Source of the DNA: Paraburkholderia aromaticivorans
GTDB lineage: Bacteria > Pseudomonadota > Gammaproteobacteria > Burkholderiales > Burkholderiaceae
DNA: 64,000 nucleotides
Direction: 5' to 3'
Assembly: GCF_002278075.1 (NCBI RefSeq)
Contig: NZ_CP022989.1
Span: 434,001 to 498,000, forward strand
The first letter of the stretch is position 1. Every line of letters begins with the position of its first letter. Under the pieces are notes generated by a model, which did not search any database, was not told where the DNA came from, and saw only the letters and a program-made list of their open reading frames with translations. The position numbers were made by a program, and so were the translations under genes. Shown in pieces: positions 1 to 64,000 of the stretch.

Positions 1-781
1 CCACCTCGAGGTTCTTCTTCTCGTTCCAGCCACCCACGTTGTACGTCTCGCCTGGCGTGCCGCGCGCGAGCACCTCGCGGATCGCGCTGCAGTGATCGCC
101 CACGTACAGCCAGTCGCGCACGTTCTGGCCGTCCCCATACACCGGCAGCGCGTTGCCCGCGAGCGCGTTGGCGATCATCAGCGGAATCAGCTTCTCGGGG
201 AACTGGTACGGACCGTAGTTGTTCGAGCAGTTCGTGGTGAGCACCGGCAAACCATACGTATGGTGGTAGGCGCGCACCAGATGGTCCGATCCCGCCTTGG
301 TGGCCGAGTACGGGCTGTTCGGCGCGTACGGCGTGGTTTCGGAGAACTGCGGATCAGTAGCGGACAGCGAGCCGAACACTTCGTCGGTCGACACGTGCAG
401 GAAGCGGAAAGCGGCCTTGTCGACCTCGCCGAGCGCGTTCCAGTAGTTGCGCGTCGCCTCGAGCAGCGTGAAGGTGCCGACCACGTTCGTTTGAACGAAA
501 TCAGCCGGTCCATGAATCGAACGGTCAACGTGGCTTTCCGCGGCAAAGTGCAACACGGCACGCGGCTTGTGCTCGGCGAACAGCGCGTCGAGCGCGCCGC
601 GGTCGCAGATATCCGCGCGCACGAAGATGTGCTTCGGATTGCCTTGTTGCGACTTCAGCGTACCCAGATTGCCGGCGTACGTCAGCTTGTCCACGTTCAG
701 TACCGCTTCGTCCGACGCGTTGAGCCAGTCGAGCACGAAATTGGCGCCGATAAAACCGGCGCCGCCCGTTACCAGAATCAT
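1..781 (-). CDS. rfbB: dTDP-glucose 4,6-dehydratase (partial, cut by left edge)
   Basis: Cytoplasmic short-chain dehydrogenase that converts dTDP-glucose to dTDP-4-keto-6-deoxyglucose, the first committed step toward dTDP-rhamnose for O-antigen or exopolysaccharide. About 260 N-terminal residues are present; the C-terminus lies beyond base 1. Visible features are the NAD-binding TGGAGFIG (residues 5-12), the catalytic TDE (132-134) and YSATK (Tyr158/Lys162). The ATG at 781 places the Rossmann motif at the usual N-terminal position. rmlC/A/D-type genes would be expected off the left edge. The upstream neighbour on the same strand is another sugar-nucleotide enzyme, separated by a 459-base gap that carries a candidate promoter. 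Confidence 0.95.
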
Positions 782-1240
782 GAAAATTCCCTTCTAGATG
801 TTGGCGGCGGGTCGAAATGGTTCACTGACCTGCTACCGCGCGTTGTGGTGCGGATTCTTGTCGACGCCCGCCGCCGCCCTTGCAATGCGGGCAGGCGCTC
901 AAACGCCAATCTTATGAAGCCCCGATTATAAAGCGGCCAGCTTTAAAAACTAGAACCCTAACAACTTGAAACAGCTTGACAATTTGGTTTCCATCAGTTG
1001 ATTCGACCGAGACGTTGAAACCCGATCTCGCGGCGAGCGGCCGAAAAGCACGGCGAACCATCGTACCAATGGAATGGGAGCGGACTAAATCAGCGCAATA
1101 CACGGGGAATTGTGCGACGAATAGCGCATATGCCTGAATAATCAAAAGCTCACTCGGCGCATGACGATTGTTTATACGCGAGCGAAGGTGGCGCGTCACC
1201 ACGCCGCAAGAAAAATCGCGGAGGGTTGCAAATAAGACGG
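782..1240. other. Intergenic region with no gene recognised
   Basis: This 459-base gap separates two minus-strand sugar-nucleotide genes. It contains an open frame at 912-1202 (minus) with no recognisable protein character and no convincing start. Apart from the candidate rfbB promoter at 925-953, nothing functional is seen. Confidence 0.5.
925..953 (-). promoter_or_regulatory. Candidate sigma70 promoter for rfbB
   Basis: On the minus strand a perfect TATAAT (925-930) lies 17 bases downstream of a weak -35-like CTAGTT (948-953), about 145 bases upstream of the rfbB start. The surrounding 782-1240 gap is AT-rich for this genome and shows no convincing gene. The -35 match is poor, so this is tentative. 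Confidence 0.35.
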
Positions 1241-2152
1241 TTAAGCCGCGAGCATCCAGCGCAGCGTATCCATGAATGGAATCGCCTCCACTTTCGGCAC
1301 GAGCGTGCGTAGTTTGGCGGGCGATCCGGCCAGTATTTTCACGTCGGTTTGCCGAACGAAGGCCGGATTGATCTGAATCTCGAGTTCGTGGCCTGTCAGG
1401 TCGCTCGCCGCCGTGAGAATTTCACGCAAGGTGAAGGGCGTGCCGGTGCAGACGTTGACCGTCTCGGCAGCCGCTTCGGAGTCGAGCAGCGCTTCATAGG
1501 CGTTGGCCACGTAGCGCACGTCGGAGAAATCGCGCGCGACGTCGATATTGCCGAGTTCGATCGATGGTTCGCGGCGCGCAAAGTGCTCGACGATCTTCGG
1601 CACGAGGAAGTTGGATGCCTGGCCGCGGCCGGTGTAGTTGAACGGCCGCACGATCAGGATCGGCAGCCGGTCGAACCAGGTCCGCACCATTGTTTCCATC
1701 GCCGCCTTGCTGGCGGCGTAGTGATTGACCGGCGTGACCGGAAAACTCTCGTCGATCGCGTCGCTCGTCACATTGCCGTAGACGTTCGCGCTGCTCGCAA
1801 TCAACAGCTTGCGCGGCGTGTGACCCACAGCGGCGCACGCCTCCAGCAGATTCAACGTGCCGAGCACGTTGACGCGGTAAAAGTCGAGCGGATCGTTATG
1901 GCCCACGAAGCTGATTGCAGCCAGATGGACGATGTAGTCGGGGCGCGCGATTTCGATCGCGCGCCGGCAGGCGTCCGGCGACGTGATGTCGAGCCTCACG
2001 CGAGTGGGCGTTTCCGGCTCGCTGCGCCCCGCGACCGTTTCGATCACAGTGTGGCCTCGGCCGAGCAGGTTATCGACCAGATAGCGGCCAGTGAAGCCGC
2101 TCGCGCCGGTTACGAGCGTACGGATAGGTTGCTGCGCATGAAAAGACGACAT
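1241..2152 (-). CDS. NAD(P)-dependent sugar-nucleotide epimerase/reductase, Rmd-like
   Basis: Extended short-chain dehydrogenase of 303 residues with TGASGFTG (15-22) and a YAASK catalytic pair (Tyr145/Lys149). The overall look (VNVLGTLNLLEA, FNYTGRGQ, DVARDFSDV) resembles GDP-4-keto-6-deoxymannose reductase (Rmd), which makes GDP-D-rhamnose, and the related talose synthases. The exact substrate cannot be read from sequence. No Gmd lies next to it inside the window; the nearest is at 53.9 kb in another locus, so a partner could lie off the left edge. It sits upstream of rfbB on the same strand and is divergent from apaH, so it most likely serves surface polysaccharide synthesis. Confidence 0.8.
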   Translation of the reverse strand: MSSFHAQQPIRTLVTGASGFTGRYLVDNLLGRGHTVIETVAGRSEPETPTRVRLDITSPDACRRAIEIARPDYIVHLAAISFVGHNDPLDFYRVNVLGTLNLLEACAAVGHTPRKLLIASSANVYGNVTSDAIDESFPVTPVNHYAASKAAMETMVRTWFDRLPILIVRPFNYTGRGQASNFLVPKIVEHFARREPSIELGNIDVARDFSDVRYVANAYEALLDSEAAAETVNVCTGTPFTLREILTAASDLTGHELEIQINPAFVRQTDVKILAGSPAKLRTLVPKVEAIPFMDTLRWMLAA

Positions 2153-2329
2153 GCTGTTCTCCGTTCACGAGGGTCATCGTGTTGTGCTGCAATATCGCGC
2201 GCGCCGTTCGCCGGAGCACTTGCCGGCGGCGTCTTGCGCCGCCTGACGCGATACGGGCACTTCAAACGGGCTATTATGTCACGCTAGCATGCTGCACTGC
2301 CCAACGCGGCACGCCTCGTGCGTAACAGC

Positions 2330-3235
2330 ATGTATCAAACCGCCCTTACTTCCTCGATGACACCCGCCACTCCGTCTTTCGCTTCCTCCGCCCAGCACCC
2401 GGTCCCGCTCGCGTTCGGGGATCTGCAAGGTTGCCGCACGCCGTTCCAGCAACTGCTCGCCAAGGCCGCGCCGCCGGCCGGCACGCCGCTGTGGTTCGCG
2501 GGCGACCTGATCAACCGCGGCGCCGAGTCGCTCGCTACGCTGCGCGACGTGATTGCGCTGGGCGAGCGCGCGGTGCCGGTGCTGGGCAATCACGATCTGC
2601 ACCTGCTGTCGGTGTCGGCGGGGATTCGCAAGTCGAAGAAAGGCGACACGATCGACGAGATTCTCGCCGCGCCGGATGCCGCCGACCTCCTCGAATGGGT
2701 CCGGCACCGTCCGCTCGCCCACTTCGACAACGGCATGCTGATGGTCCATGCCGGCGTTCTGCCGCAGTGGGATGCGACCATGACGCTCGAACTCGCCGAC
2801 GAATTGCAGCGCGCCCTGCGCGCGCCGAACTGGAAGGAGACGCTCGCCGGTTTGTACGGCAATGAGCCGAACCGGTGGAAGCCGGGACTGAAGGGCATCG
2901 AGCGGCTGCGCCTGACGTGCAGCGCGTTGACGCGACTGCGCTTCTGCAACGCCGAAGGCGCGATGGATTTCAGCAGCAGCGGCGGCCTGAACGCGGCGCC
3001 GCCCGGTTGCATGCCGTGGTTCGATGTGCCGTCGCGCGAGACTGCCGACGTGACGGTCGTGTTCGGTCATTGGGCCGCGCTCGGCTTGACCTTGCGCGAC
3101 AACCTGATCGGACTCGACTCAGGCTGCGTGTGGGGTGAAAAGCTGTCTGCCGTGCGACTCGCGCGAAACCCCGCGGAACGCACGCTGACGCAGGTCGATT
3201 GTGATAACTGTCGCGCGCCGGGCGGCGGCAACTAA
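2330..3235 (+). CDS. apaH: Symmetrical bis(5'-nucleosyl)-tetraphosphatase
   Basis: Hydrolyses Ap4A and related dinucleotides to ADP in the cytoplasm. It carries the metallophosphoesterase motifs in order: GDLQG (30-34, family consensus GDIQG), GDLINRG (58-64), GNHD (86-89), and downstream HAG and FGHW. The ATG at 2330 is preferred over an in-frame GTG at 2318; a later ATG at 2357 is also possible because the first 25 residues look unstructured. The 301-residue product is slightly longer than typical ApaH. An IS5-family element begins one base after the TAA stop, so the extreme C-terminus (CRAPGGGN) could have been altered by the insertion. Confidence 0.93.
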   Translation: MYQTALTSSMTPATPSFASSAQHPVPLAFGDLQGCRTPFQQLLAKAAPPAGTPLWFAGDLINRGAESLATLRDVIALGERAVPVLGNHDLHLLSVSAGIRKSKKGDTIDEILAAPDAADLLEWVRHRPLAHFDNGMLMVHAGVLPQWDATMTLELADELQRALRAPNWKETLAGLYGNEPNRWKPGLKGIERLRLTCSALTRLRFCNAEGAMDFSSSGGLNAAPPGCMPWFDVPSRETADVTVVFGHWAALGLTLRDNLIGLDSGCVWGEKLSAVRLARNPAERTLTQVDCDNCRAPGGGN

Positions 3236-3253
3236 GAAGCTGTTGCGAAATTA
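3236..3253 (+). repeat. Left terminal inverted repeat of IS5-family element
   Basis: Eighteen bases starting GAAGCTGTTGCG that match the reverse complement of 4131-4148 perfectly. Confidence 0.92.
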
Positions 3254-3321
3254 AGTTCTGGGGCTGTTAACTTTTCTGGCTTGGTGTTAACTTTCTGTCT
3301 TGTTTTGCCTGACAGGAAGCG

Positions 3322-4133
3322 ATGTCTAAAGAACTCATAGACGACGAACTGTGGTCACTCATCGAACCACTTCTGCCTGCGCGAGCACCTCGCAATCGGC
3401 AATATGCCGGGCGCAAGCCAACACCCGACCGCGCTGTACTGACGGGCATCGTGTTCGTACTGCGCTCAGGCATTGCGTGGAATCTCCTGCCGCAGGAGAT
3501 GGGGTGCGGCTCAGGCACTGCCTGTTGGCGACGGCTCGTCGCATGGCAGGAAGCAGGCGTCTGGCAACGCATCCACGAAACGCTGCTGGCCGAACTGCGT
3601 CGTCGTGGCGAAATCGATTTGTCGCGCGCGCTCGTGGACAGTTCATCGATTCGCGCCGTGCTGGCGGGAAAAAAACCGGCCCGAATCCCACGGACCGGCG
3701 CAAGCTCGGCAGCAAACACCACCTCATCGTCGACGCGCAAGGCATCCCGCTCGCGGTCATCCTGAGTGCAGCGAACCGCCACGACATTACCCAACTCGAT
3801 GCGCTGGTTGAGGCAATTCCGCACATCAGAGGCAAGCGGGGGCACCCCTTGCATAAACCACAAATCGTTCAGGGCGACCGGGGCTACAGTTCCGAACCAC
3901 ATCGGCAACGTTTGAGAGAACGCGGCATCACGCCGGTGCTCGCAAAAATTGGCTCGCCCCATGGAAGTGGTCTCGGCAAAACGCGCTGGCCAGTCGAGCG
4001 TTCGATTGCATGGCTTCACTCGTTTCGACGCCTGAAAATTCGCTACGAACGTTATGCCCATATCCATGAAGCCTTCCTCTCTCTGGCTTGTGCCTTAATT
4101 TGCTGGACACGTCTCAAGCCAATGTTTAACTAA
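3322..4133 (+). CDS. IS5-family transposase made by -1 frameshifting
   Basis: DDE transposase of the IS5 family. The first frame starts at ATG 3322 and runs to 3765; the second frame carries the catalytic C-terminal half to 4133. The junction is seven A bases at 3669-3675, where a -1 slip joins the halves into about 270 residues. Asp of ALVDSSS lies in the first part. Asp of QGDRGYSS and Glu of VERSIAW lie in the second. Programmed -1 frameshifting on A-runs is known in the IS427 group, so this is probably functional rather than broken. It shares no operon with its host neighbours. Confidence 0.88.
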
Positions 4134-4148
4134 TTTCGCAACAGCTTC
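4131..4148 (-). repeat. Right terminal inverted repeat of IS5-family element
   Basis: Eighteen bases exactly complementary to the left repeat at 3236-3253. Confidence 0.92.
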
Positions 4149-4279
4149 AAAGGCAGTCACGAAGCGCGGTCACTAAGCGCCACAATTACGCGCGGACAAG
4201 TGAGGAAGACAACCAGGAGCGGCAATTGAGCGCGCCAACCAAGGGCGCCACATAAGCGCGGCGACCCGGCCCAACGCCG

Positions 4280-5140
4280 TTAGGCCGAACGCCCTGATTG
4301 ATCGACCTCAGTAACCTGATTCACCTGGTCGGCCACTTCGATCGGCGTTCCCGTGGAGGCGGGTGTGGCGGCCCGCTCCGCGATCACCGCACCGCTCACC
4401 GCGGCGCCGCTTTGCATCTGCCGCAACGCCTGCGCAATCACGCCTTCCGCCTCCGCCGCCAGCGTGCGACGGTCGGCCCCCGGCGCGAGCGGCGCGCCCA
4501 CGTAGACATGCGCGGTCAATGGTCCGCCACGCAGCAGCAGATTCAACGAATCGGCGAGCGACAGATCGTCGATATAGGCCGGCGCGGTGGACTGCCGGCC
4601 CTGCGCGTCCTCATACATGATGCACAGCGGCTGCACCGGCACGGACGCCGACACGGCCGCCTGAAACATGTTCGCGTGAAACGGCAGCACCGCGAGTCCA
4701 TTGGACGTGGTGCCCTCGGGAAACACGCACATCAATTCGCCTGCACCGAGACGGTCGGACAGTTCGTGCATGATTCGCTTCGCGTCGCTACGCTTCTCGC
4801 GCTGAATGAACACCGTGTCCAGCTGCTGCGCGAGCCAGCCGACCACCGGCCATTGCCGGATTTCGGCCTTCGAGACAAACGGCGTGGGACGCCACGCGTT
4901 GATCACGTAGATGTCGATCCACGAAATGTGGTTGGCGACCACCAGCGCGCCGCGGTCAAGCCGCGCGCTGTCGTTATGCACGACGAGCCGCATGCCGCAC
5001 AGGCGCAACATCTTCAGCGACCATTCGCGATTGAGCGCGTGCCGCGCGTCAGCGCCGGCTTTGGGAAAGCGCGTCGCCACGATCCACATGCCGTGCAGCA
5101 GATGAGCGACGAGGCGGGCCTTGCGTAACGCGATCTTCAT
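4280..5140 (-). CDS. 1-acyl-sn-glycerol-3-phosphate acyltransferase (PlsC family)
   Basis: Membrane-associated acyltransferase expected to acylate lysophosphatidic acid in phospholipid synthesis. It has the family's NHISWID (HxxxxD) active site, a downstream FPEGTTS substrate motif, and a hydrophobic N-terminal stretch around HLLHGMWIVATRF. The ATG at 5140 is chosen because longer frames run back into pyrC' and add 35 residues without character. The resulting 286 residues suit the family. It lies 61 bases downstream of pyrC' on the same strand and may be cotranscribed with it. The C-terminal 40 residues are Ala/Thr/Val-rich and probably disordered. Confidence 0.88.
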   Translation of the reverse strand: MKIALRKARLVAHLLHGMWIVATRFPKAGADARHALNREWSLKMLRLCGMRLVVHNDSARLDRGALVVANHISWIDIYVINAWRPTPFVSKAEIRQWPVVGWLAQQLDTVFIQREKRSDAKRIMHELSDRLGAGELMCVFPEGTTSNGLAVLPFHANMFQAAVSASVPVQPLCIMYEDAQGRQSTAPAYIDDLSLADSLNLLLRGGPLTAHVYVGAPLAPGADRRTLAAEAEGVIAQALRQMQSGAAVSGAVIAERAATPASTGTPIEVADQVNQVTEVDQSGRSA

Positions 5141-5201
5141 GGTCGGGGCGTTCCTTAACGTGCCAATGAGGGGGCCGCTGACAGGCCCAATGCTGCGGAC
5201 A

Positions 5202-6482
5202 TTAGCGCTGTTCGAATGCGACGTGACCGGACACGATGGTCGCACGCACGCGCGCCGGCAACTCGTAGCCGAGGAACGGCGTGTTGTGCCCCTGGCTCTT
5301 CAACGCACGCGGCTCGACGCGCCAATGCGCGTTGCGATCGAACACGCAGAGATCGGCCACGCCGCCCACGGCGATGCGGCCCGCCGCTTCCAGCTTGAGC
5401 ACGTCGGTCGGCGCCGTGGTGATGCGATTCAGCGCCTTGGCGAGCGGCACGCCCGCTTCGTCGGCCCACTTCACCGTCAGCGACAGGAACAGCTCCAGGC
5501 CGGTCGCCCCGGGCGTCGCTTCGGCGAACGGTAGCAGCTTTTCGTCGTCGTCGACCGGCGTATGGTCGGAGCAGATCGCGTCGATCGTGCCGTCGACCAG
5601 ACCCGCGCGGATCGCTTCGCGATCGCGCTGTTGGCGCAGCGGCGGATCAAGCCGGAACTGCGCGTCAAAGTAACCGATATCGAGGTCGATCAGATGTACG
5701 TGATTCACGGTGACATCGCACGAGACCGGCAAGCCCTCCGCCTTCGCGGCACGCATCAGCGCAATCCCCGCCGCCGACGAGACATGCGACAGATGCACCC
5801 GCGCGCCCGTCACGCGCACCAGCTCGAAGATGGTGTGCAGTGCGATGGTCTCCGCCGACACCGGCACGCCCGACAGCCCCAATCGCGACGCCAGCGCGCC
5901 GCTCGCGGCCACGCCGCCCCTGCCGAGATACGCGTCCACCGGACGCAGCCACACGGTGTAGCCGTAGGTCTTCGCGTATTGCAGCGCGCGCATCAGCACC
6001 TGCGTATCGACCACCGGCACGTCGGCCTGCGAAAAGCCGATGCAGCCCGCTTCCGTCAACTCGACCATCTCGGTGATGACCTGGCCCTTGAGGCCGACCG
6101 TCAACGCGCCGAGCGGATATACGTGCGCCTGGTTCAGATTGCGCGCGCGGAACTTCAGCATCTCGACGAGGCCCGGTTCATCGAGCGTCGGATCGGTGTC
6201 CGGCGGACACACGAGGCTCGTCACGCCGCCGGCGAGCGCCGCGGCCATTTCGGATTCGAGCGTCGCCTTGTGTTCGTAGCCCGGTTCGCGCAATCGCGCG
6301 GACAGATCGACCAGACCCGGCACGACACAGAGGCCCTGGGCGTCGATCGTCTTCGCCGCGTTGAAGTCCGCGGGCGCGTTGCCGATGGCGACGATCTTTT
6401 CCGCTTCGATAAAAATATCCTGCTGCTGTTCGGTGCCCGCTGCCGGATCGATCAGCGTGCCACCTTTTATATGAATCTTCAT
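5202..6482 (-). CDS. pyrC': Dihydroorotase-like protein PyrC' (probably catalytically inactive)
   Basis: Member of the dihydroorotase/amidohydrolase family, 426 residues, encoded with pyrB. The first metal-binding motif, normally DxHxHLREPG, reads DLSARLREPG (59-68), so both histidines of the HxH pair are missing. HLSH and SDHTP remain. In pseudomonads an inactive PyrC' is needed to assemble aspartate transcarbamoylase, and this protein most likely plays that structural role. The ATG at 6482 (second codon of a longer TTG frame) has GGAG eight bases upstream. A TnpB element now separates it from pyrB, so its expression may depend on read-through or a new promoter. A true PyrC should lie elsewhere in the genome. 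Confidence 0.9.
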   Translation of the reverse strand: MKIHIKGGTLIDPAAGTEQQQDIFIEAEKIVAIGNAPADFNAAKTIDAQGLCVVPGLVDLSARLREPGYEHKATLESEMAAALAGGVTSLVCPPDTDPTLDEPGLVEMLKFRARNLNQAHVYPLGALTVGLKGQVITEMVELTEAGCIGFSQADVPVVDTQVLMRALQYAKTYGYTVWLRPVDAYLGRGGVAASGALASRLGLSGVPVSAETIALHTIFELVRVTGARVHLSHVSSAAGIALMRAAKAEGLPVSCDVTVNHVHLIDLDIGYFDAQFRLDPPLRQQRDREAIRAGLVDGTIDAICSDHTPVDDDEKLLPFAEATPGATGLELFLSLTVKWADEAGVPLAKALNRITTAPTDVLKLEAAGRIAVGGVADLCVFDRNAHWRVEPRALKSQGHNTPFLGYELPARVRATIVSGHVAFEQR

Positions 6483-6567
6483 CAAATTTGCTCCGGGAAA
6501 CCCCGCCCCTCAAGGGCAAGGAGTGAGAGAGACGCAGCCGCGAGCATGCGTCTCCCGATTATCTATC

Positions 6568-6593
6568 TCACACAAACATATGATACTGTGTGA
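6568..6593 (+). repeat. Left-end stem-loop of the TnpB element
   Basis: Perfect 7-bp inverted repeat TCACACA (6568-6574) and TGTGTGA (6587-6593) with a 12-base loop, ending four bases before the tnpB start codon. Subterminal hairpins of this kind are recognised by TnpA in the IS200/IS605 family. Confidence 0.65.
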
Positions 6594-6596
6594 AGC

Positions 6597-7730
6597 ATGA
6601 ACATTAAGCGCGCGTATCGATTCCGGTTCTACCCGACGCCCGAGCAGGAAGCGATTCTTGCCAAGACGTTTGGGTGCGCGCGTTTTGCCTATAACCACAT
6701 GCTTCGGTTGCGTACCGATGCGTGGTATCAGCGTCAGGAACGGGTCGGATATCACGAAACTTCCGCAGTGCTCACAGCGCTCAAAAAAACATCTGAGCAC
6801 GCATGGCTGAACGAAGTCAGTTCGGTTCCGGTGCAGCAGGCCTTGCGCCACTTGCAAACGGCATTTACGAACTTCTTCGCCAAGCGCGCGAAGTATCCGA
6901 GTTTCAAGCGCAAGGACGGCGCGCAATCTGCCGAGTACACGACGAGCGCTTTCAAGTGGGATGGCGCGTCATTGAACCTCGCAAAGATGGATGCGCCGCT
7001 TGCGATTCGATGGTCACGTCCTATCCCGACCGGTGCGAAGGTAACGACCGTCACGGTGTCGAGAGACCAATCAGGCAGATACCATGTCTCAATGCTGTGC
7101 GATGACGCAGTAACCGCGAAGCCAGAGGTATCGGGCAAAGTTGGCATCGACTTTGGTCTGACGCACTTCGCAATCCTTTCTACCGGCGAGAAGATCGCGG
7201 CCCCTAACACGTTTCGAAGGAACGAGGCCAAGCTCGCCAAGCTGCAACGGAGACTAGCGAAGAAGCAAACGGGCTCCGCCAATCGCATGAAGGCAAAGCT
7301 TAAAGTTGCACGAATGCATGCGAGGACAGCAGATTCCCGACGAGACTTCCTGCACAAACTTTCGAGCCGGCTGATTAACGAAAACCAAGTGATCGCCGTC
7401 GAAAGCCTTGCCGTCAGCAACATGAAGAAGAACCGTTGCCTTGCAAAGTCTATCAGCGATGCAAGTTGGTCTGAGTTCACCCGCCAACTAGAATACAAAG
7501 CGCAGTGGTACGGACGCACGTTGATCGGCATCGACAGGTGGTACCCGTCAAGCAAACGATGTGGCGGTTGCGGACATATAATGCCCAAAATGCCGTTGAA
7601 TGTCCGCGCATGGACCTGCCCGGAATGCGACAGCATCCATGATCGCGACATCAACGCTGCGCGCAATGTTTTGGCCGCCGGACTGGCGGCGTCAGCCCAT
7701 GGAGAAGGCGTAAGTCCCATGTCTCTGTGA
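6597..7730 (+). CDS. tnpB: TnpB RNA-guided nuclease (IS605 OrfB family)
   Basis: RuvC-type nuclease, 377 residues, related to Cas12. TnpB proteins cut DNA guided by an RNA from the element's right end, favouring element retention. Visible features are an N-terminal helix-turn-helix-like region (YPTPEQEAILAKTFG), RuvC-I Asp185 in GIDFGLTH, RuvC-II Glu269 in IAVESLAV, and RuvC-III Asp351 in HDRDINAARN. A zinc ribbon (CGGC at 322-325, CPEC at 341-344) is also present. All catalytic residues are intact. The gene is antisense to the pyr genes. No TnpA is encoded nearby, so mobility would need a transposase in trans. Confidence 0.93.
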   Translation: MNIKRAYRFRFYPTPEQEAILAKTFGCARFAYNHMLRLRTDAWYQRQERVGYHETSAVLTALKKTSEHAWLNEVSSVPVQQALRHLQTAFTNFFAKRAKYPSFKRKDGAQSAEYTTSAFKWDGASLNLAKMDAPLAIRWSRPIPTGAKVTTVTVSRDQSGRYHVSMLCDDAVTAKPEVSGKVGIDFGLTHFAILSTGEKIAAPNTFRRNEAKLAKLQRRLAKKQTGSANRMKAKLKVARMHARTADSRRDFLHKLSSRLINENQVIAVESLAVSNMKKNRCLAKSISDASWSEFTRQLEYKAQWYGRTLIGIDRWYPSSKRCGGCGHIMPKMPLNVRAWTCPECDSIHDRDINAARNVLAAGLAASAHGEGVSPMSL

Positions 7731-7797
7731 GATGAAGTTGGGTTGCCGTCTGTGAAGTGGGAATCCCCTTCCTTCTTAGGGAGGGGAGCAGTCAAGC
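7731..7797 (+). ncRNA. Probable right end / omega-RNA 3' region of the TnpB element
   Basis: Just after the tnpB stop is an 8-bp hairpin (7765-7772 with 7779-7786, one T-G wobble, 6-base loop) followed by AGCAGTCAAG. By analogy with characterised IS605-family TnpB elements, the guide RNA scaffold overlaps the tnpB 3' end and finishes here. The guide would start in the flanking pyrB-proximal DNA near 7797. The RNA itself is inferred. Confidence 0.55.
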
Positions 7798-7872
7798 GCT
7801 GCCTTATGTTCAGCCAAGTTCTGCCTGATTTGTTGAGTGCTTGCCGCGCACGGCTTGTTTGCCGCGGCGAGA

Positions 7873-8898
7873 TCAATCGTGATTGCCCGCGACAATCCCC
7901 ATCACCGCCATGCGCACCGCGATACCGAAGGTCACCTGGTTCAGAATCACCGATTGCGGGCCATCGGCCACTTGCGAATCGATTTCGACGCCGCGGTTCA
8001 TCGGGCCCGGGTGCATCACGATCGCGTCGGGCGCGGCGAGCGCAAGGCGCTCGGGCGTCAAGCCCCAGCTCTTGAAGTACTCCTGCGCCGACGGCAGCAA
8101 TGCGCCGCTCATCCGCTCGTTCTGCAGACGCAACATGATGATCACGTCGACGTCCTTCAGGCCTTCGTCGAGGTTGTGGAATACGCGCACACCCATCTGT
8201 TCGAGGCCGCCCGGCAGCAGCGTGCGCGGACCGATCGCGCGCACTTCCGGCACGCCGAGCGTGGTCAGCGCATGAATGTCGGAGCGCGCGACCCGCGAAT
8301 GCAGAATGTCGCCGACGATCGCCACGCGCAGCTTCGTGAAATCCTTCTTGTAGTGGCGGATCGTGTACATGTCGAGCAGCCCCTGGGTGGGGTGCGCATG
8401 ACGGCCGTCGCCGGCATTGATCACGTGCACGTGGGGCGCGCAATGCTGGGCGATCAGATACGGCGCGCCGCTCGACGCATGGCGCACGACGAACATGTCG
8501 GCATGCATCGCCGAGAGGTTGTTGATCGTGTCGAGCAGCGACTCGCCCTTGCTGGTGGACGACGCGTTGATGTTCAGATTCAGCACGTCGGCGGACAAAC
8601 GCGTCGCGGCGATCTCGAAAGTGGTGCGGGTGCGCGTCGAGTTCTCGAAGAACAGGTTGAACACCGACTTGCCGCGCAGCAGCGGCACCTTCTTCACTTC
8701 GCGATCGGTCACGCTGACGAACTGGTCAGCGGTATCGAGAATGTGATTGACGATCGCCTTCGGCAAGCCCTCGATCGACAACAGATGTTTGAGCTCGCCG
8801 TTTTTCGTGAGCTGCGGGTTGCCCTTGAGGAAGCCATAACGGAAGCGCTCGGTGGCGCTATCGGCGGAATCCTTGAGGGCCTGGGTGGCGGTGTTCAT
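7873..8898 (-). CDS. pyrB: Aspartate carbamoyltransferase catalytic subunit
   Basis: Condenses carbamoyl phosphate and aspartate to carbamoyl-aspartate, the second step of de novo pyrimidine synthesis. It is a full-length 341-residue protein with the carbamoyl-phosphate motif [20 protein letters not shown], and HPGPMNRG near the C-terminus. The N-terminus is about 30 residues longer than in E. coli, as is common for PyrB proteins that pair with PyrC'. pyrR lies upstream (197-base gap). pyrC' lies downstream but is now separated by the TnpB element. Confidence 0.97.
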
Positions 8899-9095
8899 GG
8901 TGTACCTGCTTCAAATACGGGCTTCAACGTGATCGGTGTGGATGCTGGCCGCGTGTGACGATGCCGGGCCGGCCTTCGCGTGCGCTGCCGCGGCGACCGA
9001 CTCGAAAAATCCTGCTTGCTTGACGGGTAATGACTCAATGCGATGCGCCGATTGCAGCGGGCTCGACGCGCGCCTCGCGCAATCTCGCGCCGTGT

Positions 9096-9647
9096 TCAAT
9101 CGACGCGCGCTTCTGTGTGAAAAGTAAAACGCGGCTGACCGTGTGCGCCACCTGTTTCACCGTCGTCCGAGCGGGCCAGCACGAGCGTGGCGTCAGCGGG
9201 GATATTCACCACGCCGCCGACAAAGCGCGCCGCCACCGGCAGTTCGCGCCCGCCGCGGTCGGCAAGCACCGCCAGCTCGACCGATGCCGGGCGGCCGTAG
9301 TCGTACAACTCGTTGAGCGCCGCGCGAATCGTGCGTCCGGTGTACAGCACGTCGTCGACCAGCACGATACGGCGGCCGTCGACCGAAAACGGCAGCGAGG
9401 TCGGGCTCGCCTGCGCGTGCAGGCCCTTCTTCGCGTAATCGTCGCGATGCAGCGCGACGTTCACCACGCCGAAGCTCGGCAGGTTCAGGTCGTGCGCCAG
9501 ACGTTCGGCAAGCCACGCGCCGCCGCTGTAAATGCCGGCCAGCGCGGCGCCTTCGCCGTCCTGCGCGGCGCCGAGCTTGTCGCCGTACACCGCGCGAATC
9601 TGGTCGAGCAACGCGCGATAAAGCGCTTCGGCGTCAATGGAACTCAT
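9096..9647 (-). CDS. pyrR: PyrR-type uracil phosphoribosyltransferase / regulator
   Basis: Phosphoribosyltransferase-fold protein of 183 residues with the PRPP-binding motif [13 protein letters not shown] and a PyrR-like N-terminal half. In Gram-positive bacteria PyrR attenuates pyr transcription on nascent RNA. In proteobacteria the homologue sits in the pyr operon, but its regulatory role is less certain. Its start overlaps the 3' end of ruvX by 14 bases, implying translational coupling in a yqgE-ruvX-pyrR-pyrB transcription unit. I see no convincing PyrR-type attenuator in the 197-base pyrR-pyrB spacer. Confidence 0.9.
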
Positions 9648-10074
9648 GATCGTCGGAAAGTCCGTCTAGATATTGCTGGAGGATGATGCTGGCGGCTTCG
9701 GCGTCGAGCATGTCGGCGCGGCCGTTGCCCGCGCGGATCTCCGCCTTCGCCTCGACCGACGAATAGCGTTCGTCGATCCACGTGACCGGGAGATTGAAGC
9801 GGCCGTTCAGCTGATTGCCGAAGCGCTTCGCCAGTTGCGTCATTTCGTGCGGCGTGCCGTCCGGATGCAATGGCAGGCCGACCACCAGCGCGTTCGGCTT
9901 CCACTCCGCGATCAGTTTGCCGACCGCTTCGAAGCGGTATTCGCGGCTGCGGTTCTGCACGATCACGAGCGGCCGCGCGCTGCGTGTCAGCGAATTGCCG
10001 ACCGCCACGCCAATGCGTTTTTCACCGTAGTCGAACGCAAGCAGCGTCGCCTCACGTCCGCCCGGCAGGCTCAT
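9634..10074 (-). CDS. ruvX: Holliday junction resolvase-like RuvX (YqgF)
   Basis: RNase H-fold protein of 146 residues starting with the family signature [17 protein letters not shown], followed by [11 protein letters not shown] and [11 protein letters not shown]. YqgF/RuvX is linked to 16S rRNA 5'-end processing and to Holliday-junction-type nuclease activity. Its ATG overlaps the yqgE stop as ATGA, and its 3' end overlaps pyrR. The yqgE-ruvX pairing is widely conserved. Confidence 0.95.
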
Positions 10075-10649
10075 GCGTGACCCGCCTCGCCCGAGAGCAT
10101 CGACAGGTTGATGCCGAGAAGCGCCAGGGCCGCTTCGAGACGCTCTTCAGCGGGCACGTCGAAGACGATTTTCGGGTCGGCTTCGACCGTCAGCCAGCCG
10201 TTCTTCGAAATCTCTTCTTCGAGCTGCCCCGCACCCCAGCCGGCATGACCTAGCGTGAGCAGGAAACGCTCGGGCCCCGTGCCGCTCGCCACAGCTTCGA
10301 GCACGTCTTTCGAGGTGGTCATCTCGAGACCGCCCGGCACCGACATGGACGAGGTGTACGCGTTGCCGTCTTTCGGATCGTGCAGCACGAAGCCGCGCTC
10401 GGTCTGCACCGGGCCGCCGAAATACACGGGCACATGGAGAAGGGGTTCGATCTCGAGCTTGAGATCGATGCGACTGAAGAGCGCTTGCAGGTCGATATCG
10501 GTCGGCCGGTTGATCACGAGGCCGAGCGCGCCGCGCTCACTGTGATCGCAAAGGTAGACCACCGTTCCTGAAAACGTCGGATCCGCCATGTTCGGCATGG
10601 CGATCAGGAACTGGTTGGTCAGATTGATGCGATCGGTACTCTTGGACAT
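10071..10649 (-). CDS. yqgE: YqgE/AlgH family protein
   Basis: Small cytoplasmic protein of 192 residues in the UPF0301 (YqgE/AlgH) family. It shows the typical N-terminus [25 protein letters not shown] and the G-A-GLVINRP segment. AlgH was named in Pseudomonas for an effect on alginate production, but no biochemical function is settled. It is the first gene of the tightly packed yqgE-ruvX-pyrR-pyrB run. The 252 bases upstream to the next gene show no clear promoter to my reading. Confidence 0.93.
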
Positions 10650-10901
10650 AGTTCGGATTTTAGCAAAGACGATGCAGGATGGCGGGCTTTGAGCGTGGAA
10701 CCGCGATGCGTGCCGTGAAGCGTGCCGCGAGCCATCGACGGTGAATCAAGTTCCACTCTATCACGCACGCGGGCGCTCGCCACGGTGCGGGTTCGCGCTG
10801 TTTTGCGGCACGCCGTTTGCGTGCCGCCTGGCCGTGTCATGGCCGACCCTTGCTGCCGGCTCCTGAACGGGCCAGTGGGCCGGAGCGGGCAAGGATGCCA
10901 C

Positions 10902-12314
10902 TTACGCGCCGCCCTGCTCGATCGAACGGGTCAACGCGGCCAGTGCGGCGTTGCCCCCGGCGGGCGCGACGCCCGCGGCAACTTTGTGCAGCGTGGCGCG
11001 CAAAGCTTCCGCGGCCTGCTCAAGCGTGCTCGCCGCCGGCGCGCCCACGACCACATGCGCACGCACCGCGGGCGTCGAAACGCCGGCATGCGCGCGACGC
11101 CGCCACGCGAGCCCCAGCGCGTCGGCCAGCAACGCGACGTGGCCCAAGCCCAGCGCGCACGCGGCGGAGCCGAGCCGGTAGGCGGCGTCGCCCGCTTGCA
11201 GGGCTTCGCTGGGATCGGCTTTTTCCGGCTGGTCGGCCGCGCGGGCGTGCTCGGTCAACGCGGCGATCGACGCATCCGCCGTTTGCAGGAAATCTTCATA
11301 GGCGTTCGCATTGACGGTCAGCACGCCCAGTTCGCGCGTCAGCGCGCTGCGGGTTGCGCTGATCGCCTGGGCCTGCAACGCGCCCGCCTCCCACAGCATT
11401 TCCGATGCCGGCGTGCCCGCGACGTGCCAGTCCACCGTCAAACCGTAGTCGTGCAGCACTTCCACCTGATCGGCATCTTCCGCGGCGGCGCCGAACAACG
11501 CGTAGTCGCGCCACAGCAGCGCGAGCGTGGCGCGCACGAGCGAGCGCGGCGCCAGCTGGATTCCACGCACGTGGTCGGCCAGCGCTAGGTTGCAACGGGC
11601 ATAGAAACGCCGCGCGTCGGTGTCGCCCGCGGCGCGGCCGCCGACCCGCAAAGCCTTGGCGCAGGCCTTGGCGAGGCGCCAGAAATCGTAGGGGTCCGGA
11701 CCGGCAAGTTCGCCGAACACGGCGTCGAGCTCGTCGAGCGCCGCGTTGGTGACGGCGAGCGCCGCCGCACTGCCGGTACCCGCCTGCGAGCGCAACACCG
11801 GCAGCAGCGCGCGCTCATAGCGTGCCCGCAGATGAGCGAGTTGATCGGCGGATTGCGCGTGCAGCGAGACCGGTGGCACCGGCCTCGCGCTCAGCGCGAG
11901 ATCTTCGAACGCGACGGTGGTACCGGGGGTGTGCTCGGACAGGTACGTGCAGAGCGACCGGTAATGATCGAATAGCACGGGCGAGCAGGAGAGCTCGCGC
12001 AGATTGTGGCGCTCGAGCGCGGCGCGGAAGTCGCGCAACGCCGCGCCGAACACGGGCCGCGCGTTGAGCACGTCGGCCGGATCGCCCTCCGCGAGCGGCG
12101 AGAGCCGCACCAGCGCGTCTGCAAAGCGCTGCGCGCTCAGCCAGCCGGCTTCGCGCAAGGCGTGTGACGCACGCAGCAGCGCCGACGCGCTTTCGCTGTG
12201 CTGCTCGAACGCCAGCAGCGCCTCGGCCAGCGCCAGTTCGGCGGGACGGACAGCGCCGCCGCGCGGATTCGGCAAGGCATCGAAGGAAACGGGTGCAGCG
12301 GATCGAAGAGTCAT
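10902..12314 (-). CDS. Conserved unknown protein, helical, possibly HPt/ChpA-N-like
   Basis: Alanine- and leucine-rich protein of 470 residues with no signal peptide or membrane segment, predicted almost wholly helical. I do not recognise a catalytic motif. The repeating helical texture (for example LAEALLAFEQHS, AGDAAYRLGSAACALGL) recalls the non-catalytic N-terminal regions of pilus chemotaxis kinases such as ChpA/PilL. Rubredoxin genes neighbour pilG/pilH in some betaproteobacteria. That link is weak inference. Strong GC3 bias and the intact 1.4-kb frame support it being a real gene. It lies between rubredoxin and yqgE on the same strand with gaps over 200 bases either side. Confidence 0.75.
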   Translation of the reverse strand: MTLRSAAPVSFDALPNPRGGAVRPAELALAEALLAFEQHSESASALLRASHALREAGWLSAQRFADALVRLSPLAEGDPADVLNARPVFGAALRDFRAALERHNLRELSCSPVLFDHYRSLCTYLSEHTPGTTVAFEDLALSARPVPPVSLHAQSADQLAHLRARYERALLPVLRSQAGTGSAAALAVTNAALDELDAVFGELAGPDPYDFWRLAKACAKALRVGGRAAGDTDARRFYARCNLALADHVRGIQLAPRSLVRATLALLWRDYALFGAAAEDADQVEVLHDYGLTVDWHVAGTPASEMLWEAGALQAQAISATRSALTRELGVLTVNANAYEDFLQTADASIAALTEHARAADQPEKADPSEALQAGDAAYRLGSAACALGLGHVALLADALGLAWRRRAHAGVSTPAVRAHVVVGAPAASTLEQAAEALRATLHKVAAGVAPAGGNAALAALTRSIEQGGA

Positions 12315-12578
12315 GGGCTGGCGACACGAAGCTGACGGGCCGTCGCTTCGCGCCGCGCGCCGAGTGATCGGCTAACGCGCGAACCGGCGACAGGACAATG
12401 ACAGACTAAGGTTGCGACACGGCGCGACCGAGGACGTTCCGTGCCGACGTATTGGGCAACCTTCAAAACACACCTGGTGCGTTCTATCCGGCGCGCCACG
12501 CCGGCCGCGAAACACCTGTCTACGCCGCGCCACTGGCATGCAGCACAGGCACGCACGCGTGCCGGCCGCCTTTGGACG

Positions 12579-12749
12579 TCAGATCTGGACCATCTCGAAG
12601 TCTTCTTTACGCGCGCCGCACTCGGGACAGGTCCAGTTAATGGGAACGTCTTCCCAGCGCGTGCCCGGCGCAATGCCTTCGTCCGGCAAACCGGCTTCTT
12701 CGTCGTAAATCCAGCCGCAAATCAGGCACATCCAGCTTTGATATTCCAT
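12579..12749 (-). CDS. rubA: Rubredoxin
   Basis: Iron-only electron-transfer protein of 56 residues with the two knuckles CLICG (8-12) and CPECG (41-45) that bind one Fe through four cysteines, and the conserved PGTRWEDVP between them. The ATG at 12749 gives a full-length rubredoxin; the longer open frame upstream adds 62 residues without rubredoxin character. The physiological partner is not visible here. It is divergent from thiD, about 290 bases away. Confidence 0.95.
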   Translation of the reverse strand: MEYQSWMCLICGWIYDEEAGLPDEGIAPGTRWEDVPINWTCPECGARKEDFEMVQI

Positions 12750-13039
12750 TCTTGTGTCGCGTCGTAGAGTCCGTGGAAACGGGAGCCATGATGGTACCGT
12801 GTTGCCGCCCCAATGCCTAGCAATCAGAAACGCGCGATCGTAGCCTGCGACGGCCTTTGGCCATGCGGTTCGCGTCAGCCGCCGCGATGGTTGTGGCGCC
12901 ATGCAGCGCGCCGGCCGCCGCCTGCTTGCCGCCACGCATCGCAGGATGCGAAAAAACGCCCCGGCGACGGTTTAGGCCGCATAATTGAGTCGATTGCGCA
13001 CCCTCTGCGTCCAAATTCAGCTCTTTTTTGTCAATCTTC

Positions 13040-13900
13040 ATGCCCAGCGATACGCCTCCGATCGTCCTCACCTTCGGCCTTTCCGATCCCACCGGCGGTT
13101 CCGGCTTGCAAGCCGACCTGATGACCCTTGCCAGCATGGGCTGCCATGGGGTTTCCGTGCTCACAGGCTACACCGTGCGTGACTCGGCAAGCTGCGACGA
13201 AGTCACCGGACTCGACCCGGAAGTGGTCGCGACCCAGGCGCGCATGCTGCTCGAAGACATGCCGATCGCCGCGTTCAAGGTCGGCGCCTGCACGCGTGCC
13301 GAAGTGGTAAGCGCGATTGCCGAAGTCGTCGCCGATTACGACGATATTCCGCTGATTCTCGCCCCCGACTTCACGCTGGACGACGAGCACGTGCTCTCCG
13401 CGGACGAACTGCGCGAAGCGATCGCCGATCTGCTCGCGCCGCAAACCACCTTGCTGGTCGCCGATGCGACCACGCTGCTCGCGCTCGCCCAGCCGGACGG
13501 CGACGCCGAGGCGCCGAGCCTCGACGCCGCCATCTCGCATCTGCTGTCGCAAGGCTGCGAATATATTCTGTCGACGGAGACCGGCACGCACCGGCACGTC
13601 AACACGCTTTTCAGCGAAGACGGCCAGTTGCGCCAGGACATGTGGGACCGTGGCAGCCATCGGATCATGGGTCTGACGGATACGCTGGGCTCGGCCATCG
13701 CGGCGTTGCTGGCCAACGGCCAGGAGCCCGCCGAAGCCGTGCGCGAGGCGCAGGAGTATTTGTATCAGGCGGTGCGCAACGCGTTCCGGCCGGGCATGGG
13801 CGCGTATATGCCGGACCGGTTCTTCTGGGCGCGCAGCAGCGACGACGAAACGCCGCCTGCCGCGGGCAAGGACGCGACGCCGGGCGAAGCACGGCACTAG
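13040..13900 (+). CDS. thiD: Hydroxymethylpyrimidine/phosphomethylpyrimidine kinase
   Basis: Ribokinase-fold kinase of 286 residues phosphorylating HMP and HMP-P in thiamine synthesis. Its N-terminal signature is SDPTGGSGLQADL, and the family's anion-hole region is seen as GLTDTLGSAIAALLANG, where the usual GTGCTLSAAI is altered. That change (no cysteine, Asp in place of Gly-Cys) leaves some doubt about catalytic equivalence to canonical ThiD. ATG 13040 is used in preference to the in-frame TTG 13028. The gene ends in TAG, showing that TAG serves as an ordinary stop in this genome. No TPP riboswitch was recognised upstream. Confidence 0.87.
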   Translation: MPSDTPPIVLTFGLSDPTGGSGLQADLMTLASMGCHGVSVLTGYTVRDSASCDEVTGLDPEVVATQARMLLEDMPIAAFKVGACTRAEVVSAIAEVVADYDDIPLILAPDFTLDDEHVLSADELREAIADLLAPQTTLLVADATTLLALAQPDGDAEAPSLDAAISHLLSQGCEYILSTETGTHRHVNTLFSEDGQLRQDMWDRGSHRIMGLTDTLGSAIAALLANGQEPAEAVREAQEYLYQAVRNAFRPGMGAYMPDRFFWARSSDDETPPAAGKDATPGEARH

Positions 13901-14312
13901 GATTCATAGGGATGTTCACTGCGTCAGCAGCAGGCGGCTACAAAGCCGATCTCAATCGCAGTCCGTCGATGCAGAAAAACTAGAATTGGGCCGGGTTTTA
14001 TTTCCAGAAAACCTGCAATGGGTGTTTGCTTGCTCGGTCCACACAAAAATTCAGACACTCCCCCCGGCAAGCCGACTCACAGGTTCTTCATAGGCAAACG
14101 GACGCTGGAGCGTGTAATTAAACGTTACACCTCGGCTCTTAACGTCCAGCTAAACTTTACGACTCGTAATGTTTGTATCTGGACGATGTGTCATCGATTC
14201 TATTTCCTCCCCCTGTGAATGCTTCACGCGTCCTTCGAGCGCTAACCCGACATTACAATCGCCCCTGCAAAGCGCCGAAGTTCGGCGACCGCGCCCATTG
14301 CCATTGAAACCT
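13901..14312. other. Intergenic region upstream of cysC
   Basis: AT-rich 412-base gap. It holds an inverted repeat GTGTAA-N7-TTACAC (14112-14130) and several A/T tracts that could belong to the cysC control region. A 66-codon frame at 14018-14218 has no protein character. Nothing else is recognised. Confidence 0.4.
14112..14130 (+). promoter_or_regulatory. Short inverted repeat upstream of cysC
   Basis: GTGTAA (14112-14117) and TTACAC (14125-14130) form a 6-bp dyad about 180 bases upstream of the chosen cysC start, in an AT-rich stretch. It could be an operator; the regulator is unknown. Confidence 0.25.
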
Positions 14313-14951
14313 ATGGGCAACACCATGGAACAGTCCCGCGTCTTTTTGCAACGCGTCCACGGCGAAGTGACCGCCGACGATCGGATGCGCATATTCCGCC
14401 AATATCCGGTCACGATTTGGCTCACCGGTCTATCCGCGGCGGGGAAATCGACGATTGCCTACCAGCTTGAACAACAGCTCCTGTCACTAGGTCACGCATG
14501 TTATGTACTTGATGGCGACAATATTCGTCATGGCCTCGCGCGTGACCTCACCTTCAACGAAAAAGATCGACGCGAAAATATTCGCCGGGTGGCGCACGTA
14601 GCGCAACTGATGAACGACGCAGGGCTCATCGTCATCACGGCTCTTATTTCACCTATGCGCGAAGACAGAGCGATGGCACGCGATATCGTTGGACCCGGCA
14701 AATTCATCGAGACCTATCTTTCCGCCTCTGTCGACACATGCGCGCGCCGCGACCCGAAAGGTCTCTACGCCAAGGCCCGGGCCGGAGAGATCACTTCGTT
14801 TACGGGAGTATCCGCGCCCTATGAAGCCCCAGATGATCCTGAGCTGAAAATAGACACCGCAACGCAGACGCCGGCAGAAAGCGTCGCGAAAATATTAGCC
14901 TACGTGCGCGATAACGGTCTGGTGAATCCCGGTTGCGTTGAGCGCGTGTAA
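14313..14951 (+). CDS. cysC: Adenylyl-sulfate kinase (APS kinase)
   Basis: Phosphorylates APS to PAPS, the sulfate donor for sulfation or reduction. The 212 residues contain the P-loop GLSAAGKST, the DGDNIRHGL substrate motif, and the family's ENIRRVAHVAQLM and YAKARAGEI segments. The start is ambiguous between ATG 14313 and ATG 14325; neither has a strong ribosome site. It stands alone here, without cysD/cysN or sulfotransferase neighbours, so its partner genes must lie elsewhere. A strong bidirectional hairpin follows the stop. Confidence 0.93.
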   Translation: MGNTMEQSRVFLQRVHGEVTADDRMRIFRQYPVTIWLTGLSAAGKSTIAYQLEQQLLSLGHACYVLDGDNIRHGLARDLTFNEKDRRENIRRVAHVAQLMNDAGLIVITALISPMREDRAMARDIVGPGKFIETYLSASVDTCARRDPKGLYAKARAGEITSFTGVSAPYEAPDDPELKIDTATQTPAESVAKILAYVRDNGLVNPGCVERV

Positions 14952-14972
14952 TAACAGATCGCATCACGCCAA

Positions 14973-15018
14973 CCCCAAAAGAAAAACCCGCATGGTCTGC
15001 GGGTTTTTTCTTTTGGGG
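14973..15018. terminator. Bidirectional terminator between cysC and groEL
   Basis: A stem of about 20 bp runs from CCCCAAAAG at 14973 to CTTTTGGGG ending at 15018. It has a GC-rich core (ACCCGCA/TGCGGGT), a 4-base loop, and A/T tracts on both flanks, so it can act in both directions. It sits between two convergent genes. Confidence 0.9.
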
Positions 15019-15085
15019 AAGCGCGCCTCGCGGCGCACTTCCCCATGTGCTCCCAACCAGGCCTCGCAACGAGACCCAACCGGAA

Positions 15086-16729
<1,644 letters not shown>

Positions 16730-16779
16730 CTAACTCCTTGAATTCTCTGGGATATGACCGGGAAAGTAGCGGCTTGCGC

Positions 16780-17070
16780 TTACTTCTGCACCACGGCCAT
16801 GATGTCTTCTTCGCGCATCACGAGCAGTTCGTTGCCGTCGACCTTGACGGTCTGGCCTGCGTACTTGCCGAACAGGACGCGGTCACCAACCTTCACGTCG
16901 AGTGCGATTTGTGCACCCTTGTCGTCACGCTTGCCCGGGCCGACTGCGAGGATTTCGCCTTGATCCGGCTTTTCCGCTGCGGCTTCGGGGATCACGATGC
17001 CCGACGCAGTCTTGGTTTCTTGATCCAGACGTTTGACGATCACGCGATCATGCAAAGGACGAAGGTTCAT
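16780..17070 (-). CDS. groS: Co-chaperonin GroES
   Basis: Ring-forming 96-residue lid of GroEL. It begins [14 protein letters not shown] and contains the mobile loop ([14 protein letters not shown]) that docks to GroEL. The ATG at 17070 gives the standard length; the longer open frame adds 20 non-conserved residues. It is the first gene of the groES-groEL operon. Confidence 0.99.
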
Positions 17071-17142
17071 ACATACTCCTCTCTTGATTGAGACTGAAGA
17101 ACGCTGAGAAAACCCGGCTGACTGAGCCAACCGGCGATGTTG

Positions 17143-17169
17143 TTAGCACTCTCGTGCAGCGAGTGCTAA
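17143..17169. promoter_or_regulatory. CIRCE operator (HrcA binding site)
   Basis: Perfect match to TTAGCACTC-N9-GAGTGCTAA: left arm 17143-17151, spacer 17152-17160, right arm 17161-17169. It is placed between the promoter -10 and the groES start, about 73 bases from the start codon. HrcA repression of groESL at such sites is well established. Confidence 0.97.
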
Positions 17170-17197
17170 TTATATGGACCGGTGGTGACAAATTCAA
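17169..17197 (-). promoter_or_regulatory. Sigma70-type promoter of groESL
   Basis: On the minus strand TTGAAT (17192-17197) and TATAAT (17169-17174) are 17 bases apart, and the -10 touches the CIRCE arm, so HrcA binding would occlude the start site. No obvious sigma32 promoter was identified. Confidence 0.75.
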
Positions 17198-17526
17198 GAA
17201 GGGATGACCGTCGAGTGTCCAGATTCGCTTGAGTCCGAACCTTGCACCGCAGCAGGCCTCTGACGGATTGCAATAATTCCCTTTCAAAACAGCGATCTAC
17301 TAGCAGCCCCAATGGCCGGCAAATGAACCCCGATCACTCGCGAACAGGGTGCTCGACGACCGAATCGCGTGGATTTTCCTTGTGATCGTCCGCCCAGGGG
17401 AATCCCTTAATACTGGAAACCGATGCGCGGCGTTCGCCGCGATAGCCTCATCGGCCTGCGCGGCGACCGCTGCGCATCGACGTTAATCGCCGTCTTTTTT
17501 GTCCGCCGAGTCCAACATCCTGCGAA

Positions 17527-17558
17527 TTGACTTGCATCCCGGTCAAATACTGTATAAA
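17527..17558 (+). promoter_or_regulatory. Candidate promoter of the LexA-box gene
   Basis: TTGACT (17527-17532) and TATAAA (17553-17558) precede gene 17592-17873. The 20-base spacing is longer than ideal. The -10 lies inside the first LexA box, which would allow LexA to block polymerase. Confidence 0.4.
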
Positions 17559-17565
17559 TTCACAG
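17550..17565. promoter_or_regulatory. LexA (SOS) box 1
   Basis: CTGTATAAATTCACAG matches the proteobacterial consensus CTGT-N8-ACAG exactly. It lies 27 bases upstream of the start codon of the following gene and overlaps a candidate -10. Confidence 0.85.
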
Positions 17566-17567
17566 TA

Positions 17568-17583
17568 CTGTTTTTATATACAG
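17568..17583. promoter_or_regulatory. LexA (SOS) box 2
   Basis: CTGTTTTTATATACAG is a second exact CTGT-N8-ACAG match, 2 bases after the first box and 8 bases before the start codon. Tandem boxes are typical of tightly repressed SOS genes. Confidence 0.85.
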
Positions 17584-17591
17584 GATCGGCC

Positions 17592-17873
17592 ATGAACCAA
17601 CTCATCCGCATCTTGAACGACGGTGATCGCGAAACGCTTGCCTGGTTGCGCAAGCATGTCGGAGACGTGCGCGTGGCTGCTGCCGCACGCCATCTGGGAG
17701 GCAACGGCAAACCGTACGTGTCCGCGGTGTGCCGCTATCTCGGCGTACGTCCACCAACGCCTCATCAACATTGCCGGCCTGTTGAAGACTGCACGGTCGG
17801 CGATAACTATCTTGCCCAGATCCGCCAGTTGTTGGCACAGCGAAACCAGACGTTGTCGAAGCATCGAATTTGA
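17592..17873 (+). CDS. Small unknown protein, predicted SOS-regulated
   Basis: A 93-residue cytoplasmic protein that I do not recognise. The central part (DVRVAAAARHLGGNGKPYVSAVCRYLGV) has a helix-turn-helix-like look, and the C-terminal third is helical and Gln-rich (YLAQIRQLLAQRNQ). The ATG at 17592 is chosen because two perfect LexA boxes end 8 bases upstream; a longer frame from 17499 would run through the operator. LexA control implies induction by DNA damage, so roles such as cell-division delay, DNA repair accessory or prophage-like switch are possible. None can be read from sequence. The next small gene begins 38 bases downstream and may be cotranscribed. Confidence 0.75.
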   Translation: MNQLIRILNDGDRETLAWLRKHVGDVRVAAAARHLGGNGKPYVSAVCRYLGVRPPTPHQHCRPVEDCTVGDNYLAQIRQLLAQRNQTLSKHRI

Positions 17874-17911
17874 TGCCGCCAGTTGCCGCAAGTCTTCAGG
17901 AAGATAACCGC

Positions 17912-18313
17912 ATGAACGACGCCGCTCTTGATATGGATGTCCACGGCACCCATCCTGCCGCCTTCGAACGCGCCCTGCGCAGCGCGTCGCTCGATCTCCA
18001 GCAGATCATTGCCACGGTCGCAGGTCGCCACCTCGACAGTGGCCGCCGCCGTTACTCAAGTGATGCGCGACTGCCGACCTGGCGCACGCTGCAGACAATC
18101 GACGTACAAGTCTTTGAAAATCGGGGCTTCCGGGCGAGGCACAGCGAGACGGTACGCTCGACGTTTGTCCGGTTTGAAGACAGTCGGTTGTCCGGAATGG
18201 ATCTCGACGAACCCGTCGATTGGCGACGTGACGACGACGACTTGCCAGCCGTGTACTTGCTCGTACGCGCACTGGTACAGGCCGACACTGCCGATGCGGC
18301 CACTCAGGATTAG
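17912..18313 (+). CDS. Hypothetical protein downstream of the SOS-box gene
   Basis: A 133-residue acidic protein with no signal peptide, membrane segment or known motif. A short helical N-terminus (FERALRSASLDLQQIIATV) is followed by a charged C-terminal half rich in Asp and Arg. Its start could be ATG 17912 or further upstream in the frame open from 17870. Position 38 bases after the LexA-box gene on the same strand suggests a two-gene SOS unit. Codon bias is only moderate, so the call is uncertain. Confidence 0.5.
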   Translation: MNDAALDMDVHGTHPAAFERALRSASLDLQQIIATVAGRHLDSGRRRYSSDARLPTWRTLQTIDVQVFENRGFRARHSETVRSTFVRFEDSRLSGMDLDEPVDWRRDDDDLPAVYLLVRALVQADTADAATQD

Positions 18314-18917
18314 TGCGCCGATATCGACGGTTGGCCGTTATCGTTTTGAATACGCGATAGAAAGTTCAAAGTTAAGCGAACCAGACTCCAGATCGCTCAT
18401 ACTGAAATGAACCATAGACTCAGAGTTAGCTGAGAGCATCATCCATCTCGTCGCGAATGGCATGCTGATCGGCTCGGGGTACCCTGGTCGCGGTCGGGCA
18501 GAAGCTCGGCGTGCGGGGTCACCGCGATCAATCCGCCGGCGCCGTACATCGCACGCGAGCGCGAAGCAACGGGCAAACTGCAAAATCCCGTCGCGCTGGT
18601 CGCGGTCATCGCCGCTCCCGGCATTGCGCCTTTCGCTGCGCAGATGGTGACGAGCGACACAAGGCTCGTCGTCGTGCCCGGACTGTTGCGCGACGGCGGA
18701 TTCGGCTGCTTATGTCACGGAAGTCACGGAACGGCGTTTCGTAAGTGCGACTCCTGACAATGATGCGTCACATGCGTCGACGAATTGCGTGACCGCCTCA
18801 CCCATTGCTCGAGTCGTCGCAATCCTCGAACGCCTCCCCGCATCCCTACGAGGCAGCCGCGCGACGTTATTTCAACAATACTTGAAATATCGAAGCCAAT
18901 GCTTTATTGTTCCGGGC
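18314..18917. other. Gap before the ars operon with no gene recognised
   Basis: About 600 bases. Translation in one plus frame around 18520-18720 gives a protein-like stretch (LQNPVALVAVIAAPGIAPF) without start or recognisable family, perhaps a gene remnant. The last 50 bases hold the probable arsR operator. Confidence 0.4.
18869..18888. promoter_or_regulatory. Candidate ArsR operator
   Basis: Inverted repeat ATTTCA (18869-18874) / TGAAAT (18883-18888) with an 8-base AT-rich spacer, centred about 40 bases upstream of the arsR start. ArsR-family repressors bind AT-rich dyads of this kind at their own promoters. Assignment is by position. Confidence 0.45.
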
Positions 18918-19250
18918 ATGGACTCAGATCTCGTCGTACGCGCGCTGAGCGCGCTCGCCCATGAATCGCGCCTCGCGATCTTCCGCCTGTTGGTGGTGGC
19001 CGGACCGGAGGGTATGGCGGCGGGTGAAATCGCCCAGCAGCTTGGGCTGTCCCCTTCCAGCCTGTCCTTCCACCTGAAGGATCTGTCACATGCAGAGCTG
19101 GTGAAGCCGCGGCAGGAGGGGCGTTTCATTATCTACACGGCGAACTTCGACGCCATGACAGGTCTGATCGATTTCCTCACGGAGAACTGCTGCGCGGGCG
19201 CGACCTGTGCCGCGAGCGATCTCCCAAACTGCTGCGCAGGCAAAGCATGA
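18918..19250 (+). CDS. arsR: ArsR-family arsenite-responsive repressor
   Basis: Winged-helix repressor of 110 residues (HTH around AAGEIAQQLGLSPSSLSFHLKDL). It lacks the classical ELCVCDL metal site. Instead it has a C-terminal cysteine cluster: Cys91-Cys92, Cys97 and Cys105-Cys106. This resembles the As(III) site of Acidithiobacillus-type ArsR (Cys95/96/102). As(III) binding should release it from the operon promoter. ATG 18918 is chosen for the canonical N-terminus; longer frames cross the operator. It overlaps arsI by 4 bases and heads the operon. Confidence 0.93.
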   Translation: MDSDLVVRALSALAHESRLAIFRLLVVAGPEGMAAGEIAQQLGLSPSSLSFHLKDLSHAELVKPRQEGRFIIYTANFDAMTGLIDFLTENCCAGATCAASDLPNCCAGKA

Positions 19251-19702
19251 AACGCATTCACATCCATGTTGCGGTTGAGAATCTGAACGACAGCATCCGC
19301 TTTTACAGCGCGATGTTCGGTAACGCCGAGCCCACCGTTCGCAAGAGCGATTACTGCAAATGGGAGCTGACGGACCCCGCGATGAACTTCGCGATCTCGC
19401 AGCGCGGTGCGAAACCGGGTGTCGATCACATCGGCATTCAGGTCGAGACCGAGGCAGAGCTGGCCGAGATGAATGCGTGTTTTAGCGCAGCACAATTGCC
19501 GGTAGTCACGCAGACAGGAACGACCTGTTGCTATGCCCGGTCGGACAAGGCCTGGACGATTGATCCTCAGGGCGTCGCATGGGAGACGTTCAGAACTCTT
19601 GACGTTGCGCCGCTATATGGGCACTCGCATGTGCTGCCGGAATCGTCAACTGCATGCTGCGCACCCGCCGATTCCGTCGTGAACTTCCGGAGCCGCGCGT
19701 GA
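19247..19702 (+). CDS. arsI: ArsI/CadI-family dioxygenase (C-As lyase-like)
   Basis: Vicinal-oxygen-chelate protein of 151 residues. ArsI enzymes use Fe(II) to cleave the C-As bond of trivalent organoarsenicals such as methylarsenite. The metal triad candidates (His5 or His7, His61, Glu113) and the arsenic-binding pair Cys94-Cys95 in TTCCYARSDK are present, matching the spacing in characterised ArsI. A further Cys-Cys pair lies near the C-terminus. It is coupled to arsR by ATGA overlap. Related CadI proteins are annotated as cadmium-induced; the vicinal cysteines and ars context favour ArsI. Confidence 0.88.
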   Translation: MKRIHIHVAVENLNDSIRFYSAMFGNAEPTVRKSDYCKWELTDPAMNFAISQRGAKPGVDHIGIQVETEAELAEMNACFSAAQLPVVTQTGTTCCYARSDKAWTIDPQGVAWETFRTLDVAPLYGHSHVLPESSTACCAPADSVVNFRSRA

Positions 19703-19860
19703 GCACCAGACCTGACTCAATTCTCATTCTCCGCACCGGCAACGGCATGCGCAGCATTGCGGCAGCCGCACTGGTCGACATGGCGGCCCCTGGCGCAATC
19801 CAACGCGAGATGCGCGCCACCGGTGAGAACCACATAGAGGAATCAGATGAGCAGCACTGA
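19699..19860 (+). pseudogene. Decayed LMW-phosphatase-type arsenate reductase fragment
   Basis: The frame opening at GTG 19699 (overlapping the arsI stop) reads SILILRTGNGMRSIAAAALV. This aligns by eye with the N-terminus of thioredoxin-type ArsC (consensus VLFLCTGNSARSILAEAL). The catalytic Cys of the P-loop is Arg here, and the frame ends after about 50 residues by running into acr3. It appears to be the 5' remnant of a second arsC family, distinct from the intact glutaredoxin-type arsC downstream. It may still be translated, as the reading frame is intact and coupled. Confidence 0.6.
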
Positions 19861-20932
19861 TACGGCCATCGGCAATGCACGGCCGGCAATCGGATTCTTC
19901 GAGCGTTACCTGACGGTCTGGGTCGCGCTGTGCATCGTCGGCGGCATTCTGTTTGGGCAACTGCTTCCGCAAGTTTCCCAGGCGATCGGCCGCATGGAGG
20001 TGGCGCAGGTGAATCTCCCGGTTGGCGTGCTGATCTGGGTGATGATCATCCCGATGCTGGTCAAGATCGATTTTGCCGCGATGACCCAGGTAAAGAACCA
20101 ATGGCGCGGCATCGGCGTCACGCTATTCGTGAACTGGTTCGTCAAACCGTTCTCGATGGCCTTGCTCGGCTGGATCTTCATCCGCCACGTGTTTGCGCCA
20201 TGGCTTCCCGCCGACCAGCTCGACAGCTATATCGCGGGCCTGATCCTGCTGGCTGCCGCGCCCTGCACGGCGATGGTGTTCGTCTGGTCGCAGCTCTGCA
20301 AAGGCGACCCGTATTTCACGCTCTCACAAGTCGCCCTGAACGACTCCATCATGATCGTGGCCTTCGCGCCGCTCGTTGCGCTGTTGCTCGGCCTGTCGGC
20401 TATCACGGTGCCATGGGATACGCTGATCATTTCGGTTGTCCTGTACATCGTCATCCCCGTCGTTCTCGCCCAGTTGTTGCGCCGGCATTTGCTCGCGAGG
20501 GGTGAAGCGTATTTCCGGCAAGCCGTCGCCCGTCTCGGCCCGTATTCGATCAGCGCATTGCTCGCGACGCTCGTGCTGCTGTTTGCGTTTCAGGGGCAGG
20601 CGATCGTGGAGGAGCCGTTCGTGATCGCCATGCTCGCGGTGCCGATCCTCATTCAGGTGTTCTTCAACTCTGGCCTTGCGTACCTGCTGAACCGCCGGCT
20701 CGGCGTCACGCACTGTGTTGCGGGACCGTCCAGCCTGATCGGCGCCAGCAACTTCTTCGAGCTGGCAGTGGCCACGGCCATCAGCCTGTTCGGTTTCCAT
20801 TCCGGCGCGGCTCTCGCCACGGTGGTCGGCGTGCTGATCGAGGTGCCGGTGATGCTGTTCGTCGTTAGCATCGTCAACCGCTCGCAGCACTGGTACGAAG
20901 CGAAACACAGTATCGAGGAGCAACCGCTATGA
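19847..20932 (+). CDS. acr3: Arsenite efflux permease, ACR3 family
   Basis: Inner-membrane As(III)/H+ antiporter of 361 residues with about ten hydrophobic segments. The conserved Cys in AAPCTAMVFVWSQL and the Glu in GASNFFELAVATAISLFG are hallmark ACR3 features. It exports arsenite produced by ArsC. A ribosome site (GAGG) lies upstream of ATG 19847. The gene overlaps arsC by 4 bases. It is often named arsB in annotation, although it is unrelated to E. coli ArsB. Confidence 0.97.
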   Translation: MSSTDTAIGNARPAIGFFERYLTVWVALCIVGGILFGQLLPQVSQAIGRMEVAQVNLPVGVLIWVMIIPMLVKIDFAAMTQVKNQWRGIGVTLFVNWFVKPFSMALLGWIFIRHVFAPWLPADQLDSYIAGLILLAAAPCTAMVFVWSQLCKGDPYFTLSQVALNDSIMIVAFAPLVALLLGLSAITVPWDTLIISVVLYIVIPVVLAQLLRRHLLARGEAYFRQAVARLGPYSISALLATLVLLFAFQGQAIVEEPFVIAMLAVPILIQVFFNSGLAYLLNRRLGVTHCVAGPSSLIGASNFFELAVATAISLFGFHSGAALATVVGVLIEVPVMLFVVSIVNRSQHWYEAKHSIEEQPL

Positions 20933-21351
20933 GCGTCACGATTTATCACAACCCCGACTGCGGCACGTCGCGCAACACGCTGGCCATGATCCGCAATGCC
21001 GGGGCCGAGCCGGAAATAATCGAGTACCTGAAGAACCCGCCTGACCGGGAAACACTGAAGAACCTGATTGCACGCGCCGGCTTGACGGTACGCGCAGCGC
21101 TGCGTGAAAAGGGTACGCCCTACGCCGAGCTGGGTCTGGACGATGCGTCCCTGAGCGACGAACAGTTGCTCGACGCAATGATGGACCATCCGATCCTGAT
21201 TAACCGCCCGTTCGTGGTCACGCCGCTTGGCGTGCGCCTGTGCCGGCCATCCGAGATGGTGCTCGACATCCTGCCTGCGCGGCAGAAGGGCCCATTCACG
21301 AAAGAGGATGGGGAACAGGTCGTCGATAGCGAAGGAAGGAGACTGCTCTGA
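20929..21351 (+). CDS. arsC: Arsenate reductase, glutaredoxin-dependent
   Basis: Reduces arsenate to arsenite using glutathione and glutaredoxin. The 140 residues include catalytic Cys11 in [10 protein letters not shown] and the anion-binding arginines in [15 protein letters not shown], as in plasmid R773 ArsC. It overlaps acr3 by 4 bases and shares one base with arsH (TGATG), so the operon is tightly coupled. Confidence 0.97.
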
Positions 21352-22115
21352 TGACGCAGGACATGCCGAACGTCAGCGCCGCGCACCTCGACACGCCTGA
21401 TCTGCAGAAGCTCGAACCGCGCGCGGTCGCGCAACACGCTCCGCGAATTCTGCTGCTGTTCGGCTCGTTGCGTCCGACCTCATATAGCCGGCTTCTCACG
21501 CTCGAAGCTGAACGCATCCTGCGCCATTTCGGCGCGCAAACACGGGTATTCGATCCGCACGGCTTGCCGCTGGTGGACAGCGTGCCGCCCGATCATCCGA
21601 AGGTGGTCGAGCTGCGCAAACTTTCGGAGTGGTCGGAAGGGCAAGTGTGGTGCAGCCCGGAGCGTCACGGCACCCTGACAGCCGTATTCAAGAACCAGAT
21701 CGACTGGCTGCCGCTTGAAAGCGGCGGCGTCCGCCCAACGCAAGGTCGCACGCTTGCGGTCATGCAGGTGTGTGGCGGATCGCAATCGTTCAACGCCGTG
21801 AACGCGCTGCGTATTCTCGGCCGGTGGATGCGTATGGTGACTATCCCGAACCAGTCGTCAGTGGCGAAGGCGTGGCGGGAGTTCGACGCGGACGGCCGCA
21901 TGAAGCCCTCGGCGTATTACGACCGCGTTGTCGACGTGATGGAGGAACTGTACAAGTTCACGCTGCTGGTGCGCGACCGGTCGGACTATCTGACTGATCG
22001 CTACAGCGAGCGAAAGGAAGCGCACCCGGAGCTTGCAACGACCCTCGCGGCCGCGGCCATGAATCAGGAAGCAGTGGCCGCCAATGCGGACACTGAAGAC
22101 AACGAAACGGAGTGA
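21351..22115 (+). CDS. arsH: ArsH NADPH-dependent FMN reductase
   Basis: Flavodoxin-fold protein of 254 residues with the FMN phosphate loop [12 protein letters not shown] and the ArsH-specific [21 protein letters not shown]. ArsH enzymes oxidise trivalent methylated or aromatic arsenicals to less toxic pentavalent forms and can reduce quinones or metals. Together with arsI it suggests the operon handles organoarsenicals as well as inorganic arsenic. The tail after residue 230 is Ala/Glu-rich and variable. Confidence 0.95.
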
Positions 22116-22244
22116 CAGCGACAAACGCGGGGACCGTGTTGATAACCTCGCGGGTTTCGGCTGTTGCGTTTATCTTCGGCAAGCGCCAGATTGCTGGCAA
22201 AGCGTCTGGCGCGCAACAAGCCGATTTCGAGTGAGCATGGAGCC

Positions 22245-22724
22245 ATGCCGATAAGAAAGGCCGTCGCCGCTGACCTGACCGGGATCCAGAATCTGTTGCT
22301 CGCCAATGGCTTACCCGCACAGGATGTTTCGGGGGCGCTCATCGAAGGATTTCTGGTTGCCGAAGATGCACGCGGGACGATCGTCGGTAGCGGCGGCCTT
22401 GAGCAACTCGGCTCGAGCGTGCTTTTGCGATCGCTCGCTGTCACGCCGGAATTGCGCGGTACAGGCATCGCGCGGGAACTGGTCGCACAGCTCGAATGCC
22501 ACGCACGCTCACTGGGCCGACAGGAAATCTGGCTTTTGACGGCGACCGCGGAACGCTTTTTTGAACGAGTCGGCTACGAGCGGGTAAGTCGCGACGAGGC
22601 GCCTCGCGAAGTGCGTTTGTGCCGGCAGTTCGCGGCTCTGTGCCCGGCGACAGCTGCGTGCATGCGAAAGCGACTCCCGCCGAACCCCCTCCCGGACGCC
22701 GATGGGCGGCTGGAATCAAGCTGA
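22245..22724 (+). CDS. arsN2: GNAT acetyltransferase, ArsN2-like
   Basis: GCN5-family N-acetyltransferase of 159 residues. The start IRKAVAADLTGIQNLLLANGLP and the tail RQFAALCPATAACM are typical of the ArsN2 group found in ars operons, and the acetyl-CoA loop reads RGTGIARELV. The related ArsN1 acetylates the antibiotic arsinothricin; the ArsN2 substrate is less certain. ATG 22245 is favoured over upstream in-frame ATG 22164. It follows arsH by 129 bases on the same strand and is likely the last ars gene. Confidence 0.85.
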   Translation: MPIRKAVAADLTGIQNLLLANGLPAQDVSGALIEGFLVAEDARGTIVGSGGLEQLGSSVLLRSLAVTPELRGTGIARELVAQLECHARSLGRQEIWLLTATAERFFERVGYERVSRDEAPREVRLCRQFAALCPATAACMRKRLPPNPLPDADGRLESS

Positions 22725-22758
22725 TTCGCGCCCACTCATTGGCAGCCGGCACGCGATG

Positions 22759-23289
22759 CTATTCAGATCCCGGCTGCGCCATGCCGGGGTGGTGTGCCAT
22801 ATGGCCGTCCATCGCATCGGCGCCGTGGTCGGAGATCTGTGCATCGAACCACGCATGAAGCGCGGACACCAGTTTGCCGCTAGCACTGCGAAAGACGAGT
22901 TCGCCGCCACCGTCCACGTCCCGGTATGCGATCGATATCTGACCAGGCTTCGCCGCCCTAAGCTGCGATAACCCCGGCATGTCCGCGCCGTGAATCCTGT
23001 CAGGCGCGGAAAAATCGCCATGCTGAAACTCGGCTTGAATTTCACGCAGATGCGTTCGAATCAACCGGATCTGGACTTCATCGGACAGGTTCTTCGCAAT
23101 GACTCTCTGGCTCCCGCCGTTGGCTGATTTCGTGAAGAGGTGTGTGGTGGACTGGAGACTGAAGGGCATCACCTCCGCACCGCGCTGCGCCACCTCAGCT
23201 TTGCGCCCAGCGTCTGCCGCGAGCGCCTGCAGCGGTGTGTTCAGCCCTGCTATCACCATAGCAGTAGTCAGCAATGTGAACGCTTTCAT
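22759..23289 (-). CDS. Periplasmic protein of unknown function, His-rich tail
   Basis: A 176-residue exported protein. It has a signal peptide MKAFTLLTTAMVIAGL with cleavage near ALAADA, then a domain containing HLFTKSANGG, HLREIQAEF and IHGADMPGL. The tail is rich in His and Met (AMDGHMAHHPGM), suggesting metal binding. Related Burkholderiales proteins are often mislabelled aspartate carbamoyltransferase in databases, to my recollection; nothing here resembles that enzyme. It is convergent with arsN2 and lies 32 bases downstream of the YeeE/YedE pair, so it may be in their transcript. Confidence 0.8.
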   Translation of the reverse strand: MKAFTLLTTAMVIAGLNTPLQALAADAGRKAEVAQRGAEVMPFSLQSTTHLFTKSANGGSQRVIAKNLSDEVQIRLIRTHLREIQAEFQHGDFSAPDRIHGADMPGLSQLRAAKPGQISIAYRDVDGGGELVFRSASGKLVSALHAWFDAQISDHGADAMDGHMAHHPGMAQPGSE

Positions 23290-23321
23290 TGAATACACTA
23301 CCTCAATCCATACACGACTAG

Positions 23322-23753
23322 TCAGGCATGCTGACGGCTCAGCTTCGCGCGCTGAAACAATTCGAACACAGCCATGCCGGCCAGCATCGCAGCCACGAAA
23401 CCCCATGCCTTCGGAAAACCCCCACCCAATGCTACCAGCGCCGGGCCCGGGCAGAATCCCGCCAGCCCCCAGCCTACGCCGAACACCGCACTGCCCAAAA
23501 CCAGCCGCAAGGTAACGGATGATCTGGCCGGAATCTGCATGGGAAAACCCAGCAACGATTTATCGAGGCGCTTTGCAAACACAAAAGCGAGACTGCCAAC
23601 GGCGATCGCGCCGGCCATCACAAAAGCCAGCGACGGGTCCCATCGTCCCGCAAGGTCGAGAAATCCAAGCACTTTCGCCGGATTCGCCATGCCGGACACC
23701 ATCAGGCCGGTGCCAAAAAGAAGCCCGGAAAGTAATGCGGTTAGCCCACCCAT
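23322..23753 (-). CDS. YeeE/YedE-family membrane protein, second half-transporter
   Basis: A 143-residue integral membrane protein with about four hydrophobic segments and the GxxxxCPGPA signature (GLAGFCPGPALVALGGG) of the YeeE/YedE (DUF6691) family. These proteins carry thiosulfate or related sulfur compounds through conserved cysteines. Here the family is split into two small genes, with this the C-terminal-type unit one base from the first. Controlled presumably by the BigR-like repressor upstream. Confidence 0.9.
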   Translation of the reverse strand: MGGLTALLSGLLFGTGLMVSGMANPAKVLGFLDLAGRWDPSLAFVMAGAIAVGSLAFVFAKRLDKSLLGFPMQIPARSSVTLRLVLGSAVFGVGWGLAGFCPGPALVALGGGFPKAWGFVAAMLAGMAVFELFQRAKLSRQHA

Positions 23754-23754
23754 C

Positions 23755-24189
23755 TCAGCCTCCCAGCAGATGCCTGCAGATGAAAACGGTCAGAAAACCG
23801 CTCGCCATGAAGGTTGCCGTCGCGACAAGAGAACGAACGGAGCCGCGCGAGATGCCACAGACACCATGCCCGCTCGTACACCCGCCCGCATAGCGCGTGC
23901 CGATACCGACCAGAAAGCCAGCTGCCAGTATTTCGCCCCATCCTGCCTGGATGTCGGGCACGACTGGTCGGCCCAGCAAGCTTGCCAGCACGGGCGCCCC
24001 CACAAGTCCCGCCAGAAAAGCGACACGCCATCCCGCATCGTTGCGCAGCGGACCCAGCAACCCGCCCAGAATGCCGCTGATGCCGGCGATACGTCCGTTG
24101 AACAGGACCAGCACGGCCGCCGCCCCGCCAATCACCAGGCCGCCGGCCAGTGACAAGCCCGGCGTGAAATGCGCGATATCAATCGACAT
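23755..24189 (-). CDS. YeeE/YedE-family membrane protein, first half-transporter
   Basis: A 144-residue membrane protein with the N-terminal YeeE signature RIAGISGILGGLLG and the conserved cysteine motif GGCTSGHGVCGISRGS. In E. coli TsuA-type proteins these cysteines pass thiosulfate across the membrane. PmpA/PmpB-like pairs next to BigR handle sulfur species. The start at ATG 24189 gives the family length. It is 14 bases downstream of the ArsR-type regulator on the same strand and one base from the second half, forming an operon. Confidence 0.92.
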   Translation of the reverse strand: MSIDIAHFTPGLSLAGGLVIGGAAAVLVLFNGRIAGISGILGGLLGPLRNDAGWRVAFLAGLVGAPVLASLLGRPVVPDIQAGWGEILAAGFLVGIGTRYAGGCTSGHGVCGISRGSVRSLVATATFMASGFLTVFICRHLLGG

Positions 24190-24203
24190 GCCCCTCCCTA
24201 CTT

Positions 24204-24521
24204 TCATTGGACGCAAAACTGTTCGTACAGCACGGCCATGACCGCAATCGCTTCCTTGCTCGCGATCGAATAAAAGATGCTCTTTCCCTCTCGCCGCGTC
24301 TCGACGAGTTCGTTGTCTCGAAGCACCCCGAGTTGCTGTGACAGTGTGGGCTGACGTATCCCCAACTGCTCTTCCAGATCGCTCACGCACCACTCCCCTT
24401 GGGATAACTGGCACATCAGTATCAACCGGTCGGGATTGGCCAGAACCTTCAAAAGCGCACAGGCCTTTTCCGCCGACGATTGCATCGCCGACAGGTCGAA
24501 CGGAGTGGATTTCTTTTTCAT
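24204..24521 (-). CDS. ArsR-family repressor, BigR/SqrR-like (persulfide-sensing)
   Basis: Winged-helix repressor of 105 residues with HTH QLGIRQPTLSQQLGVLRDNELVE. Cys37 (LILMCQLSQGE) and Cys103 (YEQFCVQ) match the cysteine pair that forms a persulfide or tetrasulfide bridge in BigR and SqrR, and an extra Cys45 is present. The linkage to YeeE/YedE genes is the usual BigR context. It probably represses this operon until hydrogen sulfide or persulfides accumulate. Confidence 0.85.
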   Translation of the reverse strand: MKKKSTPFDLSAMQSSAEKACALLKVLANPDRLILMCQLSQGEWCVSDLEEQLGIRQPTLSQQLGVLRDNELVETRREGKSIFYSIASKEAIAVMAVLYEQFCVQ

Positions 24522-24548
24522 CGCGCAGTCTACGATTCACATTCATAC

Positions 24549-24576
24549 ATTATATTATTTTATAAATTATCTGCAA
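24549..24576 (-). promoter_or_regulatory. Promoter of the BigR-like/YeeE operon
   Basis: Minus-strand TTGCAG (24571-24576) and TATAAT (24549-24554) are 16 bases apart, about 28 bases upstream of the regulator start. The very AT-rich spacer (24555-24570) forms an imperfect dyad with its flanks, as BigR-type operators do. Confidence 0.6.
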
Positions 24577-24755
24577 ATAGAATAATTTGCGTCCGCGGAG
24601 ATCTCGACCGGCAATGGGGAATACGCCTTCGTTGGGGGGGTGAGCATGCGCTCGTGGTGTCCGCCGTCGCGCAGGCAGGTGTTGTCTTGCCGCCTCAACG
24701 CGTCCGACTTCGACACCGGGGTCCACCGGCCGTGCATAAGCAATGAGTCGACCGA

Positions 24756-25655
24756 TCATTCGGTGACTTCACCTGATCCTATTTCTGATTTCTCAAGACG
24801 GGCACGAATGGCCTGCAACTCCCTTTTACGCTCGGCACTTGTCTTCGGGTAGGTCATCTCAAGACCGTCAAGGGTTTCAAGGACGATGCTGGACACGATT
24901 AGCCTGGCGTTCTCCTTGTCGTCGGCAGGCACGATATACCAGGGAGCATGGCTGGTGCTGGTCGCGTTGAAGCATTGCTCGTAGGCTTTCATATACTGGT
25001 TCCAGTAGCGCCGTTCCTCGACATCGGCAACACTTAATTTCCAGTTCTTCTCAGGATCGTCTATGCGTTGCAGGAAGCGTTTGCGCTGCTCTTCCTTCGA
25101 GATATGAAGGTAGAACTTGACGATTCGGGTGCCGTTCCCCGAAAGGTGCAACTCCAGGTCCACGATCGAACGATAGCGGTCATGCCACACGGTCCTCTCG
25201 TCGAGCAATGCGTCCGGCAGACCCTCGTTACGCAGAATCTCGGGATGGACACGGGCAATCAGCACCTCTTCGTAGTAAGACCGGTTGAAGATGCCGATGC
25301 GTCCGCGCTCGGGTAGATCGCGTGTGGTGCGCCAAAGAAAGTCGTGCTGCAGCTCCATGGGGCTCGGATGCTTGAAGCTGAAAACCTGACAACCTTGGGG
25401 GTTCACGCCGGACATGACATGCCTGATGGCACCGTCCTTACCGGCTGCGTCCATTGCCTGAAAAATAAGCAGGACAGCATAGCGGTTGGAGGCATAGAGC
25501 AACTGCTGCAGAGAACTCAGGCGCGCGACGTGTTCACCCAGCAATTGTTGGTAGTGTTCTCGTGACTCGTATACGGACTCCACCGTCGTCGGCCACTTTT
25601 CGAGCTTGACCCGCCCACGTTCCGGGACCCGAAAATCTCGCGACTTGATTTTCAT
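24756..25655 (-). CDS. ppk2: Polyphosphate kinase 2 family protein
   Basis: PPK2 transfers phosphate between polyphosphate and nucleotides. The 299 residues contain Walker [10 protein letters not shown] (67-75), the lid region [18 protein letters not shown], Walker B-like [10 protein letters not shown], and the [11 protein letters not shown] segment, all typical of single-domain PPK2. Whether it prefers ADP or AMP cannot be decided reliably. The ATG at 25655 has GAGG six bases upstream. The neighbours (CreA, Crp/Fnr regulator, universal stress protein) fit a stress/energy region. Confidence 0.93.
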
Positions 25656-25755
25656 GTTGAACCTCATCACCGATCAATGCAGGTGGGCGTGAAGCCTCGG
25701 CCGCACACAAGGGGCGTACCCCACCCGCGAAGCGAACCGGCATTCATGGTAGTCG

Positions 25756-26232
25756 CTATCTGGCGGGCATCCTGAGACCTGGTGGCAACCGGATCACATA
25801 GATGCGCCCCGGCAAATCCCCGGCGACTCCGCTTTCCGAATAGATGAAGTAGACAAGTGAGTGCCGTTCCGTGTCCAGTATCCGGAAGACATGGAGCGCG
25901 TCGAAAGCCGGGTTCAACTCGGCCGTGAATACCTGCGCTCGCTGGGCAACAGTTTCGGCTATGCGGATGTTGCCCGTTTGATGGCAGGATGCCGTCATGT
26001 CTACAGCCTGGGGGACGCGTCCACCTCCCAGCGCGCCATCCGACTGCGACTCTGACACGTAGCACGTTACGCCATTCACGAGCGGATCGTCGTAAGCCGA
26101 AATGGCAATGTGAGAGCCATACCGCTGCGTATGCGTTTCGATCGTCGCCAGCTCTTTGGCCATGAGGGTGGAACACGAGAATATCAGCAGTGCGCCCAGG
26201 ACACCCGAGCGCCATGGAACCAGCGTGGTCAT
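25756..26232 (-). CDS. creA: CreA family periplasmic protein
   Basis: A 158-residue exported protein of the CreA family, function unknown. It has a signal peptide near MTTLVPWRSGVLGALLIF ending around LMAKE and the family pattern DDPLVNGVTCYVSES followed by DMTASCHQTG. Two conserved cysteines are present. It is 100 bases upstream of ppk2 on the same strand. ATG 26232 is chosen to place the signal peptide at the N-terminus. Confidence 0.88.
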   Translation of the reverse strand: MTTLVPWRSGVLGALLIFSCSTLMAKELATIETHTQRYGSHIAISAYDDPLVNGVTCYVSESQSDGALGGGRVPQAVDMTASCHQTGNIRIAETVAQRAQVFTAELNPAFDALHVFRILDTERHSLVYFIYSESGVAGDLPGRIYVIRLPPGLRMPAR

Positions 26233-26634
26233 CTTCCACCTCCCGAGTATTCGATAGCCATTTCTTCGATCGCGCAACTCCGCAGCAACGAACGGCTGAT
26301 TTCAGGCTATTTCACTCGCCAGCCAGCTGTTTGACGCATGTCAACGCCCGCGTATTCGGGTGGCGTCGCCCTGAAATGAGTCTGTGATTCGCACAAGGTG
26401 CGTTTCGGACACGGACCGAACATTCCTCGACCGGTACACGCGCCGCGCCAGGGAATTCCCCTGGTGCTCGGGGAAAGAATCGTTCGGCGCCTACGCTTCC
26501 AACGAGCGGAGCAAAAGGCCGCTATAAGATAAAAAGCTCGTGAACTACTTACCGACGACCGCGGCCCGCCGGGTATCTCTCACACACCATATATTCAGAG
26601 GCGCCCGAAACCCGAAGAGAAACTGACGCGATCC
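26233..26634. other. Intergenic region with no gene recognised
   Basis: About 400 bases between the creA start and the 3' end of the Crp/Fnr gene. Short open frames on both strands lack protein character. No hairpin or operator was convincing. Confidence 0.4.
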
Positions 26635-27354
26635 TCACACCGCTTTCAAAGCAGGCAACAACCGGTCGAATTCACGCTTCACCACGCCGTAACATTCGCA
26701 CACGCGTGCTTCGAGCCCCGGCCTGTCCAGCACCTCGATGTGGCCATGGCTATAGCGAATCAAGCCTGCGTCCTGTAACTTCAGCGCGGCCTCTGTCACA
26801 CCGGACCGGCGAACGCCCAGCATATTGGCGATCAGCTCCTGCGTCATCTTCAGTTCGTTTGAAGAAAGGCGGTCGATGCTAAGCAGGAGCCACCGGCACA
26901 ACTGTTGGTCGATCGAGTGGTGTCGATTACACACGGCGGTCTGCGCCATCTGGGTAATCAGCGCCTGCGTATAGCGCAGCAGAAGGCGCTGCACCGGGCC
27001 GGCACGATGAAATTCATCTTTCAGAATTTGAGCGTCCAGCCGATACGCCTTGCCTGCGCTTTGCACCACCGCCCGGCTGGGCGTGGTCTCGCCCCCCATG
27101 AAAAGCGCGATGCCGATCAGCCCTTCGTTACCGACAATCGCGATCTCGGCGGACGCACCGTCCTCCATCACATACAGCAGCGACACGATACAGGTGGTCG
27201 GGAAATAAACCTAATTGAGCCGGTCGCCCGATTCGTAGACGACGTTGCCTAGCGGCATATCCACGAGCACGAGATGTGGCGCCAGCCGCTCCCACTCCAG
27301 GTCAGGCAGCACCGCGAGCAGATGATTTTCGTTTTCTTGATGACCTCGGGCCAT
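26635..27354 (-). pseudogene. Crp/Fnr-family regulator interrupted by an in-frame TAG
   Basis: The frame from ATG 27354 encodes a cyclic-nucleotide-binding-fold N-terminus (PDLEWERLAPHLVLVDMPLG, VVYESGDRLN). It then meets TAG at 27211-27213 and continues in the same frame through VYFPTTCIVSLLYVMEDG to a complete HTH (TQELIANMLGVRRSGVTEAA). The expected residue at the stop is Gln (family pattern ...QVYFP), a single C-to-T change. The 183 residues downstream could be made from GTG 27186, but without the first beta strands. The protein lacks the Fnr cysteines. It resembles oxygen/stress Crp-type regulators. Confidence 0.8.
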
Positions 27355-27713
27355 TTCGCACGCTCCGCAGCTCGCCCGGAACCGCGCCGCTTTCGCCGAC
27401 GATTTCCTGACGGTAAATATGGATAGAAGGAGGAATGCTCCAACGCCTTAAGGGTTGTGCCGACGCACGACAAGGGCCGGCATCCTTTACGCGACCCGAA
27501 GTCTGACCGATATAAGGAGGATTATAAGTCGCGTCGACATCAGGGCACAGGTCCGCGCCCTCGCATGACACCGCGTGGCGGCGCACGCTGGGGATGCGTA
27601 TCGCACGAACTTCGAGATTGTCGCGCCGTCTGCCTGTCCGGCGTGGTTCACCTGCTAAAAGGCAACCGCCGCTCCACTGATACGCGGCCATAAAGAAGCA
27701 CAGCCGGACGTGA
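27355..27713. other. Intergenic region with no gene recognised
   Basis: About 360 bases between the Crp/Fnr start and the histidine-kinase remnant. It probably contains the Crp/Fnr promoter, but no clear -35/-10 pair was found. Confidence 0.35.
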
Positions 27714-28548
27714 TTACGTGGCGATCGGCAGCTTGAGCGTGAACTCACTGCCCTCCCCCGGGCCGGCACTTGCTGCCGACACCGTACCCCCGTGAGCTTG
27801 AGCAATCGCGTTACGACGGCAAGGCCAATGCCAAGGCCGCCAGCGCTGGAGGCGATCGTTCTGCTGCACTGCGCGAACAACTCGAAAATATGCGGCAGCA
27901 GCACAGGCGAAATTCCGGCTCCATCGTCTTTGATTCTGATGACGACGTTGCTTCCCTCGGCAAGCACGGTCATGCGTATATTGCCGTGCACCGGCGTGTA
28001 TTTCACCGCGTTATGCAACAGGTTACCGATAGCCTGCGTCAAGCGTTCTGGATCGCCTTCAACGCGCAATGTCCTGTCTGGAATCGACACGGTAAAAGCC
28101 TGATTTTTTGCCGCGGCGGCCGCTGCCGTGATCTCGCAACTGTCAGCAAGCAGGGGCGCGATTTCGAACTCGAACTTGTTGAGCCGAAGCGCGCCCTGAT
28201 CGACTCGGGTTGCATCCATCAAGTCCTGCGCGAGCCGTGCGATTCCACTGACTTGCCGATCGATCATATCAGCCGGAGTATCTCCGGGCGCTCGGCCGAT
28301 GCGCTGCGGATCAATTGGCTGGCCATCCGCAACGGCATCAACGGCGCGCGCAACTCGTGCGCCACCATGGCCAGGACCTCATTGCTCAGTGCTGGTGCGT
28401 CGATGCGTTGGCCCGCCGCACACGCATCCGCCACGAAGCCACTTTCGGCCGCGCGGCAACCACGGTTCATTATTGCGTCCGTCACGATTAGACCGTTCAA
28501 CGCAGAACCACCCGAAGACGGCTCGGTGGACGCCAGATAGGCTGACAT
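27714..28548 (-). pseudogene. Sensor histidine kinase remnant with two frameshifts
   Basis: Kinase core pieces appear in order: H-box MVAHELRAPL, an X-region, N-box GNLLHNAVKYTP, G1 DDGAGI, F-box, and G2 GGLGIGLAVV. Two one-base losses break the frame. One is near 28264, where a TGA follows EILRLI before MIDRQV resumes. The other is near 27790, after which HGGTVSAASAGPGEGSEF continues to a TAA at 27714-27716. No transmembrane or large sensor domain precedes the H-box. The phosphotransfer domains are recognisable but no continuous protein can be made. Confidence 0.85.
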
Positions 28549-29211
28549 TTTGATCCCCATTTCGCGGCCCATTGGACCACGAAGAGCAAAGCGAGGCGCG
28601 TGTCGGCACATGTTCAAGGAGAGCAGCAAGGCTGCTTCTCAGAGAGCACCGGCACCGCGTGATTCGCCCATGCCTGCCTCGCCTCACGCGATCAGGAATC
28701 CACGAGCGGTCGGCAGGTTGAAAGAACAGCTTCGCAAATGCGGGTCGGTAAGTCCGTACGGTAGCGTTCAAATCGGCAAGAGCGACCGACTGATCCGAGC
28801 GTCGGTCGAGCCCCAAAAGCCGGGGAAATTGGTGCGTTCCCGAACGGCCCGCGGATTCGGGTCGGTCTGACGCTCAAACGCGCACTGCGATCGCAGCGGA
28901 TTGCGCGTTCGAACATAGGCATCCGTCTGTACGTTGTCGTATTGCATTCTCCGGCGCGTGCGCGTAGCGTCTCTCTTATCGTCGACGAGCGGGAACGAAG
29001 CTGGACTGATCGGCACCTTCGTGCTGAACAACAGTGGCCCCTGATCGGGCGATCAACTTCACGTCAAGCGCGAAGAATGGCTCGATGCCGGCACCCGAGT
29101 GCGTCGGATAGGACGTAGGCGCCGGGCGGATCACCGCTCTCGTCGAAGTCCGCACAGCGCCGGACCGATCGGAGCAGAAAACTTCAAAGGCATTAACGGC
29201 AGGGGCAAGTC
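28549..29211. other. Intergenic region with no gene recognised
   Basis: About 660 bases. Several open frames exist on both strands, none with a ribosome site, family resemblance or consistent codon bias. The region adjoins the kinase remnant and may be decayed sequence. Confidence 0.4.
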
Positions 29212-29445
29212 ATGAGGGAAAACATCCAGAAGTTGTATCAGGCGCGTATCCACACGTTCACTCCCGAATGCGTCGAACTGCAGGACGGCACATTTCATTT
29301 TCATCTTCGGCATGCGGTGGAAGGCACGCTTCCTTCGGCTGACAAACTCTACGACATCGGCATCTTTTCGACGAGCCAGGAAGGCCATGAGGCGGCACTC
29401 GCGTATGGCGATAAATACATTGCGGAGCATAAGTTCGGGATATAG
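29212..29445 (+). CDS. Small hypothetical protein
   Basis: A 77-residue soluble protein, not recognised. AGGGG lies six bases before ATG 29212. The sequence is mixed and protein-like (HTFTPECVELQDGTFHFHLR, FSTSQEGHEAALAYGDKYIAEH). It may be a stress-region small protein; it has no membrane or signal segment. It lies 88 bases upstream of another small gene on the same strand. Confidence 0.6.
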   Translation: MRENIQKLYQARIHTFTPECVELQDGTFHFHLRHAVEGTLPSADKLYDIGIFSTSQEGHEAALAYGDKYIAEHKFGI

Positions 29446-29533
29446 CAGCGCTCACCGTTATCGACGAATCGCAAGCCTTAACCAACAGTGACGACGGCCA
29501 GTGTGGCTGTCGTTCGATCAGACGGACGGCGCT

Positions 29534-29749
29534 ATGGCAGACAAGATCATTTCAAGCACGACACACGACGCCCACATGAACGTCAAGGATCACATTTCCG
29601 ATGGCTGGGTAGCCAGTGTGTGCATCGTGCCGAAGGGCGCGTCGAAGGGCAACGAACACATCCAGCTCGACACGGTCTTCGAACGTGAAGAGGCCGCATG
29701 GGAATCGGTCGAGACGCTTGCCCGCGCCGAACTCAACAATCTGAAATAG
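29534..29749 (+). CDS. Small hypothetical protein
   Basis: A 71-residue protein, soluble and acidic. The reading KDHISDGWVASVCIVPKG followed by FEREEAAWESVETLARAEL looks genuinely coded and has the size of small conserved Burkholderia proteins. No function recognised. ATG 29534 is preferred over an upstream ATG 29501 because the extra residues lack character. Confidence 0.55.
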   Translation: MADKIISSTTHDAHMNVKDHISDGWVASVCIVPKGASKGNEHIQLDTVFEREEAAWESVETLARAELNNLK

Positions 29750-30050
29750 CGCGCCACCACACTATCGAATCGCTGTGTGCAGGCCGCAATAGCTCCCACA
29801 TTGCTCGTCTTTCAGTACGGCATCCCGGGCATCCCTTCATTGCATTGCATGATTGTTGGCCGAAGGTAGCGCCGTTCCTGGCTCTGCTTCCGGGCGACTG
29901 CAATCTAGCGATGGGCCGGCCCGGCGGAGTAAACTGTTAAAGGGAGTCCGTCATTGCCGACAGCAAGGTTCAGGCTGTGTCGCGGCGAACTCAGATATTC
30001 CCACCCCACGGCGGTGCTCGCCGTCCGCACGAATTCACTGGAGGCCCGAC

Positions 30051-30575
30051 ATGTATCAACGCATTCTGGTAGCGATCGACGGCAGCGAGACGTCCGGACA
30101 TGCATTCGAAAGCGCACTGCAACTCGCTCGTGATAATGGCGCGCAATTGCAGCCGCTCTATGTGATCGACAACCCAGTGATGGCATACGACGCCTCCGGC
30201 TACGATCCGACCGTCCTGCGCAACGCCTGCATGCAGGAAGGCCAGCAGGTACTGGCGGATGCATTGGCGCGCATGGAGCATGAGAACGTTGCCGGCGTGC
30301 CGCGGATCGTCGACGTCGAGCCGATCGGCGAAGACATTGCGGAACGCATCCGCATTTCGGCCAACGAATTCAATGCGGACCTGCTGGTGCTCGGCACGCA
30401 CGGGCGGCGCGGTTTCAAGCGCCTGTTTCTGGGCAGTGTGGCAGAGCGCGTCGTGCGCAGTGCGCACCTGCCGGTGTTACTGGTGCCGAGCCGGCAAGCG
30501 CACGCCACCGTCGCACAGGCCGCCAAGCCGGGACATGCCGACATCGCCGCGGCGATGTACGAACTGCCGCGCTAA
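30051..30575 (+). CDS. Universal stress protein (UspA family)
   Basis: A 174-residue Usp-fold protein beginning YQRILVAIDGSETSGHAFESAL. It has the ATP-binding G-2x-G-9x-G(S/T) motif in GTHGRRGFKRLFLGSVAE, so it belongs to the nucleotide-binding subgroup. GGAGG lies seven bases before ATG 30051. Usp proteins are induced by starvation, hypoxia and oxidative stress. The C-terminal 25 residues after LLVPSR are a non-family tail. Confidence 0.93.
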   Translation: MYQRILVAIDGSETSGHAFESALQLARDNGAQLQPLYVIDNPVMAYDASGYDPTVLRNACMQEGQQVLADALARMEHENVAGVPRIVDVEPIGEDIAERIRISANEFNADLLVLGTHGRRGFKRLFLGSVAERVVRSAHLPVLLVPSRQAHATVAQAAKPGHADIAAAMYELPR

Positions 30576-31204
30576 CGCAGGCCCAGGCATCGCCAGCGCA
30601 GGCATGCCGTGGCTGCGGCAGCGGTTGAACACGCCGCTAGTGGCCGGCGTAGCGATCTTCGTCGTGGCCACATCGGCGGCACCGGCTGGCGTGCTGGGAC
30701 CCAAACAATGGGGCCAACGTGCGCCGATCGCATCGCTCAGCGAGTGCATGGCTTCACCACGCTGCTTCGGCAATTGGCCGACGCGCCCACGCTTCTGCTG
30801 TGCACCCTGACCGTCTGGCTCCCTATGCTGCCCGGCGTCTGGCTGGCTCGCCGGGAGATTCACCTGCATTAAGGCCGCGCGGGTCGCATGCGAGGGCTGC
30901 CGGCTCCATCCACGACGCGCCTGACTGATCTGGCTCCCATCGAACTGAATCGTCAGACGTACAAACACGAGAATTCTGGCGACGGCGCGCGCGTCACTAC
31001 ACAACGCCGCGCGAGCGAGGCCGCATCTCACTTCGGGCTACGAATCGTCGGCAACGTCGACGGAGCTTGCGTCTCACGCTCGACGAGAGCGCGACATGAC
31101 CGTTGCGGCCTCAACCTTTTTCAAAGGAAAGCGTGCTTGCACCGCCCGAAGGGTATACAGTCGGTGTACGGGTCGCGTTTGACGCCCCTTATTCTGGAAT
31201 GACC
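30576..31204. other. Intergenic region, possible membrane-gene fragments
   Basis: About 630 bases. In two different plus frames, hydrophobic stretches occur (TPLVAGVAIFVVATSAAPAG near 30630; APTLLLCTLTVWLPMLPGVW near 30800) that could be parts of one frameshifted membrane-protein gene. The family is not recognisable and the case is weak. Confidence 0.3.
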
Positions 31205-31396
31205 ATGCGATCACAAATCAAAGTTGCACCACGTACGAGCGGCACTATGAGCGAATACGCTCTGTCGCGTCAGGCACAAGCACTTCTGCTCGAACGGGCG
31301 GACCAGGCGCGGACGGAACAACGGCGCGTCAATGATGCCCGCATTGATTCCAACGCAAGCAAGTGGCGCTATTCCGTGGCGTTGACAGGCAGTTGA
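31205..31396 (+). CDS. Possible small hypothetical protein
   Basis: A 63-residue open frame, basic and helical (EYALSRQAQALLLERADQART), starting at ATG 31205 with a weak GGA upstream. Nothing is recognised. It precedes a very small membrane peptide gene on the same strand by 34 bases. Confidence 0.3.
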   Translation: MRSQIKVAPRTSGTMSEYALSRQAQALLLERADQARTEQRRVNDARIDSNASKWRYSVALTGS

Positions 31397-31430
31397 TGTC
31401 GGGCAGGCAGGAGGAATGAAGGAGTACAAC

Positions 31431-31523
31431 ATGACCACAGCGTGGTGGGGCGTTCTAGTCGGGATGGCGATAATAATTATCGTATCCCATTACCGATATC
31501 GGCAAGGTTTGGTGGGCAAGTAG
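31431..31523 (+). CDS. 30-residue single-membrane-segment peptide
   Basis: A strong ribosome site AAGGAG lies six bases before ATG 31431. The product is 30 residues: a short N-terminus with TrpTrp, a hydrophobic helix (GVLVGMAIIIIVS), and a basic tail HYRYRQGLVGK. It resembles small accessory membrane peptides such as KdpF in size and layout, but no kdp genes are nearby. It ends in TAG. Too short for standard gene finders. Confidence 0.5.
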   Translation: MTTAWWGVLVGMAIIIIVSHYRYRQGLVGK

Positions 31524-31545
31524 AAGGTTGACAGACTGAATCAGT

Positions 31546-31884
31546 ATGCAGTGGTCGGCGGAACCGGACCATCTTCATGCAGCCAGGCTCTGTGCGCGCA
31601 GCGGCGGAAAGACCGGTCCCGGCATCGGGCGAAACATCAGCATTCCGGAGCTTCCCTCCAGACAAAGGACCGATGTGTCGCATCATCAACTCGAACAGGA
31701 TATCGTTCACCTCGAACACATATTTCCACAGCTCGCGGCCAGTAGCGCCCTTGGGCTAGTCTATTGGCGTCGGCGTATCACGGCGCTCGAACCAGCGCAG
31801 TCATTGCTTCCCGATGGCGCACGCCGCGTAACGCGTCTACTGTCGATAATCGACCAGATAGACGACGCAACTCACCCATCGTAG
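31546..31884 (+). CDS. Hypothetical small protein
   Basis: A 112-residue open frame. The C-terminal two-thirds (DIVHLEHIFPQLAASSALGL, YWRRRITALEPAQSLLPDG) has amphipathic periodicity and the look of small conserved Burkholderia proteins with a YWRxR segment. The N-terminal 30 residues look non-coding, so the true start may be later. It is 22 bases after the membrane peptide gene. Confidence 0.4.
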   Translation: MQWSAEPDHLHAARLCARSGGKTGPGIGRNISIPELPSRQRTDVSHHQLEQDIVHLEHIFPQLAASSALGLVYWRRRITALEPAQSLLPDGARRVTRLLSIIDQIDDATHPS

Positions 31885-32129
31885 CGGTAGCGTACGCATT
31901 CGTCGTAGCGCCAGCGTCATAGTGGCGTCGTCGATAACGCGTGACGTTTGGCCTTCCTTTAAGGCTGCGGACACGGTTCAACCGGATTACGGCCGCCCAG
32001 CACACGAATAGCGCGGCGCTCACTCGCGACTTCGAATATCGCAATACAACGAATCGAAAAAGACGCCGATGAGGTGCTTCCCGGCTATCGACAATTATTC
32101 GTGACATGACATCGGTCCTGCGCACGCAC

Positions 32130-32570
32130 TCAAGGCCGTTCAAGAGATTGGGGTAACGCGCCAAGTTGCCGGAACACGGACAGCCAGTCCTCGAGGTGCC
32201 ACGTCTTCGCAATCAGATTTCCGCGCATCTGGTGGAAAGAGTGAATCGCGAATCTGATGTGTTTGGAACTCGCGGCAATACCAAGCAGTGTCCCGGTCTG
32301 AGTTCCGCCGATCTCCGCGCGAACGCCTACCCGGTCGTCATGAACGAGCACGTCGAGAATCGTCACTCTCAGGTCGGGAAGTGCTTGAGCAAGATTGTCG
32401 AACAATTGCACCATCTGGTCGGGTCCCGCCACAACTCCGGCAGGCTCGGGAATCTATTCCCAGTCAGGGGTGACGACCCGTCGCAGCAACGCGACGTTCT
32501 TTTGCTCGAAAGCGCGGTAGAAGTCTTCAATCGCTTGGCGAGCGAGATGTTCGTCGGCGGGCCGGGTCAT
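32130..32570 (-). pseudogene. SnoaL-like ester cyclase/NTF2-fold protein with in-frame TAG
   Basis: The frame from ATG 32570 reads ARQAIEDFYRAFEQKNV and RRVVTPDWE, then TAG at 32454-32456. It continues in frame with IPEPAGVVAGPDQMVQLFD, ALPDLRVTILDVLVHDDRV and a SnoaL-type ending TWHLEDWLSVFRQLGALPQ. Read through, it is a complete 146-codon NTF2-fold protein. Such proteins are ester cyclases or binding proteins of unknown substrate. The start lies in a 519-base gap divergent from the DyP gene. Confidence 0.8.
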
Positions 32571-33089
32571 GTTCCAATACTCCTGACGAATGCACACGGC
32601 GAGCCGTGGACTCGCCGATGCTACACGCTTTTCCCTGTCGAGTTCAGCGATGCGAATTGGCATCCGGCAAACACGCGGACATGAAAGAAGGTATTCTTCC
32701 TGATCCGCATGCCGCATTGAGCCGGAGATTAACGCATGATAACGGCGTGACAGAAAGTAAGAAGCTGTCGAATCCGATATGAAGTATCGAAAAGCAGTAG
32801 TCATGTCACGATGCTTTACCAACAACACGCATATAGAAATTGAACGCCATAGCCTTTTATGGGGTGTCACAAAGTGAGTGGGCGGTATAAGATCCGTGAA
32901 AATCGTGAAGGCCAACGACGTTGCGCAGTGGGCTTTTCGCGGCGGCGAGGCGAATCAACACAGCCGCCAAGCTGTTTCAGCCACTCAAATGAAATATTCC
33001 CGCTTGCCTCAAGCAGGTGATCGCGCAATCGCATACGCATTCGCTGTACTGCTGTCGGAATTCGCAACGATCTATTCACACCCAATCCG
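32571..33089. other. Divergent intergenic region with no gene recognised
   Basis: About 520 AT-richer bases between the SnoaL-like remnant and the DyP-encapsulin pair; promoters for both should lie here. No clear operator or promoter pair was identified. Confidence 0.35.
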
Positions 33090-34148
33090 ATGCCCAAAGA
33101 CACCCCAGAGCCGCAAGCCATTCATAACGACGTCACCCGTAGCGCGATCTTTATCGTCGCGACGCTCGAAGCCGGCCCCGATCCGGCAGAAAAGGTGCGT
33201 GCATGGTGTGGCGACATCGCCGCCCTCGTGCGCTCGGTCGGCAAGCGGGTCCCCGCCGGCAATCTATCGTGCGTGTGCGCCTTCGCCTCCGACGCGTGGG
33301 ACACACTGTTCGGCGCTCCCCGCCCCGCCTCCCTGCACCCGTTTCGGGAAGTCGGCTCAGGCGAACGCCAGGCGCCAGGCACGCCGGGGCACATCCTGCT
33401 GCATATTCGCGCCGACCACATGGATCTGTGCTTCGAACTCGCCACGTAGCTGCTGGGGGCACTCGGCGACGCGGTGACCGTGGTCGACGAAGTTCACGGC
33501 TTTCGCTACTTCGATATGCGCGCCATGGTGGGCTTCGTCGACGGCACGGAAAATCCGACGGGTCGCGCCGCTGATGAATTCACCCTGATCGGTGACGAGG
33601 ATCCGGAGTTCGCCGGCGGCAGCTATGTTGTCGTGCAGAAGTACCTGCACGACATGACGGGCTGGAATGCGCTTTCGGTGGAGACTCAGGAACGCATTAT
33701 CGGCCGCACGAAGTTGTCCGATATTGAACTCGATGAAGCGGTGAAACCGTCGTGCTCGCATAGCTCGCTCACCACCCTCACCGAGAACGGCAAGGAAGTG
33801 AAGATACTGCGCGACAACATGCCGTTCGGCAGGCCCGGTTCGGGCGAGTTCGGCACCTACTTCATCGGTTATGCACGCTCGCCTGCGCCGATCGAGCAGA
33901 TGCTGGAAAACATGTTCGTCGGCCGGCCGCCGGGCAATTACGACCGCTTGCTCGACTATAGCCGCGCGGTGACGGGCGGCCTCTTCTTCGTCCCATCGGC
34001 GACCTTGCTCGAGGAACTGGCAGACCGTGATCCACAAGCGGCCGCTGCCGGTGTCGAGCAGCAACCCGACACGGCTTCTTCCGCAGAACCGCATCAAGGC
34101 GGTTCGTTGAACATCGGCTCTCTCAAGGGAATTTCTCAATATGAATAA
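33090..34148 (+). pseudogene. DyP-type heme peroxidase (encapsulin cargo) with in-frame TAG
   Basis: Dye-decolorizing peroxidase. The N-terminal ferredoxin-like domain (MPKDTPEPQAIHNDVTRSAI onward) stops at TAG 33447-33449 after ELAT. The same frame then continues LLGALGDAVTVVDEVHGF and on through the GFVDGTENP (GXXDG) motif, a candidate heme-ligand His in SCSHSSL, and ILRDNMPFG. The C-terminus GGSLNIGSLKG is an encapsulin-targeting peptide. Read through, it is 352 codons, a normal length. An internal ATG at 33516 could give a truncated C-terminal domain keeping the targeting tail. The stop overlaps the encapsulin start by 8 bases. Confidence 0.9.
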
Positions 34149-34944
34149 CCTGCATCGCGAGCTCGCCCCAATCTCCCGTGCCGCCTGGTCGCAGATCGAA
34201 GACGAAGTGGCGCGCACTTTCAGGCGCAGTGTTGCCGGCCGTCGCGTAGTCGACGTCAAAGGCCCGGGCGGAACGGAACTGTCGGGTGTCGGCACGGGGC
34301 ATCAGATCGCGATCACCGCGCCGCAGCAGGGCGTCGTGGCCAAGTTGTCCGAGATCAAAAGCCTCGTCGAGCTGACCGTGCCGTTCGAACTGCAGCGCGA
34401 GGCGATCGACAGCGTCGTGCGCGGCGCGAAAGATGCCGACTGGCAGCCCGCGAAAGAAGCGGCAAAGCAACTCGCCTACGCCGAAGATCGAGCGATCTTC
34501 GACGGCTATCAGGCGGCGGGCATCGGCGGGATTCGCGAAGGTTCGTCGAACCCGCCGCTTGCGTTGCCGGCCGCGGTGAGTGACTATCCGAACGCCATCA
34601 GTAACGCGCTCGAACAGTTGCGGCTTGCCGGTGTGGACGGTCCCTATTCCGTGCTGCTCGGCGCCGATGCGTACACGGCATTGGGCGAGGCACGCGACCA
34701 GGGTTATCCGGTTATCGAGCACATCAAGCGGATTGTGAACGGCGACATCATCTGGGCGCCCGCGCTCGCCGGTGGCAGCGTGCTGTCCGCTCGTGGCGGC
34801 GACTTCGAGTTACACCTCGGCGAAGACCTGTCGATCGGCTACACGAGTCATACGGACACCGTGGTGCGTCTCTATCTGCGCGAAACGCTGACGTTTTTAA
34901 TGTTGACGAGCGAAGCATCGGTTTCAGTCACGCAAGCGGAGTGA
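34141..34944 (+). CDS. enc: Type 1 encapsulin shell protein (linocin M18-like)
   Basis: HK97-fold protein of 267 residues that self-assembles into an icosahedral nanocompartment (about 24 nm in DyP-linked members). It starts MNNLHRELAPISRAAWSQIEDEV and ends with the shell-typical LTFLMLTSEASVSV. It is intact. The gene overlaps the DyP gene by 8 bases, so its translation is expected to be coupled to that of the cargo. Encapsulated DyP peroxidases are linked to oxidative stress. The amber codon in the cargo gene could reduce encapsulin expression by polarity. Confidence 0.96.
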   Translation: MNNLHRELAPISRAAWSQIEDEVARTFRRSVAGRRVVDVKGPGGTELSGVGTGHQIAITAPQQGVVAKLSEIKSLVELTVPFELQREAIDSVVRGAKDADWQPAKEAAKQLAYAEDRAIFDGYQAAGIGGIREGSSNPPLALPAAVSDYPNAISNALEQLRLAGVDGPYSVLLGADAYTALGEARDQGYPVIEHIKRIVNGDIIWAPALAGGSVLSARGGDFELHLGEDLSIGYTSHTDTVVRLYLRETLTFLMLTSEASVSVTQAE

Positions 34945-35201
34945 ACGGATCGATGCTTCGCTAACGGTCTCGCTCGACTGCATGCTCGACTGTTCCGGCA
35001 TTCAATCATGCTGCAAGCGGACCCAGACAGGTGCTTCGACACCGATCATCGTTGCGGGCCCAGAATCTCGCACGCCTCGCGAGCTGTCGCCACATACGTG
35101 ATCGACCAGCCGCCCGCGTCCATGCGGGCGAAGCAGGACATGCTGGATTTTCCGATCATGGGCATCGGCGGATCGGCCCGACAAGTATCGAAGGGGAGCC
35201 G

Positions 35202-35582
35202 TCACTTGCCGGACTCGCGGCGGCTCTGCTCCTCAACTGTGAAAATAGCCTCGGGCGTGACTTCGAGCCTTGCTCTCGGTATCGGCAGGCCACTCTCGTC
35301 GGAAATACCGTAGGTGCCATCCTTGATCTTCTGCAACGCGCGTTCAATGTCGGCGATGCGCTGGTCGTTCACGTCACGCAACGCCTGATTGACTTCCCTC
35401 TGGGCCATTGACTGCGCTTCATCCTCGAACTCCTCCGCCTCGTCGCCATGCTGCTCCTGCGCTGCCTGCTCGTCGGCGAGCGTAGTTTCCTCGCCGCCCA
35501 GCAATTCCCGGCGAAGCGCCTCGAGGCGCTCACGCTGCTGCGCGATGAACGCCTCATCCAACTCACCCTGTTGCGCCGCCAT
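35202..35582 (-). CDS. DksA/TraR-family protein lacking zinc cysteines
   Basis: A 126-residue coiled-coil protein with the DksA layout: a helical hairpin rich in Glu (ALRRELLGGEETTLADEQAA), then the globular end. The normal TYGxCxxCG zinc knuckle reads TYGISDESGLPIPRARLEV, with no cysteine. Cys-less DksA paralogues such as Pseudomonas DksA2 can replace DksA under zinc limitation or oxidative stress. It probably binds RNA polymerase through the secondary channel. The coiled-coil tip DxxDxA is not clear (reads FEDEAQSMA). Confidence 0.85.
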   Translation of the reverse strand: MAAQQGELDEAFIAQQRERLEALRRELLGGEETTLADEQAAQEQHGDEAEEFEDEAQSMAQREVNQALRDVNDQRIADIERALQKIKDGTYGISDESGLPIPRARLEVTPEAIFTVEEQSRRESGK

Positions 35583-35873
35583 GATGCTCTCCCTTGCGTT
35601 GATTCGCGTTACACGCGGTAGCGTGAAGCGTTACCCATTTAACTCTTGAAATGCGAGGCCGTTCGTCTTCTCGTCTGAAAGTCTACGAGCAAGTCATGGC
35701 CAAGTGAAGCGCGGCTTCTCCAATGATGGCGATCGCCCCCCTACGCGCGCAGATTGACTGCTCGCGTTGAATATCCTGCTGTCCAGGTCAGGGAATTGCG
35801 GCATGATGACCTCTTGAGAGAAGCGCGCGCTGAATGAGGGCGAATGCCGATCACGAACGCTGCAAAGGGGAAA

Positions 35874-36191
35874 ATGATGCCAGCATGCACAGTTTCTTAC
35901 GGCGAGTTTGAGATCGTCGTGCGGCCTGAAACTAACGAACGCGGCGCCTGGGTGGCAAGTGTCAGCGTAAGTCGCGGCACGGGAACGCCAGTCTATGACC
36001 GCCCGATGACGATCCAACCCGAGTGGTTAACCGAAGAGGAAGCCATCAGGGACGGGGTCGAATGGGGATCACGCTTCGTCGATCATGAGTTGAATGCGCA
36101 GCCGCCTCATTCCGACGTTGCTGAGCGCTCCCGCGCGGAACACTGGTTCCGCGACGTCGAGGAATCGCGCGGCGCCAAACCCGGTACATAG
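35874..36191 (+). CDS. Small hypothetical protein
   Basis: A 105-residue acidic soluble protein. SYGEFEIVVRPETNERGAW and WLTEEEAIRDGVEWGSRFVD resemble small conserved Burkholderiales proteins of unknown function. Start could be ATG 35874 or 35877. No operon partner. Confidence 0.55.
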   Translation: MMPACTVSYGEFEIVVRPETNERGAWVASVSVSRGTGTPVYDRPMTIQPEWLTEEEAIRDGVEWGSRFVDHELNAQPPHSDVAERSRAEHWFRDVEESRGAKPGT

Positions 36192-36771
36192 ATCCGGCAG
36201 GCACGGGCATCGTCCCCGGCCGGGTGATTGAGTATGGCAACGGAGCACCGGGCAAGCGGGATCAAACCTGCCGCGGCCGGCTCACCAGTTCTCACGCGGT
36301 GAGCGTGGACATATCTCCGCCGACTTGCTCGAAGATCAGTCGACATGTCTTCTCACTCAGATTCGCTTTGACCATGCCGGTGAATTCTGGCTCGAGCGCG
36401 AGGCTGAGGAGTTTGTAGCGCTGATGCATTCGGCCTTCCTTCAGATGTCCCTTCCCCTGTTCCCGCGATGATCAACTGCGGCGTCAGATGCCTGCGCCGT
36501 CAAGCAACGCCCTCTCACGGTTGCATCCGCCACGCCCAGGGATTCCCCTGACTTTTCCTTCTTCCCGTTTAATGTGGCTTGATTCGACTGCAGGATGGCG
36601 GTTTCGCGCGCTATGACAGTGTATTACGTCGACAATACACGGTGTTACGCTCAGGAAAGCAGCCTTCGCGGCAGTGAGCCGCCGTTCAGCGGCAGAACCA
36701 GCAGCTATCAGAACATACCGCGAAGCGCGATTGCCTACGAGAGGCTAAACATCGCTGCGGGAGCGACTGCG
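36192..36771. other. Intergenic region with no gene recognised
   Basis: About 580 bases with no convincing gene on either strand. A frame is open from 36595 into the next gene, but its first 59 codons lack protein character, so the gene is taken to start at 36772. Confidence 0.4.
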
Positions 36772-37374
36772 ATGCAAATCAAAACATATACCGTACTGAC
36801 GCTAGTCCTGTTTAGCAGTGCTGCCTTCGCATGGCAGCCACTCACCTATCCGATTCGAAGTCAAGGCCCTTACCAGCGCAGTGTCGATACTGCGCTGTGC
36901 TACGCGGCGGCCAACAAGCAGACCAAGGTCAACATCACCCGGGAACCGCAGATCCCGCCGCGTAAGCCGCCTGCCACCAAGACCTCGTCGACCGGCGTGC
37001 CGTCACGGCCGCCATTGCCCGGCAGCAGCTTCTCGAGCGCGCCGATTGGCGCGAGCATGCCGGCTGCGGCAACCGCCACGGGCGCGAGCGTGGCCGCCGC
37101 GACCACGGCGGCGACGGCCAAAGGCTCAGCGCCCGGTGCGGCGAGCGCCCCGCCGGCAGGCACCACGACCACGGCGGGATCGGCGACGTCGATGGCGTCC
37201 ATGACAAGCGCGGAGAGCGGCGCCTCGGAAACGGCGGCTGCGAGCGCGGCGCAAGTGGCGGCGGCATCCGGCGTGAAGCTGCCGCCCCTGCCGGCACCGG
37301 AGCCGCCAATGACACAATATTGGGCCGCGTATGGCGCGTGCATGCAAGCCAAGGGTTACGTCGTCGCACAGTAA
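36772..37374 (+). CDS. Exported Ala/Thr/Ser-rich protein
   Basis: A 200-residue secreted or surface protein. It has a signal peptide MQIKTYTVLTLVLFSSAAFA, then a short conserved head (YPIRSQGPYQRSVDTALCYA), a long low-complexity Ala/Thr/Ser/Pro linker, and a conserved end YWAAYGACMQAKGYVV. The ends share the two-Cys, ACMxAKGY pattern of small envelope proteins. Function unknown. It is 79 bases upstream of the zinc-ribbon membrane protein on the same strand. Confidence 0.7.
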   Translation: MQIKTYTVLTLVLFSSAAFAWQPLTYPIRSQGPYQRSVDTALCYAAANKQTKVNITREPQIPPRKPPATKTSSTGVPSRPPLPGSSFSSAPIGASMPAAATATGASVAAATTAATAKGSAPGAASAPPAGTTTTAGSATSMASMTSAESGASETAAASAAQVAAASGVKLPPLPAPEPPMTQYWAAYGACMQAKGYVVAQ

Positions 37375-37453
37375 CCTTGCTTGCAAGCCTCGTTACGGTG
37401 CCTTGTTTTTCTGATTGTGGCGCCAGCATTCGACGCCCCTTTGCGACACGGCG

Positions 37454-38578
37454 ATGCTTAGCGACTTCACTTCCGATCATGACGATCCTTCCCGATGCGG
37501 GCACTGTGGTGTCCCGCTAAGCGGTCGCTTCGCGCCCTGTCCTTCGTGTCATCAGCGGGCGGTCGAGTCGCTCCCCGCGCGCGCCGCGCCGCGTTCTCCC
37601 CTGCAAGTCCCGTTGAACGAGCCACTGGACGATCCGCTGCCGCTGGTCGACAGCCGGCTGCCGGCGCGCAGGATCTGGAGTCCGTCTTCACGCGCGCTGG
37701 TCAACCGCTATGAGTTCGTCGAGGAACCCGTCGTCGCGGTGCCCATCTATCAACGACTGCGCCAGCCCCTCGTGCTGAGCGCGTCGGCGCTGGTGGTGAC
37801 ATCGGCGGTGTACCTCGGCTTCATTCATAGCAACGACTCGGATGGCGGCACGCCAATCGCGGTTTCCGGCAAGGTGCAGACACAACATGCCGCGCCGCTT
37901 GCCGTCATGCCTCAGAAGCCCGCGGCCGTGTTCGCTCAGCGGTCGGTGCCCGCCGCCCCTCAGAAACCCACGGCGATGCCTGCGCAGAAGGCCGCTGCCG
38001 CTGCCCCGCAGCCGCCCGCGGTGACCGTGGCCGCACAGAAGCCCACGACCGTCGCCGCCCTGCGGCCCGCGCCCGTGCGTGCGCCGCCAGCGCCGCCGCC
38101 GGCCGCCGCGCCGCCGCTTGCTGGCCGCGTCGCCTCCGTCCAGCCCGGCGCGACACGCGATCCAGGCGGCCAGTCAGGCAAGCCTCCGGATAAGGTGCGC
38201 CCCGATGTGTCCCGGCACCTCAGAGCCGCGCGTGCCAATCTGCAGGAGAACAATCTATCGGCGACCAGAGCGCGCCTTGCGGCAGCGATCGCCGCGCAAC
38301 CCGATAATCGCGACGCGTTGAATATGCGCTCGACACTGAGCGCGCGGGAACAGCAGCGCGATGCGCTGCTGAGCCTCGCGCGAGGCTGCGGATATATCGC
38401 GCGATGGACGTGCGTCTCGCACAATGCGGGTACGGCGCTGCAGATCGATTCGAGCAGCAAGGAAGCCCAGCGTCTCGTGACGCTCGCGCAACGCGAAACC
38501 GAGCTCCAGATTCCGCCGGCCGCCGAGCCCGTCCCCGAGTCCGTACCCGACACGCGCGACCTGACCAGCCATCACTGA
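37454..38578 (+). CDS. Zinc-ribbon, single-membrane protein with Pro/Ala repeats
   Basis: A 374-residue protein of unknown role. The N-terminus has a zinc ribbon (CGHCG, then CPSC 15 residues later). One membrane helix follows (VLSASALVVTSAVYLGFI), then a Pro/Ala/Lys/Gln linker with imperfect PQKP/AQKP repeats. The C-terminal helical domain (HLRAARANLQENNLSATRAR, LAAAIAAQPDNRDALNMRS) resembles tetratricopeptide-like units. The layout suggests a cytoplasmic zinc ribbon with a periplasmic arm, similar in plan to TonB/FimV-type linkers. ATG 37454 is used. It precedes the exopolysaccharide locus and is convergent with its first gene. Confidence 0.65.
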   Translation: MLSDFTSDHDDPSRCGHCGVPLSGRFAPCPSCHQRAVESLPARAAPRSPLQVPLNEPLDDPLPLVDSRLPARRIWSPSSRALVNRYEFVEEPVVAVPIYQRLRQPLVLSASALVVTSAVYLGFIHSNDSDGGTPIAVSGKVQTQHAAPLAVMPQKPAAVFAQRSVPAAPQKPTAMPAQKAAAAAPQPPAVTVAAQKPTTVAALRPAPVRAPPAPPPAAAPPLAGRVASVQPGATRDPGGQSGKPPDKVRPDVSRHLRAARANLQENNLSATRARLAAAIAAQPDNRDALNMRSTLSAREQQRDALLSLARGCGYIARWTCVSHNAGTALQIDSSSKEAQRLVTLAQRETELQIPPAAEPVPESVPDTRDLTSHH

Positions 38579-38642
38579 TGGGCGCGCTCCGCTCCGTGCA
38601 GCACATGAACCCACGTCGACGAGCACTCGAGGGCGGCGCCCT

Positions 38643-39719
38643 CTAGCGTGTCGACACGGCAAGACTCACCTGACGCGCAATCGCGCGGTAGCGGTCCGCG
38701 GTATCCCTAAGCGTCAAGCCAGTCAGCGAGCGTTGCGCCCGCTCCTGCCCTAGCGCGGCGATCACGGCCTCGGCATAGCCCTGCACATTGCTGGTATCGA
38801 TCAGTTGAACCCCCGGAAAGCCGTTCGCGAACGCGAAGGCCGGAATCCTGCTCGCCACGATCGGCACGCCGGAGGCCAGCGCCTCGAGAAAAGCCACACT
38901 GTGCGCCTCGGATTGCGACGGCATGACGAAGACGTTCGACTCCGACAGCACCGCGGCGACATCGGAGCGCGGGCCCGCCACCACGACGCGCTCGGCAATT
39001 CCCAGGGTCTGCGCCAGCGCGATGACCGCACGCTGATAGTCGGGATCTTCAACCACACCGTACAACACCAGACGTGCGTCTTTCCCCTGCCGGAGCACTT
39101 CGCTGAAAGCCCGCACCGTCGCCAGTTGATCCTTCACCGCCGCGTATCGGCCTATCTGCACCACTTGCGGCGCGCGGCCGGTGCGCTCCACGCCGTCGGT
39201 AAACGAAAAGCGCTCCAGGTCCACACCGTTCGGCACCACGGTCATCGACGGATGCGGCCCGATGGCCTGCACGTAGTCCGTCACGCCTTGCTCGGACACG
39301 CCGATCACCACCCGGGCGCGTCCCGAGAGAACATGCTCGACGCGTCTGAACAGCGGGCGCTCGAAATCGTTGGTTGCCGAATGCATGACGTAGACCACCG
39401 GGACACGCAGCGGCAACGCGCGCGCATAAAACGACGGAATGGTCGCATGCGCAAAAATCACATCCGGACGAAAGCGCCGCACGGCGGCGAACAGATGGCA
39501 CAGCTTGACGAGCGCACGGTGCCGCCGCCGCGGAAACACGCACTGCACGCCGTGCCGCTGCAAGTCGTCCTGCAAGGGCGCGAACTCGGCGTGCGCCGGC
39601 AACAGCGACGCCACACACACTGCCATGCCCTCGGCGCACTGGTCGAGCGCGAGGTCCTTGGCCAGCACTTCGGCTCCCGATAACCGCGGCGCAAGAACCA
39701 GATGAAAGACGCGCATCAT
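38643..39719 (-). CDS. Glycosyltransferase family 4
   Basis: A 358-residue GT-B enzyme. The acceptor half has VFHLVLAPRLSGAEVLA. The donor half has IGRYAAVKDQLATV and the nucleotide-sugar signature PSQSEAHSVAFLEALASGVPIVAS. It should add one sugar to the lipid-linked repeat unit at the inner membrane; the sugar cannot be assigned. Its start overlaps the wzx stop as ATGA, so the two are translationally coupled. A longer frame continuing upstream inside wzx is a shadow. The gene ends in TAG. Confidence 0.92.
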   Translation of the reverse strand: MMRVFHLVLAPRLSGAEVLAKDLALDQCAEGMAVCVASLLPAHAEFAPLQDDLQRHGVQCVFPRRRHRALVKLCHLFAAVRRFRPDVIFAHATIPSFYARALPLRVPVVYVMHSATNDFERPLFRRVEHVLSGRARVVIGVSEQGVTDYVQAIGPHPSMTVVPNGVDLERFSFTDGVERTGRAPQVVQIGRYAAVKDQLATVRAFSEVLRQGKDARLVLYGVVEDPDYQRAVIALAQTLGIAERVVVAGPRSDVAAVLSESNVFVMPSQSEAHSVAFLEALASGVPIVASRIPAFAFANGFPGVQLIDTSNVQGYAEAVIAALGQERAQRSLTGLTLRDTADRYRAIARQVSLAVSTR

Positions 39720-41029
39720 GAGGTCCTGGCCGTCAAAGTCCGGAACAGCATCCACGCCGCGGCGCAGCCGAGGCCGAGCGTCATGGACCACGCAATGCCG
39801 GTTACGCCCCACCAGTGAACGGCGGGAGGCGCGCTCAACAGCAACACCACCACCTGGATCGCCGATGCGTGCACGGTCGCTTTCGCATCGCCCACCGCGC
39901 GCAGATAAGCCACGAGGACCGCGATCAACGCACCGATCGCCATATTGATCACGAGGATCCTGAAAAGCGGCACCGCCGGCAACCACGCCGCGCCGAGAAC
40001 CAGTGAGAAGAGCGGCTCGGCGATCAGCCTCAGCAACGCGACGAAGGCCGCGAGCCCGATCGCGATCACCAGCAGGTAGATCTTGATGACGCGCGACGCC
40101 GACTGCGGATTGCGCCGGTAGTGCGCCGCGAAAGTGGGAAAAAGGTATTGCGACATGGCGATCGCGGCGTCCGCGAGCAGCATCTGCGCGAGCCGCGACG
40201 ACATCTGATAGCTGCCCAGTTGGGCCGGTCCGAGCAGCTTGCCGACCACGACCTTGTCGAACTGGTTGAGCAGCAGATTGATCACACTGCTCGCCCAGAT
40301 CCAGCGGCTGAACCCGACATAGTGGCCGATGCCCGACCACACGGCGCGGATCGGCGGGCGCGGCTTCATGGTCGCCCAGGTCAGCGTGCTTTTCAGACTT
40401 TCGCCCGCCACGAGGCCGAGCAGCACGGAGGCCGCGCCGGCGCCGAAATACGCGAGCAGGAGCCCGACCGAGCAATCGACGAACGCCGCCGCCACTTCCA
40501 CCCCGGCGATGTGCTGGAAGCGCCGCTCGCGCTGCACCACGTAATAGGCGGGCGACGCCAGACCGCGCAGCAACGGCAGCAGTGCCGCGAGCTGGATCAG
40601 CACGAGTGAGCCGTTCAGATGGAACTGGTTGCTCAACAACGGGGCGAGCGCGACCAGCAACAGCGAGATGAGCACGCCTCGCGCCGTCAATGTCGTCCAT
40701 AGCGCGCCGAGTTGCGAGCGCGACGGCGGATGTTCGCCTTGAATGACCGCCTGTGCGAGTCCGGTATCGGACAGCGCCTCGGCAATCGCCACCGCGAGCA
40801 GAGCCACGCTCACGCTACCGATCGCCGCCGGTCCGAGCATCCGCCCAATCGCAAGAAATTTGACCGCTACAAGTCCACGCACGGCGAACTGTTGCAGCAG
40901 GACCCACGTCGCCGCACTCGCGCCGAAGCTGCCCGCCATCGAGAACGCCGGAAGCCTGATCGCCCGCAAGCTATTTCTCCGTCGAATCACAGCGCCGGTG
41001 AATCGGCCACGCACAGCGATTTCACGCAT
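39716..41029 (-). CDS. wzx: Wzx-type polysaccharide flippase
   Basis: Inner-membrane MATE/PST-family exporter of about 437 residues with 12 or more hydrophobic segments and the WzxC-like pattern FLAIGRMLGPAAIGSVSVALL and LNQFDKVVVGKLLGPAQLGSYQMSSRL. It flips the lipid-linked repeat unit to the periplasm for Wzy. Start ATG 41029 is favoured; an upstream ATG at 41074 adds 15 residues. It is divergent from the next glycosyltransferase (265-base gap). Confidence 0.92.
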   Translation of the reverse strand: MREIAVRGRFTGAVIRRRNSLRAIRLPAFSMAGSFGASAATWVLLQQFAVRGLVAVKFLAIGRMLGPAAIGSVSVALLAVAIAEALSDTGLAQAVIQGEHPPSRSQLGALWTTLTARGVLISLLLVALAPLLSNQFHLNGSLVLIQLAALLPLLRGLASPAYYVVQRERRFQHIAGVEVAAAFVDCSVGLLLAYFGAGAASVLLGLVAGESLKSTLTWATMKPRPPIRAVWSGIGHYVGFSRWIWASSVINLLLNQFDKVVVGKLLGPAQLGSYQMSSRLAQMLLADAAIAMSQYLFPTFAAHYRRNPQSASRVIKIYLLVIAIGLAAFVALLRLIAEPLFSLVLGAAWLPAVPLFRILVINMAIGALIAVLVAYLRAVGDAKATVHASAIQVVVLLLSAPPAVHWWGVTGIAWSMTLGLGCAAAWMLFRTLTARTS

Positions 41030-41293
41030 CGCTGCGAACGCCGCCGGCGCATAATTAGTTAGTAGCACCAGCAAGCTGGCGAAGTTTTTAAACGAATTCC
41101 ATGCACGACCTTACCGCGAGAGAATCGCCGACAACCGCCATCAGCTAGGCCAGTTCCGCCGCTACCAACGCCCCCTAGTACGTTTACCCACAAAGCGGGT
41201 CAAATTAGTGGTTCCGCGCATTCCGGCGGTGCTAACGTTGGTCAGCCGGCGCCATGCGGGAACAGGCGCGCGAGCAATTTTTCACCCAACGTA

Positions 41294-42499
41294 ATGGTTA
41301 CCGACGCGATGGAACAAGACTATGTCCTGATTGTGGAACCGAATCTCACGGGGCACCGCTGGCGATACGTCGAGTGGACCATGCAGGCCTGCGCGGAGGC
41401 CGGCTATCCGTGCATGCTCGTCACCGAATGCGCCAACGAAGATCACCGGCTCGCGCGGCAGATCACCGCCGCCAACCGCCCGGATCAGCAGATCGCCTTT
41501 GTCGATCCCGAAGAGCGGCCGCGCGGCCGCCTGCGCGATCCGAACGAATACTGGCGCTTTCACCGCTATTTCAAGCGCGTGCACGCGATCATCAGCCGCA
41601 TGCAGGCTATTCGTCTGGTGGTCGTGCCCTATGTCGATTACTTCTTTTATTCGCTGCCGTTTCTCGGCTCGCCGTTCGGCGACACGCCGTGGATCGGCAT
41701 CACGATGCGCGCGACGTTCCATCACCACAAGGTTGGCATCAAGGCTCCCGATCGTCCGGTCGTCAATGCGATCAAGGCGCAGCTCTTCAAGCGCGCGATC
41801 CGCACCACCGGCCTGCGCACGCTGCTGACGATCGACCCCACGCTGCCGGAATGGGCGGCGCGCAGTGCACCGAAACACAGCGCAGCCATTGCCTATGTGG
41901 CCGACCCGTTTCCCGATGAACAGGCGGAAAACCCCGCGCTGGCCCGCCAGCGTCTGGGGCTGGATTCCGAGCAGCGCTATCTGCTGGTGTACGGCGCGAT
42001 CACGGAGCGCAAGGGCATCTACGAACTGGTGCATGCGTTGACGCGTCTCGAGCATGCGCCCACGCTGATCGTCGCCGGCGAGCAGGACGCCGGCACACGT
42101 CACTTCATGCGCAATCATGTGCGCAGCCTGAAGCCCGCGCCGGTGGTGCTCGACGCTTTCATCTCCAACGATATGGAGCGCGACCTGTTCTCCGCATGCG
42201 ACGCGGTCTGGCTCGGCTACAAGGGGCACTACGGCATGAGCGGCGTGCTGGTGCAGGCGTACCGCTTCGGCAAACCCGTGATTGCGACCGAAGACGGTTT
42301 GATCGGCTGGTTCAGCCGGCGTTGCGAATTGGGGCCGATCCTGAGCGACCTGAGTTCCGCATCGATCGGCCGCGCGATCACCGAGACGATGACCTCGTGG
42401 CCGCACGCGCCCGAAGCCGTGCCAGCCGCGCGGGAAGATCTGTTGTCCCGGCATACGCTCGGGCAGTTCAAGCAGACCCTGCTGCAACAGATGGCCTGA
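41294..42499 (+). CDS. Glycosyltransferase (GT-B fold)
   Basis: A 401-residue cytoplasmic protein. The N-terminal half begins YVLIVEPNLTGHRWRYVEW, like amino-sugar and EPS glycosyltransferases. The C-terminal half has LLVYGAITERKGIYELVHAL and KGHYGMSGVLVQAYRFGKPV. It sits alone on the plus strand between wzx and the acyltransferase. Start is ATG 41294 or 41309; no good ribosome site distinguishes them. Two hairpins follow its stop. Confidence 0.85.
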   Translation: MVTDAMEQDYVLIVEPNLTGHRWRYVEWTMQACAEAGYPCMLVTECANEDHRLARQITAANRPDQQIAFVDPEERPRGRLRDPNEYWRFHRYFKRVHAIISRMQAIRLVVVPYVDYFFYSLPFLGSPFGDTPWIGITMRATFHHHKVGIKAPDRPVVNAIKAQLFKRAIRTTGLRTLLTIDPTLPEWAARSAPKHSAAIAYVADPFPDEQAENPALARQRLGLDSEQRYLLVYGAITERKGIYELVHALTRLEHAPTLIVAGEQDAGTRHFMRNHVRSLKPAPVVLDAFISNDMERDLFSACDAVWLGYKGHYGMSGVLVQAYRFGKPVIATEDGLIGWFSRRCELGPILSDLSSASIGRAITETMTSWPHAPEAVPAAREDLLSRHTLGQFKQTLLQQMA

Positions 42500-42527
42500 C
42501 TGCGCGGCACACTTCCCAGAAACGACG

Positions 42528-42557
42528 CGAGGCGTCCATCATCAGATGGACGCCTCG
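42528..42557. terminator. Hairpin between convergent EPS genes (first)
   Basis: 12-bp perfect stem (42528-42539 with 42546-42557), 6-base loop, in the 138-base gap between a plus-strand glycosyltransferase and the minus-strand acyltransferase. No T-tract follows, so termination is likely but not certain. Confidence 0.55.
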
Positions 42558-42597
42558 GCGCATGTGGCGTCGGTTTGGCGTCGGTTTGGTCGGTTAA

Positions 42598-42625
42598 GCG
42601 GCCGGCTACGCGCGTAACCGGCCGC
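42598..42625. terminator. Hairpin between convergent EPS genes (second)
   Basis: Near-perfect 28-base palindrome: outer 8-bp arms GCGGCCGG/CCGGCCGC with an inner TACGCGCGTA, 40 bases after the first hairpin. It could terminate transcription from either side. Confidence 0.45.
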
Positions 42626-42637
42626 ATGTCTCCCTCA

Positions 42638-43792
42638 TCAGGACAACTGCCCACCCGCCGCGGCGGCGGGCACCTGCTCCCGCACCGAACTACTGCGCTT
42701 TTCCGGGAACAGCGCGTTGCGCATCAGCAGGAACGGATACTCGATCGCACGCGTGGTGACGTAGCCGATCGTAATCGCGATCGCAAACTGTGCCGCGAGG
42801 GCGACAAACCAGATGAGGCTCGGCGCGAGGCCCATCGCGGTCGCTTTGCGAATCAGCATGTCGCCGGGCGCGAGCGCCAGCGAATGCCACAGGTAAATAC
42901 CGTACGAATACAGGCCGATCCAGGCCACGCCGCGATAGAGCCACGACTTGCGCAGCGACCCGGAATACTCCAGCACCAGCACGATCAATGCGGCGAATCC
43001 GATCGCCTGGATCGTGTAGCCGATGCTTTCATCCAGTGCGAGATGCCTGGTTGCGAGGGCGAGCCACGCGCACAGCAGGACGACGCTGAAGATCAGCAGC
43101 CATTTGCGCTTCGCGAGTTGATGGTAGACGCCGGGCTTCATCCAGTAGATAGCGGAAAGAATCACGCCGACCAGCAAACTGTCGATACGGTACTGCGTGT
43201 ACGCGAACGCCCCTTCGAGGTTGCCGCCCGCCACGGCGAAGCATCGGGCGGTGAGCACCACCGCGCAGATGCCTGTGAGCACGCCGACGATCGTCCACGC
43301 ACCGAGGCGCCAGCGCGCGAACAGAAGCAGAAGCGCGGGCAGCACCAGATAAAAGTGTTCTTCGACGGCAAGACTCCACGTCTGCGTAATCGACGTGCCC
43401 AGATAGTTCTGCAAATGGGTCAGGTTCTGGATCAGGAAGGTATTCCACGGGTGGCGTCCGGCCAGCACATGAAAGATGATCAGCACGTAATACGCGGGCC
43501 AGATGCGGAAAATCCGCCGGACGATAAATCGCCGTGCGTCCACATGGCCGGTCTCGGCGTACTGTCTGAGCAGCAGGCCGCCCACCAGAAAGCCGCTGAG
43601 CGTGAAGAACAGGTTCACGCCTTCGCGGCCGAAACTCTTCAGCGGGTACTCAATAATCTGGATGAGGTAATTACCGGTGTGAACAGCATGAAAGTGAAAA
43701 CCCATCACCATGATGATGGCGATGCCGCGCACGAAGTCCAGTTCGACCGCCCGCCCGGCCGTTGTGGGTCCCGCCCCGCCGAATAATTTCAT
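42638..43792 (-). CDS. Acyltransferase family 3 (EPS O-acylation)
   Basis: Integral membrane acyltransferase of 384 residues with about ten hydrophobic segments. It has the family signature VELDFVRGIAIIMVMGFHFHAV, with the RG(I) and FHF histidine region, and FFTLSGFLVGGLLL. Such enzymes O-acetylate or acylate polysaccharide units. ATG 43792 has GGGGAG just upstream; the longer frame contributes 92 non-family residues. It is divergent from wzy. Confidence 0.92.
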   Translation of the reverse strand: MKLFGGAGPTTAGRAVELDFVRGIAIIMVMGFHFHAVHTGNYLIQIIEYPLKSFGREGVNLFFTLSGFLVGGLLLRQYAETGHVDARRFIVRRIFRIWPAYYVLIIFHVLAGRHPWNTFLIQNLTHLQNYLGTSITQTWSLAVEEHFYLVLPALLLLFARWRLGAWTIVGVLTGICAVVLTARCFAVAGGNLEGAFAYTQYRIDSLLVGVILSAIYWMKPGVYHQLAKRKWLLIFSVVLLCAWLALATRHLALDESIGYTIQAIGFAALIVLVLEYSGSLRKSWLYRGVAWIGLYSYGIYLWHSLALAPGDMLIRKATAMGLAPSLIWFVALAAQFAIAITIGYVTTRAIEYPFLLMRNALFPEKRSSSVREQVPAAAAGGQLS

Positions 43793-44135
43793 GTTGTTCT
43801 CCCCTGTCGGCCAGAGTTGGTGCTTTAGCGCCTTAGCCGTACTCTGGTCCCATGCAAGATGGTTGCTGTCGTCTTTCACGGGCGCACGGCCCTTTTTGCA
43901 TCTTCGGTGTCGGCAAGCGTGCGTGCGCGCCAACTTCAAGGCATTGGCCGACAACATGCGCAAGGTTGCGCGCGTCTTGCAGAGCGTGCGCTTTCCACCG
44001 ACGCCAGAACCCAGGCAATGTTCGACGAATGCGGCCCAGCCAACTAACAGGCGTAGGGATTCCTTCAAAATAACCCGATGCGAGACCGTCCGCTATAGAC
44101 GACGGCGGAACGAGGCGACGGGGAGGAAATCGGTA
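43793..44135. other. Divergent promoter region between acyltransferase and wzy
   Basis: About 340 bases. Open frames here are extensions of flanking genes without protein character. Promoters for both divergent genes should lie here; none was clear. A GGGAGG ribosome site at about 44121-44126 decides the wzy start. Confidence 0.4.
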
Positions 44136-45629
44136 ATGCGCCATCAGTATGCAACGCCCTGGATATGGTTTTTTCTGCTGCCGCTAGCGTTCGACTATAA
44201 GGCGACCGACGCGAATACGGGCCACTTCGCGCAGTTCATCTTCGTCCTTCCGGCGATCGCCGCGGGAATTGCCCTGCTTCTCATCGCGCCGCGCTTTCAC
44301 GAGCGCTCGCGGCTGCGCTCGGCCGTCACGTGGAGCATGATGCTGTGCGTGTTCGGCAGCATCGTCGCGCAACTGGTTCAGGATAACGATACCGGCAACT
44401 ATCTGCGAGTGCTGCTGCCGTTCGTCCTCTTCATGCTGGGCTATCTGGTGGCGTGCCGCCCGTGGAGCGAATTTCGCATCGCCCAGTTCGAGAAAGCCCT
44501 GTTCGTCGCCAACGTCATCAGCCTCGTGTTCACCATGGTCTACGGGATGGCGACCGGTGGTGGTCTCGACGACGTGCGCTTTCGCATCCTCTCCGTGACA
44601 TTGCTGGGTTTGCAAGGCGTGTTGCTGCACGAATTCGTCGTGGCAAAGCGTTTTTCGTGGTTCACCGTCTCGGTGTTCGCGCTGAGCGTCGTCATCGAAC
44701 TGTTGAGCGTGACCCGCAGCGCGATGGTCGGCACGGTACTGCTGTTCTTCATTGCGATGGGGCTGAGCGCGCCGTCGATCCGGCATATCTGGCGCGCCAT
44801 GAGCCGCACGCTCATCATCGGCGCCGTGCTCGCCGGGGTGGCCGGCGTCGCGGCTATCAGTTTCCCGACCGTCGCCGAGCACTGGGCGCAGCGCATTTTC
44901 GTTTCCGAGGAAACCCGCTCCGGCAAGGATCCGACCACCGTTACGCGCCTTGCTGAAATGCGCGACCAGTACGATCAGGTGACGGCGGATCCGGCGTCAT
45001 TGTGGTTCGGCGAAGGCTACGGCCATTACTATCGCTACTCGCCGGTCTATCTGCCGGATCTCGCGGGCCAGATCAGCGAGAAAGACTTTTACGCGATCAA
45101 TGAATGGGCTGCGGGGCACAACTTCTGGGTCTATCAGTTCTTCGCGGGCGGCCTGCTGTTCGGCCTCGCCATGCCGCTGGTCACGCTCGCGGCGCTGGCA
45201 ATCTGCTTCTTCTCGTATCGATACTGGCGCGCCGTCGTGCCCGATGCACCCATGTTGCCGGTGCTGGGGCGCGCCATCATGCTGTTTGCCGCGTTACCGG
45301 CCACCTCGATTGGCGGCAATCCGCTCGGGCCGCGTTTTTCGGGGCTGATATTCGGCGTCGCGCTCGGCTTGATGATCGCCACGCACGCGCGTTTGCAGCG
45401 CGCGCTGCCGGCGCGCGCGCGGCGCTTGCGCCGGCCGCCGTCCGTGCGCCCGGAAGCGATGCCCCCGTTGCCCGGCCGGATTCAGCCCGGCATGGGCCGC
45501 GCTGATCTCCCGTCCACGCTCGGCGTGTCGAGCACGGCCAACACGAGTCGCGACGCCAGCCAGTTAGGCGCCCTCGTCCCGCACACGCCGCCCGGGCACC
45601 GTCCCAACCAACCCGATATCATCCGATGA
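44136..45629 (+). CDS. wzy: Wzy-type O-antigen/EPS polymerase
   Basis: A 497-residue membrane protein with 10-12 hydrophobic segments and a large hydrophilic loop (RIFVSEETRSGKDPTTVTRL, FGEGYGHYYRYSP) followed by AGHNFWVYQFFAGGLLFGL, typical of Wzy/WaaL-type polymerases. It joins repeat units at the periplasmic face. The 60-residue tail is Pro/Arg-rich and likely cytoplasmic. GGGAGG precedes ATG 44136. It overlaps the following glycosyltransferase by 4 bases. Confidence 0.88.
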   Translation: MRHQYATPWIWFFLLPLAFDYKATDANTGHFAQFIFVLPAIAAGIALLLIAPRFHERSRLRSAVTWSMMLCVFGSIVAQLVQDNDTGNYLRVLLPFVLFMLGYLVACRPWSEFRIAQFEKALFVANVISLVFTMVYGMATGGGLDDVRFRILSVTLLGLQGVLLHEFVVAKRFSWFTVSVFALSVVIELLSVTRSAMVGTVLLFFIAMGLSAPSIRHIWRAMSRTLIIGAVLAGVAGVAAISFPTVAEHWAQRIFVSEETRSGKDPTTVTRLAEMRDQYDQVTADPASLWFGEGYGHYYRYSPVYLPDLAGQISEKDFYAINEWAAGHNFWVYQFFAGGLLFGLAMPLVTLAALAICFFSYRYWRAVVPDAPMLPVLGRAIMLFAALPATSIGGNPLGPRFSGLIFGVALGLMIATHARLQRALPARARRLRRPPSVRPEAMPPLPGRIQPGMGRADLPSTLGVSSTANTSRDASQLGALVPHTPPGHRPNQPDIIR

Positions 45630-46843
45630 AAATTCTCCACCTCCTTGCAAGCGTCGACCCACGCGCCGGCGGTCCGGTTGAAGGCGTTCGCCGCAGCGGC
45701 GTGGCCATGCAGGAAGCCGGACACGAGATCGAAGTGGCGACCTGCGATGCGCCCAGCGAGGCTTACCTCGCGGCTTTCCCGTTCCCGGTCCATGCGTTCG
45801 GGCCGACGAGGGGCCGCTATAGCTTCAGCGAGCGCCTCGTACCGTGGCTCGCCGCCAACGCGAAGCGCTTCGACGCGGTAATCGTTCATGGTTTGTGGCA
45901 ATACCACGGCTTCGCCGCATGGAAAGTGCTGCACAGGAGCGAGGTGCCGTACTACGTGTATGTGCACGGCATGCTGGACCCGTGGTTCAAGGAGGCCTAC
46001 CCGCTCAAGCATCTGAAGAAGTGGCTGTACTGGCCATGGGCTGAGTACCGCGTGTTGCGCGATGCGCGCGCCGTCATCTTCACGACGGAAGAAGAACGCA
46101 CGCGGGCGCGCCAGTCGTTCTGGCTGTACCGGGCACATGAACGCATCGTGCCGTTCGGCACGACGGTGCCGCAACTCGAAGCGGCGCCGCTGCGCGAAGC
46201 GTTCCTGCAGGCCATACCCAGCTTGCGCGGCAAGCGCATCGTGCTGTTTCTCGGCCGCGTGCATGCGAAAAAAGGCTGCGATCTGCTGATCGACGCGTTC
46301 GCGCGTATTGCCAGCCGCGACCAGACGTTGCACCTCGTGATCGCCGGTCCGGACGAAACCGGTTGGGCCACGACGCTGCGCACCCAGGCGCAAGCGGCCG
46401 GTGTCGCCCATCGCGTGAGCCTGCCGGGCATGCTGCAAGGCGACCTGAAGTGGGGCGCTTTTCATGCGAGCGACGTGTTTATCCTGCCGTCGCATCAGGA
46501 GAACTTCGGCGTGGCGGTCGCCGAGGCGCTCGGCTGCGGGCTGCCGGCGCTGATCTCCGACAAGGTCAACGTGTGGCGCGAGATCGAAGCGGACGGCGCG
46601 GGACTGGTGGCCGCGGATACCGTCGACGGCACGGAACAGAATCTGGTGCGCTGGCTCGAACTGGACAACGCGTCACGCGAGGCGATGCGCGCGCAGGCAC
46701 GCCGCACATTCGAAGCGCGCTTCCGGGTCGAGACCATGGTCAGCGCGCTGACCGCGCTGCTCGAGTCCAAGGGCCGCCACGAAAACGCGCGAGACAGCAC
46801 CACGCTTACCACGCTGCGCGAAGCAACCCAGCAAACCCGCTGA
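45626..46843 (+). CDS. Glycosyltransferase family 4
   Basis: A 405-residue GT-B enzyme beginning MKILHLLASVDPRAGGPVEGV. It has GRVHAKKGCDLLIDAFA and the donor motif PSHQENFGVAVAEALGCGLPALIS. It is coupled to wzy by ATGA overlap and should act on the same repeat unit. Its C-terminus after LESKGRHE is variable. Confidence 0.93.
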   Translation: MKILHLLASVDPRAGGPVEGVRRSGVAMQEAGHEIEVATCDAPSEAYLAAFPFPVHAFGPTRGRYSFSERLVPWLAANAKRFDAVIVHGLWQYHGFAAWKVLHRSEVPYYVYVHGMLDPWFKEAYPLKHLKKWLYWPWAEYRVLRDARAVIFTTEEERTRARQSFWLYRAHERIVPFGTTVPQLEAAPLREAFLQAIPSLRGKRIVLFLGRVHAKKGCDLLIDAFARIASRDQTLHLVIAGPDETGWATTLRTQAQAAGVAHRVSLPGMLQGDLKWGAFHASDVFILPSHQENFGVAVAEALGCGLPALISDKVNVWREIEADGAGLVAADTVDGTEQNLVRWLELDNASREAMRAQARRTFEARFRVETMVSALTALLESKGRHENARDSTTLTTLREATQQTR

Positions 46844-46941
46844 CGCGCGGCACGGCTCACCCATGGCGCGCGGCGCGCGCCACACGCGCGCACAAGCTCA
46901 CGCCGTCACGCGTCACGACCTGACAACCTCTCTACCCGGCC

Positions 46942-46974
46942 CGAAGCTGGCGCGCCCCAAGCGCGCCAGCTTCG
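46942..46974. terminator. Hairpin between convergent glycosyltransferase and GMC oxidoreductase
   Basis: Perfect 13-bp stem CGAAGCTGGCGCG (46942-46954) with CGCGCCAGCTTCG (46962-46974), 7-base loop, in the 149-base gap between convergent genes. No U-tract follows, but stem strength and position support a shared terminator. Confidence 0.6.
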
Positions 46975-46992
46975 CCCGTCTTCGTTACGCGC

Positions 46993-48732
46993 TCACTGCT
47001 CCTTCATCAACGGCGTCAGGGTCGAAGCCGCGATCGGCAGCGTGTCGACCTGAGACGGTGACTGCAGCGGCATGCTGGCGCTGTTCGCGGCGTCGGCCCG
47101 GGTATTGCCGACGAGATCCGGCAGATCGAGTTGCCGCTTCAGATGACCGGCAAGGCGCAGCGACAGCGCCGCAATCGTGATGGTCGGAAAGTTGGCGCCG
47201 ACGGTCGGAAACACCGAGCTGCCGCCAATGTACAGATTGCTCATCCCGTGCACCTTGCAATCGCGATCGACCACGCCCTCGCGCGGCGAATCGTGCATGC
47301 GCGTCGTACCCATGTGATGCCACGTGCCTTCCAGTTTCGCCGGCCACGTACGGCCTTCGAGCGGCTCATCGAGCGTGACGTCGGCGACGTTGGCCAACTG
47401 CAATTCCTGCGCGAGCAACTGGAACGTCTTGTCGAAAGTGCGCTGCACCTGTTCGCCCAGGCGCCACTCCACCCGCACGCGCGGCATGCCGAAGTGGTCG
47501 CGCTTGTCGGCCGACAAGGTCACACGGCTATCCGGATCGGGCACCGCTTCGACGATCGCCTGCAACGTCACGTCCGTGATCAGCGCGGGCCATTGCAACA
47601 GCCGCGTCAGGCCGAAGCCGACGGTGTGCAACGGGTGCGCGATCATGGTCTCAATGTCGCGCTTCAGGCTGCGGCCCGGCTGGTCCTTGCCCATCAGCGC
47701 TTCCTTGAAGCGGATCAACGCCTCGGAACCGGCACTGCCTTCGCCGTACCATTTCGAGTAGAGCCAGACGCGCGAATTGAGCAGCTTCTCGCGCTCCATC
47801 CACTCCTGCTTCGGCGCGAACTGGGACGAGATCTTCGTGCCGTGCGCCGACACCGCCGCGTTCTGGTAGTGATACTTGATGTCGTACAGCTTGTTGCGCG
47901 CGATACCCGGACGGAAGCGCACCTTGCCCGACATCATCCGCGGATGATCCATGAAGTAGCGGCCGACCAGATCGTTGGCATTGCCAAGACCGGCGGCCTG
48001 CACATTATTCGACGCGAGCAGCAGGCGCGCGTTTTCGATGCCGCCGGTGGCGAGCACGAAAATCCTCGCGGTCACCGAGATCCGGCGGCCGCTGATCGTG
48101 CCCACCTTCACCCTGGAAATGGACGTGCCCTGGGCATCCGCGTCGATATTGAGCACGTTCGCATGGAGGAACACGCGCACTTTCGCCGAGCGCGACAGCT
48201 CCTCGCGATACGTCTTGCCGAAACGCACCGGCGGGCTGAACTGCGCGACGGTATCGCGCATATCGCCGGTCGCGAGCGGCAGACGGCGCACATCCTGGCG
48301 TCCGATCTCGCGCTCCCAGTAAGCGGGGTCGAAGTTCTGCGGGCCGAGTTTCAGCAGTTCATGCGTGCGCGCATAGTAGGGCGCCAGCTCGTCGAGGCCG
48401 AACGGCCAGCCGCTGTGCGCGATCCAGTCGCGCTTTTCGAAGTCCCAGGGATCGAGCGGGCGGCACCAGCCGCCCCAGCAGTTGCTGCTGCCGCCGAAAT
48501 AGCGGCTGCGCGAGCCGTCCGCGAACGTATAGGGAAGCCCGATGTTCTCGCCGCGATACAGATCGCGGGTCGCGTCGTCCGGTCCGAAGCCACCGCTTTC
48601 GAGCACGCAGGCATCGATACCGGCCCTCGACATTTCGAGCGCGAGCGTGATCCCCGCGACGCCTGCGCCGATGATGCAGACCGTCGTTTCAACAACCGTG
48701 TTTTGTTCAACAGTACGCGTATCGATGAACAT
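46993..48732 (-). CDS. GMC-family FAD-dependent oxidoreductase
   Basis: A 579-residue flavoprotein. It has a dinucleotide site CIIGAGVAGITLALEMSRAG, FGGSSNCWGGWCRPLD, LATGGIENARLLLAS, and the C-terminal catalytic/FAD region TWHHMGTTRMHDSP followed by GGSSVFPTVGANFPTITIAAL. GMC enzymes oxidise alcohols or sugars. Within an EPS locus it might oxidise a sugar or lipid intermediate, but the substrate is unknown. No twin-Arg or signal peptide is evident, so it is probably cytoplasmic. It is 213 bases downstream of the acetyltransferase on the same strand. Confidence 0.9.
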   Translation of the reverse strand: MFIDTRTVEQNTVVETTVCIIGAGVAGITLALEMSRAGIDACVLESGGFGPDDATRDLYRGENIGLPYTFADGSRSRYFGGSSNCWGGWCRPLDPWDFEKRDWIAHSGWPFGLDELAPYYARTHELLKLGPQNFDPAYWEREIGRQDVRRLPLATGDMRDTVAQFSPPVRFGKTYREELSRSAKVRVFLHANVLNIDADAQGTSISRVKVGTISGRRISVTARIFVLATGGIENARLLLASNNVQAAGLGNANDLVGRYFMDHPRMMSGKVRFRPGIARNKLYDIKYHYQNAAVSAHGTKISSQFAPKQEWMEREKLLNSRVWLYSKWYGEGSAGSEALIRFKEALMGKDQPGRSLKRDIETMIAHPLHTVGFGLTRLLQWPALITDVTLQAIVEAVPDPDSRVTLSADKRDHFGMPRVRVEWRLGEQVQRTFDKTFQLLAQELQLANVADVTLDEPLEGRTWPAKLEGTWHHMGTTRMHDSPREGVVDRDCKVHGMSNLYIGGSSVFPTVGANFPTITIAALSLRLAGHLKRQLDLPDLVGNTRADAANSASMPLQSPSQVDTLPIAASTLTPLMKEQ

Positions 48733-48945
48733 CCGTTACTCCCCATCTTCGTCACGCATTTTTTGAGCGCGTCACGGGTCGCCGGCCAACGCTGGCAGCC
48801 GTGCCACGCAAACGTCGCAACCGGGGTGCTGCATGAGTGCCGCCGCGCGTCAGATCGCGCGACAACCTCATTGCGGCAATGCACATCCCGGTATTGCGAC
48901 CTCGGCCTCCTCAGCGTACGAACGCTGTGGTTCTAAGTCTGTGGT

Positions 48946-49566
48946 TCAGGTCACGGAGTCGAACCGTTTCCTGATAAAACGGCACGGATTGCCGCCATAC
49001 ACGCCTTCGGGTTCGAGCGAACGATGCACGACGGACAATGGCGTCACGACCGCCGAACGGCCGATCGTCACGCCCATTTGCACCACGCATTTGGAAGTGA
49101 TCCACACGCCGTCCTCGATGATGATCGGCGCAACGTGCAGATCCATCGTGGTGCTCATGTCGTGAGAGCCGGCGGTGAGGAATGTGCCTTGAGAAATGCA
49201 CACGTTCGAGCCGATGCGAATCAGCGTCTGGTTGTAGATCCAGACATCGACACCGAACCAGCAGTTGTCGCCCACCTCGAGATTCCAGGGCGCCTTGACC
49301 CGCACCGGATGCACGAACCGGCAACCTGTGCCGATTTTCGCGCCGAACAGACGCAGCAACGCAACGCGCACACCCGAGAACGGCAGCAGTTTGTTGTTGA
49401 TCACACAGGCTTCCAGCACGAACCAGATGAGTTCGATCAACGCGCCGCGCCCCGCCTGATAGTTTCCTTTGCCGGCCTGAGCCAGCTCGATGACGCGACC
49501 GTCTTCGCGCGACCCGGCGGCCTGCGGCATGCGCCCGATATGTGGATCGTCCGCAACGTTACCCAT
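48946..49566 (-). CDS. WcaF-like acetyltransferase (hexapeptide repeat)
   Basis: A 206-residue left-handed beta-helix acyltransferase. Hexapeptide repeats run through IGTGCRFVHPVRVKAPWNLEV, VGDNCWFGVDVWIYNQ and the active-site-type segment FLTAGSHDMSTTMDL, as in WcaF/WcaB. It likely O-acetylates a sugar of the repeat unit with acetyl-CoA. ATG 49566 has GGAG upstream; a GTG at 49584 is the alternative. It is divergent from the small exported protein. Confidence 0.9.
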   Translation of the reverse strand: MGNVADDPHIGRMPQAAGSREDGRVIELAQAGKGNYQAGRGALIELIWFVLEACVINNKLLPFSGVRVALLRLFGAKIGTGCRFVHPVRVKAPWNLEVGDNCWFGVDVWIYNQTLIRIGSNVCISQGTFLTAGSHDMSTTMDLHVAPIIIEDGVWITSKCVVQMGVTIGRSAVVTPLSVVHRSLEPEGVYGGNPCRFIRKRFDSVT

Positions 49567-49751
49567 CAGCTTTCTCCGAACCACGAATAGTGGTAAACAT
49601 ACGCAGGCATGCCAGGCAAATTCTTTACATTATGTTGCGGCACCTTGCGCGACTTTGCGTTGTGGCCGTGCCGGCAAGCGTTTTGGCGGCTACACGCGTA
49701 CGGGTTGGCGCACGATAGCTGCATCCCGACCGCATCTCTCTGGGGAACAAG

Positions 49752-50252
49752 ATGACCACCTCGCTTCGACACACGGCTACCTGGATGTTTCTTGCGATCG
49801 CATCGTGCGCGGTGCCGGCGTTCGCGCAAAACGCCGCACCCGATCGCGCCGCGCCCGCGCCCGCCGCAACCGCGGTCAACGGCTACGGTGTCAACGCCCA
49901 GCTTCCCGCCAACCGGCGCGCCGCGCATCGCGACAGCGAGAAGGCATTGCTCGGCTCCCCGAACCCATACGGCAAGGACAATGTGCAAGGCAATACCGAC
50001 GACGCCCAACGCGCCGCGCTGCTCGACACGCAGCGCATGACCGTGCTGGGCGGCGGCCAGGGCGCGAAACCAGCGCTCGGCAAGGGCCAGCGCAAGGCGC
50101 CGGCCGCGGCCAATGGCCAGGTGCAGGCAGCGGGTCAGCCCGGCCGCCCGAATCAGGCTAACGCGGCGCTGGCCGCCGACGGCACCGCGAAAACCACCTA
50201 CGCCGATCCCTACTCCGCGGGCAAGCACGGCGTGTACCGCTCTCCGTGGTGA
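49752..50252 (+). CDS. Exported low-complexity protein
   Basis: A 166-residue protein with a signal peptide ending near AVPAFAQN, then Ala/Gln/Gly/Pro-rich sequence (APDRAAPAPAATAVNGYGV, GKGQRKAPAAANGQVQAAGQ) without known domains. GGGGAA precedes ATG 49752. It lies within the EPS locus, convergent with wcaI. Its role, perhaps a periplasmic or matrix-associated protein, is unknown. Confidence 0.65.
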   Translation: MTTSLRHTATWMFLAIASCAVPAFAQNAAPDRAAPAPAATAVNGYGVNAQLPANRRAAHRDSEKALLGSPNPYGKDNVQGNTDDAQRAALLDTQRMTVLGGGQGAKPALGKGQRKAPAAANGQVQAAGQPGRPNQANAALAADGTAKTTYADPYSAGKHGVYRSPW

Positions 50253-50283
50253 CATCAGCTTCATGATGAGGCCGCGTGCCGGA

Positions 50284-51618
50284 TCAATCCGGCGCGGCTT
50301 CCTCCGCCGTGGCCGGTTTGGGTCGCCGCCGGTTCGCGGCGCCTGAAGGCCGCGAACCGGCAGCGCCTGCCGCGCCTTTCGAAGGTTTGCCTCCCAACTT
50401 ACGCAACAGCACCGCGAGCCGTTCCTCGAAGGTGCGAATCGTCGACTCCGGCGAGAGCGCGCGCTCCGCATAATTGCGCGCGGCTTTGCCGAGCGCCGCG
50501 CGCCGGTCCGCGTCGCCGGCGAGCACCGTGATCGCCGCCGCCAGCGCTTTGACGTTGTCCGGCGGCACGACCACGCCGCGGGGCGCCACGGCTTCGTAGA
50601 GCGCCGTGCCACGGCGCGCCATCGCGATGGTCGCGCGGCCGCTCGCGAACATCCCGGTGAGCTTGGACGGCATGACGAGATCCGCCGCGTCGCCGCGTTG
50701 AGGCAGCACGTGAATATCGGCGAGATTGAGCAGTTCGTTCAGGCGCTCCACCGGCTGCAGCGGCATGAACACGCAATTGGTCAAGCCGGCGCAGCGTTCG
50801 AGCAGATTATCTTTGGCGGCGCCGCTGCCGCAGAACACGAAAGTGAGATCCTGGCGGGCGGCCAGCGCGACCGCCGCATCGGCGAGCGTTTCGATGCCCT
50901 GCTTCGCGCCCATGTTGCCGGAATACAGAATCACTTTCTGTTCGTCCGGAATACCGAGTAGCTGCCGGAATTCGCTCGGCCGGGCAAGCGGAAAAATGGC
51001 CGACACGTCGACCCAATTCGGCAGGCAGACCACTCGCGACGAAGCGACGCCCTTGGTCGTCGCGCGCGCGCTCATCTGCCGCGTGATCGACGACACCGCA
51101 TCGAAGCGCCGCAGCAACGCGCTTTCGATCCAGCGTGCCGCGCGGGCCGCTCGTGGGCTTTTCAGCAGACCCAGATCGAACGCCGCATCGACCTCGTAGT
51201 CCTGAATATGCAGCCATGCACTCGCGCGCGTGATGCGTGCGAGCATCAGCGCGGCCGGTGCGCACATCAAGGTCGGTGCAATCAACATGACCGCGTGAGG
51301 ACGCCACAGCGCCTGCCATGCAAGCAGCGGCAGCGAAGTCGCCGCGAAGGTCGCCAGATGCAGCATGCGCTTCAGGCCGCTCGGACGCGCCGGCACCCAC
51401 AGTGGAGCACGCCAGATCGCCACCCCGTCGCGCGTCTCGTGCTGGTATCGCCACGACGCATAGCCCTCTGCAACACGCCACTCCGGGTAGTACGGCGGCG
51501 CGCACACCACCCGCACGTCATGGCCGCGGTTGGCCAGCAGCACGGCCATTTCCGCCGTGTACTTGCCCACCCCCGTCAGTTCAGGCGCATAGTTGATGCC
51601 GTAGATCAGTATCTTCAT
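50284..51618 (-). CDS. wcaI: WcaI-like glycosyltransferase
   Basis: A 444-residue GT4 enzyme. The start MKILIYGINYAPELTGVGKY and the later PPYYPEWRVAEGYASWRYQ are typical of colanic-acid WcaI. The C-terminal donor site includes ILYSGNMGAKQGIETLADA and LPQRGDAADLVMPSKLTGMF. In colanic acid, WcaI adds a fucose residue, which would fit the GDP-fucose genes here; the exact linkage is inference. The tail after about 410 is Pro/Arg/Ala-rich. Confidence 0.9.
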   Translation of the reverse strand: MKILIYGINYAPELTGVGKYTAEMAVLLANRGHDVRVVCAPPYYPEWRVAEGYASWRYQHETRDGVAIWRAPLWVPARPSGLKRMLHLATFAATSLPLLAWQALWRPHAVMLIAPTLMCAPAALMLARITRASAWLHIQDYEVDAAFDLGLLKSPRAARAARWIESALLRRFDAVSSITRQMSARATTKGVASSRVVCLPNWVDVSAIFPLARPSEFRQLLGIPDEQKVILYSGNMGAKQGIETLADAAVALAARQDLTFVFCGSGAAKDNLLERCAGLTNCVFMPLQPVERLNELLNLADIHVLPQRGDAADLVMPSKLTGMFASGRATIAMARRGTALYEAVAPRGVVVPPDNVKALAAAITVLAGDADRRAALGKAARNYAERALSPESTIRTFEERLAVLLRKLGGKPSKGAAGAAGSRPSGAANRRRPKPATAEEAAPD

Positions 51619-51677
51619 TGTGACTGCCAGAACGAGTTAGGGCGTCGTACGCGCGAAGTGACTGGGCGGGGGCCGGC

Positions 51678-52820
51678 CTAGTCGCTCAACATCAACGCGC
51701 AGCCGCGGGCGATATTGGCAGCCGCGGAAGGCGGATCGAACCGGCGAATCACATCCATGCACCGGCGCGCGGTGCCGCCCGCATCGGCGAACGCTTCCAT
51801 TGCCTTGAGCATGGTGCGCTGCAGCCCGGCGACATCGCCCGCGGTAAACGCGTAGCCGCTCACCCCGTCGACCACCAGTTCCGGTACGCAGCCGCAACTC
51901 TCGCTGACCACCGCCGGGCAACCGTGCGCGAGCGCTTCGTTCACCACCAGTCCCCATGGTTCGCTGTAGCTCGGCAACACCATGCAGGTGGCGCCGTAAT
52001 ACTCCCGCGTAAGCGGCTCGTCCTGCAGACTGCCGACGAACGTCACCGCGTCGCCGAGTTCGAGCTCTGCCACCTTCGCATGCAGTGCTTCGCGCATCGG
52101 GCCGGTGCCGACTATGCGCAGCTTCGCGGCCGGAACCCGGCGCCGCAATCCGGCCAGCGCCTCGATCAGCGTGCCGATGCCTTTTTCTTCGGACAGACGT
52201 CCCACGAACAGAAACACGGGCGGATTACCGGCGCGCGCGGCGACCCGTTCGACCAGCGCCCGTTCCGGAGAGAACGAGCCCGGCAACGCTGCCGCCTGAC
52301 ACGGCACGAAAATCTTGTCGCGCTTTGCGCCGAGCGACAGCAGATACTCGCGGCTGCGCTCGCCGAAGCCGAAATAGCCGTCGCACAGCGAGAAAAATAC
52401 CCGCTTCGGAATCGACGTGAGCAGCTTCTTGGGCCGGTCGCGCGCGGTCGAATCGCAGAACACCGCGCGCCGCTTGCCGGTCACGATGCAAGCCGCGAGC
52501 ATCGCCCAGTATTCCGGGCGGTGATAGCCCGGCAGCACGATCAGGTCCGACTTGGTGCGCAAGACCTCCCACGTGAGCCGCACGATCAGCTTCATGGTCG
52601 GCACGTCTTCGTAGCAGCCGTCGAACAGCTTTTGCATCGGATAGCGGTGAAACGAATAGTCGACGTCGGAAAACCCGACGCGGTCGTGCTCCGTATCGGC
52701 GATCTGCACCATCGAATAGCGAATCGCTCCGGAAGCCGAAATGTTATGCAAGGCGGAAAACACGACACCCTTGTGGCGCGACCACACGACGTTGTGAAAG
52801 ATCGTGACTGACGCTGTCAT
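51678..52820 (-). CDS. Glycosyltransferase family 4
   Basis: A 380-residue GT-B enzyme with donor-side motifs LFVGRLSEEKGIGTLIEALA and PSYSEPWGLVVNEALAHGCP. ATG 52820 has GAGGAG upstream; the longer frame adds 19 residues. It lies between fcl and wcaI on the same strand, so it is probably in the main biosynthetic operon. It ends in TAG. Confidence 0.92.
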   Translation of the reverse strand: MTASVTIFHNVVWSRHKGVVFSALHNISASGAIRYSMVQIADTEHDRVGFSDVDYSFHRYPMQKLFDGCYEDVPTMKLIVRLTWEVLRTKSDLIVLPGYHRPEYWAMLAACIVTGKRRAVFCDSTARDRPKKLLTSIPKRVFFSLCDGYFGFGERSREYLLSLGAKRDKIFVPCQAAALPGSFSPERALVERVAARAGNPPVFLFVGRLSEEKGIGTLIEALAGLRRRVPAAKLRIVGTGPMREALHAKVAELELGDAVTFVGSLQDEPLTREYYGATCMVLPSYSEPWGLVVNEALAHGCPAVVSESCGCVPELVVDGVSGYAFTAGDVAGLQRTMLKAMEAFADAGGTARRCMDVIRRFDPPSAAANIARGCALMLSD

Positions 52821-52929
52821 TTTTATGCCACTCCTCGAAAAATCGTCCTGCGTGCATGGCGCGTTCTGCGCACGCACAGCGTCCCCAGCTGTTCACTCCA
52901 AAGCCGCGCCGACGCGGCACCCCGCGCGC

Positions 52930-53889
52930 CTATGCCTCGACGGCGGCAGCGGGTGTCGAACCGGCATGGGATTCGACAAAGTTCCGATAGGTGGAAGCGA
53001 TCCCCTCCTCCAGCCCGATCGTTGCGCGCCACCCCATTTGCGCGAGGCGGGAGACGTCGAGCAGCTTGCGCGGCGTGCCATCGGGTTTCGAGGCGTCGAA
53101 CACGAGTTCACCATCGAAGCCGACCACCTTGCAGATGCATTCGGCCAGCTCGCGAATCGACAGGTCCTCGCCCACGCCGACATTGAACAGGCCTACCGTC
53201 ACGTCGTGTTCGAGCACGAACAGCGTGGCCGCGGCCAGGTCGTCGACATGCAAAAACTCGCGGCGCGGCGTGCCCGAACCCCACACGGACAGCGTGGCGT
53301 CGCCGTTCAGCTTCGCTTCGTGCGCCTTGCGCAGAAGCGCCGGCAACACGTGGCTGCTATTCAGGTCGTAGTTGTCGTTCGGGCCGTACAGATTGGTCGG
53401 CATCAACGCGACGTACTGCGTGTTGTACTCGCGGTTATAGGCTTCGCACAGCTTGACGCCGGCAATCTTCGCGATCGCATAGGCGTCGTTGGTCGGTTCC
53501 AGCGGCGAGCTCAGCAGATACTCCTCGCGGATGGGCTGCGGGCATTGCTTCGGATAAATGCACGACGAACCGAAGAACACCAGCCGCTCGACCTTGGCGC
53601 GATACGCCGCGTGAATCACGTTGGTTTCGATCACCAGATTTTCATAAATGAACTCACCCGGCCGCGTCGCGTTCGCGAGAATGCCGCCCACGCGCGCCGC
53701 CGCGAGTAGCACCACGTCGATCTGTTCGCTTTCGAAGAAACGGTTCACGGCCGCCTGATCCGTGAGGTCGAGCTCCCGGCGCGAGCGGGTGATCACGTTC
53801 GGATACCCCTCGGCGGCAAGACGCCTGACCAGCGCGGAGCCGACCATGCCACGGTGTCCCGCGACGAAAATACGTGCTTGTTTGTTCAT
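52930..53889 (-). CDS. fcl: GDP-L-fucose synthase
   Basis: Bifunctional epimerase/reductase converting GDP-4-keto-6-deoxymannose to GDP-L-fucose. The 319 residues have FVAGHRGMVGSALVRRL (NADP site), FGSSCIYPK, and the family stretch LMPTNLYGPNDNYD, plus a Tyr-x3-Lys pair (AYAIAKIAG). Six bases separate its start from gmd, which supplies the substrate. Confidence 0.97.
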   Translation of the reverse strand: MNKQARIFVAGHRGMVGSALVRRLAAEGYPNVITRSRRELDLTDQAAVNRFFESEQIDVVLLAAARVGGILANATRPGEFIYENLVIETNVIHAAYRAKVERLVFFGSSCIYPKQCPQPIREEYLLSSPLEPTNDAYAIAKIAGVKLCEAYNREYNTQYVALMPTNLYGPNDNYDLNSSHVLPALLRKAHEAKLNGDATLSVWGSGTPRREFLHVDDLAAATLFVLEHDVTVGLFNVGVGEDLSIRELAECICKVVGFDGELVFDASKPDGTPRKLLDVSRLAQMGWRATIGLEEGIASTYRNFVESHAGSTPAAAVEA

Positions 53890-53895
53890 CGCAAG

Positions 53896-55014
53896 TTACT
53901 CGTGATGTTCCAGCGCCGTGAATCCGGCCAGCGTGACGAGCGCGTCACGTCGTGCAATCTGATAGTCCGAGCGCACCATTTCCTTGACCAGCGAGGCGAA
54001 CGAGGTGGTCGGCTGCCAGCCGAGCTTCGCATGCGCCTTCGACGGATCGCCGAGCAGCGTCTCGACCTCGGCGGGCCGGAAGTAGCGCGGATCGACGCGC
54101 ACGATCACGTCGCCCGGCGACATCTTGATCTCGCGCCCTTCCACCTTCTCGACAATGCCGATTTCCTCCACGCCGCTGCCTTCGAAGCGCACGGTGACGC
54201 CGAGCTCGGCGGCCGCGTGCTGCACGAACTGCCGCACGCTGTACTGCACGCCGGTGGCGATCACGTAATCCTCCGGCTGCTCCTGCTGGAGCATGCGCCA
54301 TTGCATCTCGACGTAATCGCGCGCATGGCCCCAATCGCGCAGCGCCGACAGATTGCCGAGATACAAGGTCTTCTGCATGCCCACCGCGATCCGCGCGACG
54401 GCGCGCGTGATCTTGCGCGTCACGAACGTCTCGCCGCGCACCGGCGATTCGTGGTTGAACAGAATCCCGTTGCACGCATAGAGACCGTAAGCCTCGCGAT
54501 AATTGACCGTGGTCCAGTACGCGAACAGCTTGGCGACCGCGTACGGGCTGCGCGGATAGAACGGCGTGGTCTCCGACTGCGGCACCTGTTGCACGAGGCC
54601 GTACAGCTCCGAGGTCGAGGCCTGATAGAAGCGGGTCTTTTCCTGCAGCCCGAGAATCCGGATCGCTTCGAGAATCCGCAACGCGCCGAGGCCGTCCGCG
54701 TTGGCGGTGTATTCGGGCTCCTCGAACGACACCGCGACGTGGCTCTGCGCGGCGAGGTTGTAGATCTCGTCGGGCTCGACACGCTGGATCACGCGCAGAA
54801 GGCTGGTCGAGTCGGTCAGGTCCGCGTGATGCAGGAAGAGTCGCTGGTCCGGATCGTGAGGATCGCGGTACAGGTGATCGATCCGGTCCGTATTGAACAG
54901 GGATGACCTGCGTTTGATGCCGTGTACGTCGTAATCCTTGGCGAGCAACAACTCCGCCAGATACGATCCGTCCTGTCCTGTGATGCCGGTGATCAGCGCG
55001 ACCTTACGTTTCAT
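53896..55014 (-). CDS. gmd: GDP-mannose 4,6-dehydratase
   Basis: Converts GDP-mannose to GDP-4-keto-6-deoxymannose. The 372-residue SDR has [19 protein letters not shown], the Gmd hallmark [32 protein letters not shown], and [10 protein letters not shown]. It uses GDP-mannose from the nearby ManC and feeds Fcl. Follows wzc by 84 bases on the same strand. Confidence 0.98.
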
Positions 55015-55098
55015 GGAGCATTCTCCTCGTTAACCTTTGCAATCCCAATGCCGCAACCCAGTTGAATCCTGTTGAACCGCCAGCTGCCAGCCGTCGTC

Positions 55099-57333
55099 TC
55101 AACCGGCAATACTGTCGTAGCCGTAGTAACCACCCTGATAGCCCGAGCCGAGGAACGCGCCTTCCTGCGGCACGTCGGTCAGCAGCACGCCTCTGAGCGG
55201 CACGCCGCCGTTGCGCAGCCGCTTGGCCGTCTCGACGACCTCGTTGAGCGGATGGCGGCCGTGGCGCACCACCAGCAGCGTCGTGCCCGCGTGCTTGCCG
55301 ATCAGCGTCGAGTCGGTCACCGCCAGAACCGGCGGCGTATCGACGATCACGAGGTCGTAATGCGACTTCAGCTCTTCGAGCATCGTTTCGAAGCGCTTGC
55401 TCATCAGCAGTTCGGCCGGATGCGAGGGCAGCGTGCCCTTTGCGAGCACGTCGAGGCCCGGCAGCACGTCGCGCTGGATCATCGCGCTCAGATCGCCGCC
55501 GCTCAGCACGTCCGAGAGACCCGGCTGATGCGCGACACCGAAATGCGAGTGCACGTCGCCGCGCCGCATATCGCCGTCGATGATCAGCACGCGCTTGTTC
55601 GCCGACGCGACCAGCGCCGCCAGATTCACCGAGAGGAACGACTTGCCGGAATCGGGCCGCGAGCCGGTGATCATCACCACGTTGTTCTCGGCGTGATCGA
55701 GCGAGAGCTGCAGCGACGTGCGCAGATTGCGCACGCCTTCCACGGCGATGTCTTCCGGCGCCTGCTGCGCCAGCACATGCAGCCCGCGACGGCGCAGCAT
55801 GACGTTCTCCTGCAGCTTCAGCTGGGTCTGGCTGCGCGGGACCACCGCGAACACCGGCACGCCGAGCATGCCTTCGAGTTCGTCAGGCCGCTCCACGCCG
55901 CCGTACATGGCGCGCTTGAAGAAGGTCAGCAGGATGCCGAGCACGAGGCCGCCGCCGAGCGCGATCAGGATCGCGATCACGCGCTTCGGCCGCACGGGTT
56001 CGTCAGGCGCTTCGGCGAAGTCGACCACGCGCACGCTGCCCACCTGCCCCGCCTTGGCCACGCGCAGCTGCTGCGCGCTGTTCAGCAGATTGGTGTACAG
56101 CTCCGTGTCGACGTGCACGTCGCGCAGCAGACGCAATGCCGTCTGCTCCGTATCCGGCATGACCGCCACGCTGCGGTTCATGTTCGCCGCCGCGCCTTGC
56201 AAGGCGGCGATCTGCGCGTCGAGCGCGGCCACTGCCGGGTGATTCGCCGTGAAGCGTTGCGACATCTCCGCGCGTTGCTGCTGCAGATCCATCAGCTTGG
56301 TCTTGTTATCGACGATCTGTTGCAGCAACAGGCGGCTTTCCTCACCCAGATCGACCGTGCCGTGCGTATTGCGGAACTTGTTGTAGCGTTGCTCGGCGTC
56401 GTCGAGTTCCTTGCGCAAGCCCGGCAGTTGCTGATCGAGGAAGGCCAGCATGTGCTCGGCTTCGGTCGAACGGCTTTCCACATCCTGACGCACGAATTCG
56501 CGCGCCATGCTGTTGACGATCGCCGCGGTCAGCGCGCTGTCGCCGCCTTCCAGGCTCGCACGGATCACGCCGGATTGCAGCGTGGTTTCCTGCACCACCA
56601 GCGCTTTCTGCAGGCGGTCCACCGTGCTCAAGGTCGAGGCGCGCGACAATTCGAAACGCGAGCCGGCGGGGCCGACCAGCTTGTCGACGCGCAGCGTGAT
56701 CGGGCCGTCCGCGGTATCCGTTGCCACGGTTTCGCCCACTTTGCCCGACAGAATCGCGATACCGTTCTTGTCGCGCAACACGTACGAGCCGTCATTGCCG
56801 GACACCAGCGTGAAGGTCGTGTCGTACATTTCCTTCGACGTGTCGAACTGCGACACCGAAATGCTCTCGTCACCCCAGGCATAGCCGGACAGGTTGATGA
56901 ACTGCGGCAACTTGAAGCCCCATTGCCCGTTCACCAACCCCGCGATCATTCCGCCGATGATCGGAAAATAGCGCGGTCCGGCCGTGATATCGAGGTGCAG
57001 TTTCTTGACGGTTTCTTCCGTGACGAGACGCGACTTGAGCAACTCGATCTCGGCCGCCGTCGAAGGCTTGGTGTCGAACATGCCGGTGAGCGGCGGCAAG
57101 GAATCCTTGCCGTTCGCATTGGCATTGGCCGTCTTGTCTTCGACGTGGAACAGAACGTCCGCGCGGTAAGTCGGCGGCGCGAGGAAAGCGTACGCGCACC
57201 CCAGCGCGAGCGCGATCAGCGTCACCATCACGATGGTGCGCCAGCCTCGCACGATCGTACGCAGATAGTCCGACAGATGAAGCTCGTCCGGTCCGGACAC
57301 GTCGGTGTAGCGGTTTTCGAAGTTGATTGCCAT
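55099..57333 (-). CDS. wzc: Wzc-type polysaccharide co-polymerase / bacterial tyrosine kinase
   Basis: Inner-membrane protein of 744 residues with two membrane helices bracketing a large periplasmic coiled-coil region. The C-terminal BY-kinase domain carries Walker A GSRPDSGKS, Walker A' VLIIDGDMRRGD, and Walker B LVIVDTPPVLAV. The tail ends in a tyrosine cluster (YQGGYYGYDSIAG) for autophosphorylation. It controls chain length and works with Wza to export. The cognate phosphatase Wzb is not encoded in the window. ATG 57333 is chosen over GTG 57342. Confidence 0.96.
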   Translation of the reverse strand: MAINFENRYTDVSGPDELHLSDYLRTIVRGWRTIVMVTLIALALGCAYAFLAPPTYRADVLFHVEDKTANANANGKDSLPPLTGMFDTKPSTAAEIELLKSRLVTEETVKKLHLDITAGPRYFPIIGGMIAGLVNGQWGFKLPQFINLSGYAWGDESISVSQFDTSKEMYDTTFTLVSGNDGSYVLRDKNGIAILSGKVGETVATDTADGPITLRVDKLVGPAGSRFELSRASTLSTVDRLQKALVVQETTLQSGVIRASLEGGDSALTAAIVNSMAREFVRQDVESRSTEAEHMLAFLDQQLPGLRKELDDAEQRYNKFRNTHGTVDLGEESRLLLQQIVDNKTKLMDLQQQRAEMSQRFTANHPAVAALDAQIAALQGAAANMNRSVAVMPDTEQTALRLLRDVHVDTELYTNLLNSAQQLRVAKAGQVGSVRVVDFAEAPDEPVRPKRVIAILIALGGGLVLGILLTFFKRAMYGGVERPDELEGMLGVPVFAVVPRSQTQLKLQENVMLRRRGLHVLAQQAPEDIAVEGVRNLRTSLQLSLDHAENNVVMITGSRPDSGKSFLSVNLAALVASANKRVLIIDGDMRRGDVHSHFGVAHQPGLSDVLSGGDLSAMIQRDVLPGLDVLAKGTLPSHPAELLMSKRFETMLEELKSHYDLVIVDTPPVLAVTDSTLIGKHAGTTLLVVRHGRHPLNEVVETAKRLRNGGVPLRGVLLTDVPQEGAFLGSGYQGGYYGYDSIAG

Positions 57334-57382
57334 TTTCTTCACCCAACAAAGCCCGGCGGTTCAAGATCACGTTGCACGGTGG

Positions 57383-58522
57383 TTATTTCGTGAGCACGAC
57401 GCCCGTTACAGCCGCATTGATCGCCGGCAGCAGCAGGTTCAGCACACGGTTGAAGCGGACCAGCCCGCCTTGACCGACGTACACCACGTCCTTCGGCTGA
57501 AGCTCGAACTGGTTGGCGAGCACCATCGACACCGGCGAAGTCGCATCGAGGTGATAGACCTCGGGTTTTTCGCTTGTCGAGTTACGGATCACGAACAGTT
57601 GGCGTGCCGCGGCCGTGTTCGAGTCGAAGCTGCCGCTGTCGGAAATCGCTTGCGAAAGCGTCAGCGAACCGTTGCGCATCGGCAGGATGGTCGCCGGCTT
57701 GTTGACCTCGCCCATCACGTAGACACCGCTGTCTTCACGCGAGGCGACGCGCAGCACGTCGCCCGGTTGCAGGTAGATATCCGACGGATTGCGGCCGCGC
57801 TTGATCAGATCGTCGATGTTGAGCTGATAAGGCACGCCGTTGCGGAGCAACACCACGCGGCTGCGATCGGCATTCGCGCTGAGACCGCCGCTCAGGCTGA
57901 TCGCGGTGGTCAGCGACATCGGAATGTCGTTGACCGACTGGGCACCGGGCGTGCGCACTTCGCCGTCGACATACACCTGCGCCGCGCGGAACGAGGCGAC
58001 CCGCACCGTCACTTCCGGCTTCTGATACACCTTGCTCAGACGCCGCGACAGTTCCTTCTGGATCGAGGCGACATCCTTGCCGGCCACATGCACGGTGCCC
58101 GCGTACGGGAACTGCACATCGCCGTTTTCATCGATCAGGAAGCCAGGTGCGGCATCCGTCGTCTTCGAGTTCTGGGCCGGCTGACCGAGCGCGGCTGCGA
58201 GTTCGGGGTGATCCCACACGACGATCTGCAACACGTCGCCGGGGCCGACCTTATAAGCGGTGGGCTTGCCGAACAGCGCGACCATCTGCGGCGAGAGCGG
58301 CGCGGTGCTCTGCGCCTGATTCATCTTGCGCAGCAACGTCAGGTTGATGTCGGTGATCGGAATCTGTTGTTGCGTGTTCGCTTCGGTACTGTAATCACCG
58401 CCCGTGTCCTGAATTGCGGCAGGCGTAATCATCCGCTGGCCCGGTGCGATACCGCACCCGGAAAGCAGTGCTGCAGTAGCGAAAACCAGGAGACTTCCCG
58501 TGCGTAAACCAAGCGAGCTCAT
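57383..58522 (-). CDS. wza: Wza-type outer-membrane polysaccharide export lipoprotein
   Basis: A 379-residue lipoprotein. It has a signal peptide with lipobox LLSGCG, then a Poly_export domain (YKVGPGDVLQIVVWDHPEL) and SLBB repeats (VYVDGEVRTPGAQSV, VYVMGEVNKPATILP). It forms the octameric channel for the polymer. The start is ATG 58522, decided by GGAGGAAACATC immediately upstream. It lies 49 bases before wzc. Confidence 0.97.
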   Translation of the reverse strand: MSSLGLRTGSLLVFATAALLSGCGIAPGQRMITPAAIQDTGGDYSTEANTQQQIPITDINLTLLRKMNQAQSTAPLSPQMVALFGKPTAYKVGPGDVLQIVVWDHPELAAALGQPAQNSKTTDAAPGFLIDENGDVQFPYAGTVHVAGKDVASIQKELSRRLSKVYQKPEVTVRVASFRAAQVYVDGEVRTPGAQSVNDIPMSLTTAISLSGGLSANADRSRVVLLRNGVPYQLNIDDLIKRGRNPSDIYLQPGDVLRVASREDSGVYVMGEVNKPATILPMRNGSLTLSQAISDSGSFDSNTAAARQLFVIRNSTSEKPEVYHLDATSPVSMVLANQFELQPKDVVYVGQGGLVRFNRVLNLLLPAINAAVTGVVLTK

Positions 58523-58588
58523 GATGTTTCCTCCTTGCGCCACGGCGTTTTCCTCAAGGGAGGTAGCGTCTGGCGTTTTGTTAACCAC

Positions 58589-59974
58589 TTAGTAAGCGTT
58601 TCGATGCACCAGTCCGGCGACTATCGTCGCGCCGATAATCCGCATGTCGAGTGCGAACGACCAATGTCCCAGGTAATACAAGTCATGTTCCACCCGACGC
58701 TCCATCTTCTCGATGCGGTCGGTCTCGCCACGAAAGCCGTTGATCTGTGCCCACCCCGTGATCCCCGGTTTGATCCGGTAGCGATTGATATAGCCCGCGA
58801 CCACTTTCTGATAGAGGTCGTCGTGCTCGAGTGCATGGGGACGCGGTCCAACGACCGACATGTCGCCACGCAACACGTTGAAGAATTGCGGCAATTCGTC
58901 GAGGCTCGTGCGGCGCAGGAACGCGCCCACCCTGGTGACGCGCGGATCGTTGCGCGTGGCCTGCCTGACGACGCCTTTCTGCTCGGTATGCAGACGCATC
59001 GAGCGGAATTTGTAGATCGTGAATACCCGGCCGTCCGCGCCTTTGCGTTTCTGTTTGAACAGAACCGGACCACGCGAGGACAGCTTCACCGCGATCGCGA
59101 TCGCGAACATGACGGGTGCCAGAGCGATCAGCGCCGTCAAGGCGAACAGACGGTCGAAAATTTCCTTCTTCAGCATCGAATTGGCCGACAGCGGCGAAGC
59201 CACCAGATTGATTGCCGGCACACCGAGCAGATCGATCACGCCGCTGCCCTCGAAGAGCGCGAGGCTGCGCACGTCGGGCATGAAGCGGATATTCACCAGG
59301 TCGTCGCGGAACTCGCTGACCAGCGAGCAGATCAGCGGCTCCTCGGTGAGCGAGAGCATCAGCCATAGTTCGTGTACGTCATTGGTGCGCATATAGCCCG
59401 CCAGCGCGTCGACCGTGTCGAACACCGGCACACCCGGACTGGTGACGGGCGACACGTCCGGCCGGGCGTTGTACACGGCCGTGGCGCGAAAGCCGGTGGC
59501 CGGCGCGGCGCCGATCCGGCGAATGATGGCGTCGCACTGCGAGCCGCTGCCGACGATCGCCACCTGATGCAGATTCAGGCCGGCGCTGCGCGCGCGCGCC
59601 AGCACCGCGTGGGTCATCAGCCGGTAGGCGATCAGCAGGCCGCCGGTCACCGCCGTCCAGTATGAGAACCACAGGCGCGACACGAAGTCGATACGATGCA
59701 GCGAATACATCAGCACGAGGGCGCTGCCTTGCACCATCAGCCAGGCGAGCGAAACCTGGCCGGCCAGCGCCAGCTTGGAGCGGCCGCGCCATGATTCGTA
59801 GACGCCGAACGCCGGAAAGATGGCCAGCGCGAACGCTGCGGAAAACATCACGAGCGCCCAATAGAACCCGGATTGAGCGAGGTAATCAAAGCGGATCTGC
59901 GACGCCACCGCCGCCCCCACCAACACCAATGCAACATCGAAAACTCGCGCGAGCAAATCCTGAAACTTGCGCAT
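58589..59974 (-). CDS. wcaJ: Undecaprenyl-phosphate glucose phosphotransferase (WcaJ/BceB-like)
   Basis: Polyisoprenyl-phosphate hexose-1-phosphate transferase of 461 residues with four or five N-terminal membrane segments, a cytoplasmic Rossmann-like domain, and the C-terminal catalytic domain ([50 protein letters not shown]). It starts the repeat unit by moving Glc-1-P (inferred) to undecaprenyl phosphate. ATG 59974 with GAGG upstream is preferred over GTG 59983. Confidence 0.95.
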
Positions 59975-60028
59975 TTTGGTCACCTCGTTCTTGCCGTTCT
60001 TGTCTGCAGTTTGAGTCCGGCGTGCTGT

Positions 60029-61588
60029 TTAGGAGCAGCGGCCGTAGTTGTCGTTGAACCTCACAATGTCGTCTTCACCAAGATAGGTACCTGACTGGAT
60101 TTCGATGATTTCGAGCGGCACCTTGCCGGGGTTTTCGAGCCGGTGGCGGGTGCCGAGCGGAATGTAGGTCGATTCGTTTTCGCTCAACAGGAACTGCTCC
60201 TCGCCGCGCGTGACGAGTGCGGTGCCGCGCACGACGACCCAGTGTTCAGCGCGGTGGTGATGCAATTGCAACGACAGTTGCGCGCCGGGCGTCACGACGA
60301 TGCGCTTGACCTGGAAGCGCTCGCCATGATCGATCGAATCGTAGAAACCCCAAGGGCGGCGCACCTTGCGATGCGCGTCGGCTTCAGGCGCGTGCTGCGC
60401 CTTGATGCGCGACACGAGACCCTTCACGTCCTGCACATGCGAGCGGTCGACTACCAGCACCGCGTCGGCGGTTTCGACCACCACCACGTTGGTGGTGCCG
60501 ACACAGGCGACCAGCCGCCCTTCCGAATGCGCGTAGCTCGATACCGCGCCTTCGAACGTCACCCGGCCGCGCCCCGCGTTACCGTTGACGTCCTTCTCCA
60601 TCGCGGCCCAGACAGCGTCCCAGGAACCGAGGTCCGACCAGCCGGCATCCAACCCGACCACGACGCCCGCCGGCGTCGCCGGCGCGCTGGCGGACTCGCC
60701 ATCCGGCGCGTCCGGTTCGGCCGTCTCGGTCAGGCGCTCCATCACCGCGTAATCGATCGAATTCGCGGGCGAACTGAGGAACGCGTCGACCAATGGCCGG
60801 AAATACGCGCCGTCCTGGCGCCCCCCGGTGAAAGCGCGTTCGCAAGCCGAATGCATGTCCGGCTGCAGACGTTTCAACGTGTCGAGCCACACGCTGGCGC
60901 GGACGATGAAGATGCCGCTGTTCCACCAATACACGCCCGCGGCGACGTACTTCGCCGCGAGTTCTTCCGCGGGCTTTTCGACGAAACCGTCGATCGCGTG
61001 GCCGCCGCCCGCCAATTCCGCGCCGATGCGGATATAACCGAAGCCAGTATCGGGGCGCGTGGGCGGCACGCCCAGCGTCGCGATCGCGCCCTGCTCCGCG
61101 TACCGCGCCGCCAGTTCGAGCGCGGCCTGCAAGGCGGGCACATCGGCAATGGAATGATCCGCCGGCATGACGACGAGGATCGCGTCGCCACCGTCCGCGC
61201 ACGCCAGCGAAGCCGCCAGCGTCAACGCGGGCGCCGTATCGCGTCGCGCCGGCTCGACAATAAGACGAGCGTCGACGCCATTTTCATGAAGTTGTTCGGC
61301 GATCACGAAGCGGTGTTCCTCGCCGCACACGATGATCGGCGCCGCATCCACTTTCCAGCCGGCGGGAAACGCGTCCATGCGGCGCGCGGTGGCCTGCAGA
61401 AGCGAGTCGGAGCCGACTACGTCGATCAGTTGCTTCGGAAAGTTTTCGCGCGACACCGGCCACAGCCGCGTGCCTGAACCGCCCGCGAGAATGACCGGGA
61501 CGATGCGCGCGCAGCGCCCGTGCGCCGCCGCGGCTCCCGCACTGTCGGGATTGATCGACACGGCGCTCACAGCTCCCTGAGTCAACAT
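60029..61588 (-). CDS. manC: Bifunctional mannose-1-phosphate guanylyltransferase / phosphomannose isomerase
   Basis: Type II PMI-GMP enzyme (also cpsB/bceA) of 519 residues that makes GDP-mannose. The N-terminus has the nucleotidyltransferase motif VPVILAGGSGTRLWPVSREN FPKQ-like segment and FVEKP. The C-terminal isomerase cupin shows QLSLQLHHHRAEHWVVV and YIPLGTRHRLENPGK. It feeds Gmd-Fcl and mannosyl transfer. ATG 61588 has AAGGA eight bases upstream. 55 bases precede wcaJ on the same strand. Confidence 0.96.
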   Translation of the reverse strand: MLTQGAVSAVSINPDSAGAAAAHGRCARIVPVILAGGSGTRLWPVSRENFPKQLIDVVGSDSLLQATARRMDAFPAGWKVDAAPIIVCGEEHRFVIAEQLHENGVDARLIVEPARRDTAPALTLAASLACADGGDAILVVMPADHSIADVPALQAALELAARYAEQGAIATLGVPPTRPDTGFGYIRIGAELAGGGHAIDGFVEKPAEELAAKYVAAGVYWWNSGIFIVRASVWLDTLKRLQPDMHSACERAFTGGRQDGAYFRPLVDAFLSSPANSIDYAVMERLTETAEPDAPDGESASAPATPAGVVVGLDAGWSDLGSWDAVWAAMEKDVNGNAGRGRVTFEGAVSSYAHSEGRLVACVGTTNVVVVETADAVLVVDRSHVQDVKGLVSRIKAQHAPEADAHRKVRRPWGFYDSIDHGERFQVKRIVVTPGAQLSLQLHHHRAEHWVVVRGTALVTRGEEQFLLSENESTYIPLGTRHRLENPGKVPLEIIEIQSGTYLGEDDIVRFNDNYGRCS

Positions 61589-61677
61589 ATTCGCATTCCT
61601 TATAATCTTCAAAGATCGGCGGAAATTCGGACCGGATGCCGCGTTGCCACACGGCCCTCCGGGCTGGCTCCGTCGCG

Positions 61678-62670
61678 CTATTCGCCGACCAGTCGGCGGC
61701 TTTGAATCCGAAATTCGGTGGGCGAAATTCTCATTCGCTTGCGAAACACCTTCGCGAGACGATCGCCATTGCCCATGCCGGTACGCCGCGCGATCTTGTC
61801 GACCGGCAACTCGGATTCGGTCAACAGGCTGCAGGTCACCGCAAGGCGCTCATGCAACAGGAAACTCGAGGGCGTAATGCCCATTTCCATCTTGAAGCGG
61901 CGCAGAAAGTTGCGCTCGCTCATCGCGGCAAACTGCGCCGCATCGGCAATCGAAATAGCCTGCTGGCAGTTCTCCTGCAGCCAGCGCGCGGCCGCGCGGA
62001 CCTTGTCGCCGGGGCTCAGACCACCGTCCTCACCGAGCAGGGGCGCGAGATTCGAGCACGAATCGGCCAGCAGGCGCTCGGCCACCGTACGCGCCGTGGC
62101 GCTGCCGAGATCGCGCTTGATCATGGCGAGCGCGCTGCGCATCGATTCGAGGCGATCGCCCGCGTCGGCGCCCTGTTCCGGCTGGCGCGCCTGCATGGGT
62201 TGCCCGTTCAGGTCCGCGCCGTCCTTGCTGTCCTTGCTGTCCGGCACGTAGGCTGCATCGAGCAGCGCGCGGCCCTCCGCGATCGGCCGGATCATGCCGG
62301 TGTTGCGGCGCACACGGCGCAGCCAGGCTATCAGCCGCTCGTCGCTCGCGGCGGCGAATGCGCCCTTGCCGCCCGCCACGTACAACGCATCGAAACCACC
62401 GTAATGCCGCGCATCGAGTCCATCCGTCCAGACACGCAGCGCGGACGATGAAGTCACCATGCCGCCATCGGCCGACAGGAAGGAAACGTCGTATAACCAG
62501 CCGCCCGAGCCGGACGAAGCCATTTCGTTCGCAGCCTGAAACACTTCGGCAACGACCCCGGCTCCCTGCAGCGAGCAGTCGTTGAACATCAGTATCGCGA
62601 TGCGACGCATACCCTTGTTCGGAGCGTGCACCCAGCGCAGCATTGCAGACTCGAGACTCGCGCAGGTCAT
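61678..62670 (-). CDS. GlxA-type AraC-family transcriptional regulator
   Basis: A 330-residue regulator. The N-terminal DJ-1/PfpI-like domain (RRIAILMFNDCSLQGAGVVAEV, ALYVAGGKGAF) is followed by an AraC HTH (QAISIADAAQFAAMSERNFLRRF, TGMGNGDRLAKVFRKRM). It sits immediately upstream of manC on the same strand and may regulate the EPS locus. The PfpI catalytic Cys is not clear, as in most GlxA-type sensors. ATG 62670 has AGAGG six bases upstream; ATG 62676 is the alternative. Confidence 0.92.
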   Translation of the reverse strand: MTCASLESAMLRWVHAPNKGMRRIAILMFNDCSLQGAGVVAEVFQAANEMASSGSGGWLYDVSFLSADGGMVTSSSALRVWTDGLDARHYGGFDALYVAGGKGAFAAASDERLIAWLRRVRRNTGMIRPIAEGRALLDAAYVPDSKDSKDGADLNGQPMQARQPEQGADAGDRLESMRSALAMIKRDLGSATARTVAERLLADSCSNLAPLLGEDGGLSPGDKVRAAARWLQENCQQAISIADAAQFAAMSERNFLRRFKMEMGITPSSFLLHERLAVTCSLLTESELPVDKIARRTGMGNGDRLAKVFRKRMRISPTEFRIQSRRLVGE

Positions 62671-63235
62671 AGTCATCCTCTCACCAGAAAACGGATCTAA
62701 CTTTTTCACCTTCGGACGGCTGCAGAGAGGCTTTCTCTGTGCAGCGCATCATGGTCACCGCCAATCAAGCATTTAGCCGCCATGACGGAAAGCGCGTACA
62801 TGTTGGCGTTTGGACGGGGTGACCGGCCAGGGATTTTCGGAACTCCCCCGCTGCCGCTATCTTTTTCAACGAGTTAATTGCCGATTCCACATATGAATGA
62901 ATTGGCATTCTGCGAATGTTAATGCAAATAAAACCGCGATTTCGTTCGGCACCGCACACACGGCGACTACTCGAAAAAGGCCGAGTTACAATTTGAACCA
63001 TCCGTTGCCGAACCGATTTGAAGTGACTTTTTCCCGCCACGACGTCAGAATGAGCGCAGCCGGCTTCGCTATACCGGCGTCTGCTCTGCGGGGGACGCCA
63101 GACGGCCTATCTTCTGACGATAAATCTTCGGAGTGGCAATAAGTAAAACGAACATCCAATATAAGCACTTGAAGCCGCGACAAAATTATTTAATTTGTTG
63201 TTATTGGATCGCACGAATATAAACGCGGCGATTAA

Positions 63236-63253
63236 TGTTTCAAACGTGAAACA
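63236..63253. promoter_or_regulatory. Inverted repeat, candidate operator
   Basis: TGTTTCA (63236-63242), spacer AACG, TGAAACA (63247-63253): a perfect 7-bp dyad about 225 bases upstream of the right-edge gene. The binding protein is unknown. Confidence 0.35.
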
Positions 63254-63327
63254 CGGGAATAAGACAACTTTAGACCGCGCGGCAATAGGCGGGCCAGTGG
63301 CGGAATCTGTCGAGTACGAGACGGGTT

Positions 63328-63370
63328 ATTTCCGCCAGTGCCTTGCGGAAATACACTATGCGGTTTCCGC
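63328..63370. promoter_or_regulatory. Cluster of TTTCCGC half-sites
   Basis: ATTTCCGC (63328-63335), GCGGAAAT (63345-63352) and TTTCCGC (63364-63370) give an 8-bp dyad plus a third half-site in 43 bases, about 110 bases upstream of the right-edge gene start. The spacing is compatible with binding by a dimeric regulator. Identity unknown. Confidence 0.4.
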
Positions 63371-63478
63371 AACACATTGCCTCAAAAGGAATGGCGAGGC
63401 GGGTCTGACCTGGTGAACTAGTTCATGGACGACGCGTCTGTCGTCTGGGGGTGGTACAGCGAACGGCACGGGGAACAC

Positions 63479-64000
63479 ATGTCGAATGTACGCGAACAGC
63501 GCGCGCCGCGAAAGCGCGACGGCGGTTCTTCCGCCGGGATTCAAGGACTACGGATCAGCAAGGTTGTCTCGGCGGCGGCCATGATGTTGTTCGGCTTTTC
63601 CGCCGTTCGGTGCGTGGCTGCGGACGCTACGCCTCAAGCGAATGGTGTGAGCAATGGCGAGTTCACCGCGGACGGCAGAAAGTGGACACCGTGCGCGGCG
63701 GAATACGGTACCTGCCGTTTCAACGGCACGCGCGATGTGTTGTATGGCACGGCGCAGCAACATGTCGTCAAAACGTTCTCCGACAGTGCGGAGTGCAACA
63801 ACGGCGTGTTCGGCGATCCGGCGCCCGGCGTGGAAAAGCGCTGCGCGATGGCGCAAACGGCAGCCCGCAAGGCGGCGGCGCCTGCCGCGAAGCCTGCCGC
63901 CAATGGCGATATGGCATCGAATGCCGCAGCGCAGTCAGTTGCGCCGTCCGCTCTGAAGGCGCCGCCCGGCCAGGGCCTGCGCTGCTCGGCGCCCTCGATG
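63479..64000 (+). CDS. Secreted carbohydrate-related protein (partial, cut by right edge)
   Basis: An open frame from ATG 63479 (GGGGAA just upstream) runs off the window without a stop; 174 residues are visible. A long basic N-terminus and hydrophobic segment (VVSAAAMMLFGFSAV, then VAADA) suggest export. The following WTPCAAEYGTCRFNGTRDVL, YGTAQQHVV and CNNGVFGDPAPGVEKRC pattern is a Cys-rich module I associate with secreted glycosyl hydrolases and polysaccharide lyases. It is followed by an Ala-rich linker and the beginning of another Cys segment (GLRCSAPSM). It lies beside the EPS locus, so it may trim or bind the polymer. Catalytic domain is outside the window. Confidence 0.75.
   Translation, partial: MSNVREQRAPRKRDGGSSAGIQGLRISKVVSAAAMMLFGFSAVRCVAADATPQANGVSNGEFTADGRKWTPCAAEYGTCRFNGTRDVLYGTAQQHVVKTFSDSAECNNGVFGDPAPGVEKRCAMAQTAARKAAAPAAKPAANGDMASNAAAQSVAPSALKAPPGQGLRCSAPSM

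Follow-up and report, generated by a model that had tools for sequence, protein, structure and literature searches.

The genome studied here belongs to a soil-dwelling Paraburkholderia near P. xenovorans LB400 and comprises 8,907,716 bases in 8 contigs. In the window (the whole stretch of 64,000 nucleotides that was analysed), a frame for a DyP peroxidase, the cargo, is followed directly by the gene of an encapsulin shell. The features of this operon are the following:

33090–34148, forward strand: DyP cargo frame, open apart from one in-frame TAG
33090–33449, forward strand: DyP N-terminal piece, closed by the TAG (Pfam Dyp_perox_N, 119 aa, E 1.3e-22)
33447–33449, forward strand: the in-frame TAG itself, at DyP codon 120
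33474–34148, forward strand: DyP C-terminal piece, read from a GTG (Pfam Dyp_perox_C, 224 aa, E 2.5e-59)
33540–33542, 33759–33761 and 33810–33812, forward strand: codons aligned with the catalytic Asp, the haem His and the Arg, respectively (alignment to PDB 8u4z)
34098–34130, forward strand: encapsulin targeting tail GGSLNIGSLKG on the DyP C-terminus (from the sequence)
34125–34128, forward strand: AAGG, Shine-Dalgarno-like site of the encapsulin gene, within the tail codons (from the sequence)
34141–34944, forward strand: family 1 encapsulin shell gene, intact, 267 aa (NF041155, Linocin_M18)

The shell frame is assigned to family 1 by its match to NCBIfam NF041155 encap_f1 (332 bits, cut-off 100) and also matches Linocin_M18 with an E-value of 1.6e-93; both DyP pieces and the shell lie far above the Pfam cut-offs, and the shell lies above the NCBIfam cut-off as well. 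At the protein level, the shell shares 97–98% identity with those of the three nearest relatives and 98% with its P. xenovorans LB400 counterpart. The encapsulin ATG at 34141 precedes the end of the DyP frame at 34148, which places the cargo directly upstream of the shell with an overlap of 8 nt, and the DyP frame ends in a C-terminal targeting peptide. A DNA pattern for tails of the LxIGSLKG type had a single exact match in the genome, the DyP tail itself, and none in the reversed control. We considered a different cargo for the shell and rejected it for exact tails, which were found on DyP only; looser tails would escape this pattern and lie outside the search. A preliminary description of the window, made from its letters alone, had reported a DyP frame with one in-frame TAG, DyP family parts on both sides of it, and an intact encapsulin gene overlapping the tail-bearing frame by 8 bases, and the profile matches and coordinates agree with it on all of these points.

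For comparison, we used G122, the nearest intact relative for DyP, and G142, which we took as P. xenovorans LB400. Over its whole length, the DyP frame has 92% amino-acid identity to the intact 353-residue DyP of G122, with 88% identity between the N-terminal piece and residues 1–119 and 95% in the piece after the stop, and therefore does not arise by chance. The complete DyP reading frame expected of a DyP-class encapsulin is interrupted here at codon 120. In the alignment to 8u4z, frame residues 151, 224, and 241 are the counterparts of Asp 152, His 225, and Arg 242, the roles of which in DyP are described in PMC12140327 (we take that paper to number residues as in 8u4z, given the agreement of the positions). 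All 3 codons lie 3′ of the TAG, and the 119-residue N-terminal product contains none of these catalytic residues. A second DyP is encoded in the same genome, as an open frame of 456 aa on contig C2.

The residue aligned with the TAG is Gln in all 42 distinct relatives (43 distinct sequences including that of the window). The comparison covered 61 of 112 loci, duplicates included (L001–L030, L040, and L083–L112), which by their titles are mostly from Paraburkholderia, the named ones including 3 from Caballeronia, 1 from Achromobacter, and 1 from Burkholderia; the 51 loci left out were 49 more distant ones (L031–L039 and L041–L080) together with L081 and L082. When the loci were aligned pairwise, 57 of the 61 had one Gln between the matched pieces, 3 had the Gln in a shifted gap, and the last was the stop-bearing copy of the window. 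We then surveyed 144 genomes of the genus, the present one included, and found 96 places with a full-length shell gene in 95 genomes. DyP stands directly upstream of the shell at every one of these places, with the same overlap as in the window at 87, and there were no genomes with a full-length shell that lacked an adjacent DyP gene (0/95). Among the 96 encapsulin-adjacent DyPs, 94 are free of internal stops, and the 2 exceptions are the window, with its TAG, and G095, with a TGA. The invariant Gln and the 94 uninterrupted genes indicate that the 2 pieces are one gene elsewhere and that the stop in the window is derived; orthologues thus offer the sense codon and the intact frame by which a nonsense pseudogene is recognised. 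The nonsense change proposed in the preliminary description is supported at the site itself, and the case that it had named as a refutation, relatives that invariably carry the 2 parts as separate genes, is ruled out by the same survey.

The TAG could also be a sequencing or assembly error in a strain whose DyP is intact, given that a single assembly of the species was read directly. Against this, the protein cluster represented by the exact 119-residue N-terminal piece has a 75,663-base contig among its entries, and for the cluster represented by the exact 224-residue C-terminal piece a contig of 45,788 bases is given. The contig of the window measures 4,378,888 bases, so that both pieces seem to be present in other assemblies; as read from the cluster listings rather than from member sequences, at least 1 further assembly, perhaps of the same strain, seems to contain the 2 ORF pieces. 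The change to TAG is a substitution; no homopolymer indel is involved. Internal stops are, moreover, about as frequent here as in G122: over 864 kb, they were found in 13 of 435 aligned genes, versus 10 of 443 in the reverse test, and on these counts we also rejected poor sequence or mass pseudogene formation throughout the genome. The genes counted were those aligned with at least 80% coverage, at least 82% identity, and codon-like substitution, and stops were accepted at 12%–92% of the gene; part of the genes listed as broken may in truth be shadow frames. A first count over 464 kb (15 of 285 genes versus 15 of 292) was judged to include stops near mis-set starts. When 3 genomes were compared, internal nonsense codons specific to the focal genome numbered 4 here with G122 as the reference (256 genes) and 1 with G142 as the reference (247 genes), against 5 (254 genes) and 4 (248 genes) for G122 and 2 (256 genes) for G142. 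The DyP gene stands outside these sums, in the class “ref/out differ,” because the 2 relatives use different Gln codons. Assembly error is thus an unlikely source of the TAG, and we allow an intact DyP in the strain only a slim chance.

Beyond what the preliminary description contained, 2 genes in the neighbourhood of the operon are also broken by a TAG:

26635–27354, reverse strand: frame of a Crp/Fnr-like regulator, interrupted by a single TAG at 27213–27211
32130–32570 (ends approximate), reverse strand: SnoaL-like frame, divergent to DyP, with one in-frame TAG at 32456–32454

The regulator is 97% identical to its LB400 counterpart over 239 aa. The copies in LB400, G025, and G122 are free of stops, those of G025 and G122 being 99% identical to that of LB400, and among the matches listed for the regulator, the copy in the window alone has a stop. 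The SnoaL-like gene, which brings the TAG-broken genes within 7.5 kb to three, is open in LB400 and G122. Other rows of its comparison also show stops, many of them TAA, along with a single TAG in G107 and a single TGA in G122; the TGA is, by its coordinates, the end of the 145-residue SnoaL-like frame of G122, and the query began a few codons before the likely start. Judged from these comparisons, the regulator, the SnoaL-like gene, and DyP appear as a local decay cluster at 26.6–34.1 kb, of which the DyP lesion would be one part. The listed blastn blocks against G122 have 81.5–87.0% identity between 26.6 and 38.0 kb, compared with a mean of 92.7% for the longer blocks over 371 kb, and this lower identity, together with several failing genes, places the DyP lesion in a fast-changing stretch.

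The second and third TAG-broken genes raised the possibility of amber recoding or suppression. At the operon, a suppressor tRNA or a leaky stop would let the TAG be read through and full DyP be made and loaded, an outcome that the preliminary description had listed and with which the intact, conserved frame after the TAG and the single TAG in each of the 2 neighbouring genes would agree. Nevertheless, the anticodons CTA, TTA, and TCA are absent from the 63 tRNA matches above the Rfam cut-off, all of which were typed by ARAGORN (150 of 155 first-look candidates were scored). The internal stops in the 864 kb are 7 TGA, 5 TAG, and 4 TAA, against 8 TGA, 3 TAG, and 2 TAA in the reverse test with G122. 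With no stop-reading tRNA among those typed and no clear amber excess over this distance, we rejected recoding and suppression, and we regard full-length DyP through read-through as very unlikely. The conservation of the frame after the TAG is accounted for by the recency of the lesion.

How recent the lesion is can be judged from the substitutions on its 2 sides. Between the window and G122, dN/dS is 0.19 for the N-terminal piece, 0.06 for the C-terminal piece, and 0.04 for the shell; the corresponding values for the intact pair G122–G142 are 0.15, 0.11, and 0.03. The similarity of the 2 sets places the stop late. Across 4 genomes (window, G122, G142, and G025), codons specific to the window showed synonymous to nonsynonymous ratios of 9:5 before the stop, 24:4 after it, and 30:2 in the shell, and those specific to G122 showed ratios of 12:3, 17:2, and 18:3, respectively. 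These patterns indicate that purifying selection acted on DyP through most of the period after the divergence from G122. In the N-terminal piece, His is found at position 101, which is Asp in 42 of 42 relatives, and at position 12, which is Cys in 37 of 42; these replacements at strongly kept positions weakly suggest that constraint is beginning to slip. Private residues in this piece number 3 in the window, and several of the 43 aligned sequences have more.

In our view, the locus is a DyP-class encapsulin operon of family 1 in which a recent nonsense change has made a pseudogene of the cargo gene, a reading to which we assign a probability of roughly 0.78 on the sequence comparisons above; the event looks like ordinary recent gene decay. 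Translation would stop after 119 residues, before every catalytic residue, and would leave no functional full-length DyP. Synthesis of the C-terminal piece would depend on a restart, and the product would be missing a whole domain; it is probably either not made or unstable. Translation of the shell would probably be reduced, because ribosomes that halt at the TAG stop short of the 8-nt overlap and no longer cross it. It would probably not be abolished, because the AAGG site of the shell gene lies in the tail codons and would permit an independent start. Such a site is general in these operons: AAGGG, AAGGA, or AAAGG occurs within 22 nt before the overlapping ATG at all 38 distinct overlap loci, that of the window included (the overlap is present in 38 of 43 distinct loci, and these 38 were covered). 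Any shell that assembles would be empty, and we infer that an empty or scarce shell is the likeliest outcome. This expectation follows the case of Mycobacterium tuberculosis, in which a transposon insertion in dyp is described in PMC8635971 as removing both DyP and the shell, and the shell expressed alone as forming empty compartments. RNA structure at the shell start was unremarkable (z −0.15), and a scan of the operon found no promoter-like sites (0.4 expected) and 3 terminator-like sites (2.2 expected). A search of the window for RNA families gave no matches.

Translation might alternatively restart past the TAG, at the GTG at 33474 or the ATG at 33516, and deliver to the shell a C-terminal piece with some function. 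The preliminary description had placed the restart at the ATG, which is indeed present and in frame; it is not the first candidate, being preceded by the GTG. The piece would carry the counterparts of Asp, His, and Arg as well as the targeting tail and is strongly constrained, and the absence of decay in it (24 synonymous changes and 4 nonsynonymous ones) may reflect a retained role. The same constraint is explained by the recency of the stop. In a simple test, no Shine-Dalgarno-like match was found at the restart codons 33474, 33516, 33525, and 33528, and 33480 had only a GGTGA at a spacing of 2 nt; this is weak evidence, because the DyP start at 33090 also has none in the same test. The N-terminal DyP domain would, in addition, be missing from the piece in its entirety, and PMC12140327 describes the hexamer as the likely competent state of DyPs inside encapsulins. 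We consider a functional, loaded fragment improbable.

A related possibility is that the shell, either cargo-free or loaded with a restarted DyP fragment, is kept and expressed, and that the 3 ambers represent one linked inactivation of a stress module and not accidents. The local cluster holds 3 of the 5 internal TAGs in the 864 kb, and taking TAG as 5/16 or 3/13 of internal stops, the coincidence that all 3 local stops are TAG is about 1–3%, a point against the pseudogene reading. We hold a linked inactivation with a retained shell to be improbable.

Encapsulin shells are usually treated as dedicated containers for adjacently encoded cargo. With a probable nonsense pseudogene as its cargo gene, the operon in the window can be set beside the family 1 DyP encapsulin operons of Brevibacterium, Mycobacterium, enterobacteria, and Rhodococcus (DypB), with which it has in common the shell family, the upstream DyP, the C-terminal tail, and the Asp, His, and Arg counterparts. 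It differs from them in the TAG that interrupts the cargo frame ahead of every catalytic residue, and peroxidase function is expected to be lost. The placement of DyP directly upstream of the shell gene follows the operon rule given in PMC8346489. The M. tuberculosis dyp insertion resembles the window in that the upstream cargo gene is disrupted; that case, as presented in PMC8635971, is a laboratory insertion, whereas the window has a natural change of a single codon, and a transposon may exert stronger polar effects than a nonsense codon does. Literature searches, with subscription journals mostly outside their coverage, found no paper on a stop-broken encapsulin cargo among those listed. 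In sum, the lesion adds a further example of an event of a familiar type, in a system already described.

A second species of the genus presents the same state by a different lesion. In G095 (Paraburkholderia sp. BL25I1N1; L022, L125, and L264), an intact encapsulin gene likewise stands beside a DyP with one in-frame stop; this stop is a TGA at DyP codon 39, and thus differs from the TAG of the window in both site and codon. Cargo loss with an intact shell therefore recurs in the genus, as far as the 2 reading frames indicate. The 2 strains offer natural cargo-loss backgrounds in which the use of the shell without its enzyme, and the pace at which the shell decays after its cargo, could be followed.

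The converse, a DyP that lacks a full-length shell and often the tail as well, was found in 11 of the 144 genomes (DyP above 500 bits; L258–L263 and L265–L269). In 7 of these 11 (G032, G035, G056, G079, G082, G092, and G127), the aligned targeting tail is absent, G033 keeps a variant tail with no shell match in the 4 kb read, and G143, G139, and G119 have tails or tail remnants beside shell remnants. The 7 genomes without an aligned tail suggest the loss of the shell before that of the tail. Stops within the DyP are also found among these shell-less genomes: G079, with a DyP above 500 bits, has a TAG 3′ of the catalytic core, and G032 has a TGA past 315 aligned stop-free residues. In G119 (L140 and L263), a DyP much like that of G095 has a TAG in the linker and an altered tail motif and is accompanied by a stop-bearing shell remnant. 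As a raw count in one genus, with kin and incomplete assemblies included, cargo seems to outlive shell more often than the reverse.

Beyond the survey, 3 of 72,556 plasmid records matched, at 60–80% identity, and none covered 80% of the query; in a DNA search, 9 of 21 genomes chosen as relatives (the present one included) matched, the best non-self match having 79% identity.

Several other features of the window were noted. Between 27723 and 28629 on the reverse strand lies a histidine-kinase remnant, in which HisKA falls just below the cut-off on one frame; a 287-residue frame of G122 matches it in 2 overlapping pieces, and the remnant is hence probably frameshifted. An arsenic-like cluster at 18789–22115 on the forward strand comprises an ArsR-type regulator, an SBF-family transporter, ArsC, and an FMN reductase, and around it, from 17.2 to 26.6 kb, no match longer than 400 nt was among those listed in the G122 stretch. 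Finally, a chaperonin of the Cpn60 family (546 aa, 15086–16726, reverse strand) has about 99% identity to its counterparts in G122 and LB400 and lies in a stretch that is more conserved than what flanks it.
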